Part shown: in pieces, positions 1-64,000 of the stretch | How the letters are laid out: each line of letters begins with the position of its first letter | Numbering within the stretch: the stretch's first letter is position 1 | NCBI GenBank assembly: GCA_023663225.1 | Contig: JAMPHU010000012.1 | Location: 1 to 64,000 of the forward strand | Direction: 5' to 3' | Source: Candidatus Gastranaerophilales bacterium | GTDB taxonomy: Bacteria; Bacillota; Clostridia; Lachnospirales; Lachnospiraceae | Length of the DNA stretch: 64,000 nt | Translations under genes and position numbers: made by a program | Notes under the pieces: generated by a model | What the model saw: the letters and a program-made list of their open reading frames with translations, nothing else | The model's database searches: none | Told to the model about the DNA's origin: nothing

Positions 1-155
1 AGCGGGAGGGAAGAAATACGAAGAAGCTGAAGTTTCAGATGATCAATGAATCGGAATATGACATAGAAGATTTAGAGGTTCCTGAGCCGGATGACGATAT
101 GGAAGTGGAAGATTTGGATATGGAGATCGAGTATGTGGATTTAGAGCAGGAGTAA
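1..155 (+). CDS. 3' end of an unknown protein with an acidic tail
   Basis: Partial gene entering from the left edge; the frame is open from base 3 to a TAA at 153-155, about 50 codons. The visible part starts with basic residues (RNTKKLKF) and then becomes strongly acidic, ending in alternating Asp/Glu and hydrophobic residues (DMEVEDLDMEIEYVDLEQE). No domain can be recognised in this fragment. The negatively charged tail resembles the disordered ends of many unrelated cytosolic proteins, so no function is proposed. A promoter for the next small gene begins about 25 bases after the stop. Confidence 0.6.
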   Translation, partial: REGRNTKKLKFQMINESEYDIEDLEVPEPDDDMEVEDLDMEIEYVDLEQE

Positions 156-179
156 TCCTCTCTTGATAATTGAATAAAC

Positions 180-208
180 TTTACATCTTTTACATAATCC
201 GCTATAAT
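180..208 (+). promoter_or_regulatory. Sigma-A type promoter of the 58-aa small gene
   Basis: TTTACA (180-185), a 17-bp spacer and a perfect TATAAT (203-208). The bases just upstream (TTGATAATTGAATA) and the -35 recur before the coiled-coil gene at 29.2 kb. The -10 with its downstream flank (199-223) recurs with one mismatch before the paralogous small gene at 26.16 kb. Confidence 0.75.
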
Positions 209-253
209 AATTACAGTAGCATAAATACTATTAATTAAAAGGCGGTGAAAGGG

Positions 254-430
254 ATGGTACAAGAAATGGTGCTTGATGAGTTGAAGCAAATAACCATTGA
301 TTATTACGTAAATTTACAACGCATTAAAAAAGCTGACACAAGTAACAATCCAGAATTGGAGTATCAGTTAAGGGTATACAAAAACAAGCTTGCATCTTTA
401 GGTATCCCGTCTGAAGAATATGAAATGTAA
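254..430 (+). CDS. 58-aa small protein, member 1 of a local paralogous family
   Basis: Not a family I can name. The product is 58 residues, predicted helix-turn-helix-like in outline (two amphipathic helices separated by a polar NNPE turn), without a signal peptide or membrane segment. It aligns end to end, without gaps, with the product at 26158-26334 (27 of 58 residues identical by hand count), sharing I..YV.L.RIK, EL.YQ...K.KL.S.GI and an acidic end. That alignment fixes the start at the ATG at 254 rather than an in-frame GTG at 245. The GGTGAAAGG ribosome binding site is also shared with the paralogue. It has its own promoter and sits just ahead of carA in the same direction. Function unknown. 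Confidence 0.7.
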   Translation: MVQEMVLDELKQITIDYYVNLQRIKKADTSNNPELEYQLRVYKNKLASLGIPSEEYEM

Positions 431-475
431 CTTAAAATAATTAACACAGGTATCGCCCTCCCATGCAAAATATGA

Positions 476-504
476 TTGCCCGAGAGGGCATTTTGTGTTA
501 TAAT
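476..504 (+). promoter_or_regulatory. carAB promoter overlapping a small hairpin
   Basis: TTGCCC (476-481), 17-bp spacer, TATAAT (499-504), giving a leader of about 45 bases before carA. The -35 lies inside a short stem (TGCCC, 478-482, with GGGCA, 486-490) followed by TTTT, which could end transcription of the preceding small gene. GCCCTC at 454-459 can pair instead with GAGGGC (484-489). The leader is too short for a PyrR-type attenuator and I see no anti-antiterminator. Confidence 0.6.
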
Positions 505-555
505 AAGCCGATTAATCGCAGATACAGAGACATAAAGGCGGAGGCAAGGTGACGG

Positions 556-1752
556 ATGAAGGCTTTTTTGATATTGGAAGACGGCACGGTGTTCGAGGGA
601 GCGCATATAGGCGCTGACAGAGAAGTGATCAGTGAGATCGTGTTCAATACATCCATGGCGGGTTACCTGGAGGTATTGACGGATCCCTCCTACGCAGGGC
701 AGGCGGTCTGCATGACATACCCCCTGATCGGCAACTATGGCATCTGCAGAGATGACATGGAGTCAAAGAGACCCTGGCCGGATGGATTGATCGTGAGAGA
801 ACTGTCCAGGCGTCCCAGCAATTTTCGTTGTGATCTCACGATACAAACGTTTCTGGAGGAGAACGGCGTGCCCGGCATCGCCGGGATCGACACCAGAGCG
901 CTCACCAGAATCTTGCGGGAAAAGGGGACTATGAACGGGATGATCACCACCGACGAAGGCTTTTCTCTGGAGGAGATCCTGCCCAGACTCAAACGCTATA
1001 CGACCGGCAAGGTGGTGGAGAGAGTGACTTGCTCTGAGAAATATACCATAGCGCCGGTCACGGACTTGGCGCAGAGCGGGCCACTCTCCGGCATGGCCAG
1101 ATTTGACAGAGAAGCCTATGAGAGAGGAGAGCGGGAGAAGCGTCCTGCTCTGGTGAAGGTTTTGAATGGAAGCGGACTCAAAGTGGCGCTTTTAGATTTA
1201 GGTGCAAAGGCGAATATTGGCAGGTCGCTGGCGGAGCGGGGCTGTGAGGTGACGGTATATCCGGCTCTGACGACGGCGCAGGAGATCCTTGCGGATGCTC
1301 CCGACGGCATCATGCTCAGCAACGGGCCCGGAGACCCCAAGGAGTGTGTTTCTGTCATAGAGGAGATCAGAAAGCTTTATCAGGCAGAGGTTCCCATTTT
1401 TGCAATCTGTCTGGGGCATCAGTTGATGGCGCTTGCAACAGGCGCAGACACTTACAAAATGAAATATGGTCATCGGGGCGGCAATCATCCCGTCAGGGAT
1501 CTGGCTACCGGCAGAGTGTATATATCCTCCCAGAACCACGGCTATGTGGTGGATGCGGACAAGCTGGACAAAAGTGTGGCGGTTCCCGCCTTTGTCAACG
1601 TGAATGACGGCACCAATGAGGGCCTTTCCTATACCGGCAAGAAAATCTTTACGGTTCAGTTTCATCCGGAGGCATGCTGCGGCCCGCAGGATTCCGGTTA
1701 TCTGTTCGACAGATTTATCGACATGATGAGAGGAGGGGAGGACAATGCCTAA
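556..1752 (+). CDS. carA: Carbamoyl-phosphate synthase small (glutaminase) subunit
   Basis: Hydrolyses glutamine and channels ammonia to CarB, giving carbamoyl phosphate for pyrimidine and arginine synthesis in the cytosol. The 398-aa product has the N-terminal CPSase small-chain domain (roughly 1-140, with the FNTSMAGYLEVLTDPSYAG signature) and a C-terminal class I glutamine amidotransferase domain. The nucleophile is Cys285 in FAICLGHQ, and the rest of the triad is His370 and Glu372 in QFHPEA. Length is as expected (about 350-400 aa). The GGAGG at 540-544 is 11 bases upstream of the ATG. The stop codon lies inside the beginning of carB (8-bp overlap), so the two subunits are translationally coupled. 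Identification is firm. Confidence 0.97.
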   Translation: MKAFLILEDGTVFEGAHIGADREVISEIVFNTSMAGYLEVLTDPSYAGQAVCMTYPLIGNYGICRDDMESKRPWPDGLIVRELSRRPSNFRCDLTIQTFLEENGVPGIAGIDTRALTRILREKGTMNGMITTDEGFSLEEILPRLKRYTTGKVVERVTCSEKYTIAPVTDLAQSGPLSGMARFDREAYERGEREKRPALVKVLNGSGLKVALLDLGAKANIGRSLAERGCEVTVYPALTTAQEILADAPDGIMLSNGPGDPKECVSVIEEIRKLYQAEVPIFAICLGHQLMALATGADTYKMKYGHRGGNHPVRDLATGRVYISSQNHGYVVDADKLDKSVAVPAFVNVNDGTNEGLSYTGKKIFTVQFHPEACCGPQDSGYLFDRFIDMMRGGEDNA

Positions 1753-4700
1753 GAATCCAAATGTAAAGCGCGTGATGGTGATCGGTTCGGGCCCCATCGT
1801 CATAGGTCAGGCGGCTGAATTTGACTATGCGGGCACGCAGGCTTGCCGTTCGCTGAAGGAGGAGGGCGTGGAGGTCATTTTGGTGAACTCCAATCCTGCC
1901 ACCATTATGACGGACAAGGATATCGCGGACAAGGTGTATGTGGAGCCTCTGACCGTCAAGGTGTTGGAACAGATCATAGAGAAGGAGAAGCCGGACAGTA
2001 TCCTTCCCACTCTGGGAGGTCAGGCGGGACTAAACTTAGGAATGGAGCTGGAGGAATCCGGCTTTTTGAAAGCGCATGGCGTGACCTTGCTGGGGACCAC
2101 GGCACAGACGATCCGCAATGCGGAGGGCCGTCAGGAATTTAAGGAGTTGATGGAGCGCATTGGAGAACCCTGCGCGGCTTCCCTGGTGGTGGAAAATGTG
2201 GAGGACGGCGTGGCTTTTTCTGACAGCATCGGTTATCCTGTGGTGCTGCGTCCGGCCTATACCCTGGGCGGCTCCGGCGGCGGTATCGCCCACAACAGAG
2301 CGCAGTTGGAGGAGATTTTGGAAAACGGACTTCGTCTGTCTCGCGTGGGGCAAGTGCTTGTGGAGCGTTGTATCGCGGGTTGGAAGGAGATTGAGTATGA
2401 AGTCATGCGGGATGGTATGGGCAACTGTATCACCGTGTGTAACATGGAGAATATCGACCCTGTGGGTGTGCACACGGGCGACAGCATTGTGGTGGCGCCC
2501 TCTCAGACTTTGAGCGACAAAGAGTATCAGATGCTGCGCACCTCGGCTTTAAAGATCATCGATGAACTGGGGATCACAGGCGGATGCAACGTGCAGTTTG
2601 CCTTACATCCCACCAGCTTTGAATATTGTGTGATCGAAGTCAATCCCCGTGTGAGCCGTTCTTCGGCGCTGGCCTCCAAAGCCACCGGATACCCCATTGC
2701 AAAGGTAGCGGCCAAGATTGCGCTCGGCTATACCCTGGATGAGATCAAAAACGCGATCACGCATAAGACTTATGCCAGCTTTGAGCCTGCGCTGGACTAT
2801 TGTGTGGTGAAGATCCCCAGACTTCCCTTTGACAAGTTTCTCACGGCAAAGAGGACGTTGACCACACAGATGAAAGCCACGGGAGAAGTGATGAGCATCT
2901 GCGACAGCTTTGAAGGCGCGCTGATGAAGGCGATCCGCTCTCTGGAGCAGCATGTGGACAATCTGCGCAGTTATGATTTTAGCGCGCTGTCGGCGGAGGA
3001 GCTGTTGGAGAGGCTGAAAAAAGTGGACGACCAGCGCATCTATGTGATCGCCGAGGCCATCCGCAAGGGTGTGGATCAGCAGACGATACATGAGATCACA
3101 CAGATTGATATCTGGTTTATTGATAAAATAGCTGTTTTGGTGGAGATGGAGCAGGCCCTTGAGAAGGGGCCGCTCACGGTGGAGCTGTTGCGGGAGGCCA
3201 AGCGGATCGAATTTCCCGACAAAGTGATCTCCTCTCTGACGGGCGTGCCGGAAGCGGATATCAAAAAAATGCGCTATGACAACGGTATCGTGGCGGTCTA
3301 CAAGATGGTGGACACCTGCGCGGCGGAGTTTGCCGCCTCCACGCCTTACTATTACTCAGTGTTTGGCGGTGAGTGCGAGGCGAAAAAGACCGAAGGGAAA
3401 AAGAAGGTGCTGGTGCTGGGTTCCGGCCCCATCCGTATCGGGCAGGGGATCGAGTTTGATTATTGTTCCGTACATGCTACATGGGCCTTTGCCCGGGCGG
3501 GGTATGAGACCATCATTATCAACAATAATCCCGAGACGGTGAGCACCGATTTTGACATAGCGGACAAGTTGTATTTTGAGCCGTTGACGCCGGAGGATGT
3601 GGAGTCGATTGTCAACATTGAGCGTCCCGACGGGGCGGTGGTGCAGTTTGGCGGACAGACCGCCATCAAGCTCACAGAGAGCCTGATGAAGATGGGTGTG
3701 CCGATCTTGGGCACGAAGGCGGAAGACGTGGACGCCGCCGAGGACAGGGAATTATTTGACAAGATTCTGGAGCAGACGCAGATCCCCCGTGCGGCGGGTG
3801 GGACTGTCTATACCGCCGAGGAGGCCAAGGAAGTGGCAGGCAGGCTGGGATATCCGGTGCTGGTGCGGCCCTCCTATGTGTTGGGCGGCCAGGGGATGCA
3901 GATTGCCATATCCGACGCCGAGATCGAAGAATTTATGGAGATTATCAACCGCATCGCCCAGGATCATCCCATTTTGGTGGACAAGTATCTGATGGGCAAG
4001 GAGATTGAAGTGGATGCCGTCTGCGACGGCACGGATATTTTGATTCCCGGCATTATGGAGCATATAGAGCGGACGGGCGTCCATTCCGGCGACAGTATTT
4101 CCGTATATCCCGCGCCCACCATAGGGGAGTCGGTGAAGGCCAAGATTGCCGACTATACGGCCAGATTGGCCAGAGCGCTGCATGTAAAGGGACTGATCAA
4201 TATTCAGTTTATCGCCATTGGCGAGGAGGTGTATGTGATCGAGGTCAATCCCCGTTCCTCCCGCACGGTGCCTTATATCAGCAAGGTGACGGGTATCCCG
4301 ATCGTGGATCTGGCCGCCAATGTCATGATTGGCAAGTCCATACGGGAGTTGGGGTATGAGCCGGGCCTGCAGCCGGAGGCGGGTTATTACGCCATCAAAA
4401 TGCCGGTGTTCTCCTTCGAGAAGATCCGAGGGGCGGAGATCAGCTTAGGGCCGGAGATGAAGTCCACCGGTGAGTGTCTGGGTATCGCAAAAGACTTTAA
4501 CGAGGCTCTCTATAAGGCTTTCCTTGGCGCGGGAGTGGAGCTGCCGCGGTATAAGAATATGATCATCACTGTGAAGGATGCGGACAAGGGCGATGCCATC
4601 GAGATCGGCAGGAGATTTGAGAAGCTGGGATATACCATCTACGCCACCAGAAGCACGGCGGCGGCTTTGAATGAAGCGGGTGTAAAGGCGAGAAAGGTCA

Positions 4701-4939
4701 ACAAGATTTCGCAGGAGTCCCCCACGGTCATGGATCTGATTTTGGGACACCGAATCGATTTGGTCATCGACACCCCCACGCAGGGGCGCGATAAGAGCAG
4801 GGACGGTTTTTTGATCCGCCGTACTGCCATCGAGACGGGTATTCACTGTATTACTGCCCTGGATACGGCAAGGGCTTTGGTCACCAGTCTGGAAAATGCC
4901 GGAGGCGATCTGACGCTGGTGGATTTGGCCGGATTGTGA
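1745..4939 (+). CDS. carB: Carbamoyl-phosphate synthase large subunit
   Basis: Forms carbamoyl phosphate from bicarbonate, ammonia from CarA and two ATP. The 1064 residues show the expected internal duplication: a carboxyphosphate half (about 1-400, starting VMVIGSGPIVIGQAAEFDYAG), an oligomerisation region (about 400-545), a carbamoyl-phosphate half (about 550-935, starting VLVLGSGPIRIGQGIEFDYC) and a C-terminal MGS-like regulatory domain (about 940-1064). Both halves carry ATP-grasp motifs (EVNPRVSRSSALASKATGYP and EVNPRSSRTVPYISKVTGIP). The length matches single-gene CarB. The start lies within the last codons of carA, next to a GGAGG in the carA coding sequence. Nothing is degenerate. Confidence 0.98.
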   Translation: MPKNPNVKRVMVIGSGPIVIGQAAEFDYAGTQACRSLKEEGVEVILVNSNPATIMTDKDIADKVYVEPLTVKVLEQIIEKEKPDSILPTLGGQAGLNLGMELEESGFLKAHGVTLLGTTAQTIRNAEGRQEFKELMERIGEPCAASLVVENVEDGVAFSDSIGYPVVLRPAYTLGGSGGGIAHNRAQLEEILENGLRLSRVGQVLVERCIAGWKEIEYEVMRDGMGNCITVCNMENIDPVGVHTGDSIVVAPSQTLSDKEYQMLRTSALKIIDELGITGGCNVQFALHPTSFEYCVIEVNPRVSRSSALASKATGYPIAKVAAKIALGYTLDEIKNAITHKTYASFEPALDYCVVKIPRLPFDKFLTAKRTLTTQMKATGEVMSICDSFEGALMKAIRSLEQHVDNLRSYDFSALSAEELLERLKKVDDQRIYVIAEAIRKGVDQQTIHEITQIDIWFIDKIAVLVEMEQALEKGPLTVELLREAKRIEFPDKVISSLTGVPEADIKKMRYDNGIVAVYKMVDTCAAEFAASTPYYYSVFGGECEAKKTEGKKKVLVLGSGPIRIGQGIEFDYCSVHATWAFARAGYETIIINNNPETVSTDFDIADKLYFEPLTPEDVESIVNIERPDGAVVQFGGQTAIKLTESLMKMGVPILGTKAEDVDAAEDRELFDKILEQTQIPRAAGGTVYTAEEAKEVAGRLGYPVLVRPSYVLGGQGMQIAISDAEIEEFMEIINRIAQDHPILVDKYLMGKEIEVDAVCDGTDILIPGIMEHIERTGVHSGDSISVYPAPTIGESVKAKIADYTARLARALHVKGLINIQFIAIGEEVYVIEVNPRSSRTVPYISKVTGIPIVDLAANVMIGKSIRELGYEPGLQPEAGYYAIKMPVFSFEKIRGAEISLGPEMKSTGECLGIAKDFNEALYKAFLGAGVELPRYKNMIITVKDADKGDAIEIGRRFEKLGYTIYATRSTAAALNEAGVKARKVNKISQESPTVMDLILGHRIDLVIDTPTQGRDKSRDGFLIRRTAIETGIHCITALDTARALVTSLENAGGDLTLVDLAGL

Positions 4940-5033
4940 GTCGGATAAAAAACTCTGCGCAAATTGTTTGAAATACCATATTTTGCATATACTACAGATA
5001 GTATTATCATTATGGTTCAGAAAGGAAACGATT

Positions 5034-5690
5034 ATGCAAGCAGAGACTTATCCCTTTGTAGTGAAACCGCTCCCCTACGAGTATGACGAGCTGATGCCGA
5101 TGCTGAACGAGGAGACCCTGCACTTTCACCATGACAAGCATTATAAGACCTATGTGGATAATTTGAACAATATTTTGTCGGATTATCCCGAGCTGCAGCA
5201 GATGAGCCTGAAACAACTTTTGCTCAAGCTGGAGGAACTGCCTTTGAATGTCCGTGTGGCTATACGCAACAACGGAGGCGGCGTCTACAATCACGAGCTT
5301 TATTTTGACGGCATGAAAGGGGCGACCGGTCAGGATCCCACGGGCGAGCTGGAGGAGGCCCTAAAGAGAGACTTCGGCTCCTATAAACAGTGGAAGGAGC
5401 AGATGAAGCAGGCGGCGGTGTCAAAGTTTGGCTCCGGGTGGGCGTGGCTTCTCTCCGATGCGGAGGGAAAGCTGTCCATTGTGCAGACTGCCAATCAAGA
5501 TGTGCCGGACTTGAGCGTGTATGCGCCGCTGTTTCTGGTGGATGTGTGGGAGCACGCGTACTATTTGCAGTACCAGAACCGCAGGGCCGACTATGTGGAA
5601 GGGTGGTTCGATCTGATCAACTGGCGAAAGGCGGCGAGAAGATATGACGAGCGCAAGGAACTTTCGAAATTCGACGCCCAAAATTTTTGA
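5034..5690 (+). CDS. sodA: Superoxide dismutase, Fe/Mn family, Mn-type residues
   Basis: Converts superoxide to oxygen and hydrogen peroxide; cytosolic, protecting an anaerobe from oxygen exposure. The 218-residue product starts at the ATG at 5034, behind GAAAGGA; an in-frame ATG at 4968 would add 22 residues that do not belong to the family. Metal ligands by alignment to the family are His32 (FHHDKH), His87 (YNHEL), Asp170 and His174 (DVWEHAYYLQY). Gly residues at 81-83 and Gln155 (NQD) match the manganese rather than iron subgroup, although cambialistic enzymes exist. It stands alone between carB and queH; upstream TATACT at 4987-4992 may be its -10, with a poor -35. Confidence 0.93.
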   Translation: MQAETYPFVVKPLPYEYDELMPMLNEETLHFHHDKHYKTYVDNLNNILSDYPELQQMSLKQLLLKLEELPLNVRVAIRNNGGGVYNHELYFDGMKGATGQDPTGELEEALKRDFGSYKQWKEQMKQAAVSKFGSGWAWLLSDAEGKLSIVQTANQDVPDLSVYAPLFLVDVWEHAYYLQYQNRRADYVEGWFDLINWRKAARRYDERKELSKFDAQNF

Positions 5691-5746
5691 GGGCCGTTTC
5701 ATGCCTTGAATAAGGTCATTGTATCTTGAAATAGCAAGAGGAAAAT

Positions 5747-6442
5747 ATGAATCAGACAAACTATCAAAAGGAATTGGAGCGGGTCTTAGACAGGATCCCA
5801 AAGAGCGCGCGGGGGCAGGAAGGCAGCGGACTTTCCGCCCCGCCGCCGCGCCTCTTTTTACATAGTTGCTGCGCGCCCTGCAGCAGTTACGTGCTGGAAT
5901 ACTTAAGTCCGTATTTTGGGATCACAGTGTTCTATTTCAATCCCAATATTTCCGCGGTGAAGGAGTATGAGAAGCGCGTGGCCGAGCAGAGGCGTCTGAT
6001 CGACGCCTACAATGATGAGCAAAAAGGGCATCCGATCGGTTTTTTGGAAGGAGATTACGCGCCGGAGCGTTTTTTTGCCGCGGCGAAGGGATATGAGGAG
6101 AGTCCTGAGGGCGGGGAGCGCTGTATGCGCTGTTTTGACATGCGGCTTCGCGAGACGGCAAGGCGTGCCGCGGCGGACGGGTATGACTTTTTTTGCACTA
6201 CGCTGACCATCAGTCCGCTGAAAAACGCCGCAAAGATTAACGAGATCGGACTGGCGCTTTCAAAGGAGTACGGCGTCAGATGGCTGCCGTCTGACTTCAA
6301 GAAAAAGGACGGCTACAAGAGATCGATCGAATTGTCCGCCGAGTACGGACTGTACAGACAGAATTATTGCGGCTGTGCGTTTTCTGTGCGTTTTGACGAG
6401 CGTATAGGCGACGGCAGGACGGATGCGGTGGCGCAGGAATGA
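5747..6442 (+). CDS. queH: Epoxyqueuosine reductase QueH
   Basis: Last step of queuosine synthesis: reduces epoxyqueuosine in tRNA to queuosine without cobalamin. The 231-aa product has the family's cysteine-rich signature: CC-x2-C at 41-45 (LHSCCAPC), ERCMRCFDMRL in the middle (two Cys) and NYCGC near the end, ligands for the Fe-S centre. SPLKNAAKINEIG is another conserved block. The N-terminal 30 residues are variable and Gly/Pro rich. It is the common replacement for QueG in Clostridia. It lies 56 bases after sodA with the same direction, and 53 bases before ddh; co-transcription is possible. Confidence 0.93.
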   Translation: MNQTNYQKELERVLDRIPKSARGQEGSGLSAPPPRLFLHSCCAPCSSYVLEYLSPYFGITVFYFNPNISAVKEYEKRVAEQRRLIDAYNDEQKGHPIGFLEGDYAPERFFAAAKGYEESPEGGERCMRCFDMRLRETARRAAADGYDFFCTTLTISPLKNAAKINEIGLALSKEYGVRWLPSDFKKKDGYKRSIELSAEYGLYRQNYCGCAFSVRFDERIGDGRTDAVAQE

Positions 6443-6495
6443 AAATGATGGATTTTCATAAAAAATAAGCAGGATTGCGAAGACAGGAGGAAACT

Positions 6496-7482
6496 ATGGG
6501 TATCAAAATCGGTATTTTAGGTTACGGAAATTTGGGGAAAGGTGTGGAAGCCGCGATCCGGCAGAATCCGGATCTGGAGCTTTCGGCGGTCTTTACCAGA
6601 CGCGCGCCGGAGTCGATTCAAGTCAGGACGTCCGGCGTGAGAGTGCTTGGCGCAGACGAGCTCGACCATATGCAGGGCGAGATCGACGTGCTGGTGATCT
6701 GCGGCGGCAGCGCTACGGATCTTCCGGTGCAGACCCCGAAGTATGCGGCTATGTACAATGTGGTGGACAGTTTTGACACCCACGCGCGGATTCCGGAACA
6801 TTTTGCGGCGGTGGAAGAAGCGGCAAAGAAGGCTGGAAAGATCGGGGTCATCTCCTGCGGATGGGATCCCGGAATGTTTTCCTTAAATCGTCTGTACGCC
6901 AACGCGATCCTGCCTGAGGGGAAGGATTATACGTTTTGGGGGAAGGGCGTCAGTCAGGGACATTCCGACGCGATCCGGCGGATCGAGGGCGTGAAGGATG
7001 CCAGACAGTACACAATCCCCGTGCCGTCAGCCATGGAGGCTGTCAGAAAAGGGGAGAATCCGGAGCTTTCCACCAGACAGAAACACACCAGAGAGTGTTT
7101 TGTGGTGGCGAAGGAAGGGGCGGATCTTGCAGGGATTGAGAATGAGATTAAGACCATGCCCAATTATTTTGCGGACTATGACACTACCGTGCACTTTATC
7201 ACGGAGGAGGAAATGGAGAGGGATCACAGCGGACTGCCCCACGGCGGCTGTGTCATCCGAACGGGAATCACCGGCATGGAAGCGGAACATAAGCATGTGA
7301 TCGAGTACAGTCTGAAGCTGGACTCCAATCCGGAGTTTACCGGAGCCGTTCTTGCCGCTTACGCCAGAGCTGCCTATCGGATGAACCGAGAAGGAATGAG
7401 CGGCTGTAAGACAGTGTTTGATATTGCGCCGGCGTATCTTTCGGCACAGAGCGGGGAAGAACTGAGGGCGCACTTGCTGTAA
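6496..7482 (+). CDS. ddh: meso-Diaminopimelate D-dehydrogenase
   Basis: NADPH-dependent reductive amination of tetrahydrodipicolinate directly to meso-diaminopimelate, for lysine and peptidoglycan. The 328-residue product has an N-terminal Rossmann fold (IGILGYGNLGKGVE at 4-17), the VDSFDTHARIPEHF segment and the substrate-binding SCGWDPGMFSLNR and GKGVSQGHSDAIRRI motifs characteristic of Ddh rather than aspartate dehydrogenase. The start chosen is the ATG at 6496, seven bases after an AGGAGG; an in-frame upstream start would place that site inside the gene. Its presence suggests use of the single-step dehydrogenase pathway. Followed at 43 bases by argS. Confidence 0.93.
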   Translation: MGIKIGILGYGNLGKGVEAAIRQNPDLELSAVFTRRAPESIQVRTSGVRVLGADELDHMQGEIDVLVICGGSATDLPVQTPKYAAMYNVVDSFDTHARIPEHFAAVEEAAKKAGKIGVISCGWDPGMFSLNRLYANAILPEGKDYTFWGKGVSQGHSDAIRRIEGVKDARQYTIPVPSAMEAVRKGENPELSTRQKHTRECFVVAKEGADLAGIENEIKTMPNYFADYDTTVHFITEEEMERDHSGLPHGGCVIRTGITGMEAEHKHVIEYSLKLDSNPEFTGAVLAAYARAAYRMNREGMSGCKTVFDIAPAYLSAQSGEELRAHLL

Positions 7483-7525
7483 CGTGTGTGGATTGTGCCG
7501 TTTGCGCGGCGGAATGTGAGGAGTT

Positions 7526-9304
7526 ATGAAAAAAATCTTGGAACTTTTGACAGAGGAGATGGGACGGGCTTTTGCGGAGGCCGGTTATGATGCGAAGCTG
7601 GGAAAGGTCACGCTTTCCAACCGCCCCGATCTGTGTGAATTTCAATGCAATGGAGCCATGGCGGGAGCCAAGCTTTATAAAAAGGCGCCAATCGCGATCG
7701 CCTCGGATGTGGCGGCGCGCCTTCAGGACAGCAGTGTGTTTGAAGAGGCGGCGGCGGCAGCGCCGGGGTTTCTGAATCTGAAAGTATCGGGAGCCTTTTT
7801 GTTGACATTTTTGGAGGAGATGGAGGCCAAGCCGAAGTTCGGTTTGGAGATGCCGGCCAACCCGAAAATGATCATCATTGACTACGGCGGGGCCAATGTG
7901 GCGAAGCCGCTCCACGTGGGGCATCTGCGCCCGGCGGTGATCGGAGAGAGCGTCAAGCGTATCTGCCGCTATGCGGGACATAAAGTGATCGGTGATGTGC
8001 ATTTGGGAGACTGGGGTCTGCAAATGGGACTGGTCTGCACAGAGCTGCAGGAGAGACAGCCTGATCTGGTCTATTTTGACGAGAACTATGAAGGAGAATA
8101 TCCTGCAGAGCCGCCTTTTACGATTCAGGATCTGGCGGAGATTTATCCTGCGGCCAGCGGAAAGTCCAAGCAGGACGAGGCTTACAAAGCGCGCGCCATG
8201 GAGGCCACTACCAAGATACAGAACGGTGTGAGGGGTTACCGCGCGCTGTGGCAGCACATTATGAACGTGTCCAAGCCTGATTTAAAGAGGGTATATGACA
8301 GCCTGAATGTGGAATTTGACCTGTGGAAGGGCGAGAGCAATGTGCATGATCTGATCCCTGACATGGTGGCTTATATGAAAGAGGAAGGTTATGCTCACGA
8401 GAGCGAGGGTGCTCTGGTGGTGGATGTGAAGGAGGAGACCGACACCAGGGAAGTGCCCCCCTGCATGATCTTGAAGTCCGACGGAGCGTCTCTCTACAAC
8501 ACCACAGACTTGGCCACGATTTTGGAGCGCATGAATCTGTACCAGCCGGACGAGATTATTTATGTGGTGGACAAACGTCAGGAACTCTACTTTGAGCAGG
8601 TGTTCCGCTGTGCCCGCAAGACCAGGCTGGTAAAGCCTGAGACGGAGCTGAAATTTCTGGGCAACGGCACCGTCAACGGCAAGGACGGTAAGCCTTTTAA
8701 GACCAGAGACGGCGGCGTGATGCAGTTGGAGGAGATGGTCCGCGAGACCAGGGATGAGATGTATCGAAAGATTCAGGAAGGCAGCGAAAGAGGGCGGGAG
8801 ATGTCCGAGGAAGAAGCGAGGCAGACCGCTGAGATTGTGGCTGTGGCAGCGTTGAAATACGGGGATCTTTCCAACCAGATCGGCAAGGACTATGTGTTTG
8901 ACATGGAGCGTTTTACTTCCTCCGAGGGAGATACAGGGCCTTATATCTTGTACACGATAGCGCGTATCAAGTCGATTCTCGCCAAATATAAGGAACAGGG
9001 GGGGAATCTGGCAAAGGCCGCGCTGTGCAAGCCGGAGAGTGAGTCGGAGAAGTCGCTGATGCTGCAGCTCGTTCAGTTTCATGCCGCGATGGAGGCGGCA
9101 TGTGAAGAAACGGCTCCTCACAAGGTTTGCGGATTTATTTATGATCTTTCCAATGCCTTCAACCATTTTTATCACGAGACCAATATTTTGAAGGAGGAAG
9201 ACTCTGCGAGACGTCTTGGATTGATCGCGCTGCTGGTGCTCACCAGAGATGTGCTGGAAGCCTGCATTGATGTGCTGGGATTTAGTGCGCCGGAGAGAAT
9301 GTAG
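7526..9304 (+). CDS. argS: Arginyl-tRNA synthetase
   Basis: Charges tRNA-Arg with arginine (class I synthetase). The 592 residues contain the Arg-tRNA synthetase N-terminal additional domain (about 1-100), the HIGH-type signature in NVAKPLHVGHLRPAVIGES (about 125-143), the nucleotide-binding core with GDWGLQMG, the KMSKS-equivalent region FKTRDGG near residue 395 and the C-terminal DALR anticodon-binding domain (about 470-592, ending LGFSAPERM). Length and motif order are normal. GAGGAGT lies just upstream of the ATG. No leader element such as a T-box is visible in the 43 bases between ddh and argS, so it is probably transcribed from further upstream. Confidence 0.96.
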   Translation: MKKILELLTEEMGRAFAEAGYDAKLGKVTLSNRPDLCEFQCNGAMAGAKLYKKAPIAIASDVAARLQDSSVFEEAAAAAPGFLNLKVSGAFLLTFLEEMEAKPKFGLEMPANPKMIIIDYGGANVAKPLHVGHLRPAVIGESVKRICRYAGHKVIGDVHLGDWGLQMGLVCTELQERQPDLVYFDENYEGEYPAEPPFTIQDLAEIYPAASGKSKQDEAYKARAMEATTKIQNGVRGYRALWQHIMNVSKPDLKRVYDSLNVEFDLWKGESNVHDLIPDMVAYMKEEGYAHESEGALVVDVKEETDTREVPPCMILKSDGASLYNTTDLATILERMNLYQPDEIIYVVDKRQELYFEQVFRCARKTRLVKPETELKFLGNGTVNGKDGKPFKTRDGGVMQLEEMVRETRDEMYRKIQEGSERGREMSEEEARQTAEIVAVAALKYGDLSNQIGKDYVFDMERFTSSEGDTGPYILYTIARIKSILAKYKEQGGNLAKAALCKPESESEKSLMLQLVQFHAAMEAACEETAPHKVCGFIYDLSNAFNHFYHETNILKEEDSARRLGLIALLVLTRDVLEACIDVLGFSAPERM

Positions 9305-9347
9305 TAAAAGTTCAGCCATAAATTGATTGCGGTTTCGAGTCAGGGAC

Positions 9348-9503
9348 GGAGCAAAGGTTACAGAGAATACTTTCTGTGACGGCCGGATAGGCGTTCCGAT
9401 GAGCCTCATGCACGGCAATGCCCGCCATTGGACGGGCATCGCCGGAGTCTCATCTCCACATCCGACTCACGCCACAGAAAGTATTCTTTGTAACCTTTGC
9501 TCC
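9348..9503 (+). repeat. Long palindromic element A (31-bp arms)
   Basis: Arms at 9348-9378 and 9473-9503 are reverse complements with one mismatch in 31 bases. Nested stems fill the 94-base interior: GATGAG with CTCATC, CGGC with GCCG, and ATGCCCG with CGGGCAT around CCATTGGA. It starts 43 bases after argS. There is no coding region inside, no obvious target-site duplication and no T-run after it, so it is not a simple terminator. It is either a non-autonomous palindromic element (MITE-like) or a structured RNA. Confidence 0.65.
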
Positions 9504-9609
9504 TGTATCCCACAAGTCCAAAAAGTATCCCGCTACGCAATCTGAATTACAACATTTTGTATGACCACTTGACATTGCCGTTTTTTTGCCTGATGCTGTA
9601 GTCCGAATT

Positions 9610-9762
9610 GTGCGGATGATATATTCCAAAAGCAGACGCTAGCGAGCCGTCGGTACTAATAGTAAACGTTGTTGACTATAGCTGCTGTCTTTTAGCAGCT
9701 TATGTACCGCTACGAGCGAGGTGCAGCGAAAGCGTGTCTGCGTTGGAATATACCATCCACAC
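9610..9762 (+). repeat. Long palindromic element B (about 31-bp arms)
   Basis: Arms at 9610-9640 and 9731-9762 pair with a few mismatches and one bulge (GTG.GGATG.TATATTCCAA shared). Inside are GGTAC (9652-9656) with GTACC (9704-9708) and a perfect AGCTGCT/AGCAGCT hairpin (9680-9700). It lies 107 bases beyond element A, is the same size but has a different sequence. With element A it accounts for most of the 600-base gap between argS and tRNA-Met; I see no gene there. Confidence 0.6.
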
Positions 9763-9824
9763 AATGACACTCGCGGCAACCTAAAAAAGCTGAATTGGTT
9801 ATAGAAAATAAATAAATAAAAATG

Positions 9825-9853
9825 TTGACAAAACGCAAATGACATTGTATACT
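9825..9853 (+). promoter_or_regulatory. Promoter of tRNA-Met
   Basis: Consensus TTGACA (9825-9830), 17-bp spacer, TATACT (9848-9853), some 54 bases upstream of the mature tRNA 5' end. It could also drive the SCP2-like gene if transcription passes the weak terminator at about 10 kb. Confidence 0.8.
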
Positions 9854-9906
9854 ATCAAAGTCGGCTGTGAAATAGTTGTCAGTTCAGCTATGGCTAGATA
9901 GTATAT

Positions 9907-9980
9907 GGCGAGGTAGCTCAGTTGGCTAGAGCACACGGTTCATACCCGTGGTGTCGAGGGTTCGAATCCCTCCTTCGCTA
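9907..9980 (+). tRNA. tRNA-Met (anticodon CAT)
   Basis: All four arms can be folded: acceptor 9907-9913 with 9973-9979 (two G-U pairs), D stem GCTC/GAGC, anticodon stem CACGG/CCGTG around loop TTCATAC, and T arm GAGGG-TTCGAAT-CCCTC. The discriminator is A9980 and CCA is not encoded. The anticodon stem lacks the three G-C pairs of initiator tRNA, and the body resembles elongator tRNA-Met of Firmicutes; a lysidine-modified Ile tRNA with CAT cannot be excluded by eye. Confidence 0.93.
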
Positions 9981-9987
9981 CGATGAG

Positions 9988-10020
9988 GGAATTTGGGAGG
10001 GGATCTCAGATTCCTTTTTT
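9988..10020 (+). terminator. Weak terminator after tRNA-Met
   Basis: GGAAT (9988-9992) pairs with ATTCC (10010-10014) and is followed directly by six T residues (10015-10020). The five-base stem is short, so read-through into the next gene is likely. Confidence 0.5.
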
Positions 10021-10092
10021 ATAACAGAGGTTTCTGTTAGGAACATCAAAACCAAAAGTGAGAATTACAGCAGTCAAAAAGGAGTTAGAATC

Positions 10093-10506
10093 ATGACATA
10101 CGAAGAGTTAGTGAAACAGGTGAGAGAGGCGTATGCGGACGCGGATGCCAGCAAGGTGGACGGTCATGTGGCGTTTCAGTTTAATGTGACTGGCGAGGGA
10201 GCCGGAGCGTTCTATTTGGAAGTGGCGGACGGCAAGGTGAATGTGGAGCCTTATGAGTACTATGACAGAGATGTCTTGGTGACCACTTCCGCCGATGTTA
10301 TTTTGGACATTGCAAACGGCAGACTGGACCCTGTCAAGGCATATCTGACAGGCAAGCTCAAGGCGGAGGGCGACTTAGGGAAGGCATCTTTCTTGAAGGA
10401 GCTGGGCGGCAAGAAGCCGGCGAAAAAGACTGCGGCCAAGGCAGCCAAGGCCCCTGCGGCTGGGAAGACGCCTGCCAAGAGAGGCAGAAAGCCTAAGGCG
10501 AAATAA
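10093..10506 (+). CDS. SCP2 sterol-binding-domain protein with histone-like basic tail
   Basis: The 137-residue product has an SCP2-like fold in about residues 1-98 (YEELVKQVREAYADADASKV, GAFYLEVADGKVNVEPY, DVILDIANGRLDPVKAYLTGKLKAEGD), a domain that binds lipids or other hydrophobic ligands. The last 38 residues are Lys/Ala/Pro-rich (KKPAKKTAAKAAKAP) and end KRGRKPKAK, an AT-hook-like string. Such tails on bacterial proteins usually contact nucleic acid or other polyanions. The start is the ATG at 10093 after GGAGTTAGAATC; a longer frame reaching back to 9922 runs through tRNA-Met and is rejected. Ligand unknown. A strong terminator follows. Confidence 0.8.
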   Translation: MTYEELVKQVREAYADADASKVDGHVAFQFNVTGEGAGAFYLEVADGKVNVEPYEYYDRDVLVTTSADVILDIANGRLDPVKAYLTGKLKAEGDLGKASFLKELGGKKPAKKTAAKAAKAPAAGKTPAKRGRKPKAK

Positions 10507-10530
10507 TAATTGGCGGAGAGAGCAAAGTCA

Positions 10531-10577
10531 AAGGCAGGGATTGCCGGATACAGATGTCCGGCGGGTCTGCCTTTTTG
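10531..10577 (+). terminator. Rho-independent terminator after the SCP2-like gene
   Basis: AAGGCAG (10531-10537) pairs with CTGCCTT (10567-10573), with an inner GCCGGA/TCCGGC stem, followed by TTTTTG. Confidence 0.85.
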
Positions 10578-10625
10578 TTGTAATATCAGATTGTGTTATG
10601 CAGGATAAAAAGCGGAGTGAGCGAT

Positions 10626-10955
10626 ATGATACCTTATGTAAAGTTGGACGAGGTGATAAAGGCAGAGGGAAAGCGCACGGGATATGTCTTGCTGGATGAG
10701 CGTCACGGGTGTGTGAACGGCAGTAACTGCGGCGTATCCATTTATGTGAAGGATGAATACGGCGTTCCCACAAGTCATGACGATCAGGAAGGTTTTTTCG
10801 TGTTGGAAGGGTATGGGAAGGCGCTGATAGATGGCGAAGAGTTGGAACTGGAGCCGGGAATGTGTTTTATGGTGCCGGCGCATACGCCGCACATTATGAA
10901 AAGAACGAAGACTTGCCCGTTTTGCAAGGTATTTTGGTTCCATGCGGCGGTATAG
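10626..10955 (+). CDS. Cupin-domain protein
   Basis: The 109-residue product is a single beta-barrel cupin: YVLLDERHGCVNGSNCGVSIYVKDEYGVPTSHDDQEGFFVLEGYGKALIDGEELELEPGM are the two half-motifs, with a candidate metal set of His, Glu in motif 1 (TSHDDQEGFFVLEG) and His residues in motif 2 (PAHTPHIMKR). Small stand-alone cupins of this kind are often isomerases, dioxygenases or sugar/metal sensors; the substrate cannot be read from sequence. The start at the ATG at 10626 follows GGAGTGAG; an in-frame ATG 33 bases upstream lacks a site. It lies between terminators and the DEAD-box gene in the same direction. Confidence 0.82.
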   Translation: MIPYVKLDEVIKAEGKRTGYVLLDERHGCVNGSNCGVSIYVKDEYGVPTSHDDQEGFFVLEGYGKALIDGEELELEPGMCFMVPAHTPHIMKRTKTCPFCKVFWFHAAV

Positions 10956-11044
10956 GGCAGTGTAGGGCGGCCGCCGTTATGGTCGGAAGAGAGCGCCAAG
11001 GGCGTGATTTTAGAGGATAGATAGAAAGAAAAGAGGAAAGATCA

Positions 11045-12811
11045 TTGAGCAGTTTTTGGAAAAAGGATTTTGAGGAAGAGAGAACAGAGGCGCATCCGGA
11101 GTCTGGGGCGGATGCGGCAGAAGACAGGGAAATTGAGAGCGATATAGACGCTCTTTTTGCGCGTTTGGACAAGCGTATTTTGCGCGCCATAGAGGGTATG
11201 GGTTTTGAGAAGCTGTCCCCCATACAAAAGCAGGCCATTCCCTATCTGCTGGACGGCAGGGATATCATTGGGCAGGCGCAGACCGGCACTGGCAAGACCG
11301 CGGCGTTTGGCATACCGGCGATCCAAAAGGTGGATCCGGAGCTGCGCAAATTGCAGGTGATTATTTTGTGTCCCACCAGAGAACTTGCCATACAGGCGGC
11401 AGAGGAACTGCGAAGACTTGCCAAGTATATGCATGGTGTGAAGGTGCTGCCTGTCTACGGCGGGCAGGAGATCGGCAGACAGATCATAGGACTCAAGGGC
11501 GTGCAGATCATTGTGGGGACGCCGGGGCGCGTCATGGATCATATGCGCAGACATACCATCAAATTGGATGATATCAGGATGGTGGTGTTAGATGAGGCGG
11601 ACGAGATGCTGAATATGGGATTTCGAGAGGATATGGAGAATATTCTCGGACAGATTCCCTGTGAGCATCAGACGGCTCTTTTTTCCGCGACAATGCCTCA
11701 ACCCATATTGGATATTGCGGATCAGTTTCAGACAGATGCCAAGCTGATTAAGGTGGCGGCCAAGGAACTTACCATTCCCCTGGTATCACAGCGGTATTAC
11801 CGCATTAAAAAGCAGGACAAGGACGCGGCATGCATTCGTCTGTTGGAGTATTATCAACCCAAATTGACGCTGATTTTCTGCAATACCAAGCACAAAGTGG
11901 ACGAGGTGGCGGAGATGTTGAAATGCCACGGGTATCAGGCGGAGGGACTTCACGGGGACATGTCGCAGAACCAGAGAGATCTGGCGATGGGGCGTTTCCG
12001 CAACGGCAGTACTGCCATTTTGATCGCGACGGATGTGGCGGCCAGAGGAATCGATGTGGACGACGTGGAGGCGGTGATCAACTACGACATTCCACAGGAT
12101 ATTGAGTATTATGTGCACCGCATTGGCAGAACGGGCCGTGCGGGCAGAAAAGGGCGTTCTTTCACTTTTGTCTGCGGGAAAGAAATTTATCAGCTTCGGG
12201 ATATTGAGAGAGTGTGCCATACTAAGGTGGAGGAGAAAAAGCTTCCCGGGGCATCCAAGGTGTTAAAGGCGAAAGCGGACAAATATCTGGATCAGGCGTG
12301 GCAGTTGCACGAGCATGAGGATATGGAGTTGATGAAGCGTTTTCTGGAGCGCAAATTGGAGGAGGAAGGCTGCGACGCGCTGGAGCTGGCGGCTGCTATG
12401 TTGAAAATGCAGGTGGGCGACAAGGGCGAGGAAATTGAGGCGGACGACTATGTCCGCAGGAGTGGACGCGGCGACCGTGACCGGAAGGGCAGAAACGGAT
12501 TTGGCCGGGGGGATAGACGAGGAAGAGCTGACGGTCGGAGCCGTGGCGAGAGCGAAGGTTGGGGAGATAGACGGGGAAGAGATGGCGGTCGGAGCCGGAA
12601 CGAGAGAGATGGCCGAGGAGATAGACGGGGAAGAGATGGCGGCCGGAGCCGTGGCGAGAGAGATGACCGAGGAGAACGATGGGGAAGAGGCGGCGGTCGG
12701 AACCGTGGTGAGAGAGACGACAGAGGAGATAGACGAGGAAGAGCTGGCGGTCGGAGCCGTGGCGAGAGTGAAGGCCGAGGAGACAGACGAGGAAGAGACA
12801 GCGGCAGATAA
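11045..12811 (+). CDS. DEAD-box ATP-dependent RNA helicase with Arg/Gly repeat tail
   Basis: RNA unwinding enzyme, probably for ribosome assembly or mRNA decay, cytosolic. The gene starts with TTG at 11045 behind AGAGGAAAG; no ATG is available near. Of 588 residues, about 25-400 form the two RecA domains: Q motif (FEKLSPIQKQAIP), Walker A AQTGTGKT (about 78), PTRELAIQ, DEAD (VLDEADEM, about 183), SATMP, and HRIGRTGRAGR. A helical C-terminal region (about 400-470) resembles the CshA/DeaD type. Residues 489-588 are 5.5 copies of an 18-residue Arg/Gly/Asp unit, a disordered RNA-binding tail. The tail makes it longer than typical CshA (about 500 aa). Family assignment is secure, the exact orthologue is not. 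Confidence 0.95.
   Translation: MSSFWKKDFEEERTEAHPESGADAAEDREIESDIDALFARLDKRILRAIEGMGFEKLSPIQKQAIPYLLDGRDIIGQAQTGTGKTAAFGIPAIQKVDPELRKLQVIILCPTRELAIQAAEELRRLAKYMHGVKVLPVYGGQEIGRQIIGLKGVQIIVGTPGRVMDHMRRHTIKLDDIRMVVLDEADEMLNMGFREDMENILGQIPCEHQTALFSATMPQPILDIADQFQTDAKLIKVAAKELTIPLVSQRYYRIKKQDKDAACIRLLEYYQPKLTLIFCNTKHKVDEVAEMLKCHGYQAEGLHGDMSQNQRDLAMGRFRNGSTAILIATDVAARGIDVDDVEAVINYDIPQDIEYYVHRIGRTGRAGRKGRSFTFVCGKEIYQLRDIERVCHTKVEEKKLPGASKVLKAKADKYLDQAWQLHEHEDMELMKRFLERKLEEEGCDALELAAAMLKMQVGDKGEEIEADDYVRRSGRGDRDRKGRNGFGRGDRRGRADGRSRGESEGWGDRRGRDGGRSRNERDGRGDRRGRDGGRSRGERDDRGERWGRGGGRNRGERDDRGDRRGRAGGRSRGESEGRGDRRGRDSGR
12509..12808 (+). repeat. 54-bp coding tandem repeat encoding an 18-residue RG-rich unit
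   Basis: Five full units and one partial unit of 54 bp within the helicase gene. The consensus peptide is GDRRGRDGGRSRGERDDR, with variants such as NERDGR and ESEGR. Because the unit length is a multiple of three and purine-rich, the other frames also stay open over the array (127 codons in another plus frame, longer ones on the minus strand). The array is a likely site of length variation between strains. Confidence 0.9.
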
Positions 12812-12841
12812 GTCGTAAGATAAGAAAAGGGAAAGGTATCG

Positions 12842-14479
12842 ATGTCCATGAAAAAGAGGATTCTTGCAATTGCACCTTATATACCATTGGGGTTGGTTCT
12901 TCTTTTGCTGATCTGCCTGAATCTATTTTTCCATGATCACTGGCTGGATTCTGACATGGCGGCGGAGATGATATTTTCCAGATTGCTGGCGGAGAAGGGA
13001 CATATTTTTGCCTCGCAGGAGTGGTATTATTCCACGGAGTTTCGGTTTTTGTATACGCATTTGGTGATGGGGCCGCTGTTTCGGATCTCGGACAACTGGC
13101 ATGTGATCCGCATGGTGACCAATCTGGTCACTTACGCGTTGATGACGGCGTCCTGCTTTTATGTGATGAAACCTTTGAAGATGCGCAGGGGCAGCGCGGC
13201 CATTGTGGCGGCGGTTCTTCTGCTGCCTTTTTCGGAGACGATGATGCATCATATGGAGATGGGCAATACCTATCCCTGGCATGTGATCTTGGTATTCTTT
13301 GTTTTTGGAATGTATCTGCGGCTGGCACAGCGCAGGCAAAAGGGACTGTCCAGATGGGTTTTGATGGCGGGATATCTGGCTCTGTCGGTGGTGTGCGGCG
13401 TGTCCGGCGTGCGGTATCTGCTGGCGCTTCAGTGTCCGCTTCTTATGGCGGCTTTTTGGTATTTGCTCATCTCCGAAGAGTATCAGAAATTTCGGGCGGA
13501 TTTTGGCGTGTCCGGTGACGTCCTGACTCTGGGAAAAAAGATCTGGAAAAGTGAGAGGGCGTATTATCTGTACTATGCGCTTCTGGGCGCGGCGGGAAGT
13601 GTCGCAGGATATGGGATCAATGTACTGTGGGTGAGCAGACAGTATATTTTTCAGACTTACGAGGGAACCAATTTTATTGCGGTATATCAGGGTGTGCTGG
13701 GAGAACGGCTGCAAAATGCTTTTGGCAGCCTGATCATGCTGTTTGGCTATATTCCGGACAGAAGCGTGTTGTCTCTGCGGGGAATCGTCACGATCATTTC
13801 CTTTGTGATGTTAGCGATCTTGGTATACTGTAATGTGCGGGTTTACAAAGAGCAAAAAGGCCAGCGTTTCTTTGTGGAACTCTTTTTTGTGACCGCATTT
13901 TTTTTGAATGTGTTTGTGTTTGTTTTTACCACCAGCACGATGGTTCCCCGATATTATCTGACGCTGTTTGCCTTTGCGTTGTTGGGGGCGGCCTTTTACT
14001 TTGAACAGAGAGCGTTCGCCTGGGATAAGCTGGTGATAGGGATTATGATCGTGCTTTGCCTTTTTGTGAGCACAGGCAAGACCGTCCTCTCCTTTGTCAC
14101 CACGGATAAAAATGCAGATAAGCGCGCAGTGGCGGCATTTTTGGAGGAGAGGTATGATTTCGGCTACGCGACCTATTGGAATGGCAACATTGTGACGGAA
14201 CTGACGGGCGGAAAGGTGGAAGTTGCCAATATATTGAATCCGGAAGGACTGCAATATTTCACCTGGTCCACGCCCATGAAATATTACAGGGAAGGCTACC
14301 ATGAAGGAACGGTATTTCTCTTGTTGGAGACGGCGGAGGCGGCGGAATATGTGGATGCCAAGGCGCTGGAAATAGGCAGGAAGGTATATGAAGACGCCGG
14401 ATATGTGGTATATGAGTATGCGGATGTGGAGACACTTTTGTCATGTAGGCCGGATGACGGTCAGGCGCAGGTGCGTTGA
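12842..14479 (+). CDS. Polytopic membrane protein, possibly GT-C-type glycosyltransferase-like
   Basis: The 545-residue product is largely hydrophobic, with about ten to eleven predicted membrane segments (first at about 9-29) and a soluble C-terminal part (about 430-545). The first extracytoplasmic loop carries HDHWLDSDMAAEMIFSRLL. An acidic motif in that position, many helices and a soluble C-terminus recall the GT-C fold of polyprenyl-phosphate-sugar transferases, but I do not recognise a defined family and no catalytic residue can be proved. A second in-frame ATG (12848) is equally possible as start. The gene ends inside a 22-bp minisatellite. It could share a transcript with the helicase (30-base gap). 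Confidence 0.7.
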   Translation: MSMKKRILAIAPYIPLGLVLLLLICLNLFFHDHWLDSDMAAEMIFSRLLAEKGHIFASQEWYYSTEFRFLYTHLVMGPLFRISDNWHVIRMVTNLVTYALMTASCFYVMKPLKMRRGSAAIVAAVLLLPFSETMMHHMEMGNTYPWHVILVFFVFGMYLRLAQRRQKGLSRWVLMAGYLALSVVCGVSGVRYLLALQCPLLMAAFWYLLISEEYQKFRADFGVSGDVLTLGKKIWKSERAYYLYYALLGAAGSVAGYGINVLWVSRQYIFQTYEGTNFIAVYQGVLGERLQNAFGSLIMLFGYIPDRSVLSLRGIVTIISFVMLAILVYCNVRVYKEQKGQRFFVELFFVTAFFLNVFVFVFTTSTMVPRYYLTLFAFALLGAAFYFEQRAFAWDKLVIGIMIVLCLFVSTGKTVLSFVTTDKNADKRAVAAFLEERYDFGYATYWNGNIVTELTGGKVEVANILNPEGLQYFTWSTPMKYYREGYHEGTVFLLLETAEAAEYVDAKALEIGRKVYEDAGYVVYEYADVETLLSCRPDDGQAQVR

Positions 14480-14592
14480 CCGTCAGACATAGGTGCGTTG
14501 ATAGTCGGATATAGGTGCGTTGATGGTCAGATATAGATGCGTTGACGGTCAGGCACAGGTGTGCTGACCGTCAGACATAGGTGTGTTGGCGG
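14471..14592 (+). repeat. 22-bp minisatellite between the membrane-protein gene and ispF
   Basis: Five tandem units of 22 bp (14471-14580) and a partial sixth, consensus GTGCGTTGACGGTCAGATATAG, with a degenerate half unit reaching back into the coding sequence at about 14453-14470. Units differ by 1-4 bases. The last codons (DGQAQVR) of the upstream gene lie in the array and the ispF ribosome binding site follows directly, so unit number sets the distance between the genes. Confidence 0.9.
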
Positions 14593-14608
14593 AGAGGAGA
14601 GGTTTCAT

Positions 14609-15148
14609 ATGAGGATAGGAATGGGATATGATGTGCATAGATTGACAGAGGACAGGAAGCTGATCGTGGGGGGTGTGGACATTCCTTATGAAAAAGGACT
14701 TTTGGGACATTCCGACGCGGATGTGCTGTTGCACGCGATTATGGATGCGCTGCTCGGCGCGGCTGCGCTGGGAGACATCGGCAAGCATTTTCCGGACACG
14801 GATCCCGCCTACAAGGGCATTTCCTCTATCAAGCTCTTGGAGCGGGTGGGAGAAATGCTGGAGGAGAAAGGTTTTCTAATCGAGAATATAGACGCCACCA
14901 TTATCGCGCAGGCGCCGAAGATGCGCCCGCACATCGACACGATGCGGGAAAATATCGCTCGGGCGTTGGCCGTGGAGGTGAGTCAGGTGAATGTGAAGGC
15001 CACCACGGAAGAGGGACTGGGTTTTACCGGAACGGGGGAAGGCATCTCGGCCCAGGCCATCTGTATGCTGACCAGTCTTTTTGATCTGTCAGCGCAGCCT
15101 GTGCAGATGGGGTGCGAGGGGTGCGAAGGATGCGGGAAAAGACCGTAA
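14609..15148 (+). CDS. ispF: 2-C-methyl-D-erythritol 2,4-cyclodiphosphate synthase with a Cys-rich C-terminal extension
   Basis: Fifth step of the MEP isoprenoid pathway. The ATG at 14609 follows GGAGAGG and gives 179 residues starting [12 protein letters not shown]. Metal ligands are in YDVH (Asp8, His10) and [13 protein letters not shown] (His42); other family blocks are [19 protein letters not shown] and [19 protein letters not shown]. IspF proteins usually end near residue 157-160 after the last helix; this one continues for about 20 residues with [10 protein letters not shown], three closely spaced cysteines that might bind a metal or form disulphides. No fused or adjacent ispD is visible in the window. 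Confidence 0.95.
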
Positions 15149-15152
15149 AAAG

Positions 15153-15175
15153 GGCGGGATACACGGCATCCCGCC
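15153..15175 (-). terminator. Terminator for the minus-strand ATPase gene
   Basis: GGCGGGAT (15153-15160) and ATCCCGCC (15168-15175) form an 8-bp stem. Read on the minus strand it is followed by a run of T (AAAAA at 15147-15151 on the plus strand), so it mainly serves the gene ending at 15195; on the plus strand the T-run is absent. Confidence 0.75.
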
Positions 15176-15194
15176 AGGGTAGAAAATCGGCTGT

Positions 15195-16805
15195 TTACAA
15201 CTCCTCCACCTTACAGGAGTGCTTTTTTGTCTTTTTGTCATAGCTGATTCCGACTGCCAGAATTCTGCCTGTATATTTGGGCGTTTCCCCCATTTTTCCT
15301 CGGAAACGAAGTATATAATTTTTTTCTTTGATCTGCTCGATCGCTTCTGTCGGCGTAGCGTTGACCTTTAGTTCCAGAATCAGGGCATCTGCGCTTTTTC
15401 TCTCGGGATAAAAGATAAAGTCCACATATCCCTCTCCGGCCTTATCCTCGCGTTCCACACGATACTTATCTCTGGCGGCGAGATATACTAGATTCACAAC
15501 CGCAGACAGCTCGATTTCACTGTTATAGGAAAAAATAGGTGATTCCGTGTCATGCGCCAGTTTTAAAATTTCTGCCATCACCTCAGTATCTCCTGCAAGC
15601 GTGGCCTTTAACATTCTTTCAGACTCTTTTGCCAGATTATAGACATACCCCAGATTTTCGTTTGACAATAACAGCTCATCAAACTGATCCATCAACTCTC
15701 TGTTGGGAATCAATACAGCTCCGTCCTCATAAGTCAGCAGACCATATACCACCATCGCCGAAAAAATCTGATTCTTGGTATTCAGCGCTGTGGAGGTAGC
15801 GGCATATCCCTGCAGTTTGATCTCAATGCGCTCTCCGGAAACCATCATGACCAGATCATCACGGACATCATTTATATTGTTGCGAACATAATAAAAGATT
15901 TCATCATAAGGGCCGGAACTGGTCCAGTAATTGCTGATCTGGTTGTCCGTCAGCGCACATACGATTGAGCGTGGATTATATATTCTGACACCGGCTGCCG
16001 TATGATATCCGTCATACCATTTTGTCAAATCTTCCCGCGCGATTTTGGCGTTCGCAGTAGTCTGCTGATAAACGGTGAATAGACGATCCACTTCCGAAGC
16101 CAAAAAGCCAAAGTATTCACTGAACTTCTTTTTGGTCGCCATGTCATATTCCTGGAACATATTCATCTCTGAGCCGCTGGAATACTTTTCGATTGGCAGG
16201 ACGCCTGTCATATAGGCCAGCTCCACATATGCCTGCCCTTTTAACAGATTCCGCAAGAACTCAAGATAATTTTTTTTATCAGTCTCGGAGATAAAGCTTT
16301 TATGAAAGATTGCATCCCACTCGTCCATCACAAAAACAAACCTGGTTTTGGTCTGCTCAAATACGGCATGCAGATTGTCCCAGACCGCTTTGTCGGGTGT
16401 GAGTTTCAGCTCGGGGTAAGCCTCCGCCAGATCCCTGTTGATTCCCAGTTGAATACGGGAAATATACTCCTTAAAACTGTTGCAATCTTGTGGCATCCGG
16501 CTGAAATCAATATAAATCACATCATAGAGATGCAAGTACTTCAGGCAATGGTCATATTTTGCAATTTCAAGATGGGAGAAAATCTCCTTCTCATCGGAGA
16601 ACCTGCCAAAAAAAGCGCCAACCATATTTGCCATGACACTCTTGCCAAAACGTCTTGGTCTGGTGATGCAAAGATATCTTTGCCCATCCGCCATGGCGGT
16701 TGAAATGAGTTCGCTTATCATAGCAGATTTGTCCACAAAAAATCTGGTCTGGGCGATATCCTTATATCCTTCGTATGGAGCTATACTGTTTAAAAACATT
16801 CCCAT
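15195..16805 (-). CDS. AAA-ATPase-like protein with C-terminal PD-(D/E)XK nuclease-like domain
   Basis: The 536-residue product has the two-domain build common in Clostridia and Bacteroidetes: an AAA-ATPase-like N-terminal part (about 1-280; Walker A variant RPRRFGKSVMANM, Walker B region RFVFVMDEWDAIF) and a PD-(D/E)XK-type C-terminus (GYVDFIFYP then ILELKV, about 455-490). These proteins are linked in the literature to mobile or selfish functions, but none has a clear role. Of two ATGs six bases apart, 16805 is preferred because GGGAG lies eight bases upstream of it. The sequence is AT-richer than its neighbours, and the gene points against ispF, which suggests acquisition. Confidence 0.85.
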   Translation of the reverse strand: MGMFLNSIAPYEGYKDIAQTRFFVDKSAMISELISTAMADGQRYLCITRPRRFGKSVMANMVGAFFGRFSDEKEIFSHLEIAKYDHCLKYLHLYDVIYIDFSRMPQDCNSFKEYISRIQLGINRDLAEAYPELKLTPDKAVWDNLHAVFEQTKTRFVFVMDEWDAIFHKSFISETDKKNYLEFLRNLLKGQAYVELAYMTGVLPIEKYSSGSEMNMFQEYDMATKKKFSEYFGFLASEVDRLFTVYQQTTANAKIAREDLTKWYDGYHTAAGVRIYNPRSIVCALTDNQISNYWTSSGPYDEIFYYVRNNINDVRDDLVMMVSGERIEIKLQGYAATSTALNTKNQIFSAMVVYGLLTYEDGAVLIPNRELMDQFDELLLSNENLGYVYNLAKESERMLKATLAGDTEVMAEILKLAHDTESPIFSYNSEIELSAVVNLVYLAARDKYRVEREDKAGEGYVDFIFYPERKSADALILELKVNATPTEAIEQIKEKNYILRFRGKMGETPKYTGRILAVGISYDKKTKKHSCKVEEL

Positions 16806-16837
16806 GTTCATCTCTCCCGTGGCTGGTTATATAAAAC

Positions 16838-16907
16838 AGTATAGCATACTTTGTTTGGCGCTGCCACAATCAATCAACGTGATTTTTCTGTTATGATATG
16901 ATATAAT
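16838..16907. promoter_or_regulatory. Divergent promoter region between the ATPase and GH27 genes
   Basis: On the minus strand an extended -10 (TGCTATACT; TATACT complement at 16838-16843) faces the ATPase gene. On the plus strand TATAAT at 16902-16907 precedes the GH27 gene, with no clear -35. A small hairpin (GAAAACC-GAA-GGTTTTTC, about 16918-16936) lies in the GH27 leader. The region holds no gene. Confidence 0.5.
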
Positions 16908-17021
16908 GTACGCGATGGAAAACCGAAGGTTTTTCGAGCATGCACTGCGGAGAGGGTATAATGACCTTAATGTTTTTGAAGCGAAGGTGAAAAATAAGGA
17001 AAAGAGATGGAGGAAGGATCC

Positions 17022-18266
17022 ATGTTTACATTGAAGAGACCGCCTATGGGGTGGAACAGTTGGGATTGTTACGGCGCGGCTGTTAATGAGGCGCAGGTGA
17101 GGGATAACGCCGTATATATGGCGAACAATCTGAAAAGCTTTGGCTGGGAATATATCGTGGTCGATATACAGTGGTTTGAGCCCAACGCCGTAAGCCACGA
17201 GTATAATAGAAATGCGGAGTTGGTGATGGATGAATTTGGACGGTTGATGCCCGCCGTAAACCGTTTTCCGTCGGCGGCGGACGGCGGCGGTTTCAAGCCG
17301 CTGGCAGATTTTGTACATTCTCTGGGACTTAAATTTGGGATCCATATTTTGCGGGGTATTCCCAGGCAGGCGGTGCGTCTGAACACAAGAGTCAAGGGGA
17401 CGGATTGTCATGCGGCGGAGATTGCGGATCTTGGAAGCGTATGCTCCTGGAACGGAGATATGTGCGGCGTCGATATGAGCAGGAGAGGCGCTCAGGAGTA
17501 TTACGATTCTCTTTTTGCGCTTTATGCAGAGTGGGGAGTCGATTTTGTAAAGGTGGACGATATTGCGCGCCCTTATCACAGTGCGGAGGTGGAAGGGGTG
17601 GCGAGAGCGATAGAAAAAAGCGGTCGGGATATGGTTTTGTCCCTGTCGCCGGGGGCCGCGCCGATTCAGGAGGCAGAGCACCTTTCCAAATGGGCGAATA
17701 TGTGGCGTATGACGGATGATTTTTGGGATAGCTGGGAGCTTTTGAAGAAAATGTTTGACTATTGCAGGGAATGGTTCCCCTATACCGGAGAAGATCATTT
17801 TCCCGACTGTGATATGCTTCCGTTGGGGCGCATTAGGCTGTGCAATACCCAAAACGGGGAAAACACAAGATTTACAGCGGATGAGCAGAAACTTTTGATG
17901 TCACTGTGGGCGATTTTCCGCTCTCCGCTTATGTTTGGCGGCGACATGACATACAATGACGAATTTACATTGTCTCTGATGCAAAATCGAGATGTGATAG
18001 AGATCAACCAAAATTCCCGAGGAGGGCGTGAGGTTTACCGCAGGGGAAATGAGATTGTATGGGCCGCCAACAGTCCGGAAGGGTATCTCTATCTGGCGCA
18101 TTTCAACGTAGGAGACGAGGAGGCGGTGTTTACATTTGATCCTGCGTTTATCGATATTCAGGAAGAGATAGACACCTATGAGATCTGGACTGGCGTCAGG
18201 CAGAGCGGGGTTTTAATGATCCGTTCCGTCATTCCGCCGCATGGCGTCAGGCTATATAGGGTGTAG
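17022..18266 (+). CDS. Glycoside hydrolase family 27, alpha-galactosidase-like
   Basis: Retaining glycosidase, probably releasing alpha-galactose from galacto-oligosaccharides or galactomannan side chains. The 414-residue product opens with PPMGWNSWDCYGAAVNE, the family 27 N-terminal signature, and continues with a TIM barrel (VDIQWFEP, LGLKFGIHILRGIPR). The predicted nucleophile is the first Asp of VKVDDI and the acid/base is in WRMTDDFWDSW; a short beta-sandwich domain ends the protein (about 330-414). There is no signal peptide, so it acts in the cytosol on imported sugars. The ATG at 17022 is seven bases after GGAGGAAGG; the upstream ATG at 17007 would overlap that site. No transporter gene is adjacent. 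Confidence 0.88.
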   Translation: MFTLKRPPMGWNSWDCYGAAVNEAQVRDNAVYMANNLKSFGWEYIVVDIQWFEPNAVSHEYNRNAELVMDEFGRLMPAVNRFPSAADGGGFKPLADFVHSLGLKFGIHILRGIPRQAVRLNTRVKGTDCHAAEIADLGSVCSWNGDMCGVDMSRRGAQEYYDSLFALYAEWGVDFVKVDDIARPYHSAEVEGVARAIEKSGRDMVLSLSPGAAPIQEAEHLSKWANMWRMTDDFWDSWELLKKMFDYCREWFPYTGEDHFPDCDMLPLGRIRLCNTQNGENTRFTADEQKLLMSLWAIFRSPLMFGGDMTYNDEFTLSLMQNRDVIEINQNSRGGREVYRRGNEIVWAANSPEGYLYLAHFNVGDEEAVFTFDPAFIDIQEEIDTYEIWTGVRQSGVLMIRSVIPPHGVRLYRV

Positions 18267-18290
18267 GGTGAAAAGAAATTCTAAATGCGC

Positions 18291-19580
18291 TCATAACAGT
18301 TCCTTGACTTTTCCGGCGAGATAGAGCGGGATATTGTAAAAATCGCCATCTTTGCGATAGCCTTGTCTGGAAAAACGTATGGCATATTTAGGGTTACGAC
18401 TGGCAATATATTTTTTAAAACTTGGCGCAGATTTGTTTTCACCGCCTTTTACCTCAACAGGAATGATTTCTGTGCCATGTTGAAGGACAAAATCAATTTC
18501 CATATTTTTGTCTGAATAATAGCGCGGCTCGAGTTCAAACTGGCTGCGGAGTTGTTGCAATACAAAATTTTCGGTCAAAGGCCCTTTAAATTGGTAGTCC
18601 GTTTTCAGCAAAATGGCGCTGTTGTCAATTCCTGCCATACATTTGAGAAGTCCCGTATCAAACAAGAACAATTTAAATTGCTCCAGCTTGTCGAAAGCGG
18701 CGAGAGGATGTTCCGGTTTTGAGATGTTGTAAACTCTGCACAACATGCCTGCGGAGACTAGCCACTCGATGGCTTCTTCAAAATCCCGCGCTCTTCCGCC
18801 TTCCCGTACCGCGCCATACATAAATTTTTCATTTGGCTTTGCGAGCTGGGAGGCGATGCTGCGGAATACCATAAGAATCCGCCCGCTGTTAACGTTGCCG
18901 CCATGTTTGGAAAAATCGTTTTCGTAAATATCTATCAATTCATGTTGAATACGGGAAATTCTGGCAGGATCTTTGTGCTTTATCCAGGAATCAACACATT
19001 CGGGCATTCCGCCGATGATCAGGTAATTGTTGTAGGCATCAAGCAGGCGGTTGTGAAAAATTGCGTCAATTTCCTGCCCCTTTTGAATCTCTTTATAATA
19101 TAGGTACAGGGAAGCGTCTATAGCATTGAGAAATTCTTCAAAAGTGAGAGGAAATATATTTAATAGATTTACCATTCCAACCGGATAAGATTTAGGCTGT
19201 GCAAGCAGCGTTCCGAGTAAGCTGCCTGCGGCGATAATGTGGTACTCGTTTGCTTTCTCTCGGAAATATTTGAGAGAGTTTAGGGCAGCAGGACATTCCT
19301 GAATCTCATCAAAGAGAATCAGCGTATCAAAAGGATATATTTTCTCGCCGCATATCAGGGAAAGCAATTCGATGATTCTCTGAGGATTCTTATTTTTTTC
19401 AAATATGGTATTCAATTCCTCTTCATCAAAGTTAAAATAAACGCAGCTTTTGTAATACTTCGTCCCAAATTCTTTCATCAGCCACGTTTTGCCGACCTGT
19501 CTTGCGCCCTTTAGCACCAATGGCTTTCGATCGGTATCGTTTTTCCACTCGATCAACTTCTCTATTGCAATCCTTTCCAC
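18291..19580 (-). CDS. DUF4143-family ATPase (AAA_14)
   Basis: The 429 residues show the usual layout: an AAA_14 ATPase domain with Walker A KGARQVGKTWLMKEFG (about 23-38), Walker B LILFDEIQECP, the sensor region AAGSLLG and then a DUF4143 domain ending in a PD-(D/E)XK-like core (ENFVLQQLR, MEIDFVLQHGTEIIPVEVKGG). These proteins are abundant as orphan genes in anaerobes and their cellular role is not known. The gene is AT-rich relative to neighbours and converges on the GH27 gene with only 24 bases between. A TATAAT for it lies on the minus strand at 19607-19612, in a stretch with several short repeats of TAGTATAAT/ACTATC type. Confidence 0.85.
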   Translation of the reverse strand: MERIAIEKLIEWKNDTDRKPLVLKGARQVGKTWLMKEFGTKYYKSCVYFNFDEEELNTIFEKNKNPQRIIELLSLICGEKIYPFDTLILFDEIQECPAALNSLKYFREKANEYHIIAAGSLLGTLLAQPKSYPVGMVNLLNIFPLTFEEFLNAIDASLYLYYKEIQKGQEIDAIFHNRLLDAYNNYLIIGGMPECVDSWIKHKDPARISRIQHELIDIYENDFSKHGGNVNSGRILMVFRSIASQLAKPNEKFMYGAVREGGRARDFEEAIEWLVSAGMLCRVYNISKPEHPLAAFDKLEQFKLFLFDTGLLKCMAGIDNSAILLKTDYQFKGPLTENFVLQQLRSQFELEPRYYSDKNMEIDFVLQHGTEIIPVEVKGGENKSAPSFKKYIASRNPKYAIRFSRQGYRKDGDFYNIPLYLAGKVKELL

Positions 19581-19748
19581 AAAAAAACTGCCGCCTTTCT
19601 GATGTGATTATACTCACTAATGATAGTTAGTATAATTGTAGTATAACACATTTTTCTTAAATTTACACAGAATTATTTCACATTTTTCCTAGTTTATTTT
19701 GCAAAACTCACACATTTTTTCTATCAAATTTTTTCTGCCACAAAAATG

Positions 19749-19777
19749 TTGACAAAACCCTTTTTTTTGCATATTCT
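19749..19777 (+). promoter_or_regulatory. Promoter of the cysteine T-box operon
   Basis: TTGACA (19749-19754), 17-bp spacer, TATTCT (19772-19777). Transcription would begin near 19784, at the 5' end of the T-box leader. Confidence 0.8.
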
Positions 19778-19783
19778 GTAAAG

Positions 19784-20030
19784 AGTGAAAAGGCTGTGAC
19801 CGGAAAGAGTACTTTTGCCGGAAGGCGTCAGAGAGGAGCTGCCATATGGCTGCAAGCAGCTCTCGCCGGAGGAAAAGGAAGTGCGTCCGTGAGCCGATCC
19901 GGTGAAGGGAGTCTGTAGTCGGGTACGTTCGCGCGCGTTAAGCGCATAGAGGGAAAGGCAGACTGCCTTTAAGTAGAGTGGGACCGCGGATAAAACCGTC
20001 TCTGTGTGGAGAGGTTTTGTCCGCTTTTTT
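19784..20030 (+). promoter_or_regulatory. T-box leader, cysteine-specific
   Basis: A tRNA-sensing leader that ends transcription unless uncharged tRNA-Cys is bound. The conserved T-box sequence AGAGTGGGACCGCGG lies at about 19975-19989. It overlaps a strong terminator: GCGGATAAAACC (from 19986) pairs with GGTTTTGTCCGC (ending 20024), followed by six T. A Stem I GA motif (AGAGAGG) is at about 19830. GGAAGTGCGTCC places TGC at 19882-19884 in the specifier position, the codon for cysteine, which agrees with cysE and cysS downstream. Specifier placement is by pattern, not by folding software. Confidence 0.9.
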
Positions 20031-20104
20031 AACATAAGTGCAGTTCGCGGAGCGTGCTGCCCGTTGCTTAGAACGAAATTTTGGCTCAAAACAGGAGGAT
20101 TACC

Positions 20105-20791
20105 GTGGGTTTTATCAGAGATGAGATTAAGATGATACGGGAGAGAGACCCGGCTATCCACTCCAATATGGAGGTGTTTTTGTATCCCAGTTTCAAGGCG
20201 ATGCTGCACTATCGGATCGCGCATAAGCTGTATCTGAAAAAGCATTATTTTCTCGCCCGCTATATCTCCCAGAGAGGCGCGCGCAAGACAGGGATTGAGA
20301 TTCATCCGGGAGCGCAGATCGGGAAAGGGTTTTTTATAGACCACGGCATCGGCGTGATCGTGGGCGAGACTACGGTTGTCGGAGACAATGTCACTCTGTA
20401 TCAGGGTGTTACGTTGGGGGGAACCGGCAAGGAGCATGGCAAGCGCCATCCCACCATCGGCAACAATGTCATGATCAGCGCCGGCGCCAAGGTGTTAGGC
20501 TCCTTTACGATCGGGGATAATTCTAAGATCGGAGCGGGGAGTGTGGTACTGCATGAAGTGCCGCCCAATTCCACGGTGGTAGGTGTGCCGGGAAGCGTGG
20601 TAAAGCGTTTCAACAAGCAACTGCCGCAGGAGACTTTAAATCACGACGATCTGCCGGATCCTGTCAGAGAGGATATCACTTGTCTGCAAAAAGCCAATTC
20701 CGTGTTGACCACAAGGCTTTTGGAATTGGAGGACGAAGTGAAGGTGCTGCGGCAGCAGCTAAAGAAAAGTGAGGATGGAGGAAAACAATGA
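20105..20791 (+). CDS. cysE: Serine O-acetyltransferase
   Basis: Makes O-acetylserine from serine and acetyl-CoA, committing step of cysteine synthesis. The 228 residues contain an N-terminal helical part and a left-handed beta-helix of hexapeptide repeats (GIEIHPGAQIGKGFFIDHGIG, then GETTVVGDNVTLYQGVTLGG, typical of SAT), with catalytic His in FIDHG and RHPTIGNNV. A GTG at 20105 is chosen because AGGAGG lies eight bases upstream; a TTG at 20081 in the same frame has no such site. A coiled, charged C-terminal extension (about 200-228) is present. The stop overlaps the cysS start (ATGA). Expression should rise when tRNA-Cys is uncharged. Confidence 0.95.
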   Translation: MGFIRDEIKMIRERDPAIHSNMEVFLYPSFKAMLHYRIAHKLYLKKHYFLARYISQRGARKTGIEIHPGAQIGKGFFIDHGIGVIVGETTVVGDNVTLYQGVTLGGTGKEHGKRHPTIGNNVMISAGAKVLGSFTIGDNSKIGAGSVVLHEVPPNSTVVGVPGSVVKRFNKQLPQETLNHDDLPDPVREDITCLQKANSVLTTRLLELEDEVKVLRQQLKKSEDGGKQ

Positions 20792-22203
20792 GTTTGAAGA
20801 TTTATAACACACTGACCAAGAAGAAGGAGGATTTCGTGCCGATAGAGGCGGGAAAGGTCAAGATGTATGTGTGCGGCCCCACAGTGTACAATCTGATCCA
20901 CATCGGCAACGCCCGCCCTATGATCGTGTTTGACACGGCCCGCCGTTATATGGAGCGCAAAGGGTTCGAGGTGAATTATGTATCCAATTTTACGGATGTG
21001 GACGACAAGATCATCAAGAAGGCCATTGAGGAGGGCGTCAGCTCCGATGTGATATCCGAGCGTTATATCAAAGAGTGCAAAAAGGATATGGAGGGGATGA
21101 ACGTGAGGCCCGCCACAATGCATCCGTTGGCTACGCAGGAGATCGACGGGATGCTCGAGATGATTCGGACGTTGATTCAGAAGGAACATGCCTATGCGGC
21201 GGCGGACGGCACCGTGTATTTCCGCACCAGAAGTTTTGCGGAGTACGGCAAGCTCTCTCACAAGAATCTGGACGATCTGCGGGGCGGAAACAGGTCTCTG
21301 CTGGTATCCGGCGAGGATCAGAAGGAGGATCCCTTGGACTTTGTGCTCTGGAAACCCAAAAAGGAGGGAGAGCCCTACTGGGAGTCCGAGTGGTGTGAGG
21401 GGCGTCCCGGGTGGCATATTGAGTGCTCCGTTATGAGCAAGAAATACTTGGGGGATCAGATCGACATTCACGCGGGCGGCGAGGATCTGGTGTTTCCGCA
21501 CCATGAGAATGAGATCGCGCAGTCCGAGGCGGCAAACGGCAAGACCTTTGCGAGATACTGGATGCACAATGCCTTTTTGAATATAGACAATCGCAAGATG
21601 TCCAAATCGGCGGGCAACTTTTTTACGGTCAGAGATATCAGCGAAAAATATGACCTGCAAGTGCTTCGTTTCTTTATGCTGTCCGCGCATTACAGAAGTC
21701 CCCTGAACTTCAGCGATCAACTGATGGAGGCCGCAAAGAGCGGCTATGAGCGCATTGTGACCAGCGTGGAGAACCTGAATTTCCTGCTTTCCAACGCAGG
21801 CGCGGAGGAGTTGACAGAGGCGGAGAGCGGACTTTTGAGAGAGGCGGAAGCGTTTGAGAGCAGGTTTGACGAAGCCATGGACGATGATTTCAATACGGCG
21901 GATGCGCTCTCGGTGATCTTTGAGCTAGTGAAGTTTACCAATACCAACGCGGGCGAGGGCAGCAGCAAAGCTTTTTTGGAAGCGCTGAAAAAGGAGATCG
22001 TGGTTCTGTCCGATGTGTGCGGACTGATCGTGGAGAGAAAGGCGGAACTTTTGGACAGCGATATTGAGACTCTGATCGCGGCGCGCCAGGAGGCGAGGAA
22101 AGCGCGCGATTTTGCCAAGGCGGATGCGATTCGGGACGAGCTGCTTCAAAAAGGGATCATTCTGGAAGATACGCGAGAGGGTGTGAAATGGAAGAAAGCA
22201 TGA
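20788..22203 (+). CDS. cysS: Cysteinyl-tRNA synthetase
   Basis: Charges tRNA-Cys (class I). The 471-residue product has the zinc site and HIGH motif at YVCGPTVYNLIHIGNARP (about 27-44), the WHIECSVMS zinc-ligand region, HAGGEDLVFPHHENEIAQSE and the KMSKS loop (NRKMSKSAGNFF, about 268-279). The C-terminus is a short helical anticodon-binding domain. Length fits the usual 460-470. The start overlaps the cysE stop by four bases, so both respond to the same T-box; the 3' end overlaps mrnC. Confidence 0.97.
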   Translation: MSLKIYNTLTKKKEDFVPIEAGKVKMYVCGPTVYNLIHIGNARPMIVFDTARRYMERKGFEVNYVSNFTDVDDKIIKKAIEEGVSSDVISERYIKECKKDMEGMNVRPATMHPLATQEIDGMLEMIRTLIQKEHAYAAADGTVYFRTRSFAEYGKLSHKNLDDLRGGNRSLLVSGEDQKEDPLDFVLWKPKKEGEPYWESEWCEGRPGWHIECSVMSKKYLGDQIDIHAGGEDLVFPHHENEIAQSEAANGKTFARYWMHNAFLNIDNRKMSKSAGNFFTVRDISEKYDLQVLRFFMLSAHYRSPLNFSDQLMEAAKSGYERIVTSVENLNFLLSNAGAEELTEAESGLLREAEAFESRFDEAMDDDFNTADALSVIFELVKFTNTNAGEGSSKAFLEALKKEIVVLSDVCGLIVERKAELLDSDIETLIAARQEARKARDFAKADAIRDELLQKGIILEDTREGVKWKKA

Positions 22204-22628
22204 GTCTGCTGCAGGGGATCCGAAAAGTGTTTGCCTGCAGAGAGAAGGATATCAAGTCCTATTCGCCCCTGACATTCGCTTATATCGGGGATGCTGTGTA
22301 CGATCTGGTGATACGCAGTGTGGTGGTGGAGAGAGCCAACCGCTCCAACCGCGATCTGCATGGCATGACCACCAAATATGTCAAAGCCCCCGCGCAGGCC
22401 GCCATGATCCAGGCTTTGCAGGCGGAACTGACACCGGAGGAGGCTCTGATCTATAAGAGAGGCTGCAATGCCAAACCCTCTTCTGTGGCCAAAAACGCCA
22501 CGGCGGGGGAGTACAGACGGGCCACGGGTTACGAAGCCTTGCTGGGGTATCTGTATCTGACGGATCAGACAGATCGGATCTTAGAATTGATCCGCAGAGG
22601 GATCGAGTTGGCCGAGATGGAATTGTGA
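22188..22628 (+). CDS. mrnC: Mini-ribonuclease III
   Basis: Dimeric RNase III-like enzyme without a double-stranded RNA-binding domain, which trims the ends of 23S rRNA precursor in Firmicutes. The 146 residues cover a single RNase III fold, with the signature YIGDAVYDLVIR (catalytic Asp) and GYEALLGYLYL (second acidic site). The start at 22188 overlaps cysS by 16 bases and follows GAGAGGGTG in the cysS sequence; a second ATG at 22200 (ATGA overlap) is possible. The cysS-mrnC-rlmB order matches Bacillus and many Clostridia. Confidence 0.93.
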   Translation: MEESMSLLQGIRKVFACREKDIKSYSPLTFAYIGDAVYDLVIRSVVVERANRSNRDLHGMTTKYVKAPAQAAMIQALQAELTPEEALIYKRGCNAKPSSVAKNATAGEYRRATGYEALLGYLYLTDQTDRILELIRRGIELAEMEL

Positions 22629-22645
22629 CAGGACGGAGGGAGTCA

Positions 22646-23386
22646 ATGGGATATCAGGAATTTACCATAGAGGGCAGAAATGCCGTGATTGAGGCTTATC
22701 GGGCGGGAAAGGCCGTGGACAAGCTTTTCATCTTAGACGGAAGTCAGGACGGCCCGATTATGACCATCAAAAGAGAGGCAAAGAAGCACGATACGCCTGT
22801 AAAATATGTGTCCAGAGAGCGGCTGGATCAGATGTCGGAGACGGGAAAGCATCAGGGCGTGATCGCCACTGTCGCCGCCTACGAGTACGCGGAGGTGGAA
22901 GATATCCTGCAGGCGGCCAGACAAAAGGGGGAACCGCCCTTTTTGTTTGTGCTGGACAATATCGAAGATCCCCACAATCTGGGAGCCATCATCCGAACCG
23001 CCAATCTGGCGGGCGCGCACGGCGTCATCATCCCCAAAAATCGGGCGGTGGGATTGACTGCCACCGTGGCCAGAACCTCGGCGGGAGCGTTACATTATAC
23101 GCCGGTGGCGAGAGTGACCAATCTGGTCAAAACCATGAAAGACCTGAAAAAGGAAGGGATTTGGTTTGTCTGTGCCGATATGGACGGCACGGTCATGTAT
23201 CAACTGGATCTGAAAGGGCCGATCGGCCTTGTGATCGGCAGCGAGGGCGAGGGCGTGGGCCGGCTGGTGAAAGAAACCTGTGATATGACGGCGGCCATCC
23301 CCATGCAGGGAGATATCGATTCCCTCAATGCTTCTGTGGCGGCGGGGGTGCTGGCCTATGAGATCGTGAGACAGAGAAGGGGATAA
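22646..23386 (+). CDS. rlmB: 23S rRNA 2'-O-methyltransferase, RlmB/TrmH family
   Basis: SAM-dependent SPOUT-fold enzyme that methylates ribose in 23S rRNA (G2251 in E. coli numbering). The 246 residues have the substrate-binding N-terminal domain (EFTIEGRNAVIEAYRAGKAVDKLFI) and the SPOUT core with motifs 1-3: NIEDPHNLGAIIRTANLAGAHGV, IGLVIGSEGEGVGRLVKETCD and IPMQGDIDSLNASVAAGVLAYE. The ATG at 22646 is preceded by GGAGGGAGTCA; a GTG at 22625 overlapping the mrnC stop is less likely. It belongs to the run of genes transcribed from the T-box promoter. Confidence 0.94.
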   Translation: MGYQEFTIEGRNAVIEAYRAGKAVDKLFILDGSQDGPIMTIKREAKKHDTPVKYVSRERLDQMSETGKHQGVIATVAAYEYAEVEDILQAARQKGEPPFLFVLDNIEDPHNLGAIIRTANLAGAHGVIIPKNRAVGLTATVARTSAGALHYTPVARVTNLVKTMKDLKKEGIWFVCADMDGTVMYQLDLKGPIGLVIGSEGEGVGRLVKETCDMTAAIPMQGDIDSLNASVAAGVLAYEIVRQRRG

Positions 23387-23419
23387 AGAGAATGACAAAG
23401 ATCAGGGTGAAGGGATATT

Positions 23420-24040
23420 ATGCGGGAAAAATATAGGGATTACGGCGAAACCTCCGATGAAGAGCTGATTCTGCGCCTGCGGGACGGGGAATCTGCGGTG
23501 ATGGACTATATCTGTGACAAATATAAGGACTTGGTGCGCGTCAAGGCAAAGTCCATGTTTATATTGGGCGGCGACAACGAGGATCTGATCCAGGAGGGCA
23601 TGATCGGACTGTTCAAGGCCGTGCGGGATTACGACAGCGGGCGGGACGCCAGTTTTCACACGTTTGCGGATCTGTGTATCAGCAGGCAGATGTATACGGC
23701 GGTTCAGGCGTCCAAACGCCAGAAACACATCCCGTTAAACACCTATGTATCTCTCTATGGAGATTCCGCTCTCCAGGAGGAGAGCGGACAGCGCAACTTG
23801 CTGGAATCTCTGGTAAATCAGGCGGAACTGAGTCCGGAGGATCTGTTCCTGGACAAAGAGCGGGTGAAATACTTAGAGGACAAGATCGAGAATGAACTCA
23901 GCGCGTTTGAAAAGCAAGTGCTGGAACTGTATATGACGGGCATGAGCTATTCGCAGATCGCAAAGGTGCTGGGAAGAGATGAAAAGTCCACGGACAACGC
24001 GCTGCAGCGGCTCAAAGGCAAGATCAAAAAGATGCTGTGA
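23420..24040 (+). CDS. sigH: RNA polymerase sigma-H factor
   Basis: Alternative sigma factor of the SigH/Spo0H type, which in endospore formers switches on early sporulation and transition-phase genes. The 206 residues contain region 2 (DYICDKYKDLVRVKAKSMFILGGDNEDLIQEGMIGLFKAVRDYD), the helical part after it and region 4 (FEKQVLELYMTGMSYSQIAKVLGRDEKSTDNALQRLKGKI). Position after rlmB is the conserved Firmicutes order (cysS-mrnC-rlmB-(yacP)-sigH); yacP is missing here. The 33-base gap to rlmB has no terminator, so part of its transcription may come from the cysteine T-box. The end overlaps the convergent alaX gene by 17 bases. Confidence 0.93.
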   Translation: MREKYRDYGETSDEELILRLRDGESAVMDYICDKYKDLVRVKAKSMFILGGDNEDLIQEGMIGLFKAVRDYDSGRDASFHTFADLCISRQMYTAVQASKRQKHIPLNTYVSLYGDSALQEESGQRNLLESLVNQAELSPEDLFLDKERVKYLEDKIENELSAFEKQVLELYMTGMSYSQIAKVLGRDEKSTDNALQRLKGKIKKML

Positions 24041-25196
24041 GGCGTGAAAAGTAAGACCGCAATTCTTCCTCGGTGCGGTTCACATTGCCCTGAATCATAG
24101 GGGAACTGCCGCCGCCCTTGGCGCTAAGCTCCTCCCGCATTTTGACGGCGAGCGCATTGCAGTCTTTCCCTGCGCTCCCGATGATAAAGCGATAGCCTGA
24201 CTGGTCGCTGCCGGAGAAAATACCGCAGTATCCCCGATATCTGGGTGTCAGCTCATTGATCGCATTGCGCATGGCGATGGGATCCAATTCCTCCACAAAC
24301 AGGATCACATTTTCCGCCTGTTCGGGGGAGGGAAGGGCCTTGGTCTGGAACTGGAGCAGTTGTCGCTGCAATTCGCAGATGCGTGCCTTTTGTCTTTGCA
24401 GCTCGTTTTGCAGACGGGAGACGGCATCCGCCACATCGTCCTGTTTGGCGGAAAGCTGTGCGGAAATGAGGGATACGCTGTCCTGTTTTGTCGTGTAATC
24501 CCTGACGGCGCGGCCGCCGCAGAGGATATGGACGCGCACGCCGCCCCGATGACTCTGTACGTTCACAATCTTGATCAACCCGATCTGAGCCGTGTTGGCT
24601 ACATGGGGAGCGCAGCAGGCGCAGATATCGATGCCCGGGATCTCCACGATCCGAATATCGCCGGACAGTTCTTTTTTACTCCGGTAGGAGAGAGCCGCAA
24701 GCTCCTCTCGGGAGGGAAAACATGCTTTCACAGGCAGACCCTTCCACACGGCGGCGTTGGCCTCCTCCTCGATCCGGCGCAGTTGTTCCAGGGTAAGCTC
24801 TCCGTTAAAGTCTAACGTCACCTCATTGACGCTCAAATGGAACCCCACATTTTCATAGTGATAATACTTATGCACCAGACCAGAAATCATATGCTCGCCG
24901 GTGTGCTGCTGCATAAAGTCAAAGCGCTGTTCCCAGTCCACATGGCCGGACAGCGTCTGCCCCACGGGGACTGCCTCCGCCAGAACATGGTATATGATAT
25001 TGTCTCTAATCTGTACATCCAGGACTTCCCTGCCGCCCAGCGTGCCCTTGTCCGCGGACTGCCCGCCCTGTTCAGGGAAAAAGGCAGTTCGATCCAACAC
25101 CACCTGAAAATGGCCGCTTCGCTCGTCTTTGACACATGCGGTCACGGTGGCATCAAAATCTGTCATGTAGATATCTTCATAATATAAATAAGTCAT
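24024..25196 (-). CDS. alaX: Alanyl-tRNA editing protein, long AlaX type with DHHA1 domain
   Basis: Trans-editing enzyme that removes serine or glycine from mischarged tRNA-Ala. The 390-residue product lacks the synthetase catalytic domain. It keeps the beta-barrel (AFFPEQGGQSADKGTL), the zinc site HTGEH (about 98-102) with CACCAPHV, a coiled-coil (LQNELQRQKARICELQRQLL) and a C-terminal DHHA1 domain (GIFSGSDQSGYRFIIGSA, then KGGGSSPMIQG). The start is the ATG at 25196 after GAGGA; the frame extends 27 residues further upstream but without a site. It is convergent with sigH and shares 17 bases with it. Confidence 0.9.
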   Translation of the reverse strand: MTYLYYEDIYMTDFDATVTACVKDERSGHFQVVLDRTAFFPEQGGQSADKGTLGGREVLDVQIRDNIIYHVLAEAVPVGQTLSGHVDWEQRFDFMQQHTGEHMISGLVHKYYHYENVGFHLSVNEVTLDFNGELTLEQLRRIEEEANAAVWKGLPVKACFPSREELAALSYRSKKELSGDIRIVEIPGIDICACCAPHVANTAQIGLIKIVNVQSHRGGVRVHILCGGRAVRDYTTKQDSVSLISAQLSAKQDDVADAVSRLQNELQRQKARICELQRQLLQFQTKALPSPEQAENVILFVEELDPIAMRNAINELTPRYRGYCGIFSGSDQSGYRFIIGSAGKDCNALAVKMREELSAKGGGSSPMIQGNVNRTEEELRSYFSRLTASF

Positions 25197-25296
25197 ATGT
25201 GCTGTCCTCGGTTTTCTTGGGGTGAATGTCTTAATTGTAACATTGGGAATGGGGAAATACAAGAAGGAGTTGTGCACGAAACGCTAGAGTATTCTA

Positions 25297-25325
25297 TTGA
25301 CAAAAATATGAATAACACATACAAT
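25297..25325 (+). promoter_or_regulatory. Promoter of the RelB/PIN toxin-antitoxin pair
   Basis: TTGACA (25297-25302), 17-bp spacer, TACAAT (25320-25325), about 50 bases before the antitoxin start. Confidence 0.7.
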
Positions 25326-25374
25326 AATATGAGAAAATATATAGTACATCCCTTGATAGAAAGGAGACATGACA

Positions 25375-25683
25375 ATGGCAGAACAGGCACTCGTACAGGT
25401 GCGCTTAGACAAAGATTTGCGGGATGAAGTGGCAGATATTTATGCAAAAATGGGGCTCGACATACCGACCGCCATTCGGATGTTTTTTGCCCGTACAAAA
25501 ATTGAAAAAGGGCTTCCTTTTGCAACGACCCTTCCAAGGACTGACGAAACAATACTGCGAGAAAGAGGTTTGCAGGCACTTGAGAATATTAGGATCAATG
25601 CGGGAACATTCCCAGAAATGACACTGGATGAGATTAACGCAGAGATTGCAGCGGCCCGTGCCGAGCGGAAAGCAGGTCAATAA
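25375..25683 (+). CDS. RelB/DinJ-family antitoxin
   Basis: The 102-residue product starts MAEQALVQVRLDKDLRDEVADIYAKMGLDIPTAIRMFFARTKIEKGLPF, the ribbon-helix-helix DNA-binding signature of RelB/DinJ antitoxins, which bind and repress their own promoter and cover the toxin with the C-terminal part. A helical stretch (DEINAEIAAARAERKAGQ) ends the protein. The second of two ATGs (25375) is best spaced from AAAGGAG. The TAA shares one base with the toxin ATG. Partner unusual: RelB/DinJ antitoxins normally go with RelE/YafQ toxins, here a PIN-domain protein follows. Confidence 0.88.
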   Translation: MAEQALVQVRLDKDLRDEVADIYAKMGLDIPTAIRMFFARTKIEKGLPFATTLPRTDETILRERGLQALENIRINAGTFPEMTLDEINAEIAAARAERKAGQ

Positions 25684-26153
25684 TGTCTATCTTAGCAGTA
25701 ATCGACACCAATGTAATTATATCAGTATTGCTCACGAGGAACAAGGAGTCGGCGACTTATCGGGTAATTCAAGCGGTACTTGATGGGCGGGTCACGCCGT
25801 TGTATCATCCGAAAATTTTGGCCGAATATAAAGAAGTAGCACATCGCCCAAAGTTTCATATTCACGAGAAAGACATTGATGTGATTCTTGAGGCTATTGA
25901 AATGTTTGGCATTGAGGTGCATCCATCCCCAACCGGCGAAGTAATCCCGGACATGGACGACCTGATATTTTATGAAGTAACGATGGAAAAGCGTGGAGAT
26001 GACGCATATCTCGTAACTGGGAACACCAGGCATTTCCCAGCTAAGAAGTTCGTCGTCACCCCAGCCGAGATGATGAAGATTATTGACGCTGTCCCCCCAA
26101 ACCGCTATAATAATTGCAGTAGCATAGACACGATCAATTCAAAAATGAGGTGA
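25683..26153 (+). CDS. PIN-domain toxin component (COG1569 type)
   Basis: Probable RNase toxin. The 156 residues begin SILAVIDTNVIISVLL, the first acidic position of the PIN fold, followed by ILAEYKEVAHRPKF, DMDDLIFYEV and GDDAYLVTGNTRHFP, supplying the other acidic residues of the active site. In this family the chain usually ends soon after VTPAEMMKII. Here about 22 further residues (DAVPPNRYNNCSSIDTINSKMR) are encoded by DNA that is also the promoter and leader of the next small gene, so the tail is probably an insertion by-product. Start overlaps the antitoxin stop by one base. Confidence 0.85.
   Translation: MSILAVIDTNVIISVLLTRNKESATYRVIQAVLDGRVTPLYHPKILAEYKEVAHRPKFHIHEKDIDVILEAIEMFGIEVHPSPTGEVIPDMDDLIFYEVTMEKRGDDAYLVTGNTRHFPAKKFVVTPAEMMKIIDAVPPNRYNNCSSIDTINSKMR
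26083..26111 (+). promoter_or_regulatory. Promoter of the second 58-aa small gene, inside the toxin 3' end
   Basis: TTGACG (26083-26088), 17-bp spacer, TATAAT (26106-26111). Bases 26102-26126 match 199-223 at the first small gene with one mismatch. The element lies wholly within the coding frame of the PIN-domain gene. Confidence 0.7.
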
Positions 26154-26157
26154 AAGG

Positions 26158-26334
26158 ATGGTAGCAGATATTAGTTTGGAAGAACAAAAAGAAGTCGCCA
26201 TTAATAGATATGTAGATTTAATGAGAATTAAAGCGCATGAAACGGGCGAAAACAAAGAACTTGATTATCAAATTAAGGTTGCAAAAGTAAAGTTGTCAAG
26301 TTTTGGCATTGATTATTCTGAACTTGAATTTTAA
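26158..26334 (+). CDS. 58-aa small protein, member 2 of a local paralogous family
   Basis: The 58-residue product is colinear with that at 254-430 (27 identities by hand count, no gap), with the same I..YV.L.RIK start of helix 1, EL.YQ..V.K.KL.S.GI in helix 2 and an acidic end. No known domain, signal or membrane segment. GAGGTGAAAGG precedes the ATG, as in the paralogue. The gene has its own promoter and a terminator 25 bases after the stop, so it forms a self-contained cassette of about 320 bp inserted behind a toxin gene. Function unknown; an interaction or regulatory role would be a guess. Confidence 0.75.
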   Translation: MVADISLEEQKEVAINRYVDLMRIKAHETGENKELDYQIKVAKVKLSSFGIDYSELEF

Positions 26335-26359
26335 AACGAAATAGCAACGGATGGACGAG

Positions 26360-26404
26360 GGTGTAGGGTCTTTATGGAATCACTAAGGATCTACACCTTT
26401 TTTG
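26360..26404 (+). terminator. Terminator of the second 58-aa gene
   Basis: GGTGTAG (26360-26366) pairs with CTACACC (26391-26397), with an inner GGTC/GATC match, followed by seven T. The sequence of the stem resembles the hairpin at 29535-29579. Confidence 0.8.
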
Positions 26405-26524
26405 TTTCCGTATTTCTGCAGTGCCGGACTTGATATATTTTGCCGAAAATGGTAAATTAGATAAAAGGGAATCTAAAAAGGGGATCATGTATGCAGAGCA
26501 ATCCGGTCGTGCTGAGAGGAGTAT

Positions 26525-27664
26525 ATGGATACAACACTTTCTATGGAAAAAAATAAGAAACAGTTGATAAGGGAGATCCAGGAAAGACTGGACTGGTACA
26601 ACTTTGAGGCGTCGGAAGAGGAATTTGACGAGAATGAAGTGATGGCGCTGGTAGAGTTGTTGAAGACGCTTGACGCAGGTGCGGTGGTGCAGACGCCGGA
26701 TGTGGATGAGTCTTATGAAAGGTTTCAGCAATTTCTGGAGATGAAGTGGGAGGATGCAGAGCGGCTTGCCGTCCTGCGCAGAGAGCGTGTGGCGGTCTCT
26801 GCGCCCGAAGTGGAGATCGGAGCTGAGTTTGCGACAGGGATGGAGAGCAAGTTCAAGATGGATTCTGCGACAGAGGCAGAAGCAGAGTCCAAGATCAAGG
26901 TAGCGTCCAAGAGGGGAGTGGAAAGCAAGATCGGGGTGGAGTCCAAGGCAGGAGCAGAATCTAAGATCGAGGCAGCACTCGATACAAGGGTAGCGAGCAA
27001 GGTCAAAGGAGAGATCGAGACCACGACCGATACAAAGCCCCCTCGCAAAGGCAGGATGCGTCACACGCATCGATATGTGGCTGCAGCCGCCGTCCTGGCG
27101 GTGGTTCTTGTGGCCGGCGGCACAGTGGGAGCAGTCAATGCCGAGAAAAAGGGCGGGGTATTCCAGTGGTTGTTTCGGGATGATAACAGTTCATTGATGG
27201 TGATATCACCGAATGATAATGAAAATTTTGGTTATGCAATTTCAACTGTTTTTTATAGTGAGGAAGATGTGCCCGAAAAATATCAGAAATACATGCCTGA
27301 TGTAGAGGAAATGGAGAGTTTGGAGGGATATACATTAAAAGAAATAGAGATACAAGAGATGACGCAGTTTGATTGGATCTTGTATAAAATAAATAAGGAA
27401 GAAAGAGAGTTAATGTTACGAATCGCGACATATCATGATTCTGTAGTGGTACAAAGTGACCAGTTTAACCATTATGAGTATTTGACTAGTATTGTTCTAC
27501 ATGATCAAGAGATGGAGCTTTATTCCAAAACTGATGATTCCGGCGAAACAGATTATATTGTTTCTTTTTTCAAGAATAAACAGCAATATGTAATACAGGG
27601 AAAACAGTCATTGGAATTCCTTGAACAAGTAGCGTTGGAATACTATAATACTTTAATTAAATAG
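26525..27664 (+). CDS. Single-pass membrane protein with DUF4367-like extracellular domain (anti-sigma-like)
   Basis: Of 379 residues, the N-terminal 180 are cytoplasmic and charged, one membrane helix spans about 182-204 (YVAAAAVLAVVLVAGGTVGAV), and about 205-379 are extracellular. The outer part (VFYSEEDVPEKYQKYMP, YTLKEIEIQ, then a beta-rich end with YIVSFFKNKQQYVIQGK) resembles DUF4367 proteins, several of which are anti-sigma factors, though no sigma gene lies next to it. Residues about 100-170 are a degenerate short repeat (ESKI.V.SK.G.ESKI) that looks like expanded low-complexity DNA. The first ATG (26525) is used; a second at 26543 is possible. It is followed by a terminator. Confidence 0.65.
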   Translation: MDTTLSMEKNKKQLIREIQERLDWYNFEASEEEFDENEVMALVELLKTLDAGAVVQTPDVDESYERFQQFLEMKWEDAERLAVLRRERVAVSAPEVEIGAEFATGMESKFKMDSATEAEAESKIKVASKRGVESKIGVESKAGAESKIEAALDTRVASKVKGEIETTTDTKPPRKGRMRHTHRYVAAAAVLAVVLVAGGTVGAVNAEKKGGVFQWLFRDDNSSLMVISPNDNENFGYAISTVFYSEEDVPEKYQKYMPDVEEMESLEGYTLKEIEIQEMTQFDWILYKINKEERELMLRIATYHDSVVVQSDQFNHYEYLTSIVLHDQEMELYSKTDDSGETDYIVSFFKNKQQYVIQGKQSLEFLEQVALEYYNTLIK

Positions 27665-27676
27665 AAGCAATCACTT

Positions 27677-27721
27677 TCAGGATTAGAGAACAGTTATGTT
27701 TTTTGATCCTGATATTTTTTT
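27677..27721 (+). terminator. Terminator after the DUF4367-like gene
   Basis: TCAGGAT (27677-27683) pairs with ATCCTGA (27706-27712), followed by a run of seven T from 27715. The remaining 200 bases up to the next gene are AT-rich and show nothing else. Confidence 0.75.
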
Positions 27722-27928
27722 GGAAAAACGCGATATCAAAAGACGATGATCTTTATCTGCTATGCTAAAAATATCCTCTAAAAGAAAAAAATATAAAATT
27801 TAAATTTTTTTTAAAAATTTTTGTAAGATTTGGGCTCCTGAAGTCATATTAATGTAGAAGGGTGAAATGAGGAAGCGAGTGGGGCATGGAAATCCTTCAA
27901 TACACAAAAGACAAAGGAGTGGTACGAA

Positions 27929-28441
27929 ATGAAACAGAGAGTGAGGAAACAAGGAAAGAAGCTCTTAGGTCTGGCTTTGGCGGCAGCTTTTATGCTCGTA
28001 CAGCCTGTGGCTACGGTGCAGGCGGCAGCAGCGGATGAGACAGAGGATGACGTGGAGCAGCTTGAGACCACCGTGTATGAGCTGTCCGAGGAGGAGCTAG
28101 CAGGGATACCGAGCGCGTATACAATGCTTAGTGGATGCAGTATCGTGGTGGGATGTGATGAGAGAGGTCTGATAGTAGACATCACTACTGGTGCGACACA
28201 GACAGCGTCCTTATTGGGCATAAAGGATATCGTGGTTGAACAGCAGAAGTGGTATGGCTGGAAACCGGTCGCAACGGCTCCTGGAGTGGAAATTCAAAAC
28301 AGGGCTGGTGTAGGAGTCAGCTTTATCTATACCGGCGCTGTATATGGCGAGACATACCGGATCTCCTGTGTCCACTATGGCACAGTAGATTCCTATACGG
28401 AGGAGGAGCATGTCACTCCTGGGATCGTCTATAAGTATTGA
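27929..28441 (+). CDS. Small secreted protein of unknown function
   Basis: The 170-residue product has a typical signal peptide (basic MKQRVRKQGKK, hydrophobic LLGLALAAAFMLVQPVA, cleavage probably after VQA near residue 33), an acidic linker (ADETEDDVEQLE), then about 110 residues rich in Gly, Val and aromatic residues with two cysteines (SGCSIVVGCDE) and one later Cys. The body reads as a small beta-sandwich. No anchor, lipobox or sorting motif is present, so release to the medium is likely. I do not recognise the family with certainty. A hairpin (GATGTTT-CTT-AAACATC, 28440-28456) overlaps the stop codon. Confidence 0.7.
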   Translation: MKQRVRKQGKKLLGLALAAAFMLVQPVATVQAAAADETEDDVEQLETTVYELSEEELAGIPSAYTMLSGCSIVVGCDERGLIVDITTGATQTASLLGIKDIVVEQQKWYGWKPVATAPGVEIQNRAGVGVSFIYTGAVYGETYRISCVHYGTVDSYTEEEHVTPGIVYKY

Positions 28442-28504
28442 TGTTTCTTAAACATCCGTCTTTTGTGTAAAGGTGGGATTTCAAACCGAGTAGAGCGACT
28501 TGTT

Positions 28505-28628
28505 AAACAGTTATCAGCGGTTGGGTGGGTAGTCGTCGAAAGGGGAATTCGGCCGGGGTTAAGTGATATAGCAGCTATCCTCCCGTCGAGGCGCTGCACA
28601 ACACTTTTTGTGGGACTGATAACTGTTT
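28505..28628 (+). ncRNA. Structured RNA candidate, copy 1
   Basis: Closed by a perfect 12-bp stem, AAACAGTTATCA (28505-28516) with TGATAACTGTTT (28617-28628). Inside: GTCGAA/TTCGGC hairpin (one G-U in place of the U-A in copies 2 and 3), CCTC-CCGTC-GAGG nested in GCAG/CTGC, and CAC-TTTTT-GTG. Conserved unpaired blocks are GGGTGGGTAG, AAAGGGGAA, GGGGTTAA and GTGATATAGCAG. Variation is concentrated in loops, as expected for a conserved RNA. Direction is inferred. Confidence 0.65.
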
Positions 28629-28709
28629 TAAAACTGAATAAAGCATTTTCCAATTATTTGTTAATCTATGGAGTAAAAGGGAGAATTCAAAACCGAGAAG
28701 GCGGCTTAT

Positions 28710-28832
28710 AAACAGTTATCAACGGTAGGGTGGGTAGTCGTCGAAAGGGGAATTCGACCGGGGTTAACGTGATATAGCAGTCACCCTCTCGTGAGGCGCT
28801 GCAAAACACTATTGTGGGTTTGATAACTGTTT
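28710..28832 (+). ncRNA. Structured RNA candidate, copy 2
   Basis: Same 12-bp closing stem (28710-28721 with 28821-28832). GTCGAA/TTCGAC, AGGGTG/CACCCT, CCTC-TCGT-GAGG inside GCAG/CTGC and CAC-TATT-GTG can form. It differs from copy 3 only in hairpin loops and next to the closing stem. Confidence 0.65.
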
Positions 28833-28912
28833 AAAATTGAATAAAGCATTTTCCAATTATTTGTTAATCTATGGAGTAAAAGGGAGAATTCAAAACCGAG
28901 AAGGCGGCTTAT

Positions 28913-29036
28913 AAACAGTTATCAACGGTAGGGTGGGTAGTCGTCGAAAGGGGAATTCGACCGGGGTTAACGTGATATAGCAGTCACCCTCCCAGTGAGG
29001 CGCTGCAAAACACTATTGTGGGATTGATAACTGTTT
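28913..29036 (+). ncRNA. Structured RNA candidate, copy 3
   Basis: Closing stem at 28913-28924 and 29025-29036. CCTC-CCAGT-GAGG replaces the loop of copy 2. Just downstream are TCAAGCG-GATGA-CGCTTGA and GGCG-TTT-CGCC hairpins (about 29053-29090), which may end or process the transcript. Confidence 0.65.
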
Positions 29037-29138
29037 AAATAAGTCTGATATCGTTCAAGCGGATGACGCTTGATCTTTGCGGGCGTTTCGCCATTATATC
29101 CTGAGAGGTCTCAAAAGCGCTTTGATAATTGAATAGAC

Positions 29139-29167
29139 TTTACACCTTGATTGTGATATACTGTATA
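29139..29167 (+). promoter_or_regulatory. Promoter of the coiled-coil small gene
   Basis: TTTACA (29139-29144), 17-bp spacer, TGTATA (29162-29167). The upstream bases TTGATAATTGAATA match those before the first small gene at 165-178. Confidence 0.6.
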
Positions 29168-29218
29168 TAAGTGTTATTCAGTCAACAGATTCCGTAATCA
29201 CAATAGGGGGGTGAGCAT

Positions 29219-29509
29219 ATGACGGACAGTGAAAAGCTTGATCTGATTCTTGATAAAGTCAATAGCGTTGACACAAGAGTAAGTAATCTTGAATCTGATT
29301 TGCAAGAAGTCAAGAAACGAGTAACGAATACTGATTTGATACTTGAAAATGAGATCCGCGTCAATATACAGCGTGTCGCTGAAGGGCATCTTGACTTATC
29401 AAGAAATCTACATGATGCAATGAGGCCAAGTAATGAGGTTGAAATGTTGGCAATCAAGGTAAGAATGCTTGAAACAGATATCAGGGACTTAAAGGCAAAA
29501 ATGGCATAA
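29219..29509 (+). CDS. 96-aa coiled-coil protein
   Basis: The 96-residue product is almost entirely helical with heptad spacing of Leu, Val and Ile (LDLILDKVNSVDTRVSNLESDLQ, then VEMLAIKVRMLETDIRDLKAKM), so an oligomeric coiled coil is likely. There is no cysteine, no signal peptide and no DNA-binding motif. Proteins of this appearance are frequent near mobile or accessory genes of Lachnospiraceae and have no assigned role. A GGGGGGTGAGCAT sequence serves as ribosome binding site. Its promoter is of the same make as that of the 58-aa gene at 254, and its terminator stem contains the -35 of the next small gene. Confidence 0.75.
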   Translation: MTDSEKLDLILDKVNSVDTRVSNLESDLQEVKKRVTNTDLILENEIRVNIQRVAEGHLDLSRNLHDAMRPSNEVEMLAIKVRMLETDIRDLKAKMA

Positions 29510-29534
29510 TAAATACAATTATATATCACACAGG

Positions 29535-29596
29535 TTAAGGTGTAAGGTCTTTATTGATTATTAAAGCTTTACACCTTAAGAACAGGTTGCTATAAT
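29535..29596 (+). promoter_or_regulatory. Terminator stem overlapping the promoter of the third small gene
   Basis: TTAAGGTGTAA (29535-29545) and TTACACCTTAA (29569-29579) form an 11-bp stem. The right arm contains TTTACA (29568-29573), which with a 17-bp spacer and TATAAT (29591-29596) forms the promoter for the gene at 29644. The same DNA therefore ends one gene and starts the next. No T-run follows the stem, so termination may be weak. Confidence 0.65.
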
Positions 29597-29643
29597 GAAT
29601 GTAAGTACAAATCAACAATAGCATCCAGAAAGTAGGTGGTTAT

Positions 29644-29835
29644 ATGCCGAGTGGTATTGAGGTAACAAAACAAGCTCTTGATGATTTTAAAAAAATTCAA
29701 GAGTATATGTTGTCAGCAAGGAAAGAAAATGCTACTGAGACTTATGCGATATTAAAAAAAGAGTATTTGACAATTAAAGCGTTATTAAATGTATCTGGCG
29801 TGAATTTGACAGACATTGACGAAATCAAAGAATAA
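29644..29835 (+). CDS. 63-aa small protein, divergent member 3 of the local family
   Basis: The 63-residue product resembles the two 58-aa proteins in pattern rather than overall identity: I..YM...R in helix 1 (IQEYMLSARKENAT) and ET.Y....K...K.LL..SGVN..DIDE in helix 2, with the same acidic end. The promoter has the same build (TTTACA, 17 bp, TATAAT preceded by GC) and AGGTGG stands before the ATG. No known domain. A strong terminator follows. Family membership is inferred from position, size and pattern; it needs a profile search. Confidence 0.65.
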   Translation: MPSGIEVTKQALDDFKKIQEYMLSARKENATETYAILKKEYLTIKALLNVSGVNLTDIDEIKE

Positions 29836-29855
29836 CAAAGCCTTCTGTTTCACCA

Positions 29856-29885
29856 ACCGCTTGCGGAATCCCGCAAGCGGTTTTA
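29856..29885 (+). terminator. Terminator of the third small gene
   Basis: An 11-bp stem, ACCGCTTGCGG (29856-29866) with CCGCAAGCGGT (29871-29881), loop AATC, followed by TTT. Confidence 0.85.
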
Positions 29886-29928
29886 TGAGCAGACACTAAG
29901 TAATAAAGGATTGAGGGTGGAGATTACC

Positions 29929-30168
29929 ATGATGTATCCATATATGACACTTAATGATGACACAGAAATTACACATTCTGAAATGAAACCAGATGGGAGA
30001 GTAAAAGTGTATATAGAAACACCAGATGCACAAGTATGTTTTCGGCATGCAACATGTTGGCTTCCTGAATATAAATGGGAAGACATTTTTGCGTATTCTG
30101 ATGAGGATGTAGCAAAGTTTCAGGAGCTTATTGAGTCATCTGCACATTTGATTATGGGATTTTGTTAA
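29929..30168 (+). CDS. 79-aa hypothetical protein
   Basis: The 79-residue product (MMYPYMTLNDDTEITHSEM to ELIESSAHLIMGFC) looks like a compact alpha/beta domain, with a beta-rich front (GRVKVYIETPDAQVCFRHATCWLP) and a C-terminal helix. It contains three cysteines and many aromatic and acidic residues. I do not recognise the family, but similar short proteins occur beside toxin-antitoxin and DUF genes in gut Firmicutes. The ATG at 29929 is six bases after GGTGGAG; an upstream TTG at 29911 would include that site. No promoter is evident, so it may be read from the preceding gene through its terminator. Converges on tRNA-Gly. Confidence 0.65.
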   Translation: MMYPYMTLNDDTEITHSEMKPDGRVKVYIETPDAQVCFRHATCWLPEYKWEDIFAYSDEDVAKFQELIESSAHLIMGFC

Positions 30169-30257
30169 TAACAAAAAAGCAACCAATTTTACATTGATTA
30201 CCTTTTGATCATTCACCGATTATCGAGACTCACAACATCAATATCGTGAAACTTTAG

Positions 30258-30330
30258 AGCGATAGACGGGACTCGAACCCGCGATTTCCACCTTGGCAAG
30301 GTGGCGCTCTACCAACTGAGCCACTATCGC
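30258..30330 (-). tRNA. tRNA-Gly (anticodon GCC)
   Basis: On the minus strand the acceptor GCGATAG/CTATCGC, D stem GCTC/GAGC, anticodon stem CCACC/GGTGG around TTGCCAA and T arm CGGG-TTCGAGT-CCCG fold fully. Discriminator T, no encoded CCA. Confidence 0.95.
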
Positions 30331-30373
30331 AAACTATCTGTCCGGCAAAATGTTTCTGCAACGGACAAATACT

Positions 30374-30402
30374 ACTATACAATATGTTGCGTGAAATGTC
30401 AA
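30374..30402 (-). promoter_or_regulatory. Promoter of tRNA-Gly
   Basis: On the minus strand TTGACA (30402-30397), 17-bp spacer, TATAGT (30379-30374), about 45 bases from the tRNA 5' end. Confidence 0.8.
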
Positions 30403-30459
30403 TAACAAATTTTAAATTTTTTGCAGCGCAAATAAACTTACGAAATTTTATAAAAAAGA

Positions 30460-30488
30460 TTGACAAAAGTAAATAGATACCTTATGAT
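30460..30488 (+). promoter_or_regulatory. Promoter and leader of the Rpn-family gene
   Basis: TTGACA (30460-30465), 17-bp spacer, TATGAT (30483-30488), divergent from the tRNA-Gly promoter. The roughly 180-base leader to the start at 30672 holds a long-range stem: GCAGGAAGGAA (30578-30588) with TTCCTTTCTGC (30643-30653), one mismatch. No gene is visible in the 341 bases between tRNA-Gly and this gene. Confidence 0.65.
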
Positions 30489-30671
30489 GATTCTATCAGG
30501 ACAATCTAAGACGTACTATCCGTACATTTAGACTATTTCTGTCAAATTTTCACATCAATCAATTCGAATTCAATATGGCAGGAAGGAAAAATGTGCGTGG
30601 GATAGGCTCTGGTAGACAAAATACCTGAGGAACTTGCACTTCTTCCTTTCTGCTGTGGAAGGGAGAAAAGG

Positions 30672-31667
30672 ATGCAAGACACAAAGCAGAAGGAACAAAA
30701 GGAACAGAAAGATCAGGGGAAACAGAAGAAACAAAAGAAACAGATGGCGCAAGGAACAGAACAAAAAAAGAAGCAAGGTAATGCCAAGGGGCGGTATCGT
30801 TTTCAAAACGTTCTGTTTCGTTGGCGGGGGAAGAAGGTACACCGCCAGATCAAGGACAGGCTTTTCCGCACCCTGTTTGAGAAGGACAGGGAAGCGCTGC
30901 TGCAGCTCTACAACGCGCTGAACGGGACTGATTATCAGGATGCGGGCAAGCTGCAGGTGGTGACCATAGAGAGCGCGGTCTATATGGTGATGAAGAACGA
31001 CTTGGCTTTTGTGGTGGCGGGAACCTTGAATCTCTATGAACATCAGAGCACTTGGAACCCCAACATGCCGGTGCGGTTTTTGATCTATTTGGCGGAGGAA
31101 TATCAAATGCTGGCGGAGGAGGCGAAGGAGAGCCTTTACGGCACGAAACTGATCCAACTGCCGACGCCTCAGTGTGTGGTATTTTATAATGGGGAGAGAA
31201 ACGCGCCGGAAGAGCAGATCCTACGTCTGTCAGACGCTTTTGAAAACAGGAGAAGCGAGGCGAGTGTGGAGCTTACCGTGCGGATGCTCAACATCAACTA
31301 TGGTCATAATAAAGAGTTGATGGAAAAATGCAGAGTGCTTGGAGAATACTCTCAGTTTGTGGACATATGCAGACAATATGCCGCGGAGGGAGGGGATATT
31401 CAGGAGGCGCTGGAGACCGCCATAGAGTATTGTATCGACCATGGCATTTTATCAAAGTTTTTGCGAAATAATCAAGCGGAGGTGTTAGGGATGCTGTTAG
31501 AAAGATTCGATGTAAAGAAATATGAGAGATCGCTGCGTGAAGACGAGCGAGACCGCATGAACAAATTGAACGCCGCCCTTCTTGCGCAAGACCGAATCGC
31601 CGACCTGAAACGCGCCACGGAGGATTCGGCGTTTCAGGAACAGTTGTTTCGGGAATTTGAGTTGTAA
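30672..31667 (+). CDS. Rpn-family (PD-(D/E)XK) recombination-promoting nuclease / transposase-like protein
   Basis: The 331-residue product matches the Rpn/YhgA-like group: after a lysine/glutamine-rich leader (residues 1-40, QKEQKEQKDQGKQKKQKK), there is RQIKDRLFRTLFEKDREALLQLYNALNGTDY, then NDLAFVVAGTLNLYEHQSTWNPNMPVRFLIYLAEEY with the nuclease-type D and E-x-Q residues, TPQCVVFYNG and a helical C-terminus. E. coli Rpn proteins cut DNA and promote recA-independent recombination; many copies are found in Lachnospiraceae genomes. The first ATG after GGGAG is used. The basic leader may reflect repeat expansion. Not part of a recognisable insertion sequence: no terminal repeats are seen. Confidence 0.85.
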   Translation: MQDTKQKEQKEQKDQGKQKKQKKQMAQGTEQKKKQGNAKGRYRFQNVLFRWRGKKVHRQIKDRLFRTLFEKDREALLQLYNALNGTDYQDAGKLQVVTIESAVYMVMKNDLAFVVAGTLNLYEHQSTWNPNMPVRFLIYLAEEYQMLAEEAKESLYGTKLIQLPTPQCVVFYNGERNAPEEQILRLSDAFENRRSEASVELTVRMLNINYGHNKELMEKCRVLGEYSQFVDICRQYAAEGGDIQEALETAIEYCIDHGILSKFLRNNQAEVLGMLLERFDVKKYERSLREDERDRMNKLNAALLAQDRIADLKRATEDSAFQEQLFREFEL

Positions 31668-31694
31668 TGATACGTTAAGAAGGAGAGAGCGCGA

Positions 31695-33455
31695 ATGGAA
31701 ACCAAGGAATACAGCACAAAAGAATTGTTTAGGAGATTTGTCCCCTATTTCAAAAAATATACAGGAACTTTGGTGATGGATCTGTTTTGCGCCTCCCTGA
31801 CCACGATCTGCGAGCTGGTGCTCCCGCTCATTATGCGGTACATAACCAACGAAGGACTGCGGGATCTGGCCTCCCTGTCTGTGCGCACCATCGGCGGGCT
31901 GGGACTTTTGTACCTGGCGCTGCGGGTGGTGGACTGCTTTGCCGGCTATTATATGGCGGATATGGGACATGTGATGGGAGCGCGTATTGAGACGGATATG
32001 CGGCGGGACGCCTACGCTCATCTGCAAAAGCTTTCCAACACCTATTACAATAACACCAAGGTGGGGCAGATCATGGGACGGATCACCAACGATCTGTTCG
32101 ACGTGACGGAGTTTGCACATCATTGTCCGGAGGAGTTTTTTATCGCTGCGATCAAGACGGTGATCTCGTTTTTGATATTGGCCAGGATCAATCTGCCTTT
32201 GACGGCGCTGATCTTTTTGTGCGTGCCTTTGATGATCGTGGTGTGCATGATGTTGAATTTCCGGCAGAGGAAAGCGTTTCGACTACAGAGGAATCAGATT
32301 GGTGAGCTGAATGCCCGCATCGAGGACAGTCTGCTGGGACATAAGGTGGTCAAGGCGTTCACCAATGAGGAGATCGAGCAGGAAAAGTTTGAAAAGGACA
32401 ACGGAGAGTTTCTGGATATCAAAAAGCTGACTTACCGCTATATGGCAACTTTCCAGACCTCTGTCAAGGTGTTTGACGGGTTCATGTATCTGCTGGTGCT
32501 GGTGGCGGGGAGCATTTTTATGATAAGGAGGCATATTGTGCCGGGCGATCTGGTGGCATATGTGATGTATGTGTCTACGCTGATCGCCACCATCCGCAAG
32601 ATCATTGAGTTTGGCGAGCAGTTTCAGAGGGGTGTGACGGGTATCGAGCGATTTTTGCAGATCATTGATGCGGATATTGAGATCTTTGACGAGCCGGGGG
32701 CAGTGGAGCTGGATTCGCCCAAGGGGGACATTGTGTTTGAGAATGTGTCGTTTGAATATCCGGACGACCACAACAGGGTGTTTTCGGGATTAAATCTCAG
32801 GATCCGCGCGGGAGAGAAGGTGGCGATCGTAGGGCCTTCCGGCGGAGGCAAGACGACTCTGTGCAATCTGATTCCGCGGTTTTATGATGTGTCCAAGGGG
32901 CGGATCACGCTGGACGGCACGGATGTAAAGCATTTTACCTTGAAGAGCCTGCGTGGAAATATCGGGATTGTGCAGCAGGATGTATACCTGTTCTCGGGTA
33001 CCATACGGGAAAATATCCTGTACGGGAGGCCGGAAGCCTCCGACGAGGAAGTGGTGGAAGCGGCAAAGCGCGCCGGAGCGCACGAGTTTATTATGGAACT
33101 GAAAAACGGTTATGACACCTATGTGGGAGAGCGGGGCGTGAAGCTGTCCGGCGGACAAAAGCAACGGATCAGCATAGCGAGAGTCTTTTTGAAAGATCCC
33201 ATGATATTGATTTTGGACGAGGCGACCTCGGCGCTGGACAATGAGAGCGAGTTTGCCGTGGCGCAGTCCTTGGCGAAGCTCTCCGAGGGGCGCACAACTC
33301 TGACAATCGCACACAGGCTCTCCAGCATCCGCAATTCCGACAGGATACTGGTATTGACGGACGCCGGAATTGTGGAGGAAGGCAACCATGAGCAGTTGTT
33401 GGAACAAAAGGGAATGTATTATCATTTCTATGAGACTGCCAATGCGCTGAAATAA
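31695..33455 (+). CDS. ABC-type exporter (membrane + ATPase domains in one chain)
   Basis: Half-transporter of the MsbA/LmrA build, 586 residues: six membrane helices (about 20-310) and an ATPase domain (about 345-580). Walker A GPSGGGKTT, signature LSGGQKQRIS, Walker B LILDEATSALD with the catalytic Glu, and the H-loop AHRLSS are intact, so a homodimer would have two working sites. Substrate unknown; relatives export drugs, lipids or peptides. AAGGAG precedes the ATG. It converges on the heterodimeric pair at 33.5-37.1 kb with a 21-base gap and may work independently of it. Confidence 0.92.
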   Translation: METKEYSTKELFRRFVPYFKKYTGTLVMDLFCASLTTICELVLPLIMRYITNEGLRDLASLSVRTIGGLGLLYLALRVVDCFAGYYMADMGHVMGARIETDMRRDAYAHLQKLSNTYYNNTKVGQIMGRITNDLFDVTEFAHHCPEEFFIAAIKTVISFLILARINLPLTALIFLCVPLMIVVCMMLNFRQRKAFRLQRNQIGELNARIEDSLLGHKVVKAFTNEEIEQEKFEKDNGEFLDIKKLTYRYMATFQTSVKVFDGFMYLLVLVAGSIFMIRRHIVPGDLVAYVMYVSTLIATIRKIIEFGEQFQRGVTGIERFLQIIDADIEIFDEPGAVELDSPKGDIVFENVSFEYPDDHNRVFSGLNLRIRAGEKVAIVGPSGGGKTTLCNLIPRFYDVSKGRITLDGTDVKHFTLKSLRGNIGIVQQDVYLFSGTIRENILYGRPEASDEEVVEAAKRAGAHEFIMELKNGYDTYVGERGVKLSGGQKQRISIARVFLKDPMILILDEATSALDNESEFAVAQSLAKLSEGRTTLTIAHRLSSIRNSDRILVLTDAGIVEEGNHEQLLEQKGMYYHFYETANALK

Positions 33456-33476
33456 CGCGGCAAGGCTTTCCCTTTT

Positions 33477-35252
33477 TCAGGCCGACACTTCATGGTGGAT
33501 CTGCAGCTCGTACAGCTTTTTATAGATGCCGCCCTGAGCCAACAGTTCTTGGTGGGTACCCTGTTCTCTGATCTTGCCCTTGTGCATGACCATAATGCAG
33601 TCCGCGTGCTGAATGGTGGAGAGGCGGTGCGCCACCATGATGGTAGTGCGGCCTTCCATCAGTTTTGTAAGCGCCTCCTGGATCAGAAGCTCGGTCTCCG
33701 TGTCGATATTGGCGGTCGCTTCGTCCATGACCAGGATGCTGGGCCTGTGTGCCAAGGTTCTGGCGAAGGACAAAAGCTGCCGTTCGCCCGCGGAGAAGGT
33801 GGCTCCCCGCTCGGACACGGGTTCTTTGTAGCTGGCAGGCAGTTTCTCGATGAAATGGGAGGCGTTGACATATTCCGCTGCCGCCCGAACCTCCTCCATG
33901 GAGATGTCCTGGTTGTGGAGGCGGATATTGTTTTCGATATTGCCCTCGAAGATAAAGACATCCTGCTGCATCTGGCCGATGGCACTGCGGAGCTGTTTTT
34001 TGCTCAAAAGGCGGATGTCCACGCCGTCGATATAAATATTTCCTCTTTGGATATCATAATAGCGCCCGATCAGGTTCAGGATGGAGGATTTGCCTGCTCC
34101 GGTGGCGCCCACGAACGCGACTTTTTGACCCGGCTCGATCACAAAGGACACATCTTGTAGCACATAATTTTCCCCGTCATAGGCAAACCACACATGCGAA
34201 AACTCGATCTTGCCCTTTATGGCCGGCAGTGTGACGACTTGTTCCGCCTCCTGTACAAGAGGCTTTTCTTCCATGATCGTGAAAATCTTTTCGGCCGACG
34301 CGATGCAGGATTGCAGGGTGGAAAACTGCTCCGCGAGTTCCTGAATGGGATCAAAGAACGCTTGGATATATTGGGCAAAAATGTACAGCGTGCCGATGGA
34401 TATCATGTTGTCCAAGACTTCCCTGCTGCCGATGCCCAGCACGATGGATAGAGAGAGGATGCTCAGGATATAGATCAGCGGGCGGAAGATGGCAAACACC
34501 ATCATCTCTCGGTAAAAAGCCTTGTAGAGCTTGTGGTTTTTGTTCTCAAACTCATCGTACTTGCGCTGTTCTCTGCCGAAGATCTGGATGATGCGCATAC
34601 CGGAGATGTTCTCGGAGAGAAAGGTGTTGATGTTGGTCAGGCGGGTTCTGGTGAGGCGATAAGTCTCACGGGCAATCTTGCGAAATACAACGGTGAGCAC
34701 GGCCACCACAGGCAGCAGCAAAAAGGAGAGCAAGGCTAACTGCCAGTCCATGAACAACATGACGATGGCGAGGCCGACGATCTTGACGATATTGCGGAAC
34801 AGGCGCACCAGGATGCCGGAGTACATCTCGTTCAATGCCTCCACATCGTTGGTGACACGCGTCACCAGCTTGCCCACGGGAGTGAGGTCAAAATAGCGGC
34901 AGCTCAAGGATTGGATGTGCAGATACAGCTCTTTGCGGACTGTGTGGATAATGCGCTGGCCGGTCTTTTGCAACACCCAGGTCTGTGTGATGTTGAAGAT
35001 CAGACTGAGCACCAGCACGATGCCATAGCGAAGCGCTGTGTCCAAGATGACAGCATAGTCTCCGTGGGCCTCAAAATTGTCGATGGCGTCTCCGATCAGG
35101 ATGGGACGGTAGAGGTCGAAGCCTGTCAATGCCAGCACTAGGATCAGGCACAGCGCTACCTGGCCCGCGTAAGGTTTCATGTAGGAGAGCAGCAAAAGCA
35201 GCGCGTTCCCTTTATAATTTGTCTCGACTTTGTCGTCCGTGTATCGGCTCAT
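33477..35252 (-). CDS. Heterodimeric ABC exporter, subunit with catalytic Walker B
   Basis: The 591-residue product has six membrane helices and an ATPase domain: Walker A GATGAGKSS, a non-standard signature FSAGERQLLS, Walker B ILVMDEATANID with the catalytic Glu and H-loop VAHRLST. Together with the partner at 35300-37078 it makes one consensus and one degenerate ATP site, as in BmrCD, LmrCD or TM287/288 multidrug exporters. The ATG at 35252 is chosen because GAGGT lies eight bases upstream; the frame extends to an ATG at 35276 without a site. It is the second gene of the minus-strand operon. Confidence 0.9.
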   Translation of the reverse strand: MSRYTDDKVETNYKGNALLLLLSYMKPYAGQVALCLILVLALTGFDLYRPILIGDAIDNFEAHGDYAVILDTALRYGIVLVLSLIFNITQTWVLQKTGQRIIHTVRKELYLHIQSLSCRYFDLTPVGKLVTRVTNDVEALNEMYSGILVRLFRNIVKIVGLAIVMLFMDWQLALLSFLLLPVVAVLTVVFRKIARETYRLTRTRLTNINTFLSENISGMRIIQIFGREQRKYDEFENKNHKLYKAFYREMMVFAIFRPLIYILSILSLSIVLGIGSREVLDNMISIGTLYIFAQYIQAFFDPIQELAEQFSTLQSCIASAEKIFTIMEEKPLVQEAEQVVTLPAIKGKIEFSHVWFAYDGENYVLQDVSFVIEPGQKVAFVGATGAGKSSILNLIGRYYDIQRGNIYIDGVDIRLLSKKQLRSAIGQMQQDVFIFEGNIENNIRLHNQDISMEEVRAAAEYVNASHFIEKLPASYKEPVSERGATFSAGERQLLSFARTLAHRPSILVMDEATANIDTETELLIQEALTKLMEGRTTIMVAHRLSTIQHADCIMVMHKGKIREQGTHQELLAQGGIYKKLYELQIHHEVSA

Positions 35253-35299
35253 ATCTGAATACCTCGTTTTTATCATTTTATGGAAGTGGAACCGGCAAG

Positions 35300-37078
35300 T
35301 TATATCTGTGTAAGTTCCTGCTCCAACTGCTGTTTTTCATAAATATGTGCATAAAAACCGTTTTGCGCAAGCAATTCGTCGTGGGTGCCGTACTCGGTCA
35401 GTTCACCCTCTGTGAGCACGGCGATGTGATCGGCTTTCTGCAAGGTGGAGATGCGGTGGGCGATGACGATTGTGGTCTTGCCCCGCCGCAGCCGCAGGAG
35501 ATTTTCCAAAATCTGTTCCTCCGTGTCTGTGTCTACTGCGGACAGGGAATCGTCTAAAATCAGCACAGAGGCGTCCATCAACAAGGCTCTGGCGATGGCG
35601 CTTCGCTGCTTCTGGCCGCCGGATAAAGTCACGCCTCTCTCGCCCACGAGCGTCAGGTACTCGTCGGGAAATTCCATGATGTTGTCATGGATGCAGGCGG
35701 CTTTGGCCACCCGACGGATCTCTTTTCGCAGCTCCGGACTGTCGTTGATACGCTTTTCCAGGCCGAAGGCGATATTTTCTTCCAAGGTGTCGGAAAACAG
35801 GAAATTATCCTGAGGCACATAAGCGATATCTCTGTGGAGCACGGCCAGGGGATAATCTGTGATCGGCCTGGAGTCCAAGAGGAGGCTGCCCGACTCGCAG
35901 TCATAAACCCGAAGCAGCAGATCCGCAAAGCTGGACTTTCCGCTGCCGGTGCGGCCCAGGATACCGAGCATTTCCCCTTCCGCCACATGGAGGGTGAGAT
36001 GTTTCAGCACGGGTTCCTCCCCGTCAGGATAAGTAAAAGTCAGGTTCTTGAGTTCAATGTCGCCACGGATATGGACGTCTGCTCCTACAAGATCTTTTGA
36101 GATCTTGTCTATGATATCCGGCTGTTCTTTGAAAATGGAGACGATCCGCTGCCATGCGGCTATGGCCTGGCTGAAGGTGTTGATGCAGTCCCCGCAGGCG
36201 ATCATGGGCCATACCAGCATACCGATGTAGGAGTTGAAGGCCACAAACTGTCCGATGCTGACCTGTCCGGTCAATACCATGCGGCCGCCGAAGAGCAGCG
36301 TCAAAAGCAGGCTGAAACCAGTGACAGCGTCTAAGAGAGGGCCGAACACCGCCCGAAGCTTTACCACCGCCAGGTTTTTGTCCATATTGTTTTGACTGGC
36401 CGCCTCAAACGCCTTGAAGTCCTCGTCCTCCTGCACAAAGGCTTTCACCACGCGGATGCCCGCGATGCTCTCCTGCACCTTGTCGGAGAGCTGGGAGAAG
36501 GCGTTCTGTCTCTCGGTCTGCCTCTTTTTGGACTCCACGCCAAAGAAGTAGCAGCCGACCGCCACCAGAATCAGCGGCACAAAAGCTAAGAGGGTCAGCC
36601 GCAGATCCACATATACCATCATTTTGACCAGTACCATAAGGGTCATCACCACCGCGTCAAAGGCAGTCACCACCGCCATGCCCACCGCCATCCTCACGGC
36701 CTGCAGGTCGTTGGTGAAGTACGCCATCAAATCGCCGGTCTTATGGCTGTTGAAATAGCGGGCGGAGAGCGTTTCCAGATGTCTGAACATATCGTTCCGC
36801 AGCCGGTACTCGATGCCTCTGGAGGCCCCCACGATAAAGTATCTCCAGCCAAAGCGCCCCGCCATCATCACGGCTCCCGTCAAGAGGATCTTGACGATCA
36901 GCGTAAAGACGCTTTCCATGCCGAATACGCCGTCCGTGAGTCCGTCGATGATCTCACCGATAAACTGCGGGATATAGAGGCTCGCCAGATCCACGATCAT
37001 CAAAACGGTGACGCCCGCCAGATAATACCATTTATATTTCATTAAATACGGAATGATAGAAATCTTTTTTTCGTCCAT
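35300..37078 (-). CDS. Heterodimeric ABC exporter, subunit with degenerate Walker B
   Basis: The 592-residue product has six membrane helices and an ATPase domain: Walker A GRTGSGKSS, canonical signature LSGGQKQRSA, H-loop IAHRIST, and Walker B LILDDSLSAVD, in which Asp stands in place of the catalytic Glu. That substitution and the LSGGQ/FSAGE pairing are the mark of heterodimeric exporters. It is the first gene of the operon, 47 bases from the start of its partner. Its promoter (TTGGCA 37252-37247, TAAAAT 37229-37224, minus strand) lies in a dispersed repeat that also occurs at 62.2 kb. Confidence 0.9.
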   Translation of the reverse strand: MDEKKISIIPYLMKYKWYYLAGVTVLMIVDLASLYIPQFIGEIIDGLTDGVFGMESVFTLIVKILLTGAVMMAGRFGWRYFIVGASRGIEYRLRNDMFRHLETLSARYFNSHKTGDLMAYFTNDLQAVRMAVGMAVVTAFDAVVMTLMVLVKMMVYVDLRLTLLAFVPLILVAVGCYFFGVESKKRQTERQNAFSQLSDKVQESIAGIRVVKAFVQEDEDFKAFEAASQNNMDKNLAVVKLRAVFGPLLDAVTGFSLLLTLLFGGRMVLTGQVSIGQFVAFNSYIGMLVWPMIACGDCINTFSQAIAAWQRIVSIFKEQPDIIDKISKDLVGADVHIRGDIELKNLTFTYPDGEEPVLKHLTLHVAEGEMLGILGRTGSGKSSFADLLLRVYDCESGSLLLDSRPITDYPLAVLHRDIAYVPQDNFLFSDTLEENIAFGLEKRINDSPELRKEIRRVAKAACIHDNIMEFPDEYLTLVGERGVTLSGGQKQRSAIARALLMDASVLILDDSLSAVDTDTEEQILENLLRLRRGKTTIVIAHRISTLQKADHIAVLTEGELTEYGTHDELLAQNGFYAHIYEKQQLEQELTQI

Positions 37079-37149
37079 CGCTGCACCTTAGTTTATTATC
37101 CCTGTCATTTTGTCATCTTGCTTCGTGGCACTGCTCATTGCCATCGCGT

Positions 37150-37252
37150 ACATTTTACCATGATCGATCTGCGATCATGGTATTTATGGCCATCCGGCCG
37201 TCCCTTGCCAAGAGTATGGACATATTTTACCATAAGCTTTTTTAAATGCCAA
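37150..37252 (-). repeat. Promoter-bearing dispersed repeat, copy 1
   Basis: Read on the minus strand: TTGGCA (37252-37247), 17 bp, TAAAAT (37229-37224), then GGCAAGGGACGGCCGGATGG, then an 11-bp hairpin (TACCATGATCG 37156-37166 with CGATCATGGTA 37172-37182), whose arm ends in a second ATGGTAAAAT. The copy at 62.19-62.32 kb has the same order with GGCAAGGAACGGCCGAATGG and a different hairpin. It forms the leader of the ABC exporter operon. Confidence 0.7.
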
Positions 37253-37268
37253 TAAAAAATGGTTAAAC

Positions 37269-37297
37269 TTGTTACGCGACATAATTTATGGTAAAAT
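37269..37297 (+). promoter_or_regulatory. Promoter of the beta-CASP hydrolase operon
   Basis: TTGTTA (37269-37274), 17-bp spacer, TAAAAT (37292-37297), preceded by TTATGG as in the divergent repeat-borne promoter. About 60 bases upstream of the start codon. Confidence 0.65.
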
Positions 37298-37364
37298 AAA
37301 AATGAAAGTAGTTTGACCGAGAATACAGAAGAACTTGACGAGGCGACAGAAGGGAGATGATTCT

Positions 37365-38963
37365 ATGAAGCTCATGTTTATCGGGGCTGACCATGAGGTC
37401 ACGGGCAGTTGTCATTATCTGGAGGTGAATGACAAGCACATTTTGGTGGATTACGGCATGGAGCAAGGGGTAAATGTCTTTGAGAACGTGCCGCTGCCGG
37501 TGGATGAGAGTCTGATCGACTATGTATTTTTGACCCATGCGCACATAGATCACTCGGGCTTGCTGCCGCTTTTGTACGCGAAGGGTTTCAGGGGCAATGT
37601 GTATACCACGGACGCTTCCGCCGATCTGTGCAGCATCATGCTCCGCGACTGCGCCCACATTCAGATGATGGAGGCGGAGTGGAAAAACAGAAAGGCGAGA
37701 CGAAGCGCCGACATGGTGGGACAGGAGCCTTTGTATACGATGGAGGACGCGGAAGGATTGATCAAGCGCATCATTCCCTGCCATTACAACAAAGAGGTGG
37801 AGGTCTGTGAGGGTGTAAAGATCCGTTTCACCGACATTGGCCATCTGCTTGGCTCGGCCAGCATCGAAGTGTGGCTGACAGAAGGCGCGCAGAGCAGGAA
37901 GCTTGTTTTTTCAGGAGATATCGGCAATGTGAACCAGCCTTTGTTAAAAGATCCTTCCCCCACAGCGCAGGCGGATTATGTGATCATGGAGTCCACTTAC
38001 GGCAACAGACTTCACTCCACGGATAAGCCGGACTATGTGAAAGCGCTGGCGGAAGTATTGCAGGAGACCTTTGACAGGGGCGGCAATGTGGTGATTCCCT
38101 CCTTTGCGGTGGGCCGCACGCAGGAGATGCTGTATTTCCTGCGCAAGGTAAAGGTGGAGCGTCTGGTGAAGGGGCATGAGGATTTTCCGGTGTACGTGGA
38201 CAGTCCCCTCGCGGTGGAAGCCACCGGTATCTTTCAGAACAATAAAATGGAATGTTTTGACGAGGAGGCCATGGAACTGGTGCGGGAAGGGATCAATCCG
38301 ATCTCTTTCGCGGGGTTGAAGCTGACCATCACAAGCGAAGAGTCCAAGGAGATTAACTTCAATGACACGCCGAAGGTGATCATCTCCGCATCCGGCATGT
38401 GCGAGGCGGGACGTATCAGGCATCATCTGAAACATAATCTCTGGAGGCCGGAGTGTACCATCCTTTTCGTGGGTTATCAGGCGATCGGCACCCTCGGCCG
38501 GAGTATTGTGGAGGGCGCTAAGATGGTGAAGCTCTTTGGCGAGCAGATCCAGGTGCGCGCCCAGATCAAGCAGTTGGCGGGCATGAGCGGTCATGCGGAC
38601 AAGGCGGGTCTGTTGGAATGGATCCTGGCCTTTGAGGAGAAGCCTAAGAAAGTGTTTGTGGTCCACGGCGAGGACAGCGTGTGCTGCGATTTTGTGGAGT
38701 GTTTGAAAGTGGAGCACGGGCAGAGAGCTTATGCCCCTTACAGCGGCACGGAATTTGATCTGATAAGCGACAAGTTTACATACGAGGCGGCGCCGGCGCC
38801 CGTCAAGAAGAAAGCGCGTCCGGCAAGTGGTATCTTTGCGAGACTGGTGTCCGCAGGACAGCGATTGGTGGCGATCATCTCAAAGAGCGATTCGCTGCCT
38901 AACAAGGATATGGCAAAATTTGCGGATCAGATCATTTCTCTTTGTGACAAGTGGGATAACTGA
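37365..38963 (+). CDS. MBL-fold beta-CASP metallo-hydrolase (RNA-processing type)
   Basis: Probable RNA endo/exonuclease or related phosphodiesterase. The 532 residues hold the metallo-beta-lactamase core with zinc motif THAHIDHSG (about 57-65), SGDIGN, then a beta-CASP insert with ESTYGNR, FAVGRTQEML, SASGMCEAGRIRHHLKHNLW and the final MSGHADKAGLLEW and VHGEDS motifs, the set found in CPSF-like and YsgC-type enzymes. The last about 65 residues (APVKKKARPASG onward) are an extra basic and helical tail. The ATG at 37365 follows AGGGAG; the frame runs ten codons further upstream. First gene of a run with thyA, folA and the EIIC-EAL gene. Confidence 0.9.
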   Translation: MKLMFIGADHEVTGSCHYLEVNDKHILVDYGMEQGVNVFENVPLPVDESLIDYVFLTHAHIDHSGLLPLLYAKGFRGNVYTTDASADLCSIMLRDCAHIQMMEAEWKNRKARRSADMVGQEPLYTMEDAEGLIKRIIPCHYNKEVEVCEGVKIRFTDIGHLLGSASIEVWLTEGAQSRKLVFSGDIGNVNQPLLKDPSPTAQADYVIMESTYGNRLHSTDKPDYVKALAEVLQETFDRGGNVVIPSFAVGRTQEMLYFLRKVKVERLVKGHEDFPVYVDSPLAVEATGIFQNNKMECFDEEAMELVREGINPISFAGLKLTITSEESKEINFNDTPKVIISASGMCEAGRIRHHLKHNLWRPECTILFVGYQAIGTLGRSIVEGAKMVKLFGEQIQVRAQIKQLAGMSGHADKAGLLEWILAFEEKPKKVFVVHGEDSVCCDFVECLKVEHGQRAYAPYSGTEFDLISDKFTYEAAPAPVKKKARPASGIFARLVSAGQRLVAIISKSDSLPNKDMAKFADQIISLCDKWDN

Positions 38964-39002
38964 GTGTGCGTTTTTGCGGCTGGTATGAGAAAGGAATTAG
39001 TA

Positions 39003-39851
39003 ATGAGCGTGGCGGATGATATATTTATTGCAATGTGCAGAGATATCTTGGAGAACGGGACGAGCACGGAGGGCGAGAAGGTCAGGCCCCATTGGCCGGA
39101 TGGGACGCCCGCCTACACGGTCAAAAAGTTTGGCGTGGTGAACCGTTATGATCTCTCGAAAGAATTTCCCATTATCACGCTCAGGCGCACCGCATTAAAG
39201 AGCGCCACGGACGAGCTCTTGTGGATATGGCAGAAGAAATCCAACAATATCCACGATCTGCACAGCCATATATGGGATGAGTGGGCGGACGAGGACGGCT
39301 CCATCGGCAAGGCATACGGATACCAGTTGGGGGTGAAGCATCGCTACAAGGAAGGGATGATGGATCAGGTGGACAGAGTACTCTATGACCTGAAACAGAA
39401 TCCCTTCAGCCGGAGGATTATGACCAACATTTATGTGCATCAGGATCTCAGTGAGATGCGGCTTTATCCCTGTGCATACAGTATGACTTTCAATGTGACG
39501 CAGAAAAAGGGAGAGGAGAGGCTGACGTTGAACGCGGTCTTAAACCAGCGCTCTCAGGATGTGTTGGCGGCGAACAACTGGAATGTGGTGCAGTATGCGG
39601 TGTTGATGCACATGCTGGCCCAGGTGTGCGACATGAATGTGGGAGAGCTGGTGCATGTGATCGCGGACGCCCATATTTATGACAGGCACATCCCCATCAT
39701 CAAGGAACTGATTGCACGTGAGCCAAAGCCTGCCCCCGCTTTCTGGCTGAATCCGGATGTGCATGATTTTTATGAGTTTACAAGAGACGATGTGAGAGTG
39801 GAGCATTATGAGACAGGGGAGCAGATCAAGGACATCCCCATTGCGATCTGA
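39003..39851 (+). CDS. thyA: Thymidylate synthase
   Basis: Methylates dUMP to dTMP with methylene-tetrahydrofolate. The 282-residue product is the Bacillus ThyA/phage phi3T type rather than the E. coli type: RLYPCAYSMTFNV holds the catalytic cysteine, LNQRSQDVLAANNWNVVQYAVLMHML the phosphate/nucleotide site and HVIADAHIYDRHIPIIKE the C-terminal motif. ATG at 39003 follows AAAGGA; an earlier GTG in frame at 38964 starts directly behind the hydrolase stop and has no site. The use of ThyA explains the need for dihydrofolate reductase, encoded next. Confidence 0.95.
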   Translation: MSVADDIFIAMCRDILENGTSTEGEKVRPHWPDGTPAYTVKKFGVVNRYDLSKEFPIITLRRTALKSATDELLWIWQKKSNNIHDLHSHIWDEWADEDGSIGKAYGYQLGVKHRYKEGMMDQVDRVLYDLKQNPFSRRIMTNIYVHQDLSEMRLYPCAYSMTFNVTQKKGEERLTLNAVLNQRSQDVLAANNWNVVQYAVLMHMLAQVCDMNVGELVHVIADAHIYDRHIPIIKELIAREPKPAPAFWLNPDVHDFYEFTRDDVRVEHYETGEQIKDIPIAI

Positions 39852-39863
39852 GGGAGAAAACAG

Positions 39864-40352
39864 ATGAATATGATAGTAGCGGCGGACCGCAACTGGGGGA
39901 TCGGCAGGCAGGGCGGGCCTTTGATCCGTATCCCCAACGATAGAAAGCATCTTCTTGGGGAGGTCGAAGGAAAGGTGGTAATCATGGGGCGAACTGCCTT
40001 CGCTTCTCTCTATCAGGGGTTGCCCTTGCCAAATTGTGTGAATATCGTGCTTTCCAGAGATCCTTCCTTTCGGGTGAAGAGGGCAGATGTGGTTTGCTCT
40101 GTGGAGGAACTTTTGCAGGAGATCGGAAAGTACCAAGATGAGGATGTGTATGTGATAGGCGGGGAGAGTGTCTACAGACAGCTTCTTCCCTACTGTAAGG
40201 TGGTGCATGTCACAAGGCTGGATTGGGCGTATGAGGCGGACAGTTATTTTCCCGATCTGGACAAGGACGAGGCGTGGGAGATCACGGCGGACAGTGACGA
40301 ACAGACCTATTTTGACATAGCATATCAGTTTGTGAGATATGAGAGGAAATAA
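39864..40352 (+). CDS. folA: Dihydrofolate reductase
   Basis: Reduces dihydrofolate, produced by ThyA, back to tetrahydrofolate. The 162 residues start MNMIVAADRNWGIGRQGGPLIRIPNDRKHL (Met20-loop and substrate-site Asp), then VVIMGRTAFASL (NADPH site) and VYVIGGESVYRQLLPYC. Length is standard. It follows thyA by 12 bases and precedes the EIIC-EAL gene by four, so all are read from one transcript. LLIRIPND in place of the usual PWHLPxD is a mild deviation near the active site. Confidence 0.94.
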   Translation: MNMIVAADRNWGIGRQGGPLIRIPNDRKHLLGEVEGKVVIMGRTAFASLYQGLPLPNCVNIVLSRDPSFRVKRADVVCSVEELLQEIGKYQDEDVYVIGGESVYRQLLPYCKVVHVTRLDWAYEADSYFPDLDKDEAWEITADSDEQTYFDIAYQFVRYERK

Positions 40353-40356
40353 TCGT

Positions 40357-42426
40357 ATGATCAAGAAGATACAGACATCTATCAGCGAAGGACTGATACG
40401 AACCCTGCCGGTCACGTTGGTGGGATCCTTTGCGCTGGTCTTAAAAAGCCTGCCGATCGGCGCATATCAGACGTTTTTACAGAGTTTTATGCAAGGCTGG
40501 CTGGTGGAGTTTTTGAACACTGCCTATGCGGCTTCGCTGGGAGTGTTTGGCATCGTGCTCACGATATCCATATCTTATTCCTATGCCCATCATGTGCGGG
40601 ATGACATGCCGATCTCTTTTATGGCTTCCGTCACGGCGCTCTGCGCGTATTTTATTATGATGGGGATCGATGTCTTTACTTTGGATCAGGCAGGCGGCGC
40701 CACCGTGTTTGTCTCGATTTTGTCCGCGGTGATCTCCTCGGTGCTTTTTACCGCCATCAGCAGAAGGCAGTCCGCCTCGCTTGTGCGTTCCTACAGCGGG
40801 ATGGAACCGACCCTTCGCAACAGTATGCTCTGCGTCCGTCCTTTTTTGGGGACGCTGGTGTTTTTTGTGGCATGTAAGATGCTGATGGTGCTTATGTTCG
40901 GTGAGAAGAGCCTGCAGGATGTGCTCACGGAAGGGATTGGCAGCCTTTACGGAGGGTTGGGGTACAATCTGGGTTCTTGCGCCATCTACCTTTTTTCCAT
41001 ACATCTGCTTTGGATGTTTGGTATTCACGGCAATAATCTGCTCGATCCGGTCTCCAACGCCATATTTGAACCGGCGCTTGGCCTGAATATGGAGCAGATC
41101 GCCAGTGGCGCGGAGGCGACTCATATTTTCAGCAAATCTTTTATTGACACGTTCCTGATCACGGGGGGATGCGGCGCAAGCTTCGCCCTGATCATTGCCC
41201 TGTTTTTGTTCGGCAAGAAAAAAAGCCTCAAAAAGGTGGCGAAGATCAGTCTGATCCCGGGACTTTTCAATGTGAATGAAATGTTGACATTCGGCCTTCC
41301 CATCGTGCTCAATCCGGTTTTTTTGGTTCCTTTTCTATCGGTTCCTTTGATCAATCTACTGCTCACGTATCTGGCTACGGTGACGGGTTTTCTTCCGGTG
41401 GTGGCCACGGAGGTGGAGTGGACGGTTCCCATCCTTTTGAGCGGGTATTTTGCCACCGGCTCGATCAGAGGATCGCTGTGGCAGTTGTTCTTGCTGGCCT
41501 TAGGGGTGATGATCTACCGTCCTTTTGTCCTGCGGTATGAGCGGGAGATCTCGGAAAATCTCAAGAAGAATATCGGCGAACTCACCGCCCAATTCCAGAG
41601 GAATGAAGAGGAGGGCGAGCATCCCGTGTACATCCGTGCGGCGGACGAGATGGGCAATATTGCCAAAATGCTGGCGGACGAGTTGCAGGCGGCGATTGAA
41701 AATGGGCAGTTGCAACTGTACTATCAGCCGCAGACGGACGTGAAGGGGAAATGTTTTGGCGCGGAGGCCCTGCTGCGCTGGCAGTATCCCGAGGTAGGGT
41801 ATATCTATCCGCCTCTGATCATTGAGTTGGCAAAGGAGCGGGGGATCTTGGCACAGTTGGAGTATTTTGTGATCCATACGGCTTGCGCCGCCCTAAAAAA
41901 GCTGGAGGAAGAGTTTCCCCGGAGTATGAAGATCTCCATCAATATTACAGGCGTATCTTTGAAGAATCCGGATTTGATCTCCATGCTGGAGGAGGCGGTG
42001 AAAGAGCACGGCGTTCTGCGCAAGGATCTCTGGGTCGAGGTGACGGAGCAGGATGCCATCTCCTCCACAGGGGATGTGGTGGGACGGTTGGAGCAGCTCC
42101 ACGAGCTGGGGTATCATCTTCTGATCGACGATTTTGGGATGGGGCATACCTCGTTGGTTTATCTGGAGTCCTCCTATTTCTGTGTGGTAAAGCTGGACGG
42201 CAGTCTGACGAAGGAGTGTCAAAACGAGCGCTACAGCGAGATTATATCCTCGATCACCAGTTTGAGCCGCAATCTGAACTTTGACGTGATCGCGGAGTAT
42301 GTGGAGACTAAGGAGCAGCGGGAGAAACTGCTGGAGCTTGGCTGTACGGGTTTCCAGGGGTATCTTTACAGTCCGGCGCTGCCCAGGGAAGAGTTTATGG
42401 ATTGGGTCAGGGAAAGGGAGAGTTGA
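40357..42426 (+). CDS. PTS EIIC-type membrane domain fused to an EAL cyclic-di-GMP phosphodiesterase
   Basis: The 689-residue product has a membrane part (about 1-395, some ten helices) resembling the EIIC of the lactose/cellobiose PTS class, including WMFGIHGNNLLDPVSNAIF and PGLFNVNEMLTFGLPIVLNP. A short linker leads to an EAL domain (about 440-685). EAL residues for activity are present: EALLRW (about 470), SINITG, WVEVTEQD, IDDFGMGHTS, VKLDGS, IAEYVET and GFQGYLYSPALP. So the protein probably degrades c-di-GMP in response to a sugar or another ligand sensed by the EIIC part. No EIIA/EIIB is encoded nearby. Starts four bases after folA. Confidence 0.9.
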   Translation: MIKKIQTSISEGLIRTLPVTLVGSFALVLKSLPIGAYQTFLQSFMQGWLVEFLNTAYAASLGVFGIVLTISISYSYAHHVRDDMPISFMASVTALCAYFIMMGIDVFTLDQAGGATVFVSILSAVISSVLFTAISRRQSASLVRSYSGMEPTLRNSMLCVRPFLGTLVFFVACKMLMVLMFGEKSLQDVLTEGIGSLYGGLGYNLGSCAIYLFSIHLLWMFGIHGNNLLDPVSNAIFEPALGLNMEQIASGAEATHIFSKSFIDTFLITGGCGASFALIIALFLFGKKKSLKKVAKISLIPGLFNVNEMLTFGLPIVLNPVFLVPFLSVPLINLLLTYLATVTGFLPVVATEVEWTVPILLSGYFATGSIRGSLWQLFLLALGVMIYRPFVLRYEREISENLKKNIGELTAQFQRNEEEGEHPVYIRAADEMGNIAKMLADELQAAIENGQLQLYYQPQTDVKGKCFGAEALLRWQYPEVGYIYPPLIIELAKERGILAQLEYFVIHTACAALKKLEEEFPRSMKISINITGVSLKNPDLISMLEEAVKEHGVLRKDLWVEVTEQDAISSTGDVVGRLEQLHELGYHLLIDDFGMGHTSLVYLESSYFCVVKLDGSLTKECQNERYSEIISSITSLSRNLNFDVIAEYVETKEQREKLLELGCTGFQGYLYSPALPREEFMDWVRERES

Positions 42427-42517
42427 AGAAGGTATCCCAATATTGACTTTTCCTGTCAAAAGTATAATAATAAGAAACAAGGAAAATACGATAATCCAAG
42501 GAAAGAAGGAATCGCCA

Positions 42518-43543
42518 ATGGAAAAGAAAAATATTGATTGGGGCAATTTAGGTTTTGCATACCAAGAGACCGATTACAGTTATGTGTCGAACTATAAGGA
42601 CGGGAAGTGGGACGAGGGCGTCCTCACCAAGGATCACAGTATCACGCTGAATGAGTGTGCGGGCGTGCTGCAGTACGCGCAGACTGTGTTTGAGGGTCTG
42701 AAGGCGTACACCACAGCGGACGGACATATCGTCACGTTCCGGCCGGATCTGAATGAGGACAGGTTAAATGCCTCCGCCGCAAGACTGGAGATCCCCACGC
42801 TGCCTAAGGGGCGTTTGATCGAGGCGGTCAAGCAGACTGTGGCGGCCAATGCGGCTTATGTGCCGCCCTATGGCAGCGGTGCGACACTCTATGTGCGGCC
42901 TTATATTTTCGGTTCTAATCCCGTGATCGGCGTGAAGCCGGCGGACGAGTATCAGTTTCGTATCCTCTGTACCCCTGTGGGGCCGTATTTTAAGGGCGGC
43001 GCCAAACCGATCACCATCCGCGTCAGCGATTTTGACAGGGCCGCGCCTCACGGCACAGGCAATATCAAGGCGGGTTTAAACTACGCCATGAGTCTGCATG
43101 CCATTGTGACGGCTCACAAGGAAGGCTATGACGAGAATCTGTATCTGGATCCCGGCACCAGGACCAAGGTGGAGGAGACCGGCGGCGCCAATTTCCTGTT
43201 TGTCACCAAGGATAACAAAATCGTGACGCCCAAGTCGGACAGTATTCTGCCTTCCATCACCCGCCGTTCTTTGGTGTATGTGGCGAAAGAGTATCTGGGA
43301 CTGGAAGTGGAAGAGCGAGAAGTCTATTTGGACGAGGTAAAAGATTTTGCGGAGTGCGGACTCTGTGGCACGGCCGCTGTGATCTCTCCTGTCGGAAAGA
43401 TCGTGGATCATGGAAAGGAGATCTGTTTCCCGAGCGGCATGAGCGAGATGGGGCCTACCACCAAAAAGCTCTACGAGACTTTGACGGGGATCCAGATGGG
43501 GACTATCGAGGCTCCAGAGGGATGGATCTATGTGGTGGAGTAA
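42518..43543 (+). CDS. ilvE: Branched-chain amino acid aminotransferase
   Basis: PLP enzyme exchanging amino groups between glutamate and branched-chain 2-oxo acids. The 341 residues are the class IV fold of the BCAT II type: LQYAQTVFEGLKAY, LYVRPYIFGS, the PLP lysine in TGNIKAGLNYA, EETGGANFLFV and FAECGLCGTAAVISPVG. The ATG at 42518 is behind GAAGGA; the open frame extends far upstream into the EAL gene in another frame and is not used. The 91-base gap contains TATAAT (42463-42468), so it may have its own promoter. Overlaps the next gene by 14 bases. Confidence 0.95.
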   Translation: MEKKNIDWGNLGFAYQETDYSYVSNYKDGKWDEGVLTKDHSITLNECAGVLQYAQTVFEGLKAYTTADGHIVTFRPDLNEDRLNASAARLEIPTLPKGRLIEAVKQTVAANAAYVPPYGSGATLYVRPYIFGSNPVIGVKPADEYQFRILCTPVGPYFKGGAKPITIRVSDFDRAAPHGTGNIKAGLNYAMSLHAIVTAHKEGYDENLYLDPGTRTKVEETGGANFLFVTKDNKIVTPKSDSILPSITRRSLVYVAKEYLGLEVEEREVYLDEVKDFAECGLCGTAAVISPVGKIVDHGKEICFPSGMSEMGPTTKKLYETLTGIQMGTIEAPEGWIYVVE

Positions 43544-44591
43544 AGCGGGGCGCAAGTTTGTTATCCTGCTTTTGGCAGCAGCGCTTTGTGTCGGGTGTCT
43601 GTCCGCCTGCGGCAACGGCACCAAGGTAGTGATCACCACCGGTTTTGGCAAGAACGAGGTATTTTTGATCGGGGATGAGGTCTGCACCACGGAGGAGATC
43701 ATGGTGTATCTGACCACCACGCAAAACCAGTACGAGAGCGTCTATGGCGTGGAGATCTGGAATACGACCCTGGACGGCGTAACCTTGGAGGAGAATGTGA
43801 AGGAGACCGTGCTGGCAAGAATTGCTCAGGTCAAGACCATGTATTTGCTGGCGCTGGAGCGGGAAGTGGTTCTGGAGGATGCCGAGGAGGAGAAGGTTGG
43901 CAAAGCGGCGGAAGAATACTACGCTTCTTTGAATGACACGGAGAGATCTCTGATAGGAATCACACCGGATACGGTAAGGGATATGTATCGGGAGTACGCT
44001 TTGGCGGACAAGGTTTATCAGCAGATCATACAGGATATCAACCCCGAGATCAGCGACGACGAGGCGCGGACCATACGGGTGCAGCATATTCTTTTCAGCA
44101 CGACCATGCGGGACGGCGCGGGGAACCGCGTGGACTACCCCGAAGAGCAGCGGAAGATAGTTTACGAGAGAGCATGTGAGGTGCGGGCGCTGGCTGTGGA
44201 CGGGGAGCACGATTTCACGGAGCTTGCCACCCAGTACAGCGAGGATACCAATATCACTTATTCCTTCGGCAAGGGTGAGATGGATACAGCCTTTGAGGAG
44301 GCCGCCTTTAATCTGGAGACGGACGAGGTCAGCCAGGTGGTGGAGACCGATCTGGGTTACCATATCATCAAGTGCCTGAGCACTTTTGACAGGGAGGAGA
44401 CTGACGCCAATAAACTGGAGATCGTGGAACAGCGGCGCAAGGAAGTGTTCGGACAGGAGTACGATGCTTTTGTGGCGACTCTGGTGCGCAGTCTGAATGA
44501 GGAACTGTGGGGCGAGCTGACGCTGATCCACGACAGTGAGGTGACGACATCCAACTTTTTTGAAGTGTACGCAAAGTATTTTTCCACTTGA
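43530..44591 (+). CDS. Foldase lipoprotein with parvulin-type peptidyl-prolyl isomerase domain (PrsA-like)
   Basis: Extracytoplasmic folding helper. The 353-residue product begins with a lipoprotein signal (KAGRKFVILLLAAALCVGCLSACG), the probable lipobox being LSAC with Cys27. A helical SurA/PrsA-like domain (about 60-175) is followed by the parvulin core (about 180-300): VQHILFSTTMRDG, FTELATQYSEDTN, FGKGEMDTAFEEAAFNLETDEVS and ETDLGYHIIKCL. A helical tail completes it. The start overlaps the ilvE end, which is odd for unrelated functions but suggests a shared transcript. Relatives assist secreted enzymes; the large surface protein at 54.6 kb is a possible client. Confidence 0.88.
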   Translation: MWWSKAGRKFVILLLAAALCVGCLSACGNGTKVVITTGFGKNEVFLIGDEVCTTEEIMVYLTTTQNQYESVYGVEIWNTTLDGVTLEENVKETVLARIAQVKTMYLLALEREVVLEDAEEEKVGKAAEEYYASLNDTERSLIGITPDTVRDMYREYALADKVYQQIIQDINPEISDDEARTIRVQHILFSTTMRDGAGNRVDYPEEQRKIVYERACEVRALAVDGEHDFTELATQYSEDTNITYSFGKGEMDTAFEEAAFNLETDEVSQVVETDLGYHIIKCLSTFDREETDANKLEIVEQRRKEVFGQEYDAFVATLVRSLNEELWGELTLIHDSEVTTSNFFEVYAKYFST

Positions 44592-44659
44592 GCGATTTCT
44601 TTTTAGAAAAATTTTAGAAATCTGTGAAGCCACTGTTTATCAGGGTTTGCAACGAATTA

Positions 44660-44686
44660 TTAGCACTCAACGCAAATGAGTGCTAA
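44660..44686 (+). promoter_or_regulatory. CIRCE operator
   Basis: Exact consensus TTAGCACTC (44660-44668), nine bases, GAGTGCTAA (44678-44686): the binding site of the heat-shock repressor HrcA. It ends seven bases before the -35 of the htpG promoter, upstream of the start site rather than at the usual place between +1 and the ribosome binding site. Confidence 0.95.
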
Positions 44687-44693
44687 TTTTTTC

Positions 44694-44722
44694 TTGACTT
44701 TTATTTTCCGCGAGGTTACACT
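44694..44722 (+). promoter_or_regulatory. htpG promoter with leader hairpin
   Basis: TTGACT (44694-44699), 17-bp spacer, TACACT (44717-44722). The leader holds a stem CGGGAC (44737-44742) with GTCCCG (44754-44759), followed after ATGC by TTTTT, which could attenuate or stabilise the transcript. Confidence 0.75.
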
Positions 44723-44815
44723 TGTGGTTAGTGAAGCGGGACGACTTGCCAAAGTCCCGATGCTTTTTAGGAAGCGGAACAGAAAAGAGGAAAAGAAGAA
44801 AGGGAAGTGGTAAAC

Positions 44816-46996
44816 ATGGCAGCAAAGAGCGGAAGTTTGTCGATCAGCAGCGAAAATATTTTTCCGATCATCAAGAAGTGGATGTATTCGGATCATGACA
44901 TTTTTTACAGAGAGTTGATTTCCAACGGCTGTGACGCCATCACCAAGCTGAAGAAGCTGGAGATGATGGGAGAGTATGAAATGCCCGACGGATATAAGGC
45001 GCGGGTGGACGTGATCGTCAATCCGGAGAAAAAGACTCTGACTTTTGTGGATAACGGTCTGGGTATGACGGCGGAAGAGGTGGAGGAGTATATCAATCAG
45101 ATCGCTTTCTCCGGCGCGACAGATTTTATTGAAAAATACAAGGATAAGAGCAATGCGGAGCAGATCATCGGTCATTTCGGTCTGGGTTTCTATTCCGCGT
45201 TTATGGTGGCTGACGAGGTGCATATCGACACCCTGTCCTACAGGGAGGGGGCGCAGGCTGTCCATTGGGAGTGCGACGGCGGCACCAATTTCTCCATGGA
45301 GGAGGGCGATCGCACCGAGGTGGGAACCACGGTGACCTTGTTCCTCAATGAGGATTGTCTGGAATTTTGTAACGAGTACAAGGCGAGAGAAGTCATCAAG
45401 AAATATTGTTCTTTCATGCCAACAGAGATCTATCTGTCCAAGGCGGACACCCAGGAGACGCAGATCATCAAGGCGGACGAGAAGCTGCCAGACGATGTGG
45501 TGCTGGAGGAGATCCATCCCGAACCCAAGGAAGTGAAGGAAGGCGAGGAGGCAAAGGAGGACGAGACAGACAGCGAGCCGCAGGAGGAGAAATTAAAGAT
45601 CAGAAAACGCCCTGAGCTGCTCAATGAGACGACGCCCCTGTGGACTAAGAACCCCAGTTCTTGCACCAAGGAGGAGTATCTGGAATTCTACCGCAAGGTA
45701 TTCCAGGATTACAAGGAGCCTTTGTTCTGGATCCATTTGAATATGGACTATCCGTTCAACCTCAAGGGGATCTTGTATTTCCCCAAGATCAATATGGAGT
45801 ACGAGTCCATTGAGGGAACCATCAAGCTGTACAACAATCAAGTGTTCATCGCGGACAATATCAAGGAGGTCATCCCTGAGTTTCTGCTGCTTTTAAAGGG
45901 CGTCATCGACTGTCCGGATCTGCCTCTGAACGTGTCCAGGAGCGCGCTGCAGAACGATGGTTTTGTCAAGAAGATTTCAGAGTATATCACCAAAAAGGTG
46001 GCGGACAAACTCTCCGGCATGTGCAAGACCCAAAAGGAAGAGTATGACAAATATTGGGATGATATCAGTCCCTTTATCAAGTTTGGTTGCCTGAGAGACG
46101 ACAAATTCTGTGAGAAGATGAACGATTATATTCTCTTTAAGAATTTGGACGGCAAGTACCTGACTCTGCCGGAGTGTCTGGAAGTCAAGCCGCTTGACAC
46201 CGAGGAAGAGGCGGAGGACGCTGAAAAACAGACAGAAAGTTCCGAAGAAAAAGCGGAAAATACCGAGAACGAGGCAGGCAGCGCCGTGGACGAGAACGGT
46301 GAGAAGGTGGAGGCCGAGGTCGTGACCGACACGCCCGAGGATGAGGATGAAAGCGAGGAGTCTGCGGACGAGGCCGAGAAGAAAGAGAAGATCGTCTATT
46401 ATGTGACGGACGAGCAGCAGCAGAGCCAGTATATCAATATGTTCAAGGCGGCGAAGATGGATGCGGTGATCTTGACACACAATATCGACCAACCCTTCAT
46501 CCAGCAGTTGGAGTCCAAAAACGAAGGCGTGCGTTTCCTGCGTATCGATGCGGATGTGACTGAGTCGATGAAGGCCAAGACTTCCAAGAAGGCGGAGAAA
46601 GAGCTGGAGGAGCAGGCGGAGAAGATCGCGGGCATTATGAAAAAGGCTTTGAAGAACGATAAGATCACGGTGAAGGTGGAGAAGCTGAAAAATAAAAAGA
46701 TTTCCTCTATGATCACCATGTCCGAGGAGAGCAGACGGATGCAGGATATGATGAAGATGTATGCGGCGTCCGGTATGGGAATGGGAGATTTCGGCAGCGA
46801 GGGCGAGACTTTGATTCTCAACGCCAATCATCCGCTGGTGCAGTATGTGACGGAGCATGAGGACGGCGAGAACGTGAAGATGATCTGCGAGCAGCTCTAC
46901 GACTTGGCAAAGATTCAGCACGCACCTTTGAGCGCGGATGCCATGACTAAGTTTGTGAACAGGAGCAATGAGATTATGCTGTTGTTGGCGAAGTAA
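44816..46996 (+). CDS. htpG: Chaperone HtpG (Hsp90) with long acidic insertions
   Basis: ATP-dependent chaperone. The 726-residue product has the GHKL ATPase domain (YRELISNGCDAI, DNGLGMT, GHFGLGFYSAFMV), the middle domain (RKRPELLNETTPLW, NVSRSALQND) and the C-terminal dimer domain. Bacterial HtpG is usually about 610-640 residues. The excess is explained by a short charged linker near residue 235-258 (KEGEEAKEDETDSEPQEE) and a very acidic insertion at about 460-527 (EEAEDAEKQTESSEEKAEN and on), between middle and C-terminal domains. The ATG at 44816 is used. Control by CIRCE differs from B. subtilis htpG, which is outside the HrcA regulon. Confidence 0.95.
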   Translation: MAAKSGSLSISSENIFPIIKKWMYSDHDIFYRELISNGCDAITKLKKLEMMGEYEMPDGYKARVDVIVNPEKKTLTFVDNGLGMTAEEVEEYINQIAFSGATDFIEKYKDKSNAEQIIGHFGLGFYSAFMVADEVHIDTLSYREGAQAVHWECDGGTNFSMEEGDRTEVGTTVTLFLNEDCLEFCNEYKAREVIKKYCSFMPTEIYLSKADTQETQIIKADEKLPDDVVLEEIHPEPKEVKEGEEAKEDETDSEPQEEKLKIRKRPELLNETTPLWTKNPSSCTKEEYLEFYRKVFQDYKEPLFWIHLNMDYPFNLKGILYFPKINMEYESIEGTIKLYNNQVFIADNIKEVIPEFLLLLKGVIDCPDLPLNVSRSALQNDGFVKKISEYITKKVADKLSGMCKTQKEEYDKYWDDISPFIKFGCLRDDKFCEKMNDYILFKNLDGKYLTLPECLEVKPLDTEEEAEDAEKQTESSEEKAENTENEAGSAVDENGEKVEAEVVTDTPEDEDESEESADEAEKKEKIVYYVTDEQQQSQYINMFKAAKMDAVILTHNIDQPFIQQLESKNEGVRFLRIDADVTESMKAKTSKKAEKELEEQAEKIAGIMKKALKNDKITVKVEKLKNKKISSMITMSEESRRMQDMMKMYAASGMGMGDFGSEGETLILNANHPLVQYVTEHEDGENVKMICEQLYDLAKIQHAPLSADAMTKFVNRSNEIMLLLAK

Positions 46997-47055
46997 ACGT
47001 CTATTGCAACGGAAAGTAGCATCCAAAAATCAAATGTATACAACTGTTGGTGGCG

Positions 47056-47112
47056 CAACCGCCCCTCCTTTTATTATGATTTTTCCTATCATAGTAAAAA
47101 GAGAGGCGGTTG
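47056..47112 (+). promoter_or_regulatory. Long hairpin that buries the ribosome binding site of the ABC operon
   Basis: Left arm 47057-47080 and right arm 47088-47111 pair over 24 positions, the only three non-Watson-Crick positions being G-U in RNA; loop TTTTCCT. The right arm includes GAGAGG, the ribosome binding site of the ATG at 47117. There is no T-run after it, so it looks more like a translational switch than a terminator of htpG, though either is possible. Confidence 0.7.
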
Positions 47113-47116
47113 TATT

Positions 47117-47878
47117 ATGAGTAAGGAAACAGTCATATCGGCGAAGCACTTGAAAAAAGCTTTTGGCAAGGGCGACAGTATGCAGGTTATTTATGCAGAC
47201 CTGAATATTGACATTTACAAGGGAGACTTTACGGTGATCATGGGTTCCTCGGGGGCAGGCAAGTCAACTTTGATGTATTCTCTCTCCGGCATGGATAAGC
47301 CGGACGGCGGAGAGATCGACTTTGACGGAACGGACATCACGAAGTTGAACAATGACAAGCTGGCGGTGTTTCGGCGCAGACAGTGCGGTTTCGTATTTCA
47401 ACAGATTTATCTGATCGATAAGATGAACCTTATGGACAATGTCATTGCAGCGGGCGTGCTGACGAGCAAAGACAGGGAGGATATCAAAAAGCGTGCAAAA
47501 GACCTGTTTTCCCTGGTCAATATTCCCGAAAAGACGTGGCGAAAAACGTCCTCCCAGATTTCGGGGGGCGAGGCCCAGAGAGCGGGTATTGTCAGGGCGG
47601 TCATCAACAGTCCGAATGTACTTTTTGCGGATGAACCCACAGGCGCGTTAAATTCAGCCAATTCGGCGGCAGTCCTCGATGTTTTTACTTCCCTTCACAA
47701 GAAAGGACAGAGCATCGTCATGGTCACGCATGACAAAAAATCGGCTCTGCGGGGAAATCGTATCATTTATATTAAGGATGGAAAAATTTTTGGCGAGTGT
47801 GACTTGGGGAAATTTGCATCAGAAGATCACGACAGAACCGAAAAACTGGATCAATTTATGAAAGAAATGGGGTGGTGA
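47117..47878 (+). CDS. ABC transporter ATP-binding protein (BceA/MacB-like)
   Basis: The 253 residues are a complete ATPase: Walker A GSSGAGKST (about 42-50), Q-loop VFQQIYLID, signature ISGGEAQRAG, Walker B VLFADEPTGALN and H-loop VTHDK. FADEPTGAL is typical of the LolD/MacB/BceA group, which pairs with FtsX-like permeases in peptide-antibiotic detoxification or lipoprotein handling. The stop overlaps the permease start. The start codon is directly downstream of the long hairpin, suggesting translational control. No BceRS-type two-component system is nearby; an XRE regulator follows instead. Confidence 0.93.
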   Translation: MSKETVISAKHLKKAFGKGDSMQVIYADLNIDIYKGDFTVIMGSSGAGKSTLMYSLSGMDKPDGGEIDFDGTDITKLNNDKLAVFRRRQCGFVFQQIYLIDKMNLMDNVIAAGVLTSKDREDIKKRAKDLFSLVNIPEKTWRKTSSQISGGEAQRAGIVRAVINSPNVLFADEPTGALNSANSAAVLDVFTSLHKKGQSIVMVTHDKKSALRGNRIIYIKDGKIFGECDLGKFASEDHDRTEKLDQFMKEMGW

Positions 47879-50115
47879 TCTTGAAAAAATTATCCACGCT
47901 GATTCTGCACAACTTGAAAAAGGCAAAGGGACAATACCTATCCTTTGGGGTATTTATCTGTCTGACCGCATTTATTATCAATATTGCCCTCGTGCTTGCC
48001 TTTCAGACTTTTCAGGCTTATGACAGTCTGTTTGACCGGCTTGACACGGCGGACATCAATTTTATGATTCCGCAGGCGCAGGATCAGGAAGATTTGCTCA
48101 CAGAAGTGGAAGAAATCGAAGGGGTATCCTTTGTGGAAACCCATAACGGGGTATTTACGGCAGTGACCGTCCGTGAATTTGCAGGCTCAGATTTTGACAT
48201 GAATACGGTCTTTTATGATTTGGATGAGAAAAGAACGCTGAATCTGCTCGATGTCACAAAAGATTCCGCACAGAGCGGCAATTCTGTCTATATTCCCCTG
48301 TATATGAAGGAATTAGGCGGTTTTGCGGAGGGCGGCAGGATTACTTATTCCATCGACGGCAAGGATCACACTTATGATATTGGCGGGATCGTGCTGGAAA
48401 TGCAGTATGGAAATTATGGTACGGGACTGATCGGCGGATATCTGCCCGAAGCGCTCTATGAGGATTTTGCGCAGGAATACCGTGATCACATCGTTACAGA
48501 GTATTCCATAAAAACGACCGGCGACGTGGAGTTAAGTCAAATGAAAAATACGATCTCTGAAATGTTAAGAGAGAAGGGGATCGCGTTATTGAGTATCGGC
48601 GACAAGGACGCCTCAAAGCAGACCAGAACCATGGTCTGTACCCTGCTTATCGTGATATTTTTGGCGCTTGCGGCGATCATACTGGTAGTGAGCATTTTCC
48701 TCAGCAACTTTCGGATACGAAGCGCGATCGAGGACGAACTGGCTCAGATGGGGGTATTAAAGGCGATCGGTTATACCAGCCATATGATTGTTGCCGCAAC
48801 GATCATGCCTTATGTGCTGGTGGGCGTCCTTTCTACAGCACTCGGAATCGCTTTGTCTTATGCGGTCCTGCCCTTCGTGGCGCAGATTTTGGCGATCCAG
48901 TCAGGATTTTCCTATACGCCTGATTTTGATATCATGGCGTTAGTGATAGTAATGTTGGTATTGACGTGCGCAATCTCGCTTTTTTCCTATCTTTCAGCAA
49001 GAAAGATACATAGATTAGAGCCGATCAATGCCATAAGAGGTGTCACCGGAGCGGAATCAGAGGGACAAAATATCTTACTGTTTGCCGTGTCATTTGGTAT
49101 CATGGTATTGTTGTCTTTTGCGGGAACACTCCTGTACAATGTAAATGTCAAGCCGGATCACTTTATGAATACCCTTTCCGAGGAATCGCCTTCTGTCATT
49201 TTTACCACGGAGGATGACAAAATGGCGGAGCTGAAAGGGATTCTGCAAAGCGACAGCAGGGTGAAGCTCGTGTTGGAATATGCTTCCGTGCCTGTAAGCT
49301 ATGAGGAGGGAAGTCTGACTGCTTTTGTGTGTGAAGATTTTTCACAAGTGACGAACGATATCTGTTATGAAGGCCGCAGTCCTGTGAAAGAGAATGAAAT
49401 TGCAGTGGGAAATGCACTTTCCGACCAGTATTCGATCGGTGGCGAGATAGAGATAAGCGTAGGCTCTCAGTCCGCGGTTTACATTGTGACCGGCTATATT
49501 CAGAGCGTCAATCATGCCGGAGCGGTATGTCAGCTAACCGGTAAAGGATACGAACAAATCGGTGAAAAACCAAATACAATCAATGTTTATTTATCGGATA
49601 AAACTGCCGATGTGTTTATCAAAGAGTATGAAGAAAATTATGATACGATCATTCTATCGTCCGTAAATTATGAACAGATGAGTGAAAATGGTAGAATGAT
49701 GTACGCCGGCATCGTGTCTGTGATCGTGGTCATCTTGTTTGTGATCTCCGTTCTGATGGTGCTGCTTGTGATGTATGTGATCATCAATTCCATGATCAGC
49801 AGGCGCAGACAGGAATTTGGCATCTATAAAGCGATCGGATACACCAACAGGCAGCTCACTGTCAAGACGGCGCTTGCGTTTCTCCCGACTGTGGCTGTGG
49901 CATCGATTCTCTCGGCAATAGCCGGACTGTGGTATCTTCCCGCGATCGACAATGTCATTTTTTCTCTGATCGGGGCTGTAAAAAATCATTTTGAGGTATC
50001 TGTTTGGATATTGATTGTATTTGCCGTGGCGTTTACTATGGCGGCATTTGGGATCAGTGTGCTTCTCTCCGCACCCATTAAAAAGATTACCGCATATTCA
50101 TTGTTAAAGGAGTAA
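47872..50115 (+). CDS. FtsX-like ABC permease (BceB/MacB-like)
   Basis: Partner of the preceding ATPase. Up to 747 residues, with the layout of FtsX-family permeases: one helix near residue 25, a large outer domain (about 50-255), three helices (about 258-380), more helices near 400-420, a second outer domain (about 430-605) and three final helices (about 615-740). VLKAIGYTSHMI and IYKAIGYTNRQLTVK are the coupling helices. The start is uncertain: GTG at 47872 or 47875 or TTG at 47881 (giving MKKLSTLILHNLKKAKG, most like relatives). Overlap with the ATPase gene implies coupling. Confidence 0.9.
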   Translation: MVILKKLSTLILHNLKKAKGQYLSFGVFICLTAFIINIALVLAFQTFQAYDSLFDRLDTADINFMIPQAQDQEDLLTEVEEIEGVSFVETHNGVFTAVTVREFAGSDFDMNTVFYDLDEKRTLNLLDVTKDSAQSGNSVYIPLYMKELGGFAEGGRITYSIDGKDHTYDIGGIVLEMQYGNYGTGLIGGYLPEALYEDFAQEYRDHIVTEYSIKTTGDVELSQMKNTISEMLREKGIALLSIGDKDASKQTRTMVCTLLIVIFLALAAIILVVSIFLSNFRIRSAIEDELAQMGVLKAIGYTSHMIVAATIMPYVLVGVLSTALGIALSYAVLPFVAQILAIQSGFSYTPDFDIMALVIVMLVLTCAISLFSYLSARKIHRLEPINAIRGVTGAESEGQNILLFAVSFGIMVLLSFAGTLLYNVNVKPDHFMNTLSEESPSVIFTTEDDKMAELKGILQSDSRVKLVLEYASVPVSYEEGSLTAFVCEDFSQVTNDICYEGRSPVKENEIAVGNALSDQYSIGGEIEISVGSQSAVYIVTGYIQSVNHAGAVCQLTGKGYEQIGEKPNTINVYLSDKTADVFIKEYEENYDTIILSSVNYEQMSENGRMMYAGIVSVIVVILFVISVLMVLLVMYVIINSMISRRRQEFGIYKAIGYTNRQLTVKTALAFLPTVAVASILSAIAGLWYLPAIDNVIFSLIGAVKNHFEVSVWILIVFAVAFTMAAFGISVLLSAPIKKITAYSLLKE

Positions 50116-50140
50116 CGAAAAGACTCCGGAAAGGATTGTT

Positions 50141-51019
50141 ATGAATTTTTCAGAAAAATTAAAGGAAATACGAAAAAAAGAAGGAATCTCACAGGAACAG
50201 CTTGCCGAAAGGATCGGTGTCTCCAGACAGGCCATCACGAAGTGGGAGACCGGAAAGGGACTGCCGGATGTTGAAAATATGGTGATCATAGCGGAGATTT
50301 TTAAGACTACCATAGACGAACTGCTGATGGATTCCGCCGCAAAGATCGCTCCGGAAACATTTGTGTACACCAGTGAAACGATTTATGATATTGACTGTGC
50401 GAAACACTTTGATATCAATATTGGCAGCGCCGCTGCGATCCTGCTGTCATCGGGCGATGATGAGAAGCTGCATATCAAGCTCTCCTCTGAGATGCTTGAA
50501 AATTTAGCCTCCCTGTTTAAGATCAAGCTGGATGAAAAGAAAAACAGGTTAGATGTCATTTGCCAAAACAAGGATAAACTGAGCCGCTATGAGGCGGAGG
50601 AGGCTTTGACAGTTGAGATTGTCCTGCCGAGTCAATATTCGGACACCTGCGAGATCGCAGCCAGCGTCAAATTTCTTGCGATCAGGGATCTTCATCTCAA
50701 CCGCTTAGAATATGACGGCGACGCGGAGCAGGTCTTGATTTCAGACAGCAGCGGAAACCTGGAATTTACGGCCAAGACGGACTATGAGATCACGGTCGAT
50801 CGGATCACGGGAAGATTGGATATCAACCAATGGAAGGCAAAAACGCTCCTTCACATTCCGGAAGAAAATCTGGTGAATGTGATCGATCAAGGCAGAAAGT
50901 GCAATGTCTATTATATAAAAGAAGGAAAAAAGACAGCGTGTGAAAAAGCTGCCGACAGTGAAAATGAGATCCGTGTCTCAGGAATCTTTTCAGAACTGGT
51001 TGTGGATCTGACAAAATAA
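50141..51019 (+). CDS. XRE-type regulator fused to a DUF4097-like beta domain
   Basis: Of 292 residues, about 1-65 form a helix-turn-helix of the XRE class (LKEIRKKEGISQEQLAERIGVSRQAITKWETGKGLPD), and about 90-292 a repetitive beta structure like DUF4097 putative adhesin/beta-helix domains (LEYDGDAEQVLISDSSGNLEFTAKTDYEITVDRITGRLDINQ). The beta part has no signal or anchor, so it is likely a ligand-sensing or oligomer domain. Following the transporter by 25 bases in the same direction, it is the probable regulator of the ABC operon, where a two-component system would be expected. Two palindromic terminators follow. Confidence 0.85.
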   Translation: MNFSEKLKEIRKKEGISQEQLAERIGVSRQAITKWETGKGLPDVENMVIIAEIFKTTIDELLMDSAAKIAPETFVYTSETIYDIDCAKHFDINIGSAAAILLSSGDDEKLHIKLSSEMLENLASLFKIKLDEKKNRLDVICQNKDKLSRYEAEEALTVEIVLPSQYSDTCEIAASVKFLAIRDLHLNRLEYDGDAEQVLISDSSGNLEFTAKTDYEITVDRITGRLDINQWKAKTLLHIPEENLVNVIDQGRKCNVYYIKEGKKTACEKAADSENEIRVSGIFSELVVDLTK

Positions 51020-51041
51020 AAGTCTAACGATTAGATTTTCC

Positions 51042-51126
51042 TTTCCGCACAGTGTATGTTGCTCGGTTATGCGACATGTGCTGTGCGGAAATTGGAAATT
51101 TAACATAAGCAAAACTTATGTTAAAT
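51042..51126. terminator. Two palindromes between convergent genes
   Basis: First stem: TTTCCGCACAG (51042-51052) with CTGTGCGGAAA (51081-51091). Second: ATTTAACATAAG (51098-51109) with CTTATGTTAAAT (51115-51126), loop CAAAA, which overlaps the stop codon of the minus-strand gene. Both are perfect and suited to bidirectional termination. Confidence 0.75.
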
Positions 51127-51915
51127 CATGCATATTTCACAAAAATGTTTTCCGAGATTTGAAAGAGTACAATTTCTTGGTACTACTTCAATATTGGTAT
51201 ATCCTGTTGGTAAATTTTCTTTTACTTTTCTATAAAAATCTTTATACTGTTGACTGCCATAAATGCTGTCATATCCGGCATAATTCGTGTTGTCAGCAAT
51301 AGATATTAAATTATTGCGTACTAAATTTTCGATTGATAAAGAAATTAATTCAATACTGCTAATGTCAAATGCTGTTATGTTTGGCTGTAATGTGATATAT
51401 ATTTTAAGATTATCTGAAATACGGACCGCAATTAAATCAATAATTGGCATATCTTTATCCGGTTCATTTGAAATAAATTGCAAAATTTTAGCATCCAAAG
51501 GGGTCATCTGACTGATAATATTAACATATGCAGGATGTACCTGATCTTTTGTGTCAGAGTTCATGGCTTTTGCCAGTAAATTGGCATAAAGATTCCGCAA
51601 CTCTTCATTATCCATAGAATAAGAAATAGCTTGGATGGCAGGAACAGCAACATATGCTTCAGGGGTTACAATTTTATCTTCGCCGACATGTTCTAATTTC
51701 TGGGCAAGTAATTTTTCTGTCTCTGCTAATTTATATTCACGTTCAGCGATCCATTGACGCAATGGCACAAGCGCAGCATTAATCGCCTGAGGTATTATAG
51801 CGAGAGTCTTTCCTGATTCCTGCACAGCCGGTTTGAACGCGTCATCATATAAATCCGGAACCGTTTCGATGGCTTTGCCAACGCCCTCTGCAAGTTTATC
51901 AAGTCCTTCTGACAT
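51121..51915 (-). CDS. DUF4393 / Abi-alpha family protein (putative abortive infection)
   Basis: The 264 residues resemble the DUF4393 (Abi-alpha) family: a helical N-terminus (GLDKLAEGVGKAIETVPDLYDDAFKPAVQESGKTLAIIPQAINAAL), the central VPAIQAISYSMDNEELRNLYANLLAKAMNSDTK, VHPAYVNIISQMTPLDAKIL and a wing-like end. The family has been linked to abortive infection in lactococcal plasmids, with no worked-out mechanism. The sequence is AT-rich and stands next to AbiE, which supports a defence role. A minus-strand TATAAT lies about 30 bases upstream of the start (51956-51961). Family assignment is from memory of the pattern. Confidence 0.75.
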   Translation of the reverse strand: MSEGLDKLAEGVGKAIETVPDLYDDAFKPAVQESGKTLAIIPQAINAALVPLRQWIAEREYKLAETEKLLAQKLEHVGEDKIVTPEAYVAVPAIQAISYSMDNEELRNLYANLLAKAMNSDTKDQVHPAYVNIISQMTPLDAKILQFISNEPDKDMPIIDLIAVRISDNLKIYITLQPNITAFDISSIELISLSIENLVRNNLISIADNTNYAGYDSIYGSQQYKDFYRKVKENLPTGYTNIEVVPRNCTLSNLGKHFCEICMI

Positions 51916-52004
51916 AATGTATCACGACCTTTCGACAATATTTGACATAATTATACTATAAAACTTAAAAAAATGGAACATATAAAATTAAATCAAAAAA
52001 TTGA

Positions 52005-52033
52005 TTGACATTCTATCGGTATTGTGATATGGT
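52005..52033 (+). promoter_or_regulatory. Promoter of the 74-aa small gene, with long leader
   Basis: TTGACA (52005-52010), 17-bp spacer, TATGGT (52028-52033). The 150-base leader contains an ATGGCG-TTT-CGCCAT hairpin followed by a T-rich run (about 52072-52105) and AAGTCTATATCATTCA, both of which have counterparts just after the RNA array at 29.04-29.10 kb. The 276-base gap between the DUF4393 gene and this gene holds nothing else. Confidence 0.65.
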
Positions 52034-52191
52034 AGTTCCAAGTTAAGAAGTCTATATCATTCATTTCTTATGGCGTTTCGCCATTTTATTTCATTTTATT
52101 TTTGTAACGATTGACCACGCAGCAATTCTTTTGTCTGTCTCTTTTTGACATATCTGAAATACTGCACCTTCCATTTCACAAAGGAGAAAAC

Positions 52192-52416
52192 ATGAAAACT
52201 ACGAAAAAGACACAAGTCCCAAAAGCTCCAAAAGTCCAAAAAACCCAGAAAGTCCCATCTATATTAAACAACGTTCCCAGCGAAGCATCGGAAATGTTCC
52301 AAATTAAGCTTTATGCGGACAAGCCCAATGCTTTCGGCTTATTTGTACATAGCTTTGTAAGCTATGAAAGAATTGGAAAATGGGATGAGGATGTCTATTA
52401 CAATTATGAGATGTGA
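52192..52416 (+). CDS. 74-aa small protein with Lys/Pro-rich start
   Basis: The ATG at 52192 is preceded by AAGGAG (spacing five), which decides the start; the frame extends upstream but without a site. The 74-residue product has a basic, proline-rich leader (KKTQVPKAPKVQKTQKVP) and an acidic, aromatic end (NAFGLFVHSFVSYERIGKWDEDVYYNYEM). No known domain, signal or membrane segment. It has its own promoter and lies between DUF4393 and the AbiE pair, so a role in the defence cluster is possible but not shown. Confidence 0.6.
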   Translation: MKTTKKTQVPKAPKVQKTQKVPSILNNVPSEASEMFQIKLYADKPNAFGLFVHSFVSYERIGKWDEDVYYNYEM

Positions 52417-52452
52417 AAAAATCAGCTTGTCCAAATAGTTACTTTGCTATTG

Positions 52453-52481
52453 TTGACTTCCTTCGAGGAATCGGATATAAT
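52453..52481 (+). promoter_or_regulatory. AbiE promoter with internal operator-like palindrome
   Basis: TTGACT (52453-52458), 17-bp spacer, TATAAT (52476-52481). The spacer contains TTCCTTCGAGGAA (52457-52469), an imperfect palindrome well placed for autorepression; AbiEi antitoxins are known to repress their own promoters through inverted repeats. Confidence 0.75.
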
Positions 52482-52538
52482 ATAGTAAAGTACTCACTCG
52501 ATGATTGGATTTGAGGTTAGTTAAATAGAGGTGGCAAA

Positions 52539-53147
52539 ATGCTTCATGAAAATGATATAAAAAATGTGAGGAAGCTGTTCAATCGGCATCACTATATAAT
52601 GACTACTGCTGAACTGTTGGAGGCAAAGTTGTACTATGCAGATATTAAACAGCTTTTGGATGCAGGGCTAATTGAGAGAGTTAAAAGAGGATACTATCAC
52701 TGGACCCAGGATTGTGGGGAAAGCGAAGTTGTAATGATTAACCATCTGTTTCCCGATGCGGTGCTTTGTATGGAAACAGCACTGTTCTATTATGGGTATA
52801 GCGATAGAAATCCTGCGGAATGGAATTTTGCAATTGATAGGAATGTTTCTAAACAGAGGACTAAAATTGATTACCCATTTATAAAAGCATACCGTGTGGA
52901 GTCGGAACTGGTTACACTGGGCGAAACCGAGGGACAAATTGATTTTCAGAAGGTTCGCATCTATGACCGTGACCGCACTATTTGCGATGTACTGCGAAAT
53001 ATGAATAAAATGGATAAAGAAATTTTTAATAAGGCAATACAGGGTTATGTGAAAGACCCGAAAAAAAATATACCGAATCTTATGAAATATGCAAAAGTGT
53101 TGCGTGTGCAAAAACGAGTAAAAGAATTGATTGGAGTGTGGTTGTGA
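52539..53147 (+). CDS. abiEi: AbiEi-family antitoxin/transcriptional repressor
   Basis: Antitoxin of the type IV AbiE system. The 202 residues have an N-terminal winged helix (IMTTAELLEAKLYYADIKQLLDAGLIERVKRGYYHW) and a C-terminal AbiEi_4-like domain (VLCMETALFYYGYSDRNPAEWNFAIDR, VRIYDRDRTICDVLRN, KAIQGYVKDPKKNIPNLMKYAKVLRV). In the studied streptococcal system, AbiEi represses the operon and counteracts the toxin without direct binding. GAGGTGG precedes the ATG. The TGA shares its last base with the toxin's ATG. Confidence 0.92.
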   Translation: MLHENDIKNVRKLFNRHHYIMTTAELLEAKLYYADIKQLLDAGLIERVKRGYYHWTQDCGESEVVMINHLFPDAVLCMETALFYYGYSDRNPAEWNFAIDRNVSKQRTKIDYPFIKAYRVESELVTLGETEGQIDFQKVRIYDRDRTICDVLRNMNKMDKEIFNKAIQGYVKDPKKNIPNLMKYAKVLRVQKRVKELIGVWL

Positions 53148-54061
53148 TGGCTGATGTAGCGGCATCTGTTTTGGCAAAACTTAAGAATAAATCGAAGGCG
53201 GCTGGTATCAGCTATCAGCAGTGTATTCAGCTTTTTATGCAGGAAGAATTTTTGAGGAAACTTTCAAAATCGGGTTGTGAGGATAATCTTATTCTGAAAG
53301 GCGGACTGTTCATTTACACGCTTACCAATTTTGAAAGCCGAGCTACAATTGATGTGGATTTTCTCTTACGGGCAACGTCCAATTCGATTGATGATGTGAA
53401 AGCTCTTATCACTCGTATTCTTAACACGCCCACGGGAAATGATTACATTTCTATGAAAGCGAAAGGGTTTGAGGAAATCTCGCCACAGAGAAAATATCAT
53501 GGTATCAGCACACAGATTATCGCTCAGATAAAAAATGTCCGTGTTCCCTTTAATGTGGATATTGGTGTTGGAGATGTTATCGTTCCACGAGCCGAGGAAC
53601 GCAAAATCAATACCCAACTCCCAGACTTTGAAGCTCCTGTTATTATGACCTACTCTCTCGAAAGTACGATTGCTGAAAAATTTGATGCTATCCTGCAACG
53701 CTTTGAACTGACAGGACGAATGAAAGACTTTTACGACATTTACTATCTGGCAAGGACTTTTGATTTTGACGGTGCAAAATTACAGACGGCAATATCCGGA
53801 ACATTGGAGCGGCGAGGGACACCCTATGATAGAGATAGCTTCAAGCGTATTCTCGCACTTGCTGAGGATGTGGATATGCAGAAGCGGTGGAAGTATTTCT
53901 TAAAGAATATCAAGGACGATACGCTTGAGTTCACCCTTGTGATTAATGAGATACGAATATTCCTTGAACCTGTATTTGATGCAATTGTGAATGAGGATGA
54001 GTGGCAAAAAGAATGGAGTTTTTCATTAAAATGGCATAAAAAAGAAAGGAGTCTTGGATGA
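53147..54061 (+). CDS. abiEii: AbiEii-family nucleotidyltransferase toxin
   Basis: Toxin of the AbiE pair, giving abortive phage infection. The 304 residues carry the nucleotidyltransferase motifs: KGGLFIYTLTNFESRATIDVDFLLR (motif I with G-G and D-x-D), NVDIGVGD and the lysine of LESTIAEKFDAILQRF (motif III), plus KDFYDIYYLAR. Relatives (MenT, AbiEii) transfer nucleotides, some to tRNA. The start at 53147 overlaps AbiEi by one base (TGATG); a GTG at 53138 in the same frame would add three residues. The gene is intact, so the system may be active. Confidence 0.92.
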   Translation: MADVAASVLAKLKNKSKAAGISYQQCIQLFMQEEFLRKLSKSGCEDNLILKGGLFIYTLTNFESRATIDVDFLLRATSNSIDDVKALITRILNTPTGNDYISMKAKGFEEISPQRKYHGISTQIIAQIKNVRVPFNVDIGVGDVIVPRAEERKINTQLPDFEAPVIMTYSLESTIAEKFDAILQRFELTGRMKDFYDIYYLARTFDFDGAKLQTAISGTLERRGTPYDRDSFKRILALAEDVDMQKRWKYFLKNIKDDTLEFTLVINEIRIFLEPVFDAIVNEDEWQKEWSFSLKWHKKERSLG

Positions 54062-54338
54062 TGAGCAAAGTACTGAGTATCAAGTTCACTGGATTGTATG
54101 CCATATAATAAGTAAACTTCAAGAAGATGCGGAGTGTATTGTTTTCTGTAAATTTCACGATGATATGCCGAGTAATTTTGATTCTGTCTTTGATGAGTTT
54201 GTCCAGAAAACTTTTGTCCATAAATCCGAACTACAACTAACAACTTATGACACCCAAACTATGGGAAAATTTTTCAGTCATTTAGCCGACAAAAATATTC
54301 CGTCCAATACGGCAAATCTTATTTTCAGCAATTGCTAA
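54054..54338 (+). pseudogene. Fragment, possibly from a DUF4297-like defence gene
   Basis: A frame of 94 codons that opens with TTG inside the end of abiEii. The deduced EYQVHWIVCHIISKLQEDAECIVFCKFHDDMPSNFDSVF resembles the beginning of DUF4297-type (Cap4-like) nuclease proteins, which start with a similar VHWxxCHxxE..HDD pattern, but the chain then diverges and stops. No ribosome binding site or own promoter is evident. I read it as a truncated remnant. It could also be a real short gene coupled to abiEii. Confidence 0.4.
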
Positions 54339-54574
54339 ATGATGTGAGAATACCTATTAGCATGAAAAGTTTGGTTGAGAAAAAGGGCGTGGATATTGCT
54401 CAAATTGGCAAGAAGATTGATGGGAATATAAAAAACAGTGGAAATTACGATACTTTCCACAATTCTTTGATTGCCGCGGCATTGTCAGACAATGATCTTC
54501 ATAAACAGCAGGCAGCTCTTCTTGAGGAGAAAGAGCGGGAACTGGAAAGCCTGCGTTTGGAAATCAATAAGTGA
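54332..54574 (+). pseudogene. Second fragment after abiE, helical
   Basis: The frame gives 80 residues (LNDVRIPISMKSLVEKKGVDIAQIGKKI to EEKERELESLRLEINK), overlapping the preceding fragment by seven bases in another frame, with a coiled-coil end. No ribosome binding site of quality is visible. With the preceding fragment it looks like the remains of one or two defence genes that lost their central part. A small functional coupled gene cannot be ruled out. Confidence 0.4.
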
Positions 54575-54582
54575 AATATAAC

Positions 54583-54611
54583 TTGTTTTAGGCGGAAAAA
54601 TATGTTAAGAT
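54583..54611 (+). promoter_or_regulatory. Promoter of the pectate-lyase-like gene
   Basis: TTGTTT (54583-54588), 17-bp spacer, TAAGAT (54606-54611), 33 bases before the start; AAGGAGG lies at 54631-54637. Confidence 0.65.
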
Positions 54612-54643
54612 GAAGTTACAAAATTTTTAAGGAGGGTTATAAA

Positions 54644-57600
54644 ATGAGACGTAAGAAACAAATTGTAGCCCTTTCGCTAGCTGTAACTTTGGTATTAGGG
54701 GGGGTAGTTCAGCCTTCTAGTCCATTGAGCAGAGTGTATGCGGAAGAGGTACAGACCGTAGCGTCGTCAGAGACGCCGATAGATGAAGAGTTAGTTTCAT
54801 CTGAGGAATCGGCGACGGATGAGACGATAGTTACGGATGAGACGACCGAACCGTCTGATGTGACAACGGACGACGGGACAGCAGCATCAGATACAGATGC
54901 GGCAGCACCTGCGGAGGAGACAGAGGGAGATGGGGGCACCCTGCCTGCGACGGAGGAAGTGATTGCGCCGACTGCGGAAGGTGCGGAACAGCCGGAAGAG
55001 ACAAAGAGCGTTAGCGGAAATGAGGCGGGCGCTCCTGTTGACGTACCTGGAAATACGGGGGATGCGGCTGCTGATGCAGGTAACAAGAAAATCACCGTTC
55101 AGCTTGATATTACAGGGGGTTTGGTGACAACTGAGACTTACATGGACGGAATGGTCAGTGTAGGAACAGATATGCCGTACAAAGCAGCAACAGTTAAGCT
55201 GCAGGATAAAGATGAGAATGATGCAGGAAGTGCTGCAGGCTATGTGACCAATTCTGATAATCCTAATGCTTCGGCTGGTACGGGTGCGTTGATTCGTTTT
55301 ACCCCGAAATATGCCGGAACCATTGTGGTGGCATTACAGCTTGGCGACACCAAAACCTTCAAGGTTGACGAAGTGACAAGTGAAGGTTTAAATACTGTAT
55401 ATTCTTATGAAAACACCACAGGTAAAAAATTAGACTTAAAGTTTGAAGAGGTTGCAGTAGAGGCAGGGAAGACTTATTATATTTATGCACAAGGAACTAG
55501 AGCACGTTTTTATTCTCTCACCTATAATTATAAAGCGGAAGCGGATGAACCTGACAAGCCCGACAAGCCTGACAAACCGGACGTCCCTCCTATCGAATTG
55601 GTAGACGGCGTGCTGGCATTCCCCACAGCAGAGGGCGGCGGACGTCTTGCAACCGGCGGACGTGGCGGTGAAGTGTACGTAGTTACCAACTTAAATGACA
55701 AAGGAGAAGGCTCTCTGCGTTATGGCATTGAGACCGCACCGGCTGATGGGCGTATTATTGTATTCAACGTAGGCGGAACCATCAATCTGGAATCTACTTT
55801 ATCATTTAAGAACCACAATAACATAACCATAGCCGGACAGACGGCGCCTGGCGATGGCATCACCATAGCAGGTTATGACACGGATATCAGCGAGTCTGAG
55901 AATATCATTATCCGTTTCGTGCGTTTCCGTGTAGGTACGGCGAACCTGTTGAAGGGCGGCGACTCCATGGATGCGCTGTGGGGCAGAGACAACAAGACCT
56001 TTATCATTGACCATTGTACGTTCAGTTGGAATACGGACGAGACATTGAGTACCTACAGAGGGCAGGATGGCACTGTGCAGTGGTGCTTGATCTCTGAGAG
56101 TCTGACAGTGTCCGGTCACTCCAAGGGACGCCATGGTTACGGCGGTATTTGGGGCGGTGACAACACGGTGTTCCAGTACAACCTGTTGGCAAACCATACT
56201 TCCAGGAACCCTCGTGTCGGCGGCGGATTTTTGGGAGATCCTACCGCACAGACTCCGCCCAATGTGGCAAAGGTGCAGTTGAATAACAACGTATTATATA
56301 ACCATGGTTATTTTGCCTGCTACGGAGGCGGATATACTTACACCAACTACATTTATAACTATGTGAAACCTGGACGGGGCACCAGAGATTCTTTGGTCAA
56401 CACTCTGTTGGGATTTGGTGAGAACGGAAAAGTAGGCGGTGTATATTATACCGGAAATGTGCTGGAAGGCAATGCCGAAGTAACTGCTGACAACAGCAAA
56501 GGCTTCAGCAACGATGGTAAGAATGATACCACGGTGGCAACCCAGCCATATACCTCAGAGGCGTTTGATCATATCACTCTGACGACAGATACTTCTTATT
56601 ATGATCAGGTGTTAAACAGTGCCGGAGCGACCTATCCTTATCGTGATGCGATTGATGCAAGGGTAGTTGCACAGGTGAAAACCGACACCGGATCTTATAT
56701 CAACACCCAGGATGAAGTTGGCGGCTATCCAATGAATACGCTCACGGAGCATCCTGCTGGTTTTGACACAGATGGGGATGGTATCCCTGACGAGTGGGAG
56801 AGCGAGCATGGTCTGAATCCCGATGATGCGACCGACAGCCGGACACTTTGTCTGAAAGATGAGAACGATGCCGCGACCTACGGTTATGCTTGGATTGAAG
56901 TGTACTTTAATGAATTGGTAGATGCTCAGTCACAGCCTGATTATGTGGCGGAGAACCCGACAGTTACCATTGATCTTCTCGACAATAAACTTCTTGATCA
57001 GGGAGAGAGCATCAAGGTGACTGCAACTGCAGAGAGCAGCAAGGGCATTGCAAAAGTAGAGTTCTACAACGGCGCTGTTCTGGTGGGAACAGACACGGAA
57101 GCTCCTTATGAATGGACCTATACTCCGGATGCGGCGACCGGCTCCATAGGAGCGGACGGAACCTACCATATTTCCGTGCGGGCCTATGACAATGCAGGAA
57201 ATAAGACGCAGAGTAATACTTCCAGACTGTATGTGAATTCTACAGCAGGCATTGGAGACTGGTCACAAACAGACATTGGTAATCCCGAGGTGGCAGGAAC
57301 CGCATCTTTGGTGGATGGCGTGCTCACTGTGAAGGGGGCTGGTAAGATCGGATCCAGCGAAGGCAGCAATAAGAACGTGAGAGAGGAACTTGCGAAGTCC
57401 ACAGATGATGACTTCCACTTTGTATATCAGGAGTTGACGGGAGATGCTGAGATCATCACAAGATTTGATTCCTATATCCCTGTGGATAATCACACCTTCC
57501 AGGGCTTGATGTTCCGTGAATCTCTGGATGATGACGCGGCTATGGCAGCTCTTGGCTTTACCATGGTGAAAGTGGATAAAGACACCATATGGTCAGCATT

Positions 57601-59518
57601 TATGGTAAATAGAGCAACCAAGGGCGGAAGCGTACAGAATATCAGCGAGACTATCGACAGTCCTGAGGCAGCCGCTAAGGCAGGAATCCCTCTGCTTGCA
57701 AATCTGCCGTTCAAGACTGGCAATGACTATTTGGGAACTTGGTTGAAGCTTTACAGAGCAGGTGATACCTTTACCGGTTATGTATCTTCTGACGGAGAGT
57801 CATGGGACAAAGTGGGTGTGCTGACAGTAGAGGGAATGCCTGAGACTGTTTATGTAGGCTTTGCAGTAGAGGCAAACAGAGCGGGCAATGATCTGATCAA
57901 TTATAATACCTCAAAGTTTTCTAATATTGAGATCAATACGGATGTGGCAAAGATTACTTATGATGTGGAAAATGTCAATCTGTCCGGTTTGGAAACAATA
58001 GCATACGGCAAGGATTTGACGGTTTCCTTGGGTAGAATGACGGGTTATGTGCTGCCTGAGACAGTGGAAGTGATGATCGGCGGCGAACCGGCGGTAGAAG
58101 GTCAGGATTACACCTATACGTTTGATTCTAGGACAGGATTGATCAGTATTCCGAATGTGCAGAACGATATTTCTATCCGCGCATACGGTACGAAACGTGT
58201 GGTGGTGCCTGTGGAGTATGAAGAGATTGACGAAAATGATCTGTTGACCATCACCGAGGAGGCAGACAAGCTGATATTGACACAGACTGCCACAAGCGGA
58301 ACGATGCAGACCACTGATAAAAAAAGTGGTGTAACGACGGCGGCCTCCAATGTGAGCTATCTCCTGTTCCCTGAGGTGGACGAGTATCATCAGCTTTCTA
58401 TGGATGTGACCGTGAAATCGGTGACACCTATCGGTAAGGGTGATGCGAATGGATTCTTTATGGGCGTGTTTTCAGAGGATGACGCTCCTGATCATTCCGG
58501 CGTCTATACTACATTTGCTTTCCGTGCCAATATGGTAGGAAAAGGCTATTGGTATAAGCCGGGAGGAACCGCAGGAATCTATACTGGCGACGGAAATCCT
58601 GGTATTACTTATGAGTTGGATACGACTTATCACGTGGAATTCGTTGACGATGGTAAAGGCGGATTTAATGCTAATGTGACTTGGGATGGCGGAAGTATGG
58701 CCAAGCAGTTGAAGGTAGGAGAATCTGTGATCAAGCCTGAGAATTATGAACCTGTCCGCTATGGTATAGCCATTATAGGAGCTACCGTGGAGATCAGCAA
58801 CATGAAGTTGGTCGATCCGGAAAATAATGTGATCTATGAGCAGAAGTCTGAGACACCGGAGGAGAAGGTAAACGTAGAGATTTCTCCCACCATTTCCGAG
58901 GCTTCATTGACGGATGCGGTGAAGGATAAGACCGGATGCTCTACAGTGGAAGAGCTGGTGACCTATTTGAAGAATTCTGTGGAGACGAAGGGATACACAA
59001 GTGCAAATTCTTCTGTGATGGAGGTGACGATCAAGGTCAGCACCGATGGAGGAAAGACTTGGGAGGCTGCGACTGAGGCGACTATGCCGAAGGAAGGCGT
59101 GATCGTTGTATTGCCTTATCCTACAGGTACGAACAAGAATGATTATGACTTTGTCGTGAGTCATTTGATCACCCAGGGCTGGAACGGTCAGACGGCCGGA
59201 ACAGTGGAGTGGCCTACAGTGACTCCGACGGATGAAGGTTTGAGCATGCGTGTGATGAGTGCATCTCCTTTCACAGTGGCTTGGAAGGCGAAGGCAGCAG
59301 AGCAGAAACCTGCGGACAATGACAACGGCGGCGGTTCTGACGACAGCTCAGATGATGCAGCAGCAAGCGCTACCAATGTGACTACTGCGGCTGTAAAGAC
59401 AGGAGATCACATGAATGTCAGCGCTGTTATCTGGAGCATCGTGCTGCTGGCAGCGGTAGCGGGCGTAGGTGTGCTGGTATACCGCAAGCGCAAAGAGAAC
59501 GGCGCAGAGAATCAATAA
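54644..59518 (+). CDS. Large cell-wall-anchored pectate-lyase-like protein (PL1 type)
   Basis: Surface enzyme of 1624 residues, probably cleaving pectin by beta-elimination. Order: signal peptide (1-34, cut near VYAEE); Thr/Ser/Glu-rich linker (35-145); a beta-sandwich, perhaps carbohydrate-binding (about 150-300); PL1 beta-helix (about 320-690: FPTAEGGGRLATGGRGG, IIDHCTFSWNTDET, HTSRNPRVGGG with the likely catalytic Arg); calcium-type motif DTDGDGIPDEWE (about 708); Ig-like domain (about 775-865); LamG/DUF1349-like domain (about 870-1115); a repeat module; another lectin-like domain (about 1200-1410); a final module. The C-terminus has VKTGD (about 1583), a hydrophobic helix and KRKE: a cell-wall sorting signal without LPXTG. 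The class B sortase follows. Confidence 0.88.
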   Translation: MRRKKQIVALSLAVTLVLGGVVQPSSPLSRVYAEEVQTVASSETPIDEELVSSEESATDETIVTDETTEPSDVTTDDGTAASDTDAAAPAEETEGDGGTLPATEEVIAPTAEGAEQPEETKSVSGNEAGAPVDVPGNTGDAAADAGNKKITVQLDITGGLVTTETYMDGMVSVGTDMPYKAATVKLQDKDENDAGSAAGYVTNSDNPNASAGTGALIRFTPKYAGTIVVALQLGDTKTFKVDEVTSEGLNTVYSYENTTGKKLDLKFEEVAVEAGKTYYIYAQGTRARFYSLTYNYKAEADEPDKPDKPDKPDVPPIELVDGVLAFPTAEGGGRLATGGRGGEVYVVTNLNDKGEGSLRYGIETAPADGRIIVFNVGGTINLESTLSFKNHNNITIAGQTAPGDGITIAGYDTDISESENIIIRFVRFRVGTANLLKGGDSMDALWGRDNKTFIIDHCTFSWNTDETLSTYRGQDGTVQWCLISESLTVSGHSKGRHGYGGIWGGDNTVFQYNLLANHTSRNPRVGGGFLGDPTAQTPPNVAKVQLNNNVLYNHGYFACYGGGYTYTNYIYNYVKPGRGTRDSLVNTLLGFGENGKVGGVYYTGNVLEGNAEVTADNSKGFSNDGKNDTTVATQPYTSEAFDHITLTTDTSYYDQVLNSAGATYPYRDAIDARVVAQVKTDTGSYINTQDEVGGYPMNTLTEHPAGFDTDGDGIPDEWESEHGLNPDDATDSRTLCLKDENDAATYGYAWIEVYFNELVDAQSQPDYVAENPTVTIDLLDNKLLDQGESIKVTATAESSKGIAKVEFYNGAVLVGTDTEAPYEWTYTPDAATGSIGADGTYHISVRAYDNAGNKTQSNTSRLYVNSTAGIGDWSQTDIGNPEVAGTASLVDGVLTVKGAGKIGSSEGSNKNVREELAKSTDDDFHFVYQELTGDAEIITRFDSYIPVDNHTFQGLMFRESLDDDAAMAALGFTMVKVDKDTIWSAFMVNRATKGGSVQNISETIDSPEAAAKAGIPLLANLPFKTGNDYLGTWLKLYRAGDTFTGYVSSDGESWDKVGVLTVEGMPETVYVGFAVEANRAGNDLINYNTSKFSNIEINTDVAKITYDVENVNLSGLETIAYGKDLTVSLGRMTGYVLPETVEVMIGGEPAVEGQDYTYTFDSRTGLISIPNVQNDISIRAYGTKRVVVPVEYEEIDENDLLTITEEADKLILTQTATSGTMQTTDKKSGVTTAASNVSYLLFPEVDEYHQLSMDVTVKSVTPIGKGDANGFFMGVFSEDDAPDHSGVYTTFAFRANMVGKGYWYKPGGTAGIYTGDGNPGITYELDTTYHVEFVDDGKGGFNANVTWDGGSMAKQLKVGESVIKPENYEPVRYGIAIIGATVEISNMKLVDPENNVIYEQKSETPEEKVNVEISPTISEASLTDAVKDKTGCSTVEELVTYLKNSVETKGYTSANSSVMEVTIKVSTDGGKTWEAATEATMPKEGVIVVLPYPTGTNKNDYDFVVSHLITQGWNGQTAGTVEWPTVTPTDEGLSMRVMSASPFTVAWKAKAAEQKPADNDNGGGSDDSSDDAAASATNVTTAAVKTGDHMNVSAVIWSIVLLAAVAGVGVLVYRKRKENGAENQ

Positions 59519-59544
59519 AGCTTGTTTTTAACAGGTTTTAATAG

Positions 59545-59605
59545 TTGCTAGTGTTGTGATGAAGTGCTATAATAAGGCTGGTACGGTGAAAGCTGTACCA
59601 GCCTT
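59545..59605 (+). promoter_or_regulatory. Sortase promoter with perfect hairpin at the transcript start
   Basis: TTGCTA (59545-59550), 17-bp spacer, TATAAT (59568-59573). The transcript would begin at an 11-bp perfect stem, AAGGCTGGTAC (59574-59584) with GTACCAGCCTT (59595-59605). Without a T-run it is more likely a 5' stabiliser than a terminator. Confidence 0.7.
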
Positions 59606-59662
59606 ATGGCTAATATGGCCGGTATTTGACGAAGTTGCCAGCGGAGAAATAGAGGGAGAGAT

Positions 59663-60526
59663 ATGAAGTTTAAGACATGGGAAATCATTGTGACAGGCGC
59701 GCTGAGCGTGGCAGGGATCGCTGCAGTTGTGGCATTGTGTAGTATTCTGTTAGAGTATGCAGGCGGAAGCTCCGTATACAAGGAGCTGGAGTCCTATATC
59801 ATTCTGCCGGATGAGCAGGGAGCGGCGCTTGTAAATGCAGGCACAGGCGCAGGGCAGGAGTCGAACCCGAACCCTGGAACGACAGATGCGAGCGGTACAA
59901 ATGGTACGAACCAAGGTCAGGGAGCGGAAGCGGTCGGTACAGTGTATTATGGTCAGAGTCCGCAGGTGGATTTTGCGTCCCTTAGAGAGCGAAATAGTGA
60001 CGTGGTAGGCTGGATATACGGTCCCGGGACCGCGATCAATTATCCTGTGGTACAGGGAGATGACAATGCTTATTATCTCACTCATATGTTTGACGGGCAG
60101 GAGAACAAGTGCGGCAGTATCTTTATGGATAGCTTCAGTCAGGCGGATGTGAGCAGCACCAACAGCATCCTGCACGGTCATCATATGAGGAACGGCAGCA
60201 TGTTTGCGAGCCTGACAAAATATGAGAGTCAGTCTTACTACGACTCCCACCCCGTACTGTGGTTTGTGACACCGGAGAAAAGCTATTACGTGGAGCTGTT
60301 TACCGGATTTGTGACGGATGTGAACAGCGATGTATGGCAAGTGGAGTTTGCCACGAAGGAGGACTATCAGAGCTGGTTGGACAAGATGGTGGGCAATACC
60401 TTGTTTGAGAGCGGCGTAACGCCCAGCGCGGAGGATCATATTCTGACGCTGGCTACCTGCAGTTACAAATATGATGATGCCCGCTTTGTGGTGATGGGGA
60501 TATTGAGAGAGGCGAATACATTGTAA
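59663..60526 (+). CDS. srtB: Class B sortase
   Basis: Membrane-bound transpeptidase that joins surface proteins to the wall. The 287 residues have one N-terminal membrane helix (about 7-30), a Gly/Thr/Asn-rich linker (about 60-95) and a class B catalytic core: VVGWIYGPGTAINYPVVQGDDNAYYLTH, His173 in HGHHM, Cys266 in LATCSYKY and Arg274 in DDARFVV. It lies 144 bases after the pectate-lyase-like gene with its own promoter, the usual arrangement of a dedicated sortase and its substrate. Class B enzymes often recognise NPxTG-like rather than LPXTG motifs, which agrees with the unusual tail of the neighbour. Confidence 0.94.
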   Translation: MKFKTWEIIVTGALSVAGIAAVVALCSILLEYAGGSSVYKELESYIILPDEQGAALVNAGTGAGQESNPNPGTTDASGTNGTNQGQGAEAVGTVYYGQSPQVDFASLRERNSDVVGWIYGPGTAINYPVVQGDDNAYYLTHMFDGQENKCGSIFMDSFSQADVSSTNSILHGHHMRNGSMFASLTKYESQSYYDSHPVLWFVTPEKSYYVELFTGFVTDVNSDVWQVEFATKEDYQSWLDKMVGNTLFESGVTPSAEDHILTLATCSYKYDDARFVVMGILREANTL

Positions 60527-60542
60527 AATATTTTTCCTTTCC

Positions 60543-60594
60543 TAAACAGGGGGTAAAGTCTTTGTCGAATGATTTAGACTTTACCCCCTGTTTA
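60543..60594. terminator. Bidirectional terminator between srtB and the VanZ-like gene
   Basis: An 18-bp perfect stem, TAAACAGGGGGTAAAGTC (60543-60560) with its complement at 60577-60594, loop of 16 bases, T/A-rich on both sides. Confidence 0.9.
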
Positions 60595-60596
60595 TT

Positions 60597-62021
60597 TTAC
60601 TGGATTGCAGGAATCGTGATTTGACTTTCTTTCTCATTAATCGTACATTGGAACCGGTAATTTGGCTGGTAATATCCCTTTGAATCGAGCGCATATATCA
60701 GGGAACAAGACATGACCTGAATTTCCAAATCCTCGTTGCTGCCATATGTAAATTCTCCATTCACAATTTTCTCATAGGCTTCCTGCTCGCTGATTGCCGC
60801 ATAGGTCTTATATGGCGTGCAGTTCATAAGATTATTTGATATCTGCCCGATTCCTTTCTCCGCCCCATAATATTTGCATGTGAAGCGTCCGGTTATGCCT
60901 CCCGTATCTTTCTCCGGTATCGCAGCAGCCTCAAATTGATATGTGCCGGATGAAAGCTCCTTGAAAACCGTTTCCTGTGGCACTTCAAAACCGATTGCAT
61001 ACAATGCATCTCGTATTTCCGTCTCATTTGCGCCGGTTACCGGCTCTAACGAGACATGATCATCCGGAAAGAGAACGTCATAATTGGTCCATTGCATCGT
61101 TCCACCCCGATAATTGAACCATAAATGATAACTTCCCCCCTGAGAATACATTACTATGGATTGATCATAGATATCAGTTCGGGACTCATCTATGGTGGTC
61201 CCCAAGGCTTCAAAAATCTGTTCGCCTTTTTCTCTTGCAGTTTTTGCTGTCAACAGATCGACCTCGTACACTGTAAGGTCTGCTTCCTCTGTGCGGAATG
61301 TGCTGTCTGTCGTCACGTGAATCTTTGTGCTGTCGTAGGCGTCAATGTACTGATAGGTATTATTTCCTAATTCTTGTGCTTCATATTTCCCAAAAATAAT
61401 CGCGAATGTGGCAAATGTCAAAATGAGAGGAGTCTGCAAAAGTATGACGGGTATAGCGTTTTGGTGTTCCTTTTTGCTTTTGCTGACAAGAAAGAACGCT
61501 ATGGCGAACAAGCCGTATCCGATCATTGCGCCAACAGTATTTCCCATAATATCATCTAATTCAAACGTTCCACATCCCAGAAATAACTGTGTACTTTCAA
61601 TCAATAGAGAAAAGCCAAATCCTGCAAGATAAATGGTCCAAAACTTGCGCAGCCTCTTTATCCCGAGCGGAAGCAGGAAGCCAAAGGGAATAAACATGCA
61701 AAAGTTCAAAATAATATTTCTCCACGCCGAGTTTGAGAAATAGACCCATGCAGCCCTATAAGAATAAAATAGCGGCGCAATTTTATCATTAAATCTGGTA
61801 TTTTCGCGACTGAACAAAGTCGCGCCCAAAACAATGAACATATAACAAATGAAAATCCCCCACCATAAAAACTTTGTCCCATTAATTTTCTTTTGTCCTT
61901 TTAATAATTTTCGGTATACAAAAAAATAGCCTACAAAAACACAGAGCAGGATGAGCAGTGCGGCGGCAACGCCCACCTTGAAATACCGCAATGCCAAGTT
62001 TATTACATCAGAAATTCTCAT
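60597..62021 (-). CDS. VanZ-like membrane protein with extracellular C-terminal domain
   Basis: The 474 residues have an N-terminal VanZ-like part (about 1-210, five to six membrane helices; NIILNFCMFIPFGFLLPLGI, ESTQLFLGCGTFELDDIMGNTVGAMIGY is the family signature) and a large outer domain (about 215-474). The outer part ends YALDSKGYYQPNYRFQCTINEKESQITIPAIQ, similar to the last strands of YycI/YycH-type regulators. VanZ itself gives low-level teicoplanin resistance; most relatives are of unknown role, probably in wall or envelope functions. AAGGTG precedes the ATG. It converges on srtB with the strong terminator between. Confidence 0.85.
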   Translation of the reverse strand: MRISDVINLALRYFKVGVAAALLILLCVFVGYFFVYRKLLKGQKKINGTKFLWWGIFICYMFIVLGATLFSRENTRFNDKIAPLFYSYRAAWVYFSNSAWRNIILNFCMFIPFGFLLPLGIKRLRKFWTIYLAGFGFSLLIESTQLFLGCGTFELDDIMGNTVGAMIGYGLFAIAFFLVSKSKKEHQNAIPVILLQTPLILTFATFAIIFGKYEAQELGNNTYQYIDAYDSTKIHVTTDSTFRTEEADLTVYEVDLLTAKTAREKGEQIFEALGTTIDESRTDIYDQSIVMYSQGGSYHLWFNYRGGTMQWTNYDVLFPDDHVSLEPVTGANETEIRDALYAIGFEVPQETVFKELSSGTYQFEAAAIPEKDTGGITGRFTCKYYGAEKGIGQISNNLMNCTPYKTYAAISEQEAYEKIVNGEFTYGSNEDLEIQVMSCSLIYALDSKGYYQPNYRFQCTINEKESQITIPAIQ

Positions 62022-62189
62022 ATCACCTTGTCTCCGTAATACTTATTCTTTTGATGTCAGGTGCAATTATCATATTATTAAGGTAAGTATATTTGCTTTT
62101 TGACAGAAATACAAGTGAAACTTTTATCAGTAATCTTGTCTATATTATTTTTCAAAACGCTATTATTAATAGCAAAATGTAAAATATAA

Positions 62190-62317
62190 TTGACATGCGG
62201 ATGTTTATATGATAAAATGACCTTATTCAAGGCAAGGAACGGCCGAATGGCCATCCATCGTAAATTGCGAAGCAATTTATGATAAAATGACCTTATTCAA
62301 GGCAAGGAACGGCCGAA
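62190..62317 (+). repeat. Promoter-bearing dispersed repeat, copy 2, with internal 40-bp direct repeat
   Basis: TTGACA (62190-62195), 17-bp spacer, TAAAAT (62213-62218), then GGCAAGGAACGGCCGAATGG, a GTAAATTGC-GAA-GCAATTTAT hairpin (about 62260-62280) and a second copy of 40 bases (62208-62247 equals 62278-62317, period 70). The same order occurs on the minus strand at 37.15-37.25 kb. The remaining part of the 317-base gap before it (62022-62189) is AT-rich with nothing recognisable. Confidence 0.75.
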
Positions 62318-62338
62318 ATGAAATATGGAGGTAAGGGT

Positions 62339-62983
62339 ATGAGGAAGAAAAACAACAGGAAAATCGTGATTATGGTCAGCGCCGTCTGTCTGATCTTGGC
62401 GATAGCGGCATGGGTGGTGATTTTTAGTTTAGTATCCAGGCAGGAGGTAACAGTGATGAATTGGTATGCGATAGGAGCCGGAGTGGGACTTATGGTCGGC
62501 ATTGTCCTTGTGGTGCTGATTTTTGCTTTGACCAAGAAAGGGAGAAGCGTGAAAAGTCAATACGACGAGCGGCAGGAATTGGTGCGTGGAAGAGGGGCGA
62601 AGTATGGTTTCTATACTCTGTTGATCTCTAACGCTGTTATAGGGGTGATGGAGATTGCGGATTTATCAAGCTTTGCGGAGAAAGGGGTACTGATGATTAT
62701 AGGCTGTCTGCCGGGGATTTGTGTCTATGCGGTATACTGTATCTGGTATGATGGATATTTTGCCTTGAATGAAAGCAGGAGGCGTATCATGGCTTCGCTC
62801 GCCATAATCGGGATATCCAATTTCCTGATTGGCGCGATGAACCTTGTAAGAGGAGTGATCGTACAGAATGGCAGATTGACTGTCTTAAGCCTCAACCTGT
62901 TCTGTGCGTTCCTCTTTATCGTGATATTTGCCGCAATGTTTTTGAAAAAGGTCTGCAAGGATGGAAAGGAAGAGCAGTTATGA
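62339..62983 (+). CDS. Membrane protein cotranscribed with an XRE regulator
   Basis: The 214-residue product has about six membrane helices (first at about 9-28, last near 185-207) with a short basic loop (KGRSVKSQYDERQELVRGRGAKYGF) between helices 2 and 3, a string often found in small membrane proteins that sit before XRE regulators in Clostridia. The ATG at 62339 is seven bases after GGAGG; an ATG at 62318 lies within the end of the repeat and lacks a site. The stop overlaps the regulator's start (ATGA), so the two are coupled. Function unknown; pairs like this often respond to envelope stress or quorum-type signals, which is only a guess here. Confidence 0.75.
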   Translation: MRKKNNRKIVIMVSAVCLILAIAAWVVIFSLVSRQEVTVMNWYAIGAGVGLMVGIVLVVLIFALTKKGRSVKSQYDERQELVRGRGAKYGFYTLLISNAVIGVMEIADLSSFAEKGVLMIIGCLPGICVYAVYCIWYDGYFALNESRRRIMASLAIIGISNFLIGAMNLVRGVIVQNGRLTVLSLNLFCAFLFIVIFAAMFLKKVCKDGKEEQL

Positions 62984-63174
62984 AAAATCTGAGATTAAAG
63001 TCTGCCAGGGCAGCCCTGGATCTCTCCCAGCAAGAACTGGCGGATCGGGTGGGCGTGTCCAGGCAGACGATCAGCGCCATTGAAAAGGGCGATTACAATC
63101 CTACCATCAATCTATGCAGGGCCATCTGTAAAGTGCTTGGGAAAACCCTGGACGAATTGTTTGGGGAGGAGTAA
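62980..63174 (+). CDS. Small XRE-type transcriptional regulator
   Basis: The 64-residue product is a bare helix-turn-helix: LRLKSARAALDLSQQELADRVGVSRQTISAIEKGDYNPTINLCRAICKVLGKTLDELFGEE. It belongs to the short YgzD/YozG-like group, which lacks any sensor domain and depends on the partner membrane protein or another ligand. The ATG overlaps the preceding stop by four bases. It probably represses or activates the repeat-borne promoter in front of the pair. No terminator of strength is seen before the convergent gene. Confidence 0.9.
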   Translation: MKNLRLKSARAALDLSQQELADRVGVSRQTISAIEKGDYNPTINLCRAICKVLGKTLDELFGEE

Positions 63175-63236
63175 ATCGCCCTTTTACGTCAGCTTATGTG
63201 AGGAGAGATTGTCAAAGTGAGTGCGGGTACAATCCG

Positions 63237-64000
63237 TTAGGCGGTATATTTTTCAAGCGTTGCCCTGACGGCGCCCACGCCGGAGGAAAGCTCCGCGAAA
63301 TAGTTTTTCACCGATTCCGCCATACCGATGGCGGAGAGATCTACTCCAAATATTTTCTCATTTTGGAGGAGCGGATCTAAGACGTTTAAATCTTTTTCCT
63401 CCTGAGTCAGATGATAGTCCGCCACATAGGCCTGCGCGCTCTCTAAGAGAGGATCCGCGCTGGGAGTGAAAGACTTTCCGCTGTCGTCTATCCCCATAAG
63501 ATACCGCAGCCATCCCGCCAATACCAGAGGGATCAGCTTAAGATCCGACACGTTCTTGTCGGCGGACTGGCAATAAGCTTTGATAGTCTCGCCAAAGCGG
63601 ATCCCCAGCTTTTGAGAGGTGTCCGTAGCGATCCTCTGGGGCGTGTCCGGCATAAAGGGGTTGGGAATACGGACTTGGAGCACTGTGTCGAGAAATTCCT
63701 TTGGATTTAAGATGCCCGGATCTACTGCCACGGGGAGTCCTTCTTTGTAGCCGATGATTTCCACAAGCCTGCGCAGAGCGGGATCCTTCATTTCTTCGGA
63801 GATCAAGGTATAGCCTAACAGACAGCCAAAGATGGCCAGAGTCGTATGAAGGGGATTGAGGCAAGTGCATACCTTCATCTTTTCCACCCGTTCCACCGTC
63901 TCTCGATCTGTGAAGATGACGCCGCCTTGCTCCAGGGGCGGTCTGCCGCCTGGAAAACTGTCCTCTACTACCAGGTACTCACATTCCTCCGCATTGACAA
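63237..64000 (-). CDS. Mannitol-dehydrogenase-family oxidoreductase (uronate type), C-terminal part
   Basis: The gene runs off the right edge; 253 residues are visible (from VNAEECEYLVVEDSFPGGRPPLE to LEKYTA). The pattern FPGGRPPLEQGGVIFTDRETVERVEKMKVCTCLNPLHTTLAIFGCLLGY belongs to the C-terminal domain of the mannitol dehydrogenase family, which includes fructuronate reductase (UxuB), tagaturonate reductase (UxaB) and mannitol-1-phosphate dehydrogenase. The catalytic Lys region is that around MKVCTCLNPLHT. UxuB type is most likely, linking to breakdown of uronic acids from pectin or other plant material, in line with the pectate lyase 4 kb away; the N-terminal NAD domain is outside the window. 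Confidence 0.85.
   Translation of the reverse strand, partial: VNAEECEYLVVEDSFPGGRPPLEQGGVIFTDRETVERVEKMKVCTCLNPLHTTLAIFGCLLGYTLISEEMKDPALRRLVEIIGYKEGLPVAVDPGILNPKEFLDTVLQVRIPNPFMPDTPQRIATDTSQKLGIRFGETIKAYCQSADKNVSDLKLIPLVLAGWLRYLMGIDDSGKSFTPSADPLLESAQAYVADYHLTQEEKDLNVLDPLLQNEKIFGVDLSAIGMAESVKNYFAELSSGVGAVRATLEKYTA

Follow-up and report, generated by a model that had tools for sequence, protein, structure and literature searches.

Three tandem copies of a candidate structured RNA behind a secreted-protein gene, with relatives of the same anatomy in the genus

The window, meaning the whole stretch of 64,000 nucleotides that was analysed, carries a gene for an anti-sigma-like membrane protein, a gene for a secreted protein and, behind the latter, three copies of a repeated element. 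The helices in the following list are numbered according to the fold described below.

26525..27664, + strand: gene of an anti-sigma-like membrane protein, whose homologues in relatives come after an ECF-type sigma gene
27820..27849, + strand: motif resembling an ECF-type promoter, TTTGTAA-N-GTCATAT, ahead of the secreted-protein gene
27929..28441, + strand: gene of a secreted protein of 170 aa, from an orphan family of part of the genus (homologues in 29 of 138 genus genomes, the window's own included)
28463..28504, + strand: lead of copy 1, containing GTGTAAAGGTGGG; GTAAAAGGGAG is found instead at 28673 in copy 2 and at 28876 in copy 3
28505..28628, + strand: RNA copy 1, with P1 arms at 28505-28517 and 28616-28628
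28523..28529, + strand: G tracts GGGTGGG shortly 3' of the P1 5' arm of copy 1 (28728-28734 in copy 2, 28931-28937 in copy 3), with equivalents in relatives
28535..28553, + strand: P2 hairpin of copy 1, loop AGGGGAA (beginning at 28740 in copy 2 and 28943 in copy 3), covarying in relatives
28571..28597, + strand: P3 hairpin of copy 1, GCAG...CTGC, with a block, GTGATATAGC.G...CGCTGCAAAA, common to the relative L172
28602..28612, + strand: P4 hairpin of copy 1, CAC-loop-GTG, then a G tract (28807-28816 in copy 2, 29011-29020 in copy 3), placed by consensus fold and covariation
28629..28832, + strand: spacer and core of copy 2, the spacer beginning TTAAAACTGAATAAAGC; duplicated as 28833-29036 (copy 3)
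28710..28832, + strand: RNA copy 2, placed by arm positions, spacing and consensus fold
28913..29036, + strand: RNA copy 3, placed in the same way

The product of 26525-27664 is related by BLASTP to proteins encoded in two relatives (E 2e-29 to L246:5782-6705 and 1e-20 to L244:9661-10620). It has a weak NCBIfam anti-sigma match, below the cut-off, and no Pfam match over the cut-off. In G402, G412 and G500, for each of which 12-18 kb were considered, the gene order is ECF-type sigma factor, anti-sigma-like protein, secreted protein, RNA and a KTSC-domain protein. A sigma gene is located upstream of the anti-sigma-like gene in all three regions inspected, identified by Pfam Sigma70_r2 in L244 and L246 (E 2.9e-6 and 3.5e-11) and by eye from the translation in L245. 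No sigma gene adjoins the anti-sigma-like gene of the window in the stretch 26101-26560, and the window may have lost it. The motif TTTGTAA..GTCATAT has a single match in the 64 kb of the window, both strands included. Of 30 loci, 15 have a match to a looser promoter pattern ahead of the secreted gene, a count made without a control run. Between 28441 and 29040 the search gave no sigma-70-type promoter and no terminator. None of the 16 members of the secreted family that were scanned has a Pfam match, and a comparison of the secreted protein with the PDB gave only two matches, at E 0.37 and 0.69. Taken together, the window operon resembles a cluster of ECF type that encodes an anti-sigma and a secreted protein, and its ECF-like promoter motif recurs in relatives. 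The surroundings, which had been described in the first-pass annotation as small orphan genes, are therefore not just orphans. The area ahead of the anti-sigma-like gene, which in relatives holds the ECF-type sigma gene, contains in the window a gene pair for a RelB-like antitoxin and a PIN toxin (25369-26153).

The first-pass annotation had proposed three tandem copies of a compact structured RNA, each closed by the same perfect 12-bp stem. The three copies and their stem are confirmed. The cores are 124, 123 and 124 nt long and are spaced by 205 and then 203 bases. The 12-nt arms of P1, AAACAGTTATCA (at 28505, 28710 and 28913) and TGATAACTGTTT (at 28617, 28821 and 29025), form an identical 12-bp stem in all copies, or 13 bp with the next pair. 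This thirteenth pair is compensatory, being G-C in copy 1 and A-U in copies 2 and 3. The blocks named as invariant are present in the three copies. The change in P2 that had been taken to keep pairing, TTCGAC to TTCGGC, indeed retains a G-U pair on the + strand; on the - strand it would be a C-A mismatch.

Over their cores, copies 2 and 3 are identical at 121 of 124 positions (3 differences), and their leading spacers at 79 of 81 (2 differences), the spacer being as conserved as the core. Copy 1 is identical to copy 2 or copy 3 at 111 of 125 positions (14 differences). Judged from these counts, copies 2 and 3 arose when a unit of about 203 nt was recently duplicated in tandem. Because of this, the window offers one informative comparison, not three, and the earlier view that the copies evolve as a noncoding RNA would be thinly supported by the three copies alone; what sustains it are the two-sided helix changes in relatives described below. 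No reading frame is conserved across the copies. An 82-aa ORF runs through copy 1, has no Pfam match up to E 1, and is broken by an indel in copies 2 and 3. The closing stem and the lengths also vary among loci.

The consensus fold contains the closing stem P1, P3 (GCAG..CTGC, with an inner CCTC/GAGG) and P4 (CAC..GTG). For P2 we prefer the pairing GTCGAA-AGGGGAA-TTCGAC; RNAalifold on the + strand favours other pairs there, and the P2 pairing is also the consensus fold of the opposite strand. Single-sequence folding of the three copies on the + strand is only modestly better than in shuffles (z -2.4 to -2.7). The - strand folds better, with z -5.2 and -4.2 for the two copies folded, so that folding energy alone does not favour the + strand.

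Relatives of the RNA were sought via the upstream secreted-protein gene, and 29 loci besides the window's own were inspected. In 10 of them (L047, L048, L049, L052, L053, L055, L060, L067, L068 and L069) an RNA of the same anatomy and other letters, hereafter the short form, is located 3' of the secreted gene on the same strand. Their closing stems differ from that of the window, and L055 is a near copy of L052. An eleventh unit outside the window, L172 in genome G523, lies directly before a KTSC gene and shares with the window copies the block GTGATATAGC.G...CGCTGCAAAA. A KTSC gene is found directly 3' of the RNA in six of these 11 units (L049, L053, L060, L067, L068 and L172), the RNA ending a few tens of bases before it. 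In nine loci (L050, L051, L054, L056, L057, L059, L061, L062 and L074) the KTSC gene follows the secreted gene without a recognised RNA. The window's own genome, which is 94.5% complete, has no KTSC match.

A longer G-rich RNA, probably related to the family, is present in three further loci, L058, L063 and L065. With R3, the 12-unit covariance model described below, these RNAs score weakly in L065 (15.0 bits, E 0.096) and L058 (13.5 bits, E 0.24), and that of L063 is absent from the R3 matches up to E 2. A motif similar to that of the window precedes all three. The corresponding pattern has 27 matches in 566,124 bases, both strands and gene promoters included, so that less than one match is expected in the stretches searched. 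With such scores and such a frequency of the pattern, it is probable, but not proven, that the longer RNAs are stand-alone genes with an ECF-like promoter of their own. In 16 of the 29 secreted-gene loci no RNA was recognised, which indicates that the operon does not depend on the RNA. In L058, L063, L070 and L071, the secreted gene is also followed directly by compact stem-closed elements with GTGTAAAAGGGG; they stand outside the RNA count and are possibly a reduced form of the family.

Comparison of the units gives a common order: P1, a G-tract joint, the P2 hairpin with its GGGG loop, P3, P4, a G tract and P1'. The sequence of P1 drifts among loci, the best uninterrupted stem having 6 to 14 Watson-Crick pairs. 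GGGNGGG occurs in the joint shortly past P1 (GGGTAGAAGGG in L053). The P2 loop contains GGGG, or GGG in L060, and was not recognised in L047. The P3 region consists of one or more variable hairpins, and P4 is a short hairpin. Upstream of the RNA, AAAACTGAATA and a GTAAAAGGGG-like stretch are common by eye to many loci and to the window spacers. A lead-like GTGTAAAAGGGG is likewise seen in relatives by eye.

The pairing of P1 was examined in 10 units, copy 1 plus one per locus; copies 2 and 3, L055 and L172 were left out. With anchors picked by eye, the best stem was taken between the bases immediately preceding the first G tracts and those immediately following the last G tract. Arms paired with their own partner form a mean of 9.0 Watson-Crick pairs, against 5.66 with partners from other loci, and the observed sum was reached in 6 of 100,000 permutations. 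This comparison is conservative because several loci share CAATTGTC-like arms.

The helices were then compared in an alignment of 12 units with constant filler linkers, from which copy 2, L055 and the P2 of L047 are missing. As this alignment was hand-fitted to the structure, its pairing and covariation figures flatter the structure. Two-sided changes are present in all 17 pairs compared in this hand-fitted alignment. They are the covariation among homologues that had been named as a check, and they support the earlier proposal of a structured noncoding RNA on the + strand. In the same hand-fitted alignment 95.0% of 199 cells are paired, against 57.3% in shuffles and 30-44% when slid, and the covariation score is 0.948, against 0.226 when shuffled and at most 0.161 when slid. 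The 199 cells comprise 179 Watson-Crick, 10 G-U, 2 A-C and 8 other combinations. The excess of G-U over A-C cells, 10 against 2, favours the + strand. Fold, strand and genomic place are thus shown at the level of sequence comparison.

These features bear on the possibility of a DNA element, either MITE-like or a protein-binding inverted repeat with 12-bp terminal repeats. Each copy is closed by perfect inverted repeats, the copies form a tandem array and presence is patchy. The terminal repeat nevertheless varies between loci yet stays complementary, the internal hairpins covary, G-U cells outnumber A-C cells, and the element has a fixed genomic place with no second one in its own genome. We consider a DNA element very improbable.

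Covariance models were used for wider searches. R1, built from the three copies, gave no convincing match beyond the window in 397 family and 138 genus genomes and missed the relatives; its two weak genus matches are short or partial. R2 was built from six units (copies 1 and 3, L049, L053, L060 and L069). Over the 138 genus genomes, 28 have a match up to E 3, mostly weak. The best three outside the building set are in G507 (E 1.7e-4), G523 (E 8.7e-4) and G402 (E 0.0013). In G507 and G402 the match is flanked by the secreted-protein gene on one side and a KTSC-domain gene on the other, and a match in G405 (E 0.17) lies directly 3' of the secreted gene. Matches ranked between G402 and G405 are in the wrong place (G528 E 0.014, G498 E 0.047 and G507:C11 E 0.14). 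R3 is a model of 12 units aligned by R2. Its false matches with short stems reach E 0.001 (L199 and L200). Over the 397 family genomes it gave weak matches in 28 other-genus genomes, down to E 3e-4, and in G022 of the window's own genus. Since false R3 matches reach E of about 3e-4, scores alone do not separate true from false, and genus matches are trusted for their genomic place. No believable RNA was found outside the genus among the 397 family genomes, where 13 of the 28 weak other-genus loci were inspected; these 13 (L216-L226, L228 and L229) are by eye coding or ordinary flanking sequence.

Searches by letters and by descriptor were carried out as well. The core, used as a DNA query, found nothing similar in 298 other family genomes, phages or plasmids. 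Patterns made of window blocks matched 10 viral and 11 genome contigs; the viral 10 look unrelated, and 15 of the 21 were run against R1 and gave no match. Further patterns matched 0, 0, 15, 0 and 5 viral contigs. Among the 15, L108 agreed with a loose descriptor, which was judged chance, and none agreed with a stricter one; the best R3 match in the 5 has E 0.061. Pattern GTGNATTGGGGAATTC, with one mismatch, has matches in 38 of the 138 genus genomes. Two exact matches are the known units L049 and L069. Of 30 loci inspected, L123, L129, L136 and L145 are shorter and showed the wrong place; among the other 26, the RNA was found only in L146, already known. A descriptor scan of 476,583 bases found 7 places, compared with 1 when the sequence was reversed, and one of the 7, in L083, is likely chance; a smaller set gave 8 against 1 reversed, the match of L068 being chance. 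The loose descriptor also flagged L051 and L122, both judged chance.

The region had been thought to hold either the raiA motif RNA or a new class, and an Rfam comparison had been suggested. Positions 28400-29150 have no Rfam match, even up to E 5. Scanning of 15 loci up to E 1, 14 of them with a relative, gave no match overlapping a unit; weak matches in relatives' loci fall outside the RNA units, for example rli61 on L068 and Atu_C9 on L060. The RNA family is thus new as far as tested, and raiA is not supported. It is very unlikely that the RNA belongs to a known Rfam family, for example raiA/ModT, and has merely diverged beyond recognition. This had been the earlier suggestion, and both are compact structured noncoding RNAs of Firmicutes type, but the own genome has no raiA (RF03072) match up to E 1, the genomic context is another, no covariance model matches here, and RF03072 has 209 model positions (about 210 nt) and eight helices, against 123-124 nt and four modelled helices. 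The raiA motif RNA, or ModT, is reported to act in trans in C. difficile (PMC11706538), and it is described as having helices P1-P8 and two pseudoknots (PMC11751092). The motifs of a 50-genome intergenic screen (PMC11109978) resemble the present RNA in being structured intergenic RNAs recognised by covariation; sigma factors came up there in two passages, both on other motifs. No description of the window's RNA was found in the literature, which is not proof of its absence there. In our judgement, this much covariation without an Rfam match is an uncommon find from one window.

The genomic place suggests two roles tied to neighbouring genes. The RNA could act in cis on the operon mRNA: as a structure in the 3' UTR or between cistrons, it would block exonucleases coming from the 3' end or guide processing, and would thereby stabilise the secreted-protein message or separate it from KTSC. 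Its closing stem is strong, it lies on the same strand directly 3' of the secreted gene in the window as in the 10 short-form loci, and KTSC or, in several loci, terminator-like hairpins (by eye) come next. A mere block, however, would not need the conserved GGGNGGG, the GGGG loop and GTGATATAGC. The probably related RNAs behind their own ECF-like motif in three loci, and the many secreted-gene loci (16 of 29) in which the RNA was not recognised, also argue against this role, which we regard as possible but doubtful. A 5'-leader regulator of the downstream KTSC gene, either a riboswitch or a protein-binding leader, is quite unlikely. The short distance to KTSC in six of the 11 short-form units outside the window speaks for it; in the other five and in the window no KTSC gene lies behind the RNA, the own genome lacks a KTSC match, and the nine KTSC genes listed above follow the secreted gene without it.

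We give about even weight to a small structured noncoding RNA family without Rfam entry, encoded on the + strand, carried by an ECF-type operon transcript or driven by its own promoter, and probably acting in trans. Transcription would start at the ECF-like promoter and read through from the secreted-protein gene into the RNA. The latter would then form the 3' portion of a + strand transcript of the operon (anti-sigma, secreted protein), whose expression would depend on an ECF-type sigma factor; a few relatives apparently transcribe the RNA from a separate ECF-like promoter. Processing would let the RNA accumulate separately. The conserved single-stranded G tracts may then be presented to a protein or RNA partner in trans while an envelope-type stress response is on, and triplication would raise the RNA dose. 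The KTSC protein is a candidate partner in genomes where its gene adjoins the RNA; it cannot be required in the window, whose own genome shows no match. Action in trans is favoured by the conservation of unpaired letters, by the promoters that the RNA probably has to itself in three loci and by its triplication, and disfavoured by the location of most units in an operon.

The RpoE-dependent RNAs MicA and RybB of enterobacteria are Hfq-dependent seed-pairing RNAs. The RNA of the window would resemble them as a noncoding RNA within a putative ECF-type envelope-stress regulon, but differs in having a conserved multi-helix fold with G tracts. To our knowledge, few noncoding RNAs are known in ECF-type sigma operons of Gram-positive anaerobes. 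The same place and fold with different letters, presence or absence among the species of one genus and a natural triplication make the family a test bed.

A more specific possibility, unlikely though not negligible, is a new ECF-induced RNA class in which four G tracts, two of them following P1, one from the loop of P2 and one preceding P1', gather atop the closing helix as a quadruplex or G-rich core. This core would be bound by a dedicated partner, adjoining in some species as KTSC, and the window lineage would have amplified the RNA to three copies after losing the sigma gene and KTSC. At least four GGG tracts are present in 11 of 12 units, but the count stands out from dinucleotide shuffles, at the 5% level, in 3 of the 12 only. 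The best 60-nt G4Hunter score is 0.93 in copy 1 and 0.87 in copies 2 and 3. The quadruplex is a guess, based on the position of the G tracts rather than on their count. CsrA recognises the consensus ANGGA; the idea of a CsrA sponge was dropped on inspection, the loop being AGGGGA.

Several KTSC genes of the genus (in L049, L053, L054, L056 and L059) lack an ATG, GTG or TTG where the Shine-Dalgarno-like sequence would position the start, and have ATT or ATC instead, as in ACGGAGG-N8-ATT of L054 and L056. This suggests that these genes use rare AUU or AUC starts. Downstream of copy 3, at 29219-29509, lies an orphan gene for a coiled-coil protein, which has two further copies in the own genome and matches in 72 of the 138 genus genomes, the own included. 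Short intergenic stretches around TTTACACCTT recur at 29124-29162 and 29536-29577. The first is repeated on another contig of the own genome; the second is likewise present on another contig there, and G418 has it two times. The two stretches are perhaps a shared promoter or operator. Elsewhere in the window, a T-box leader is located at 19787-20006, about 780 bases before a cysS-like ORF (20788-22203).
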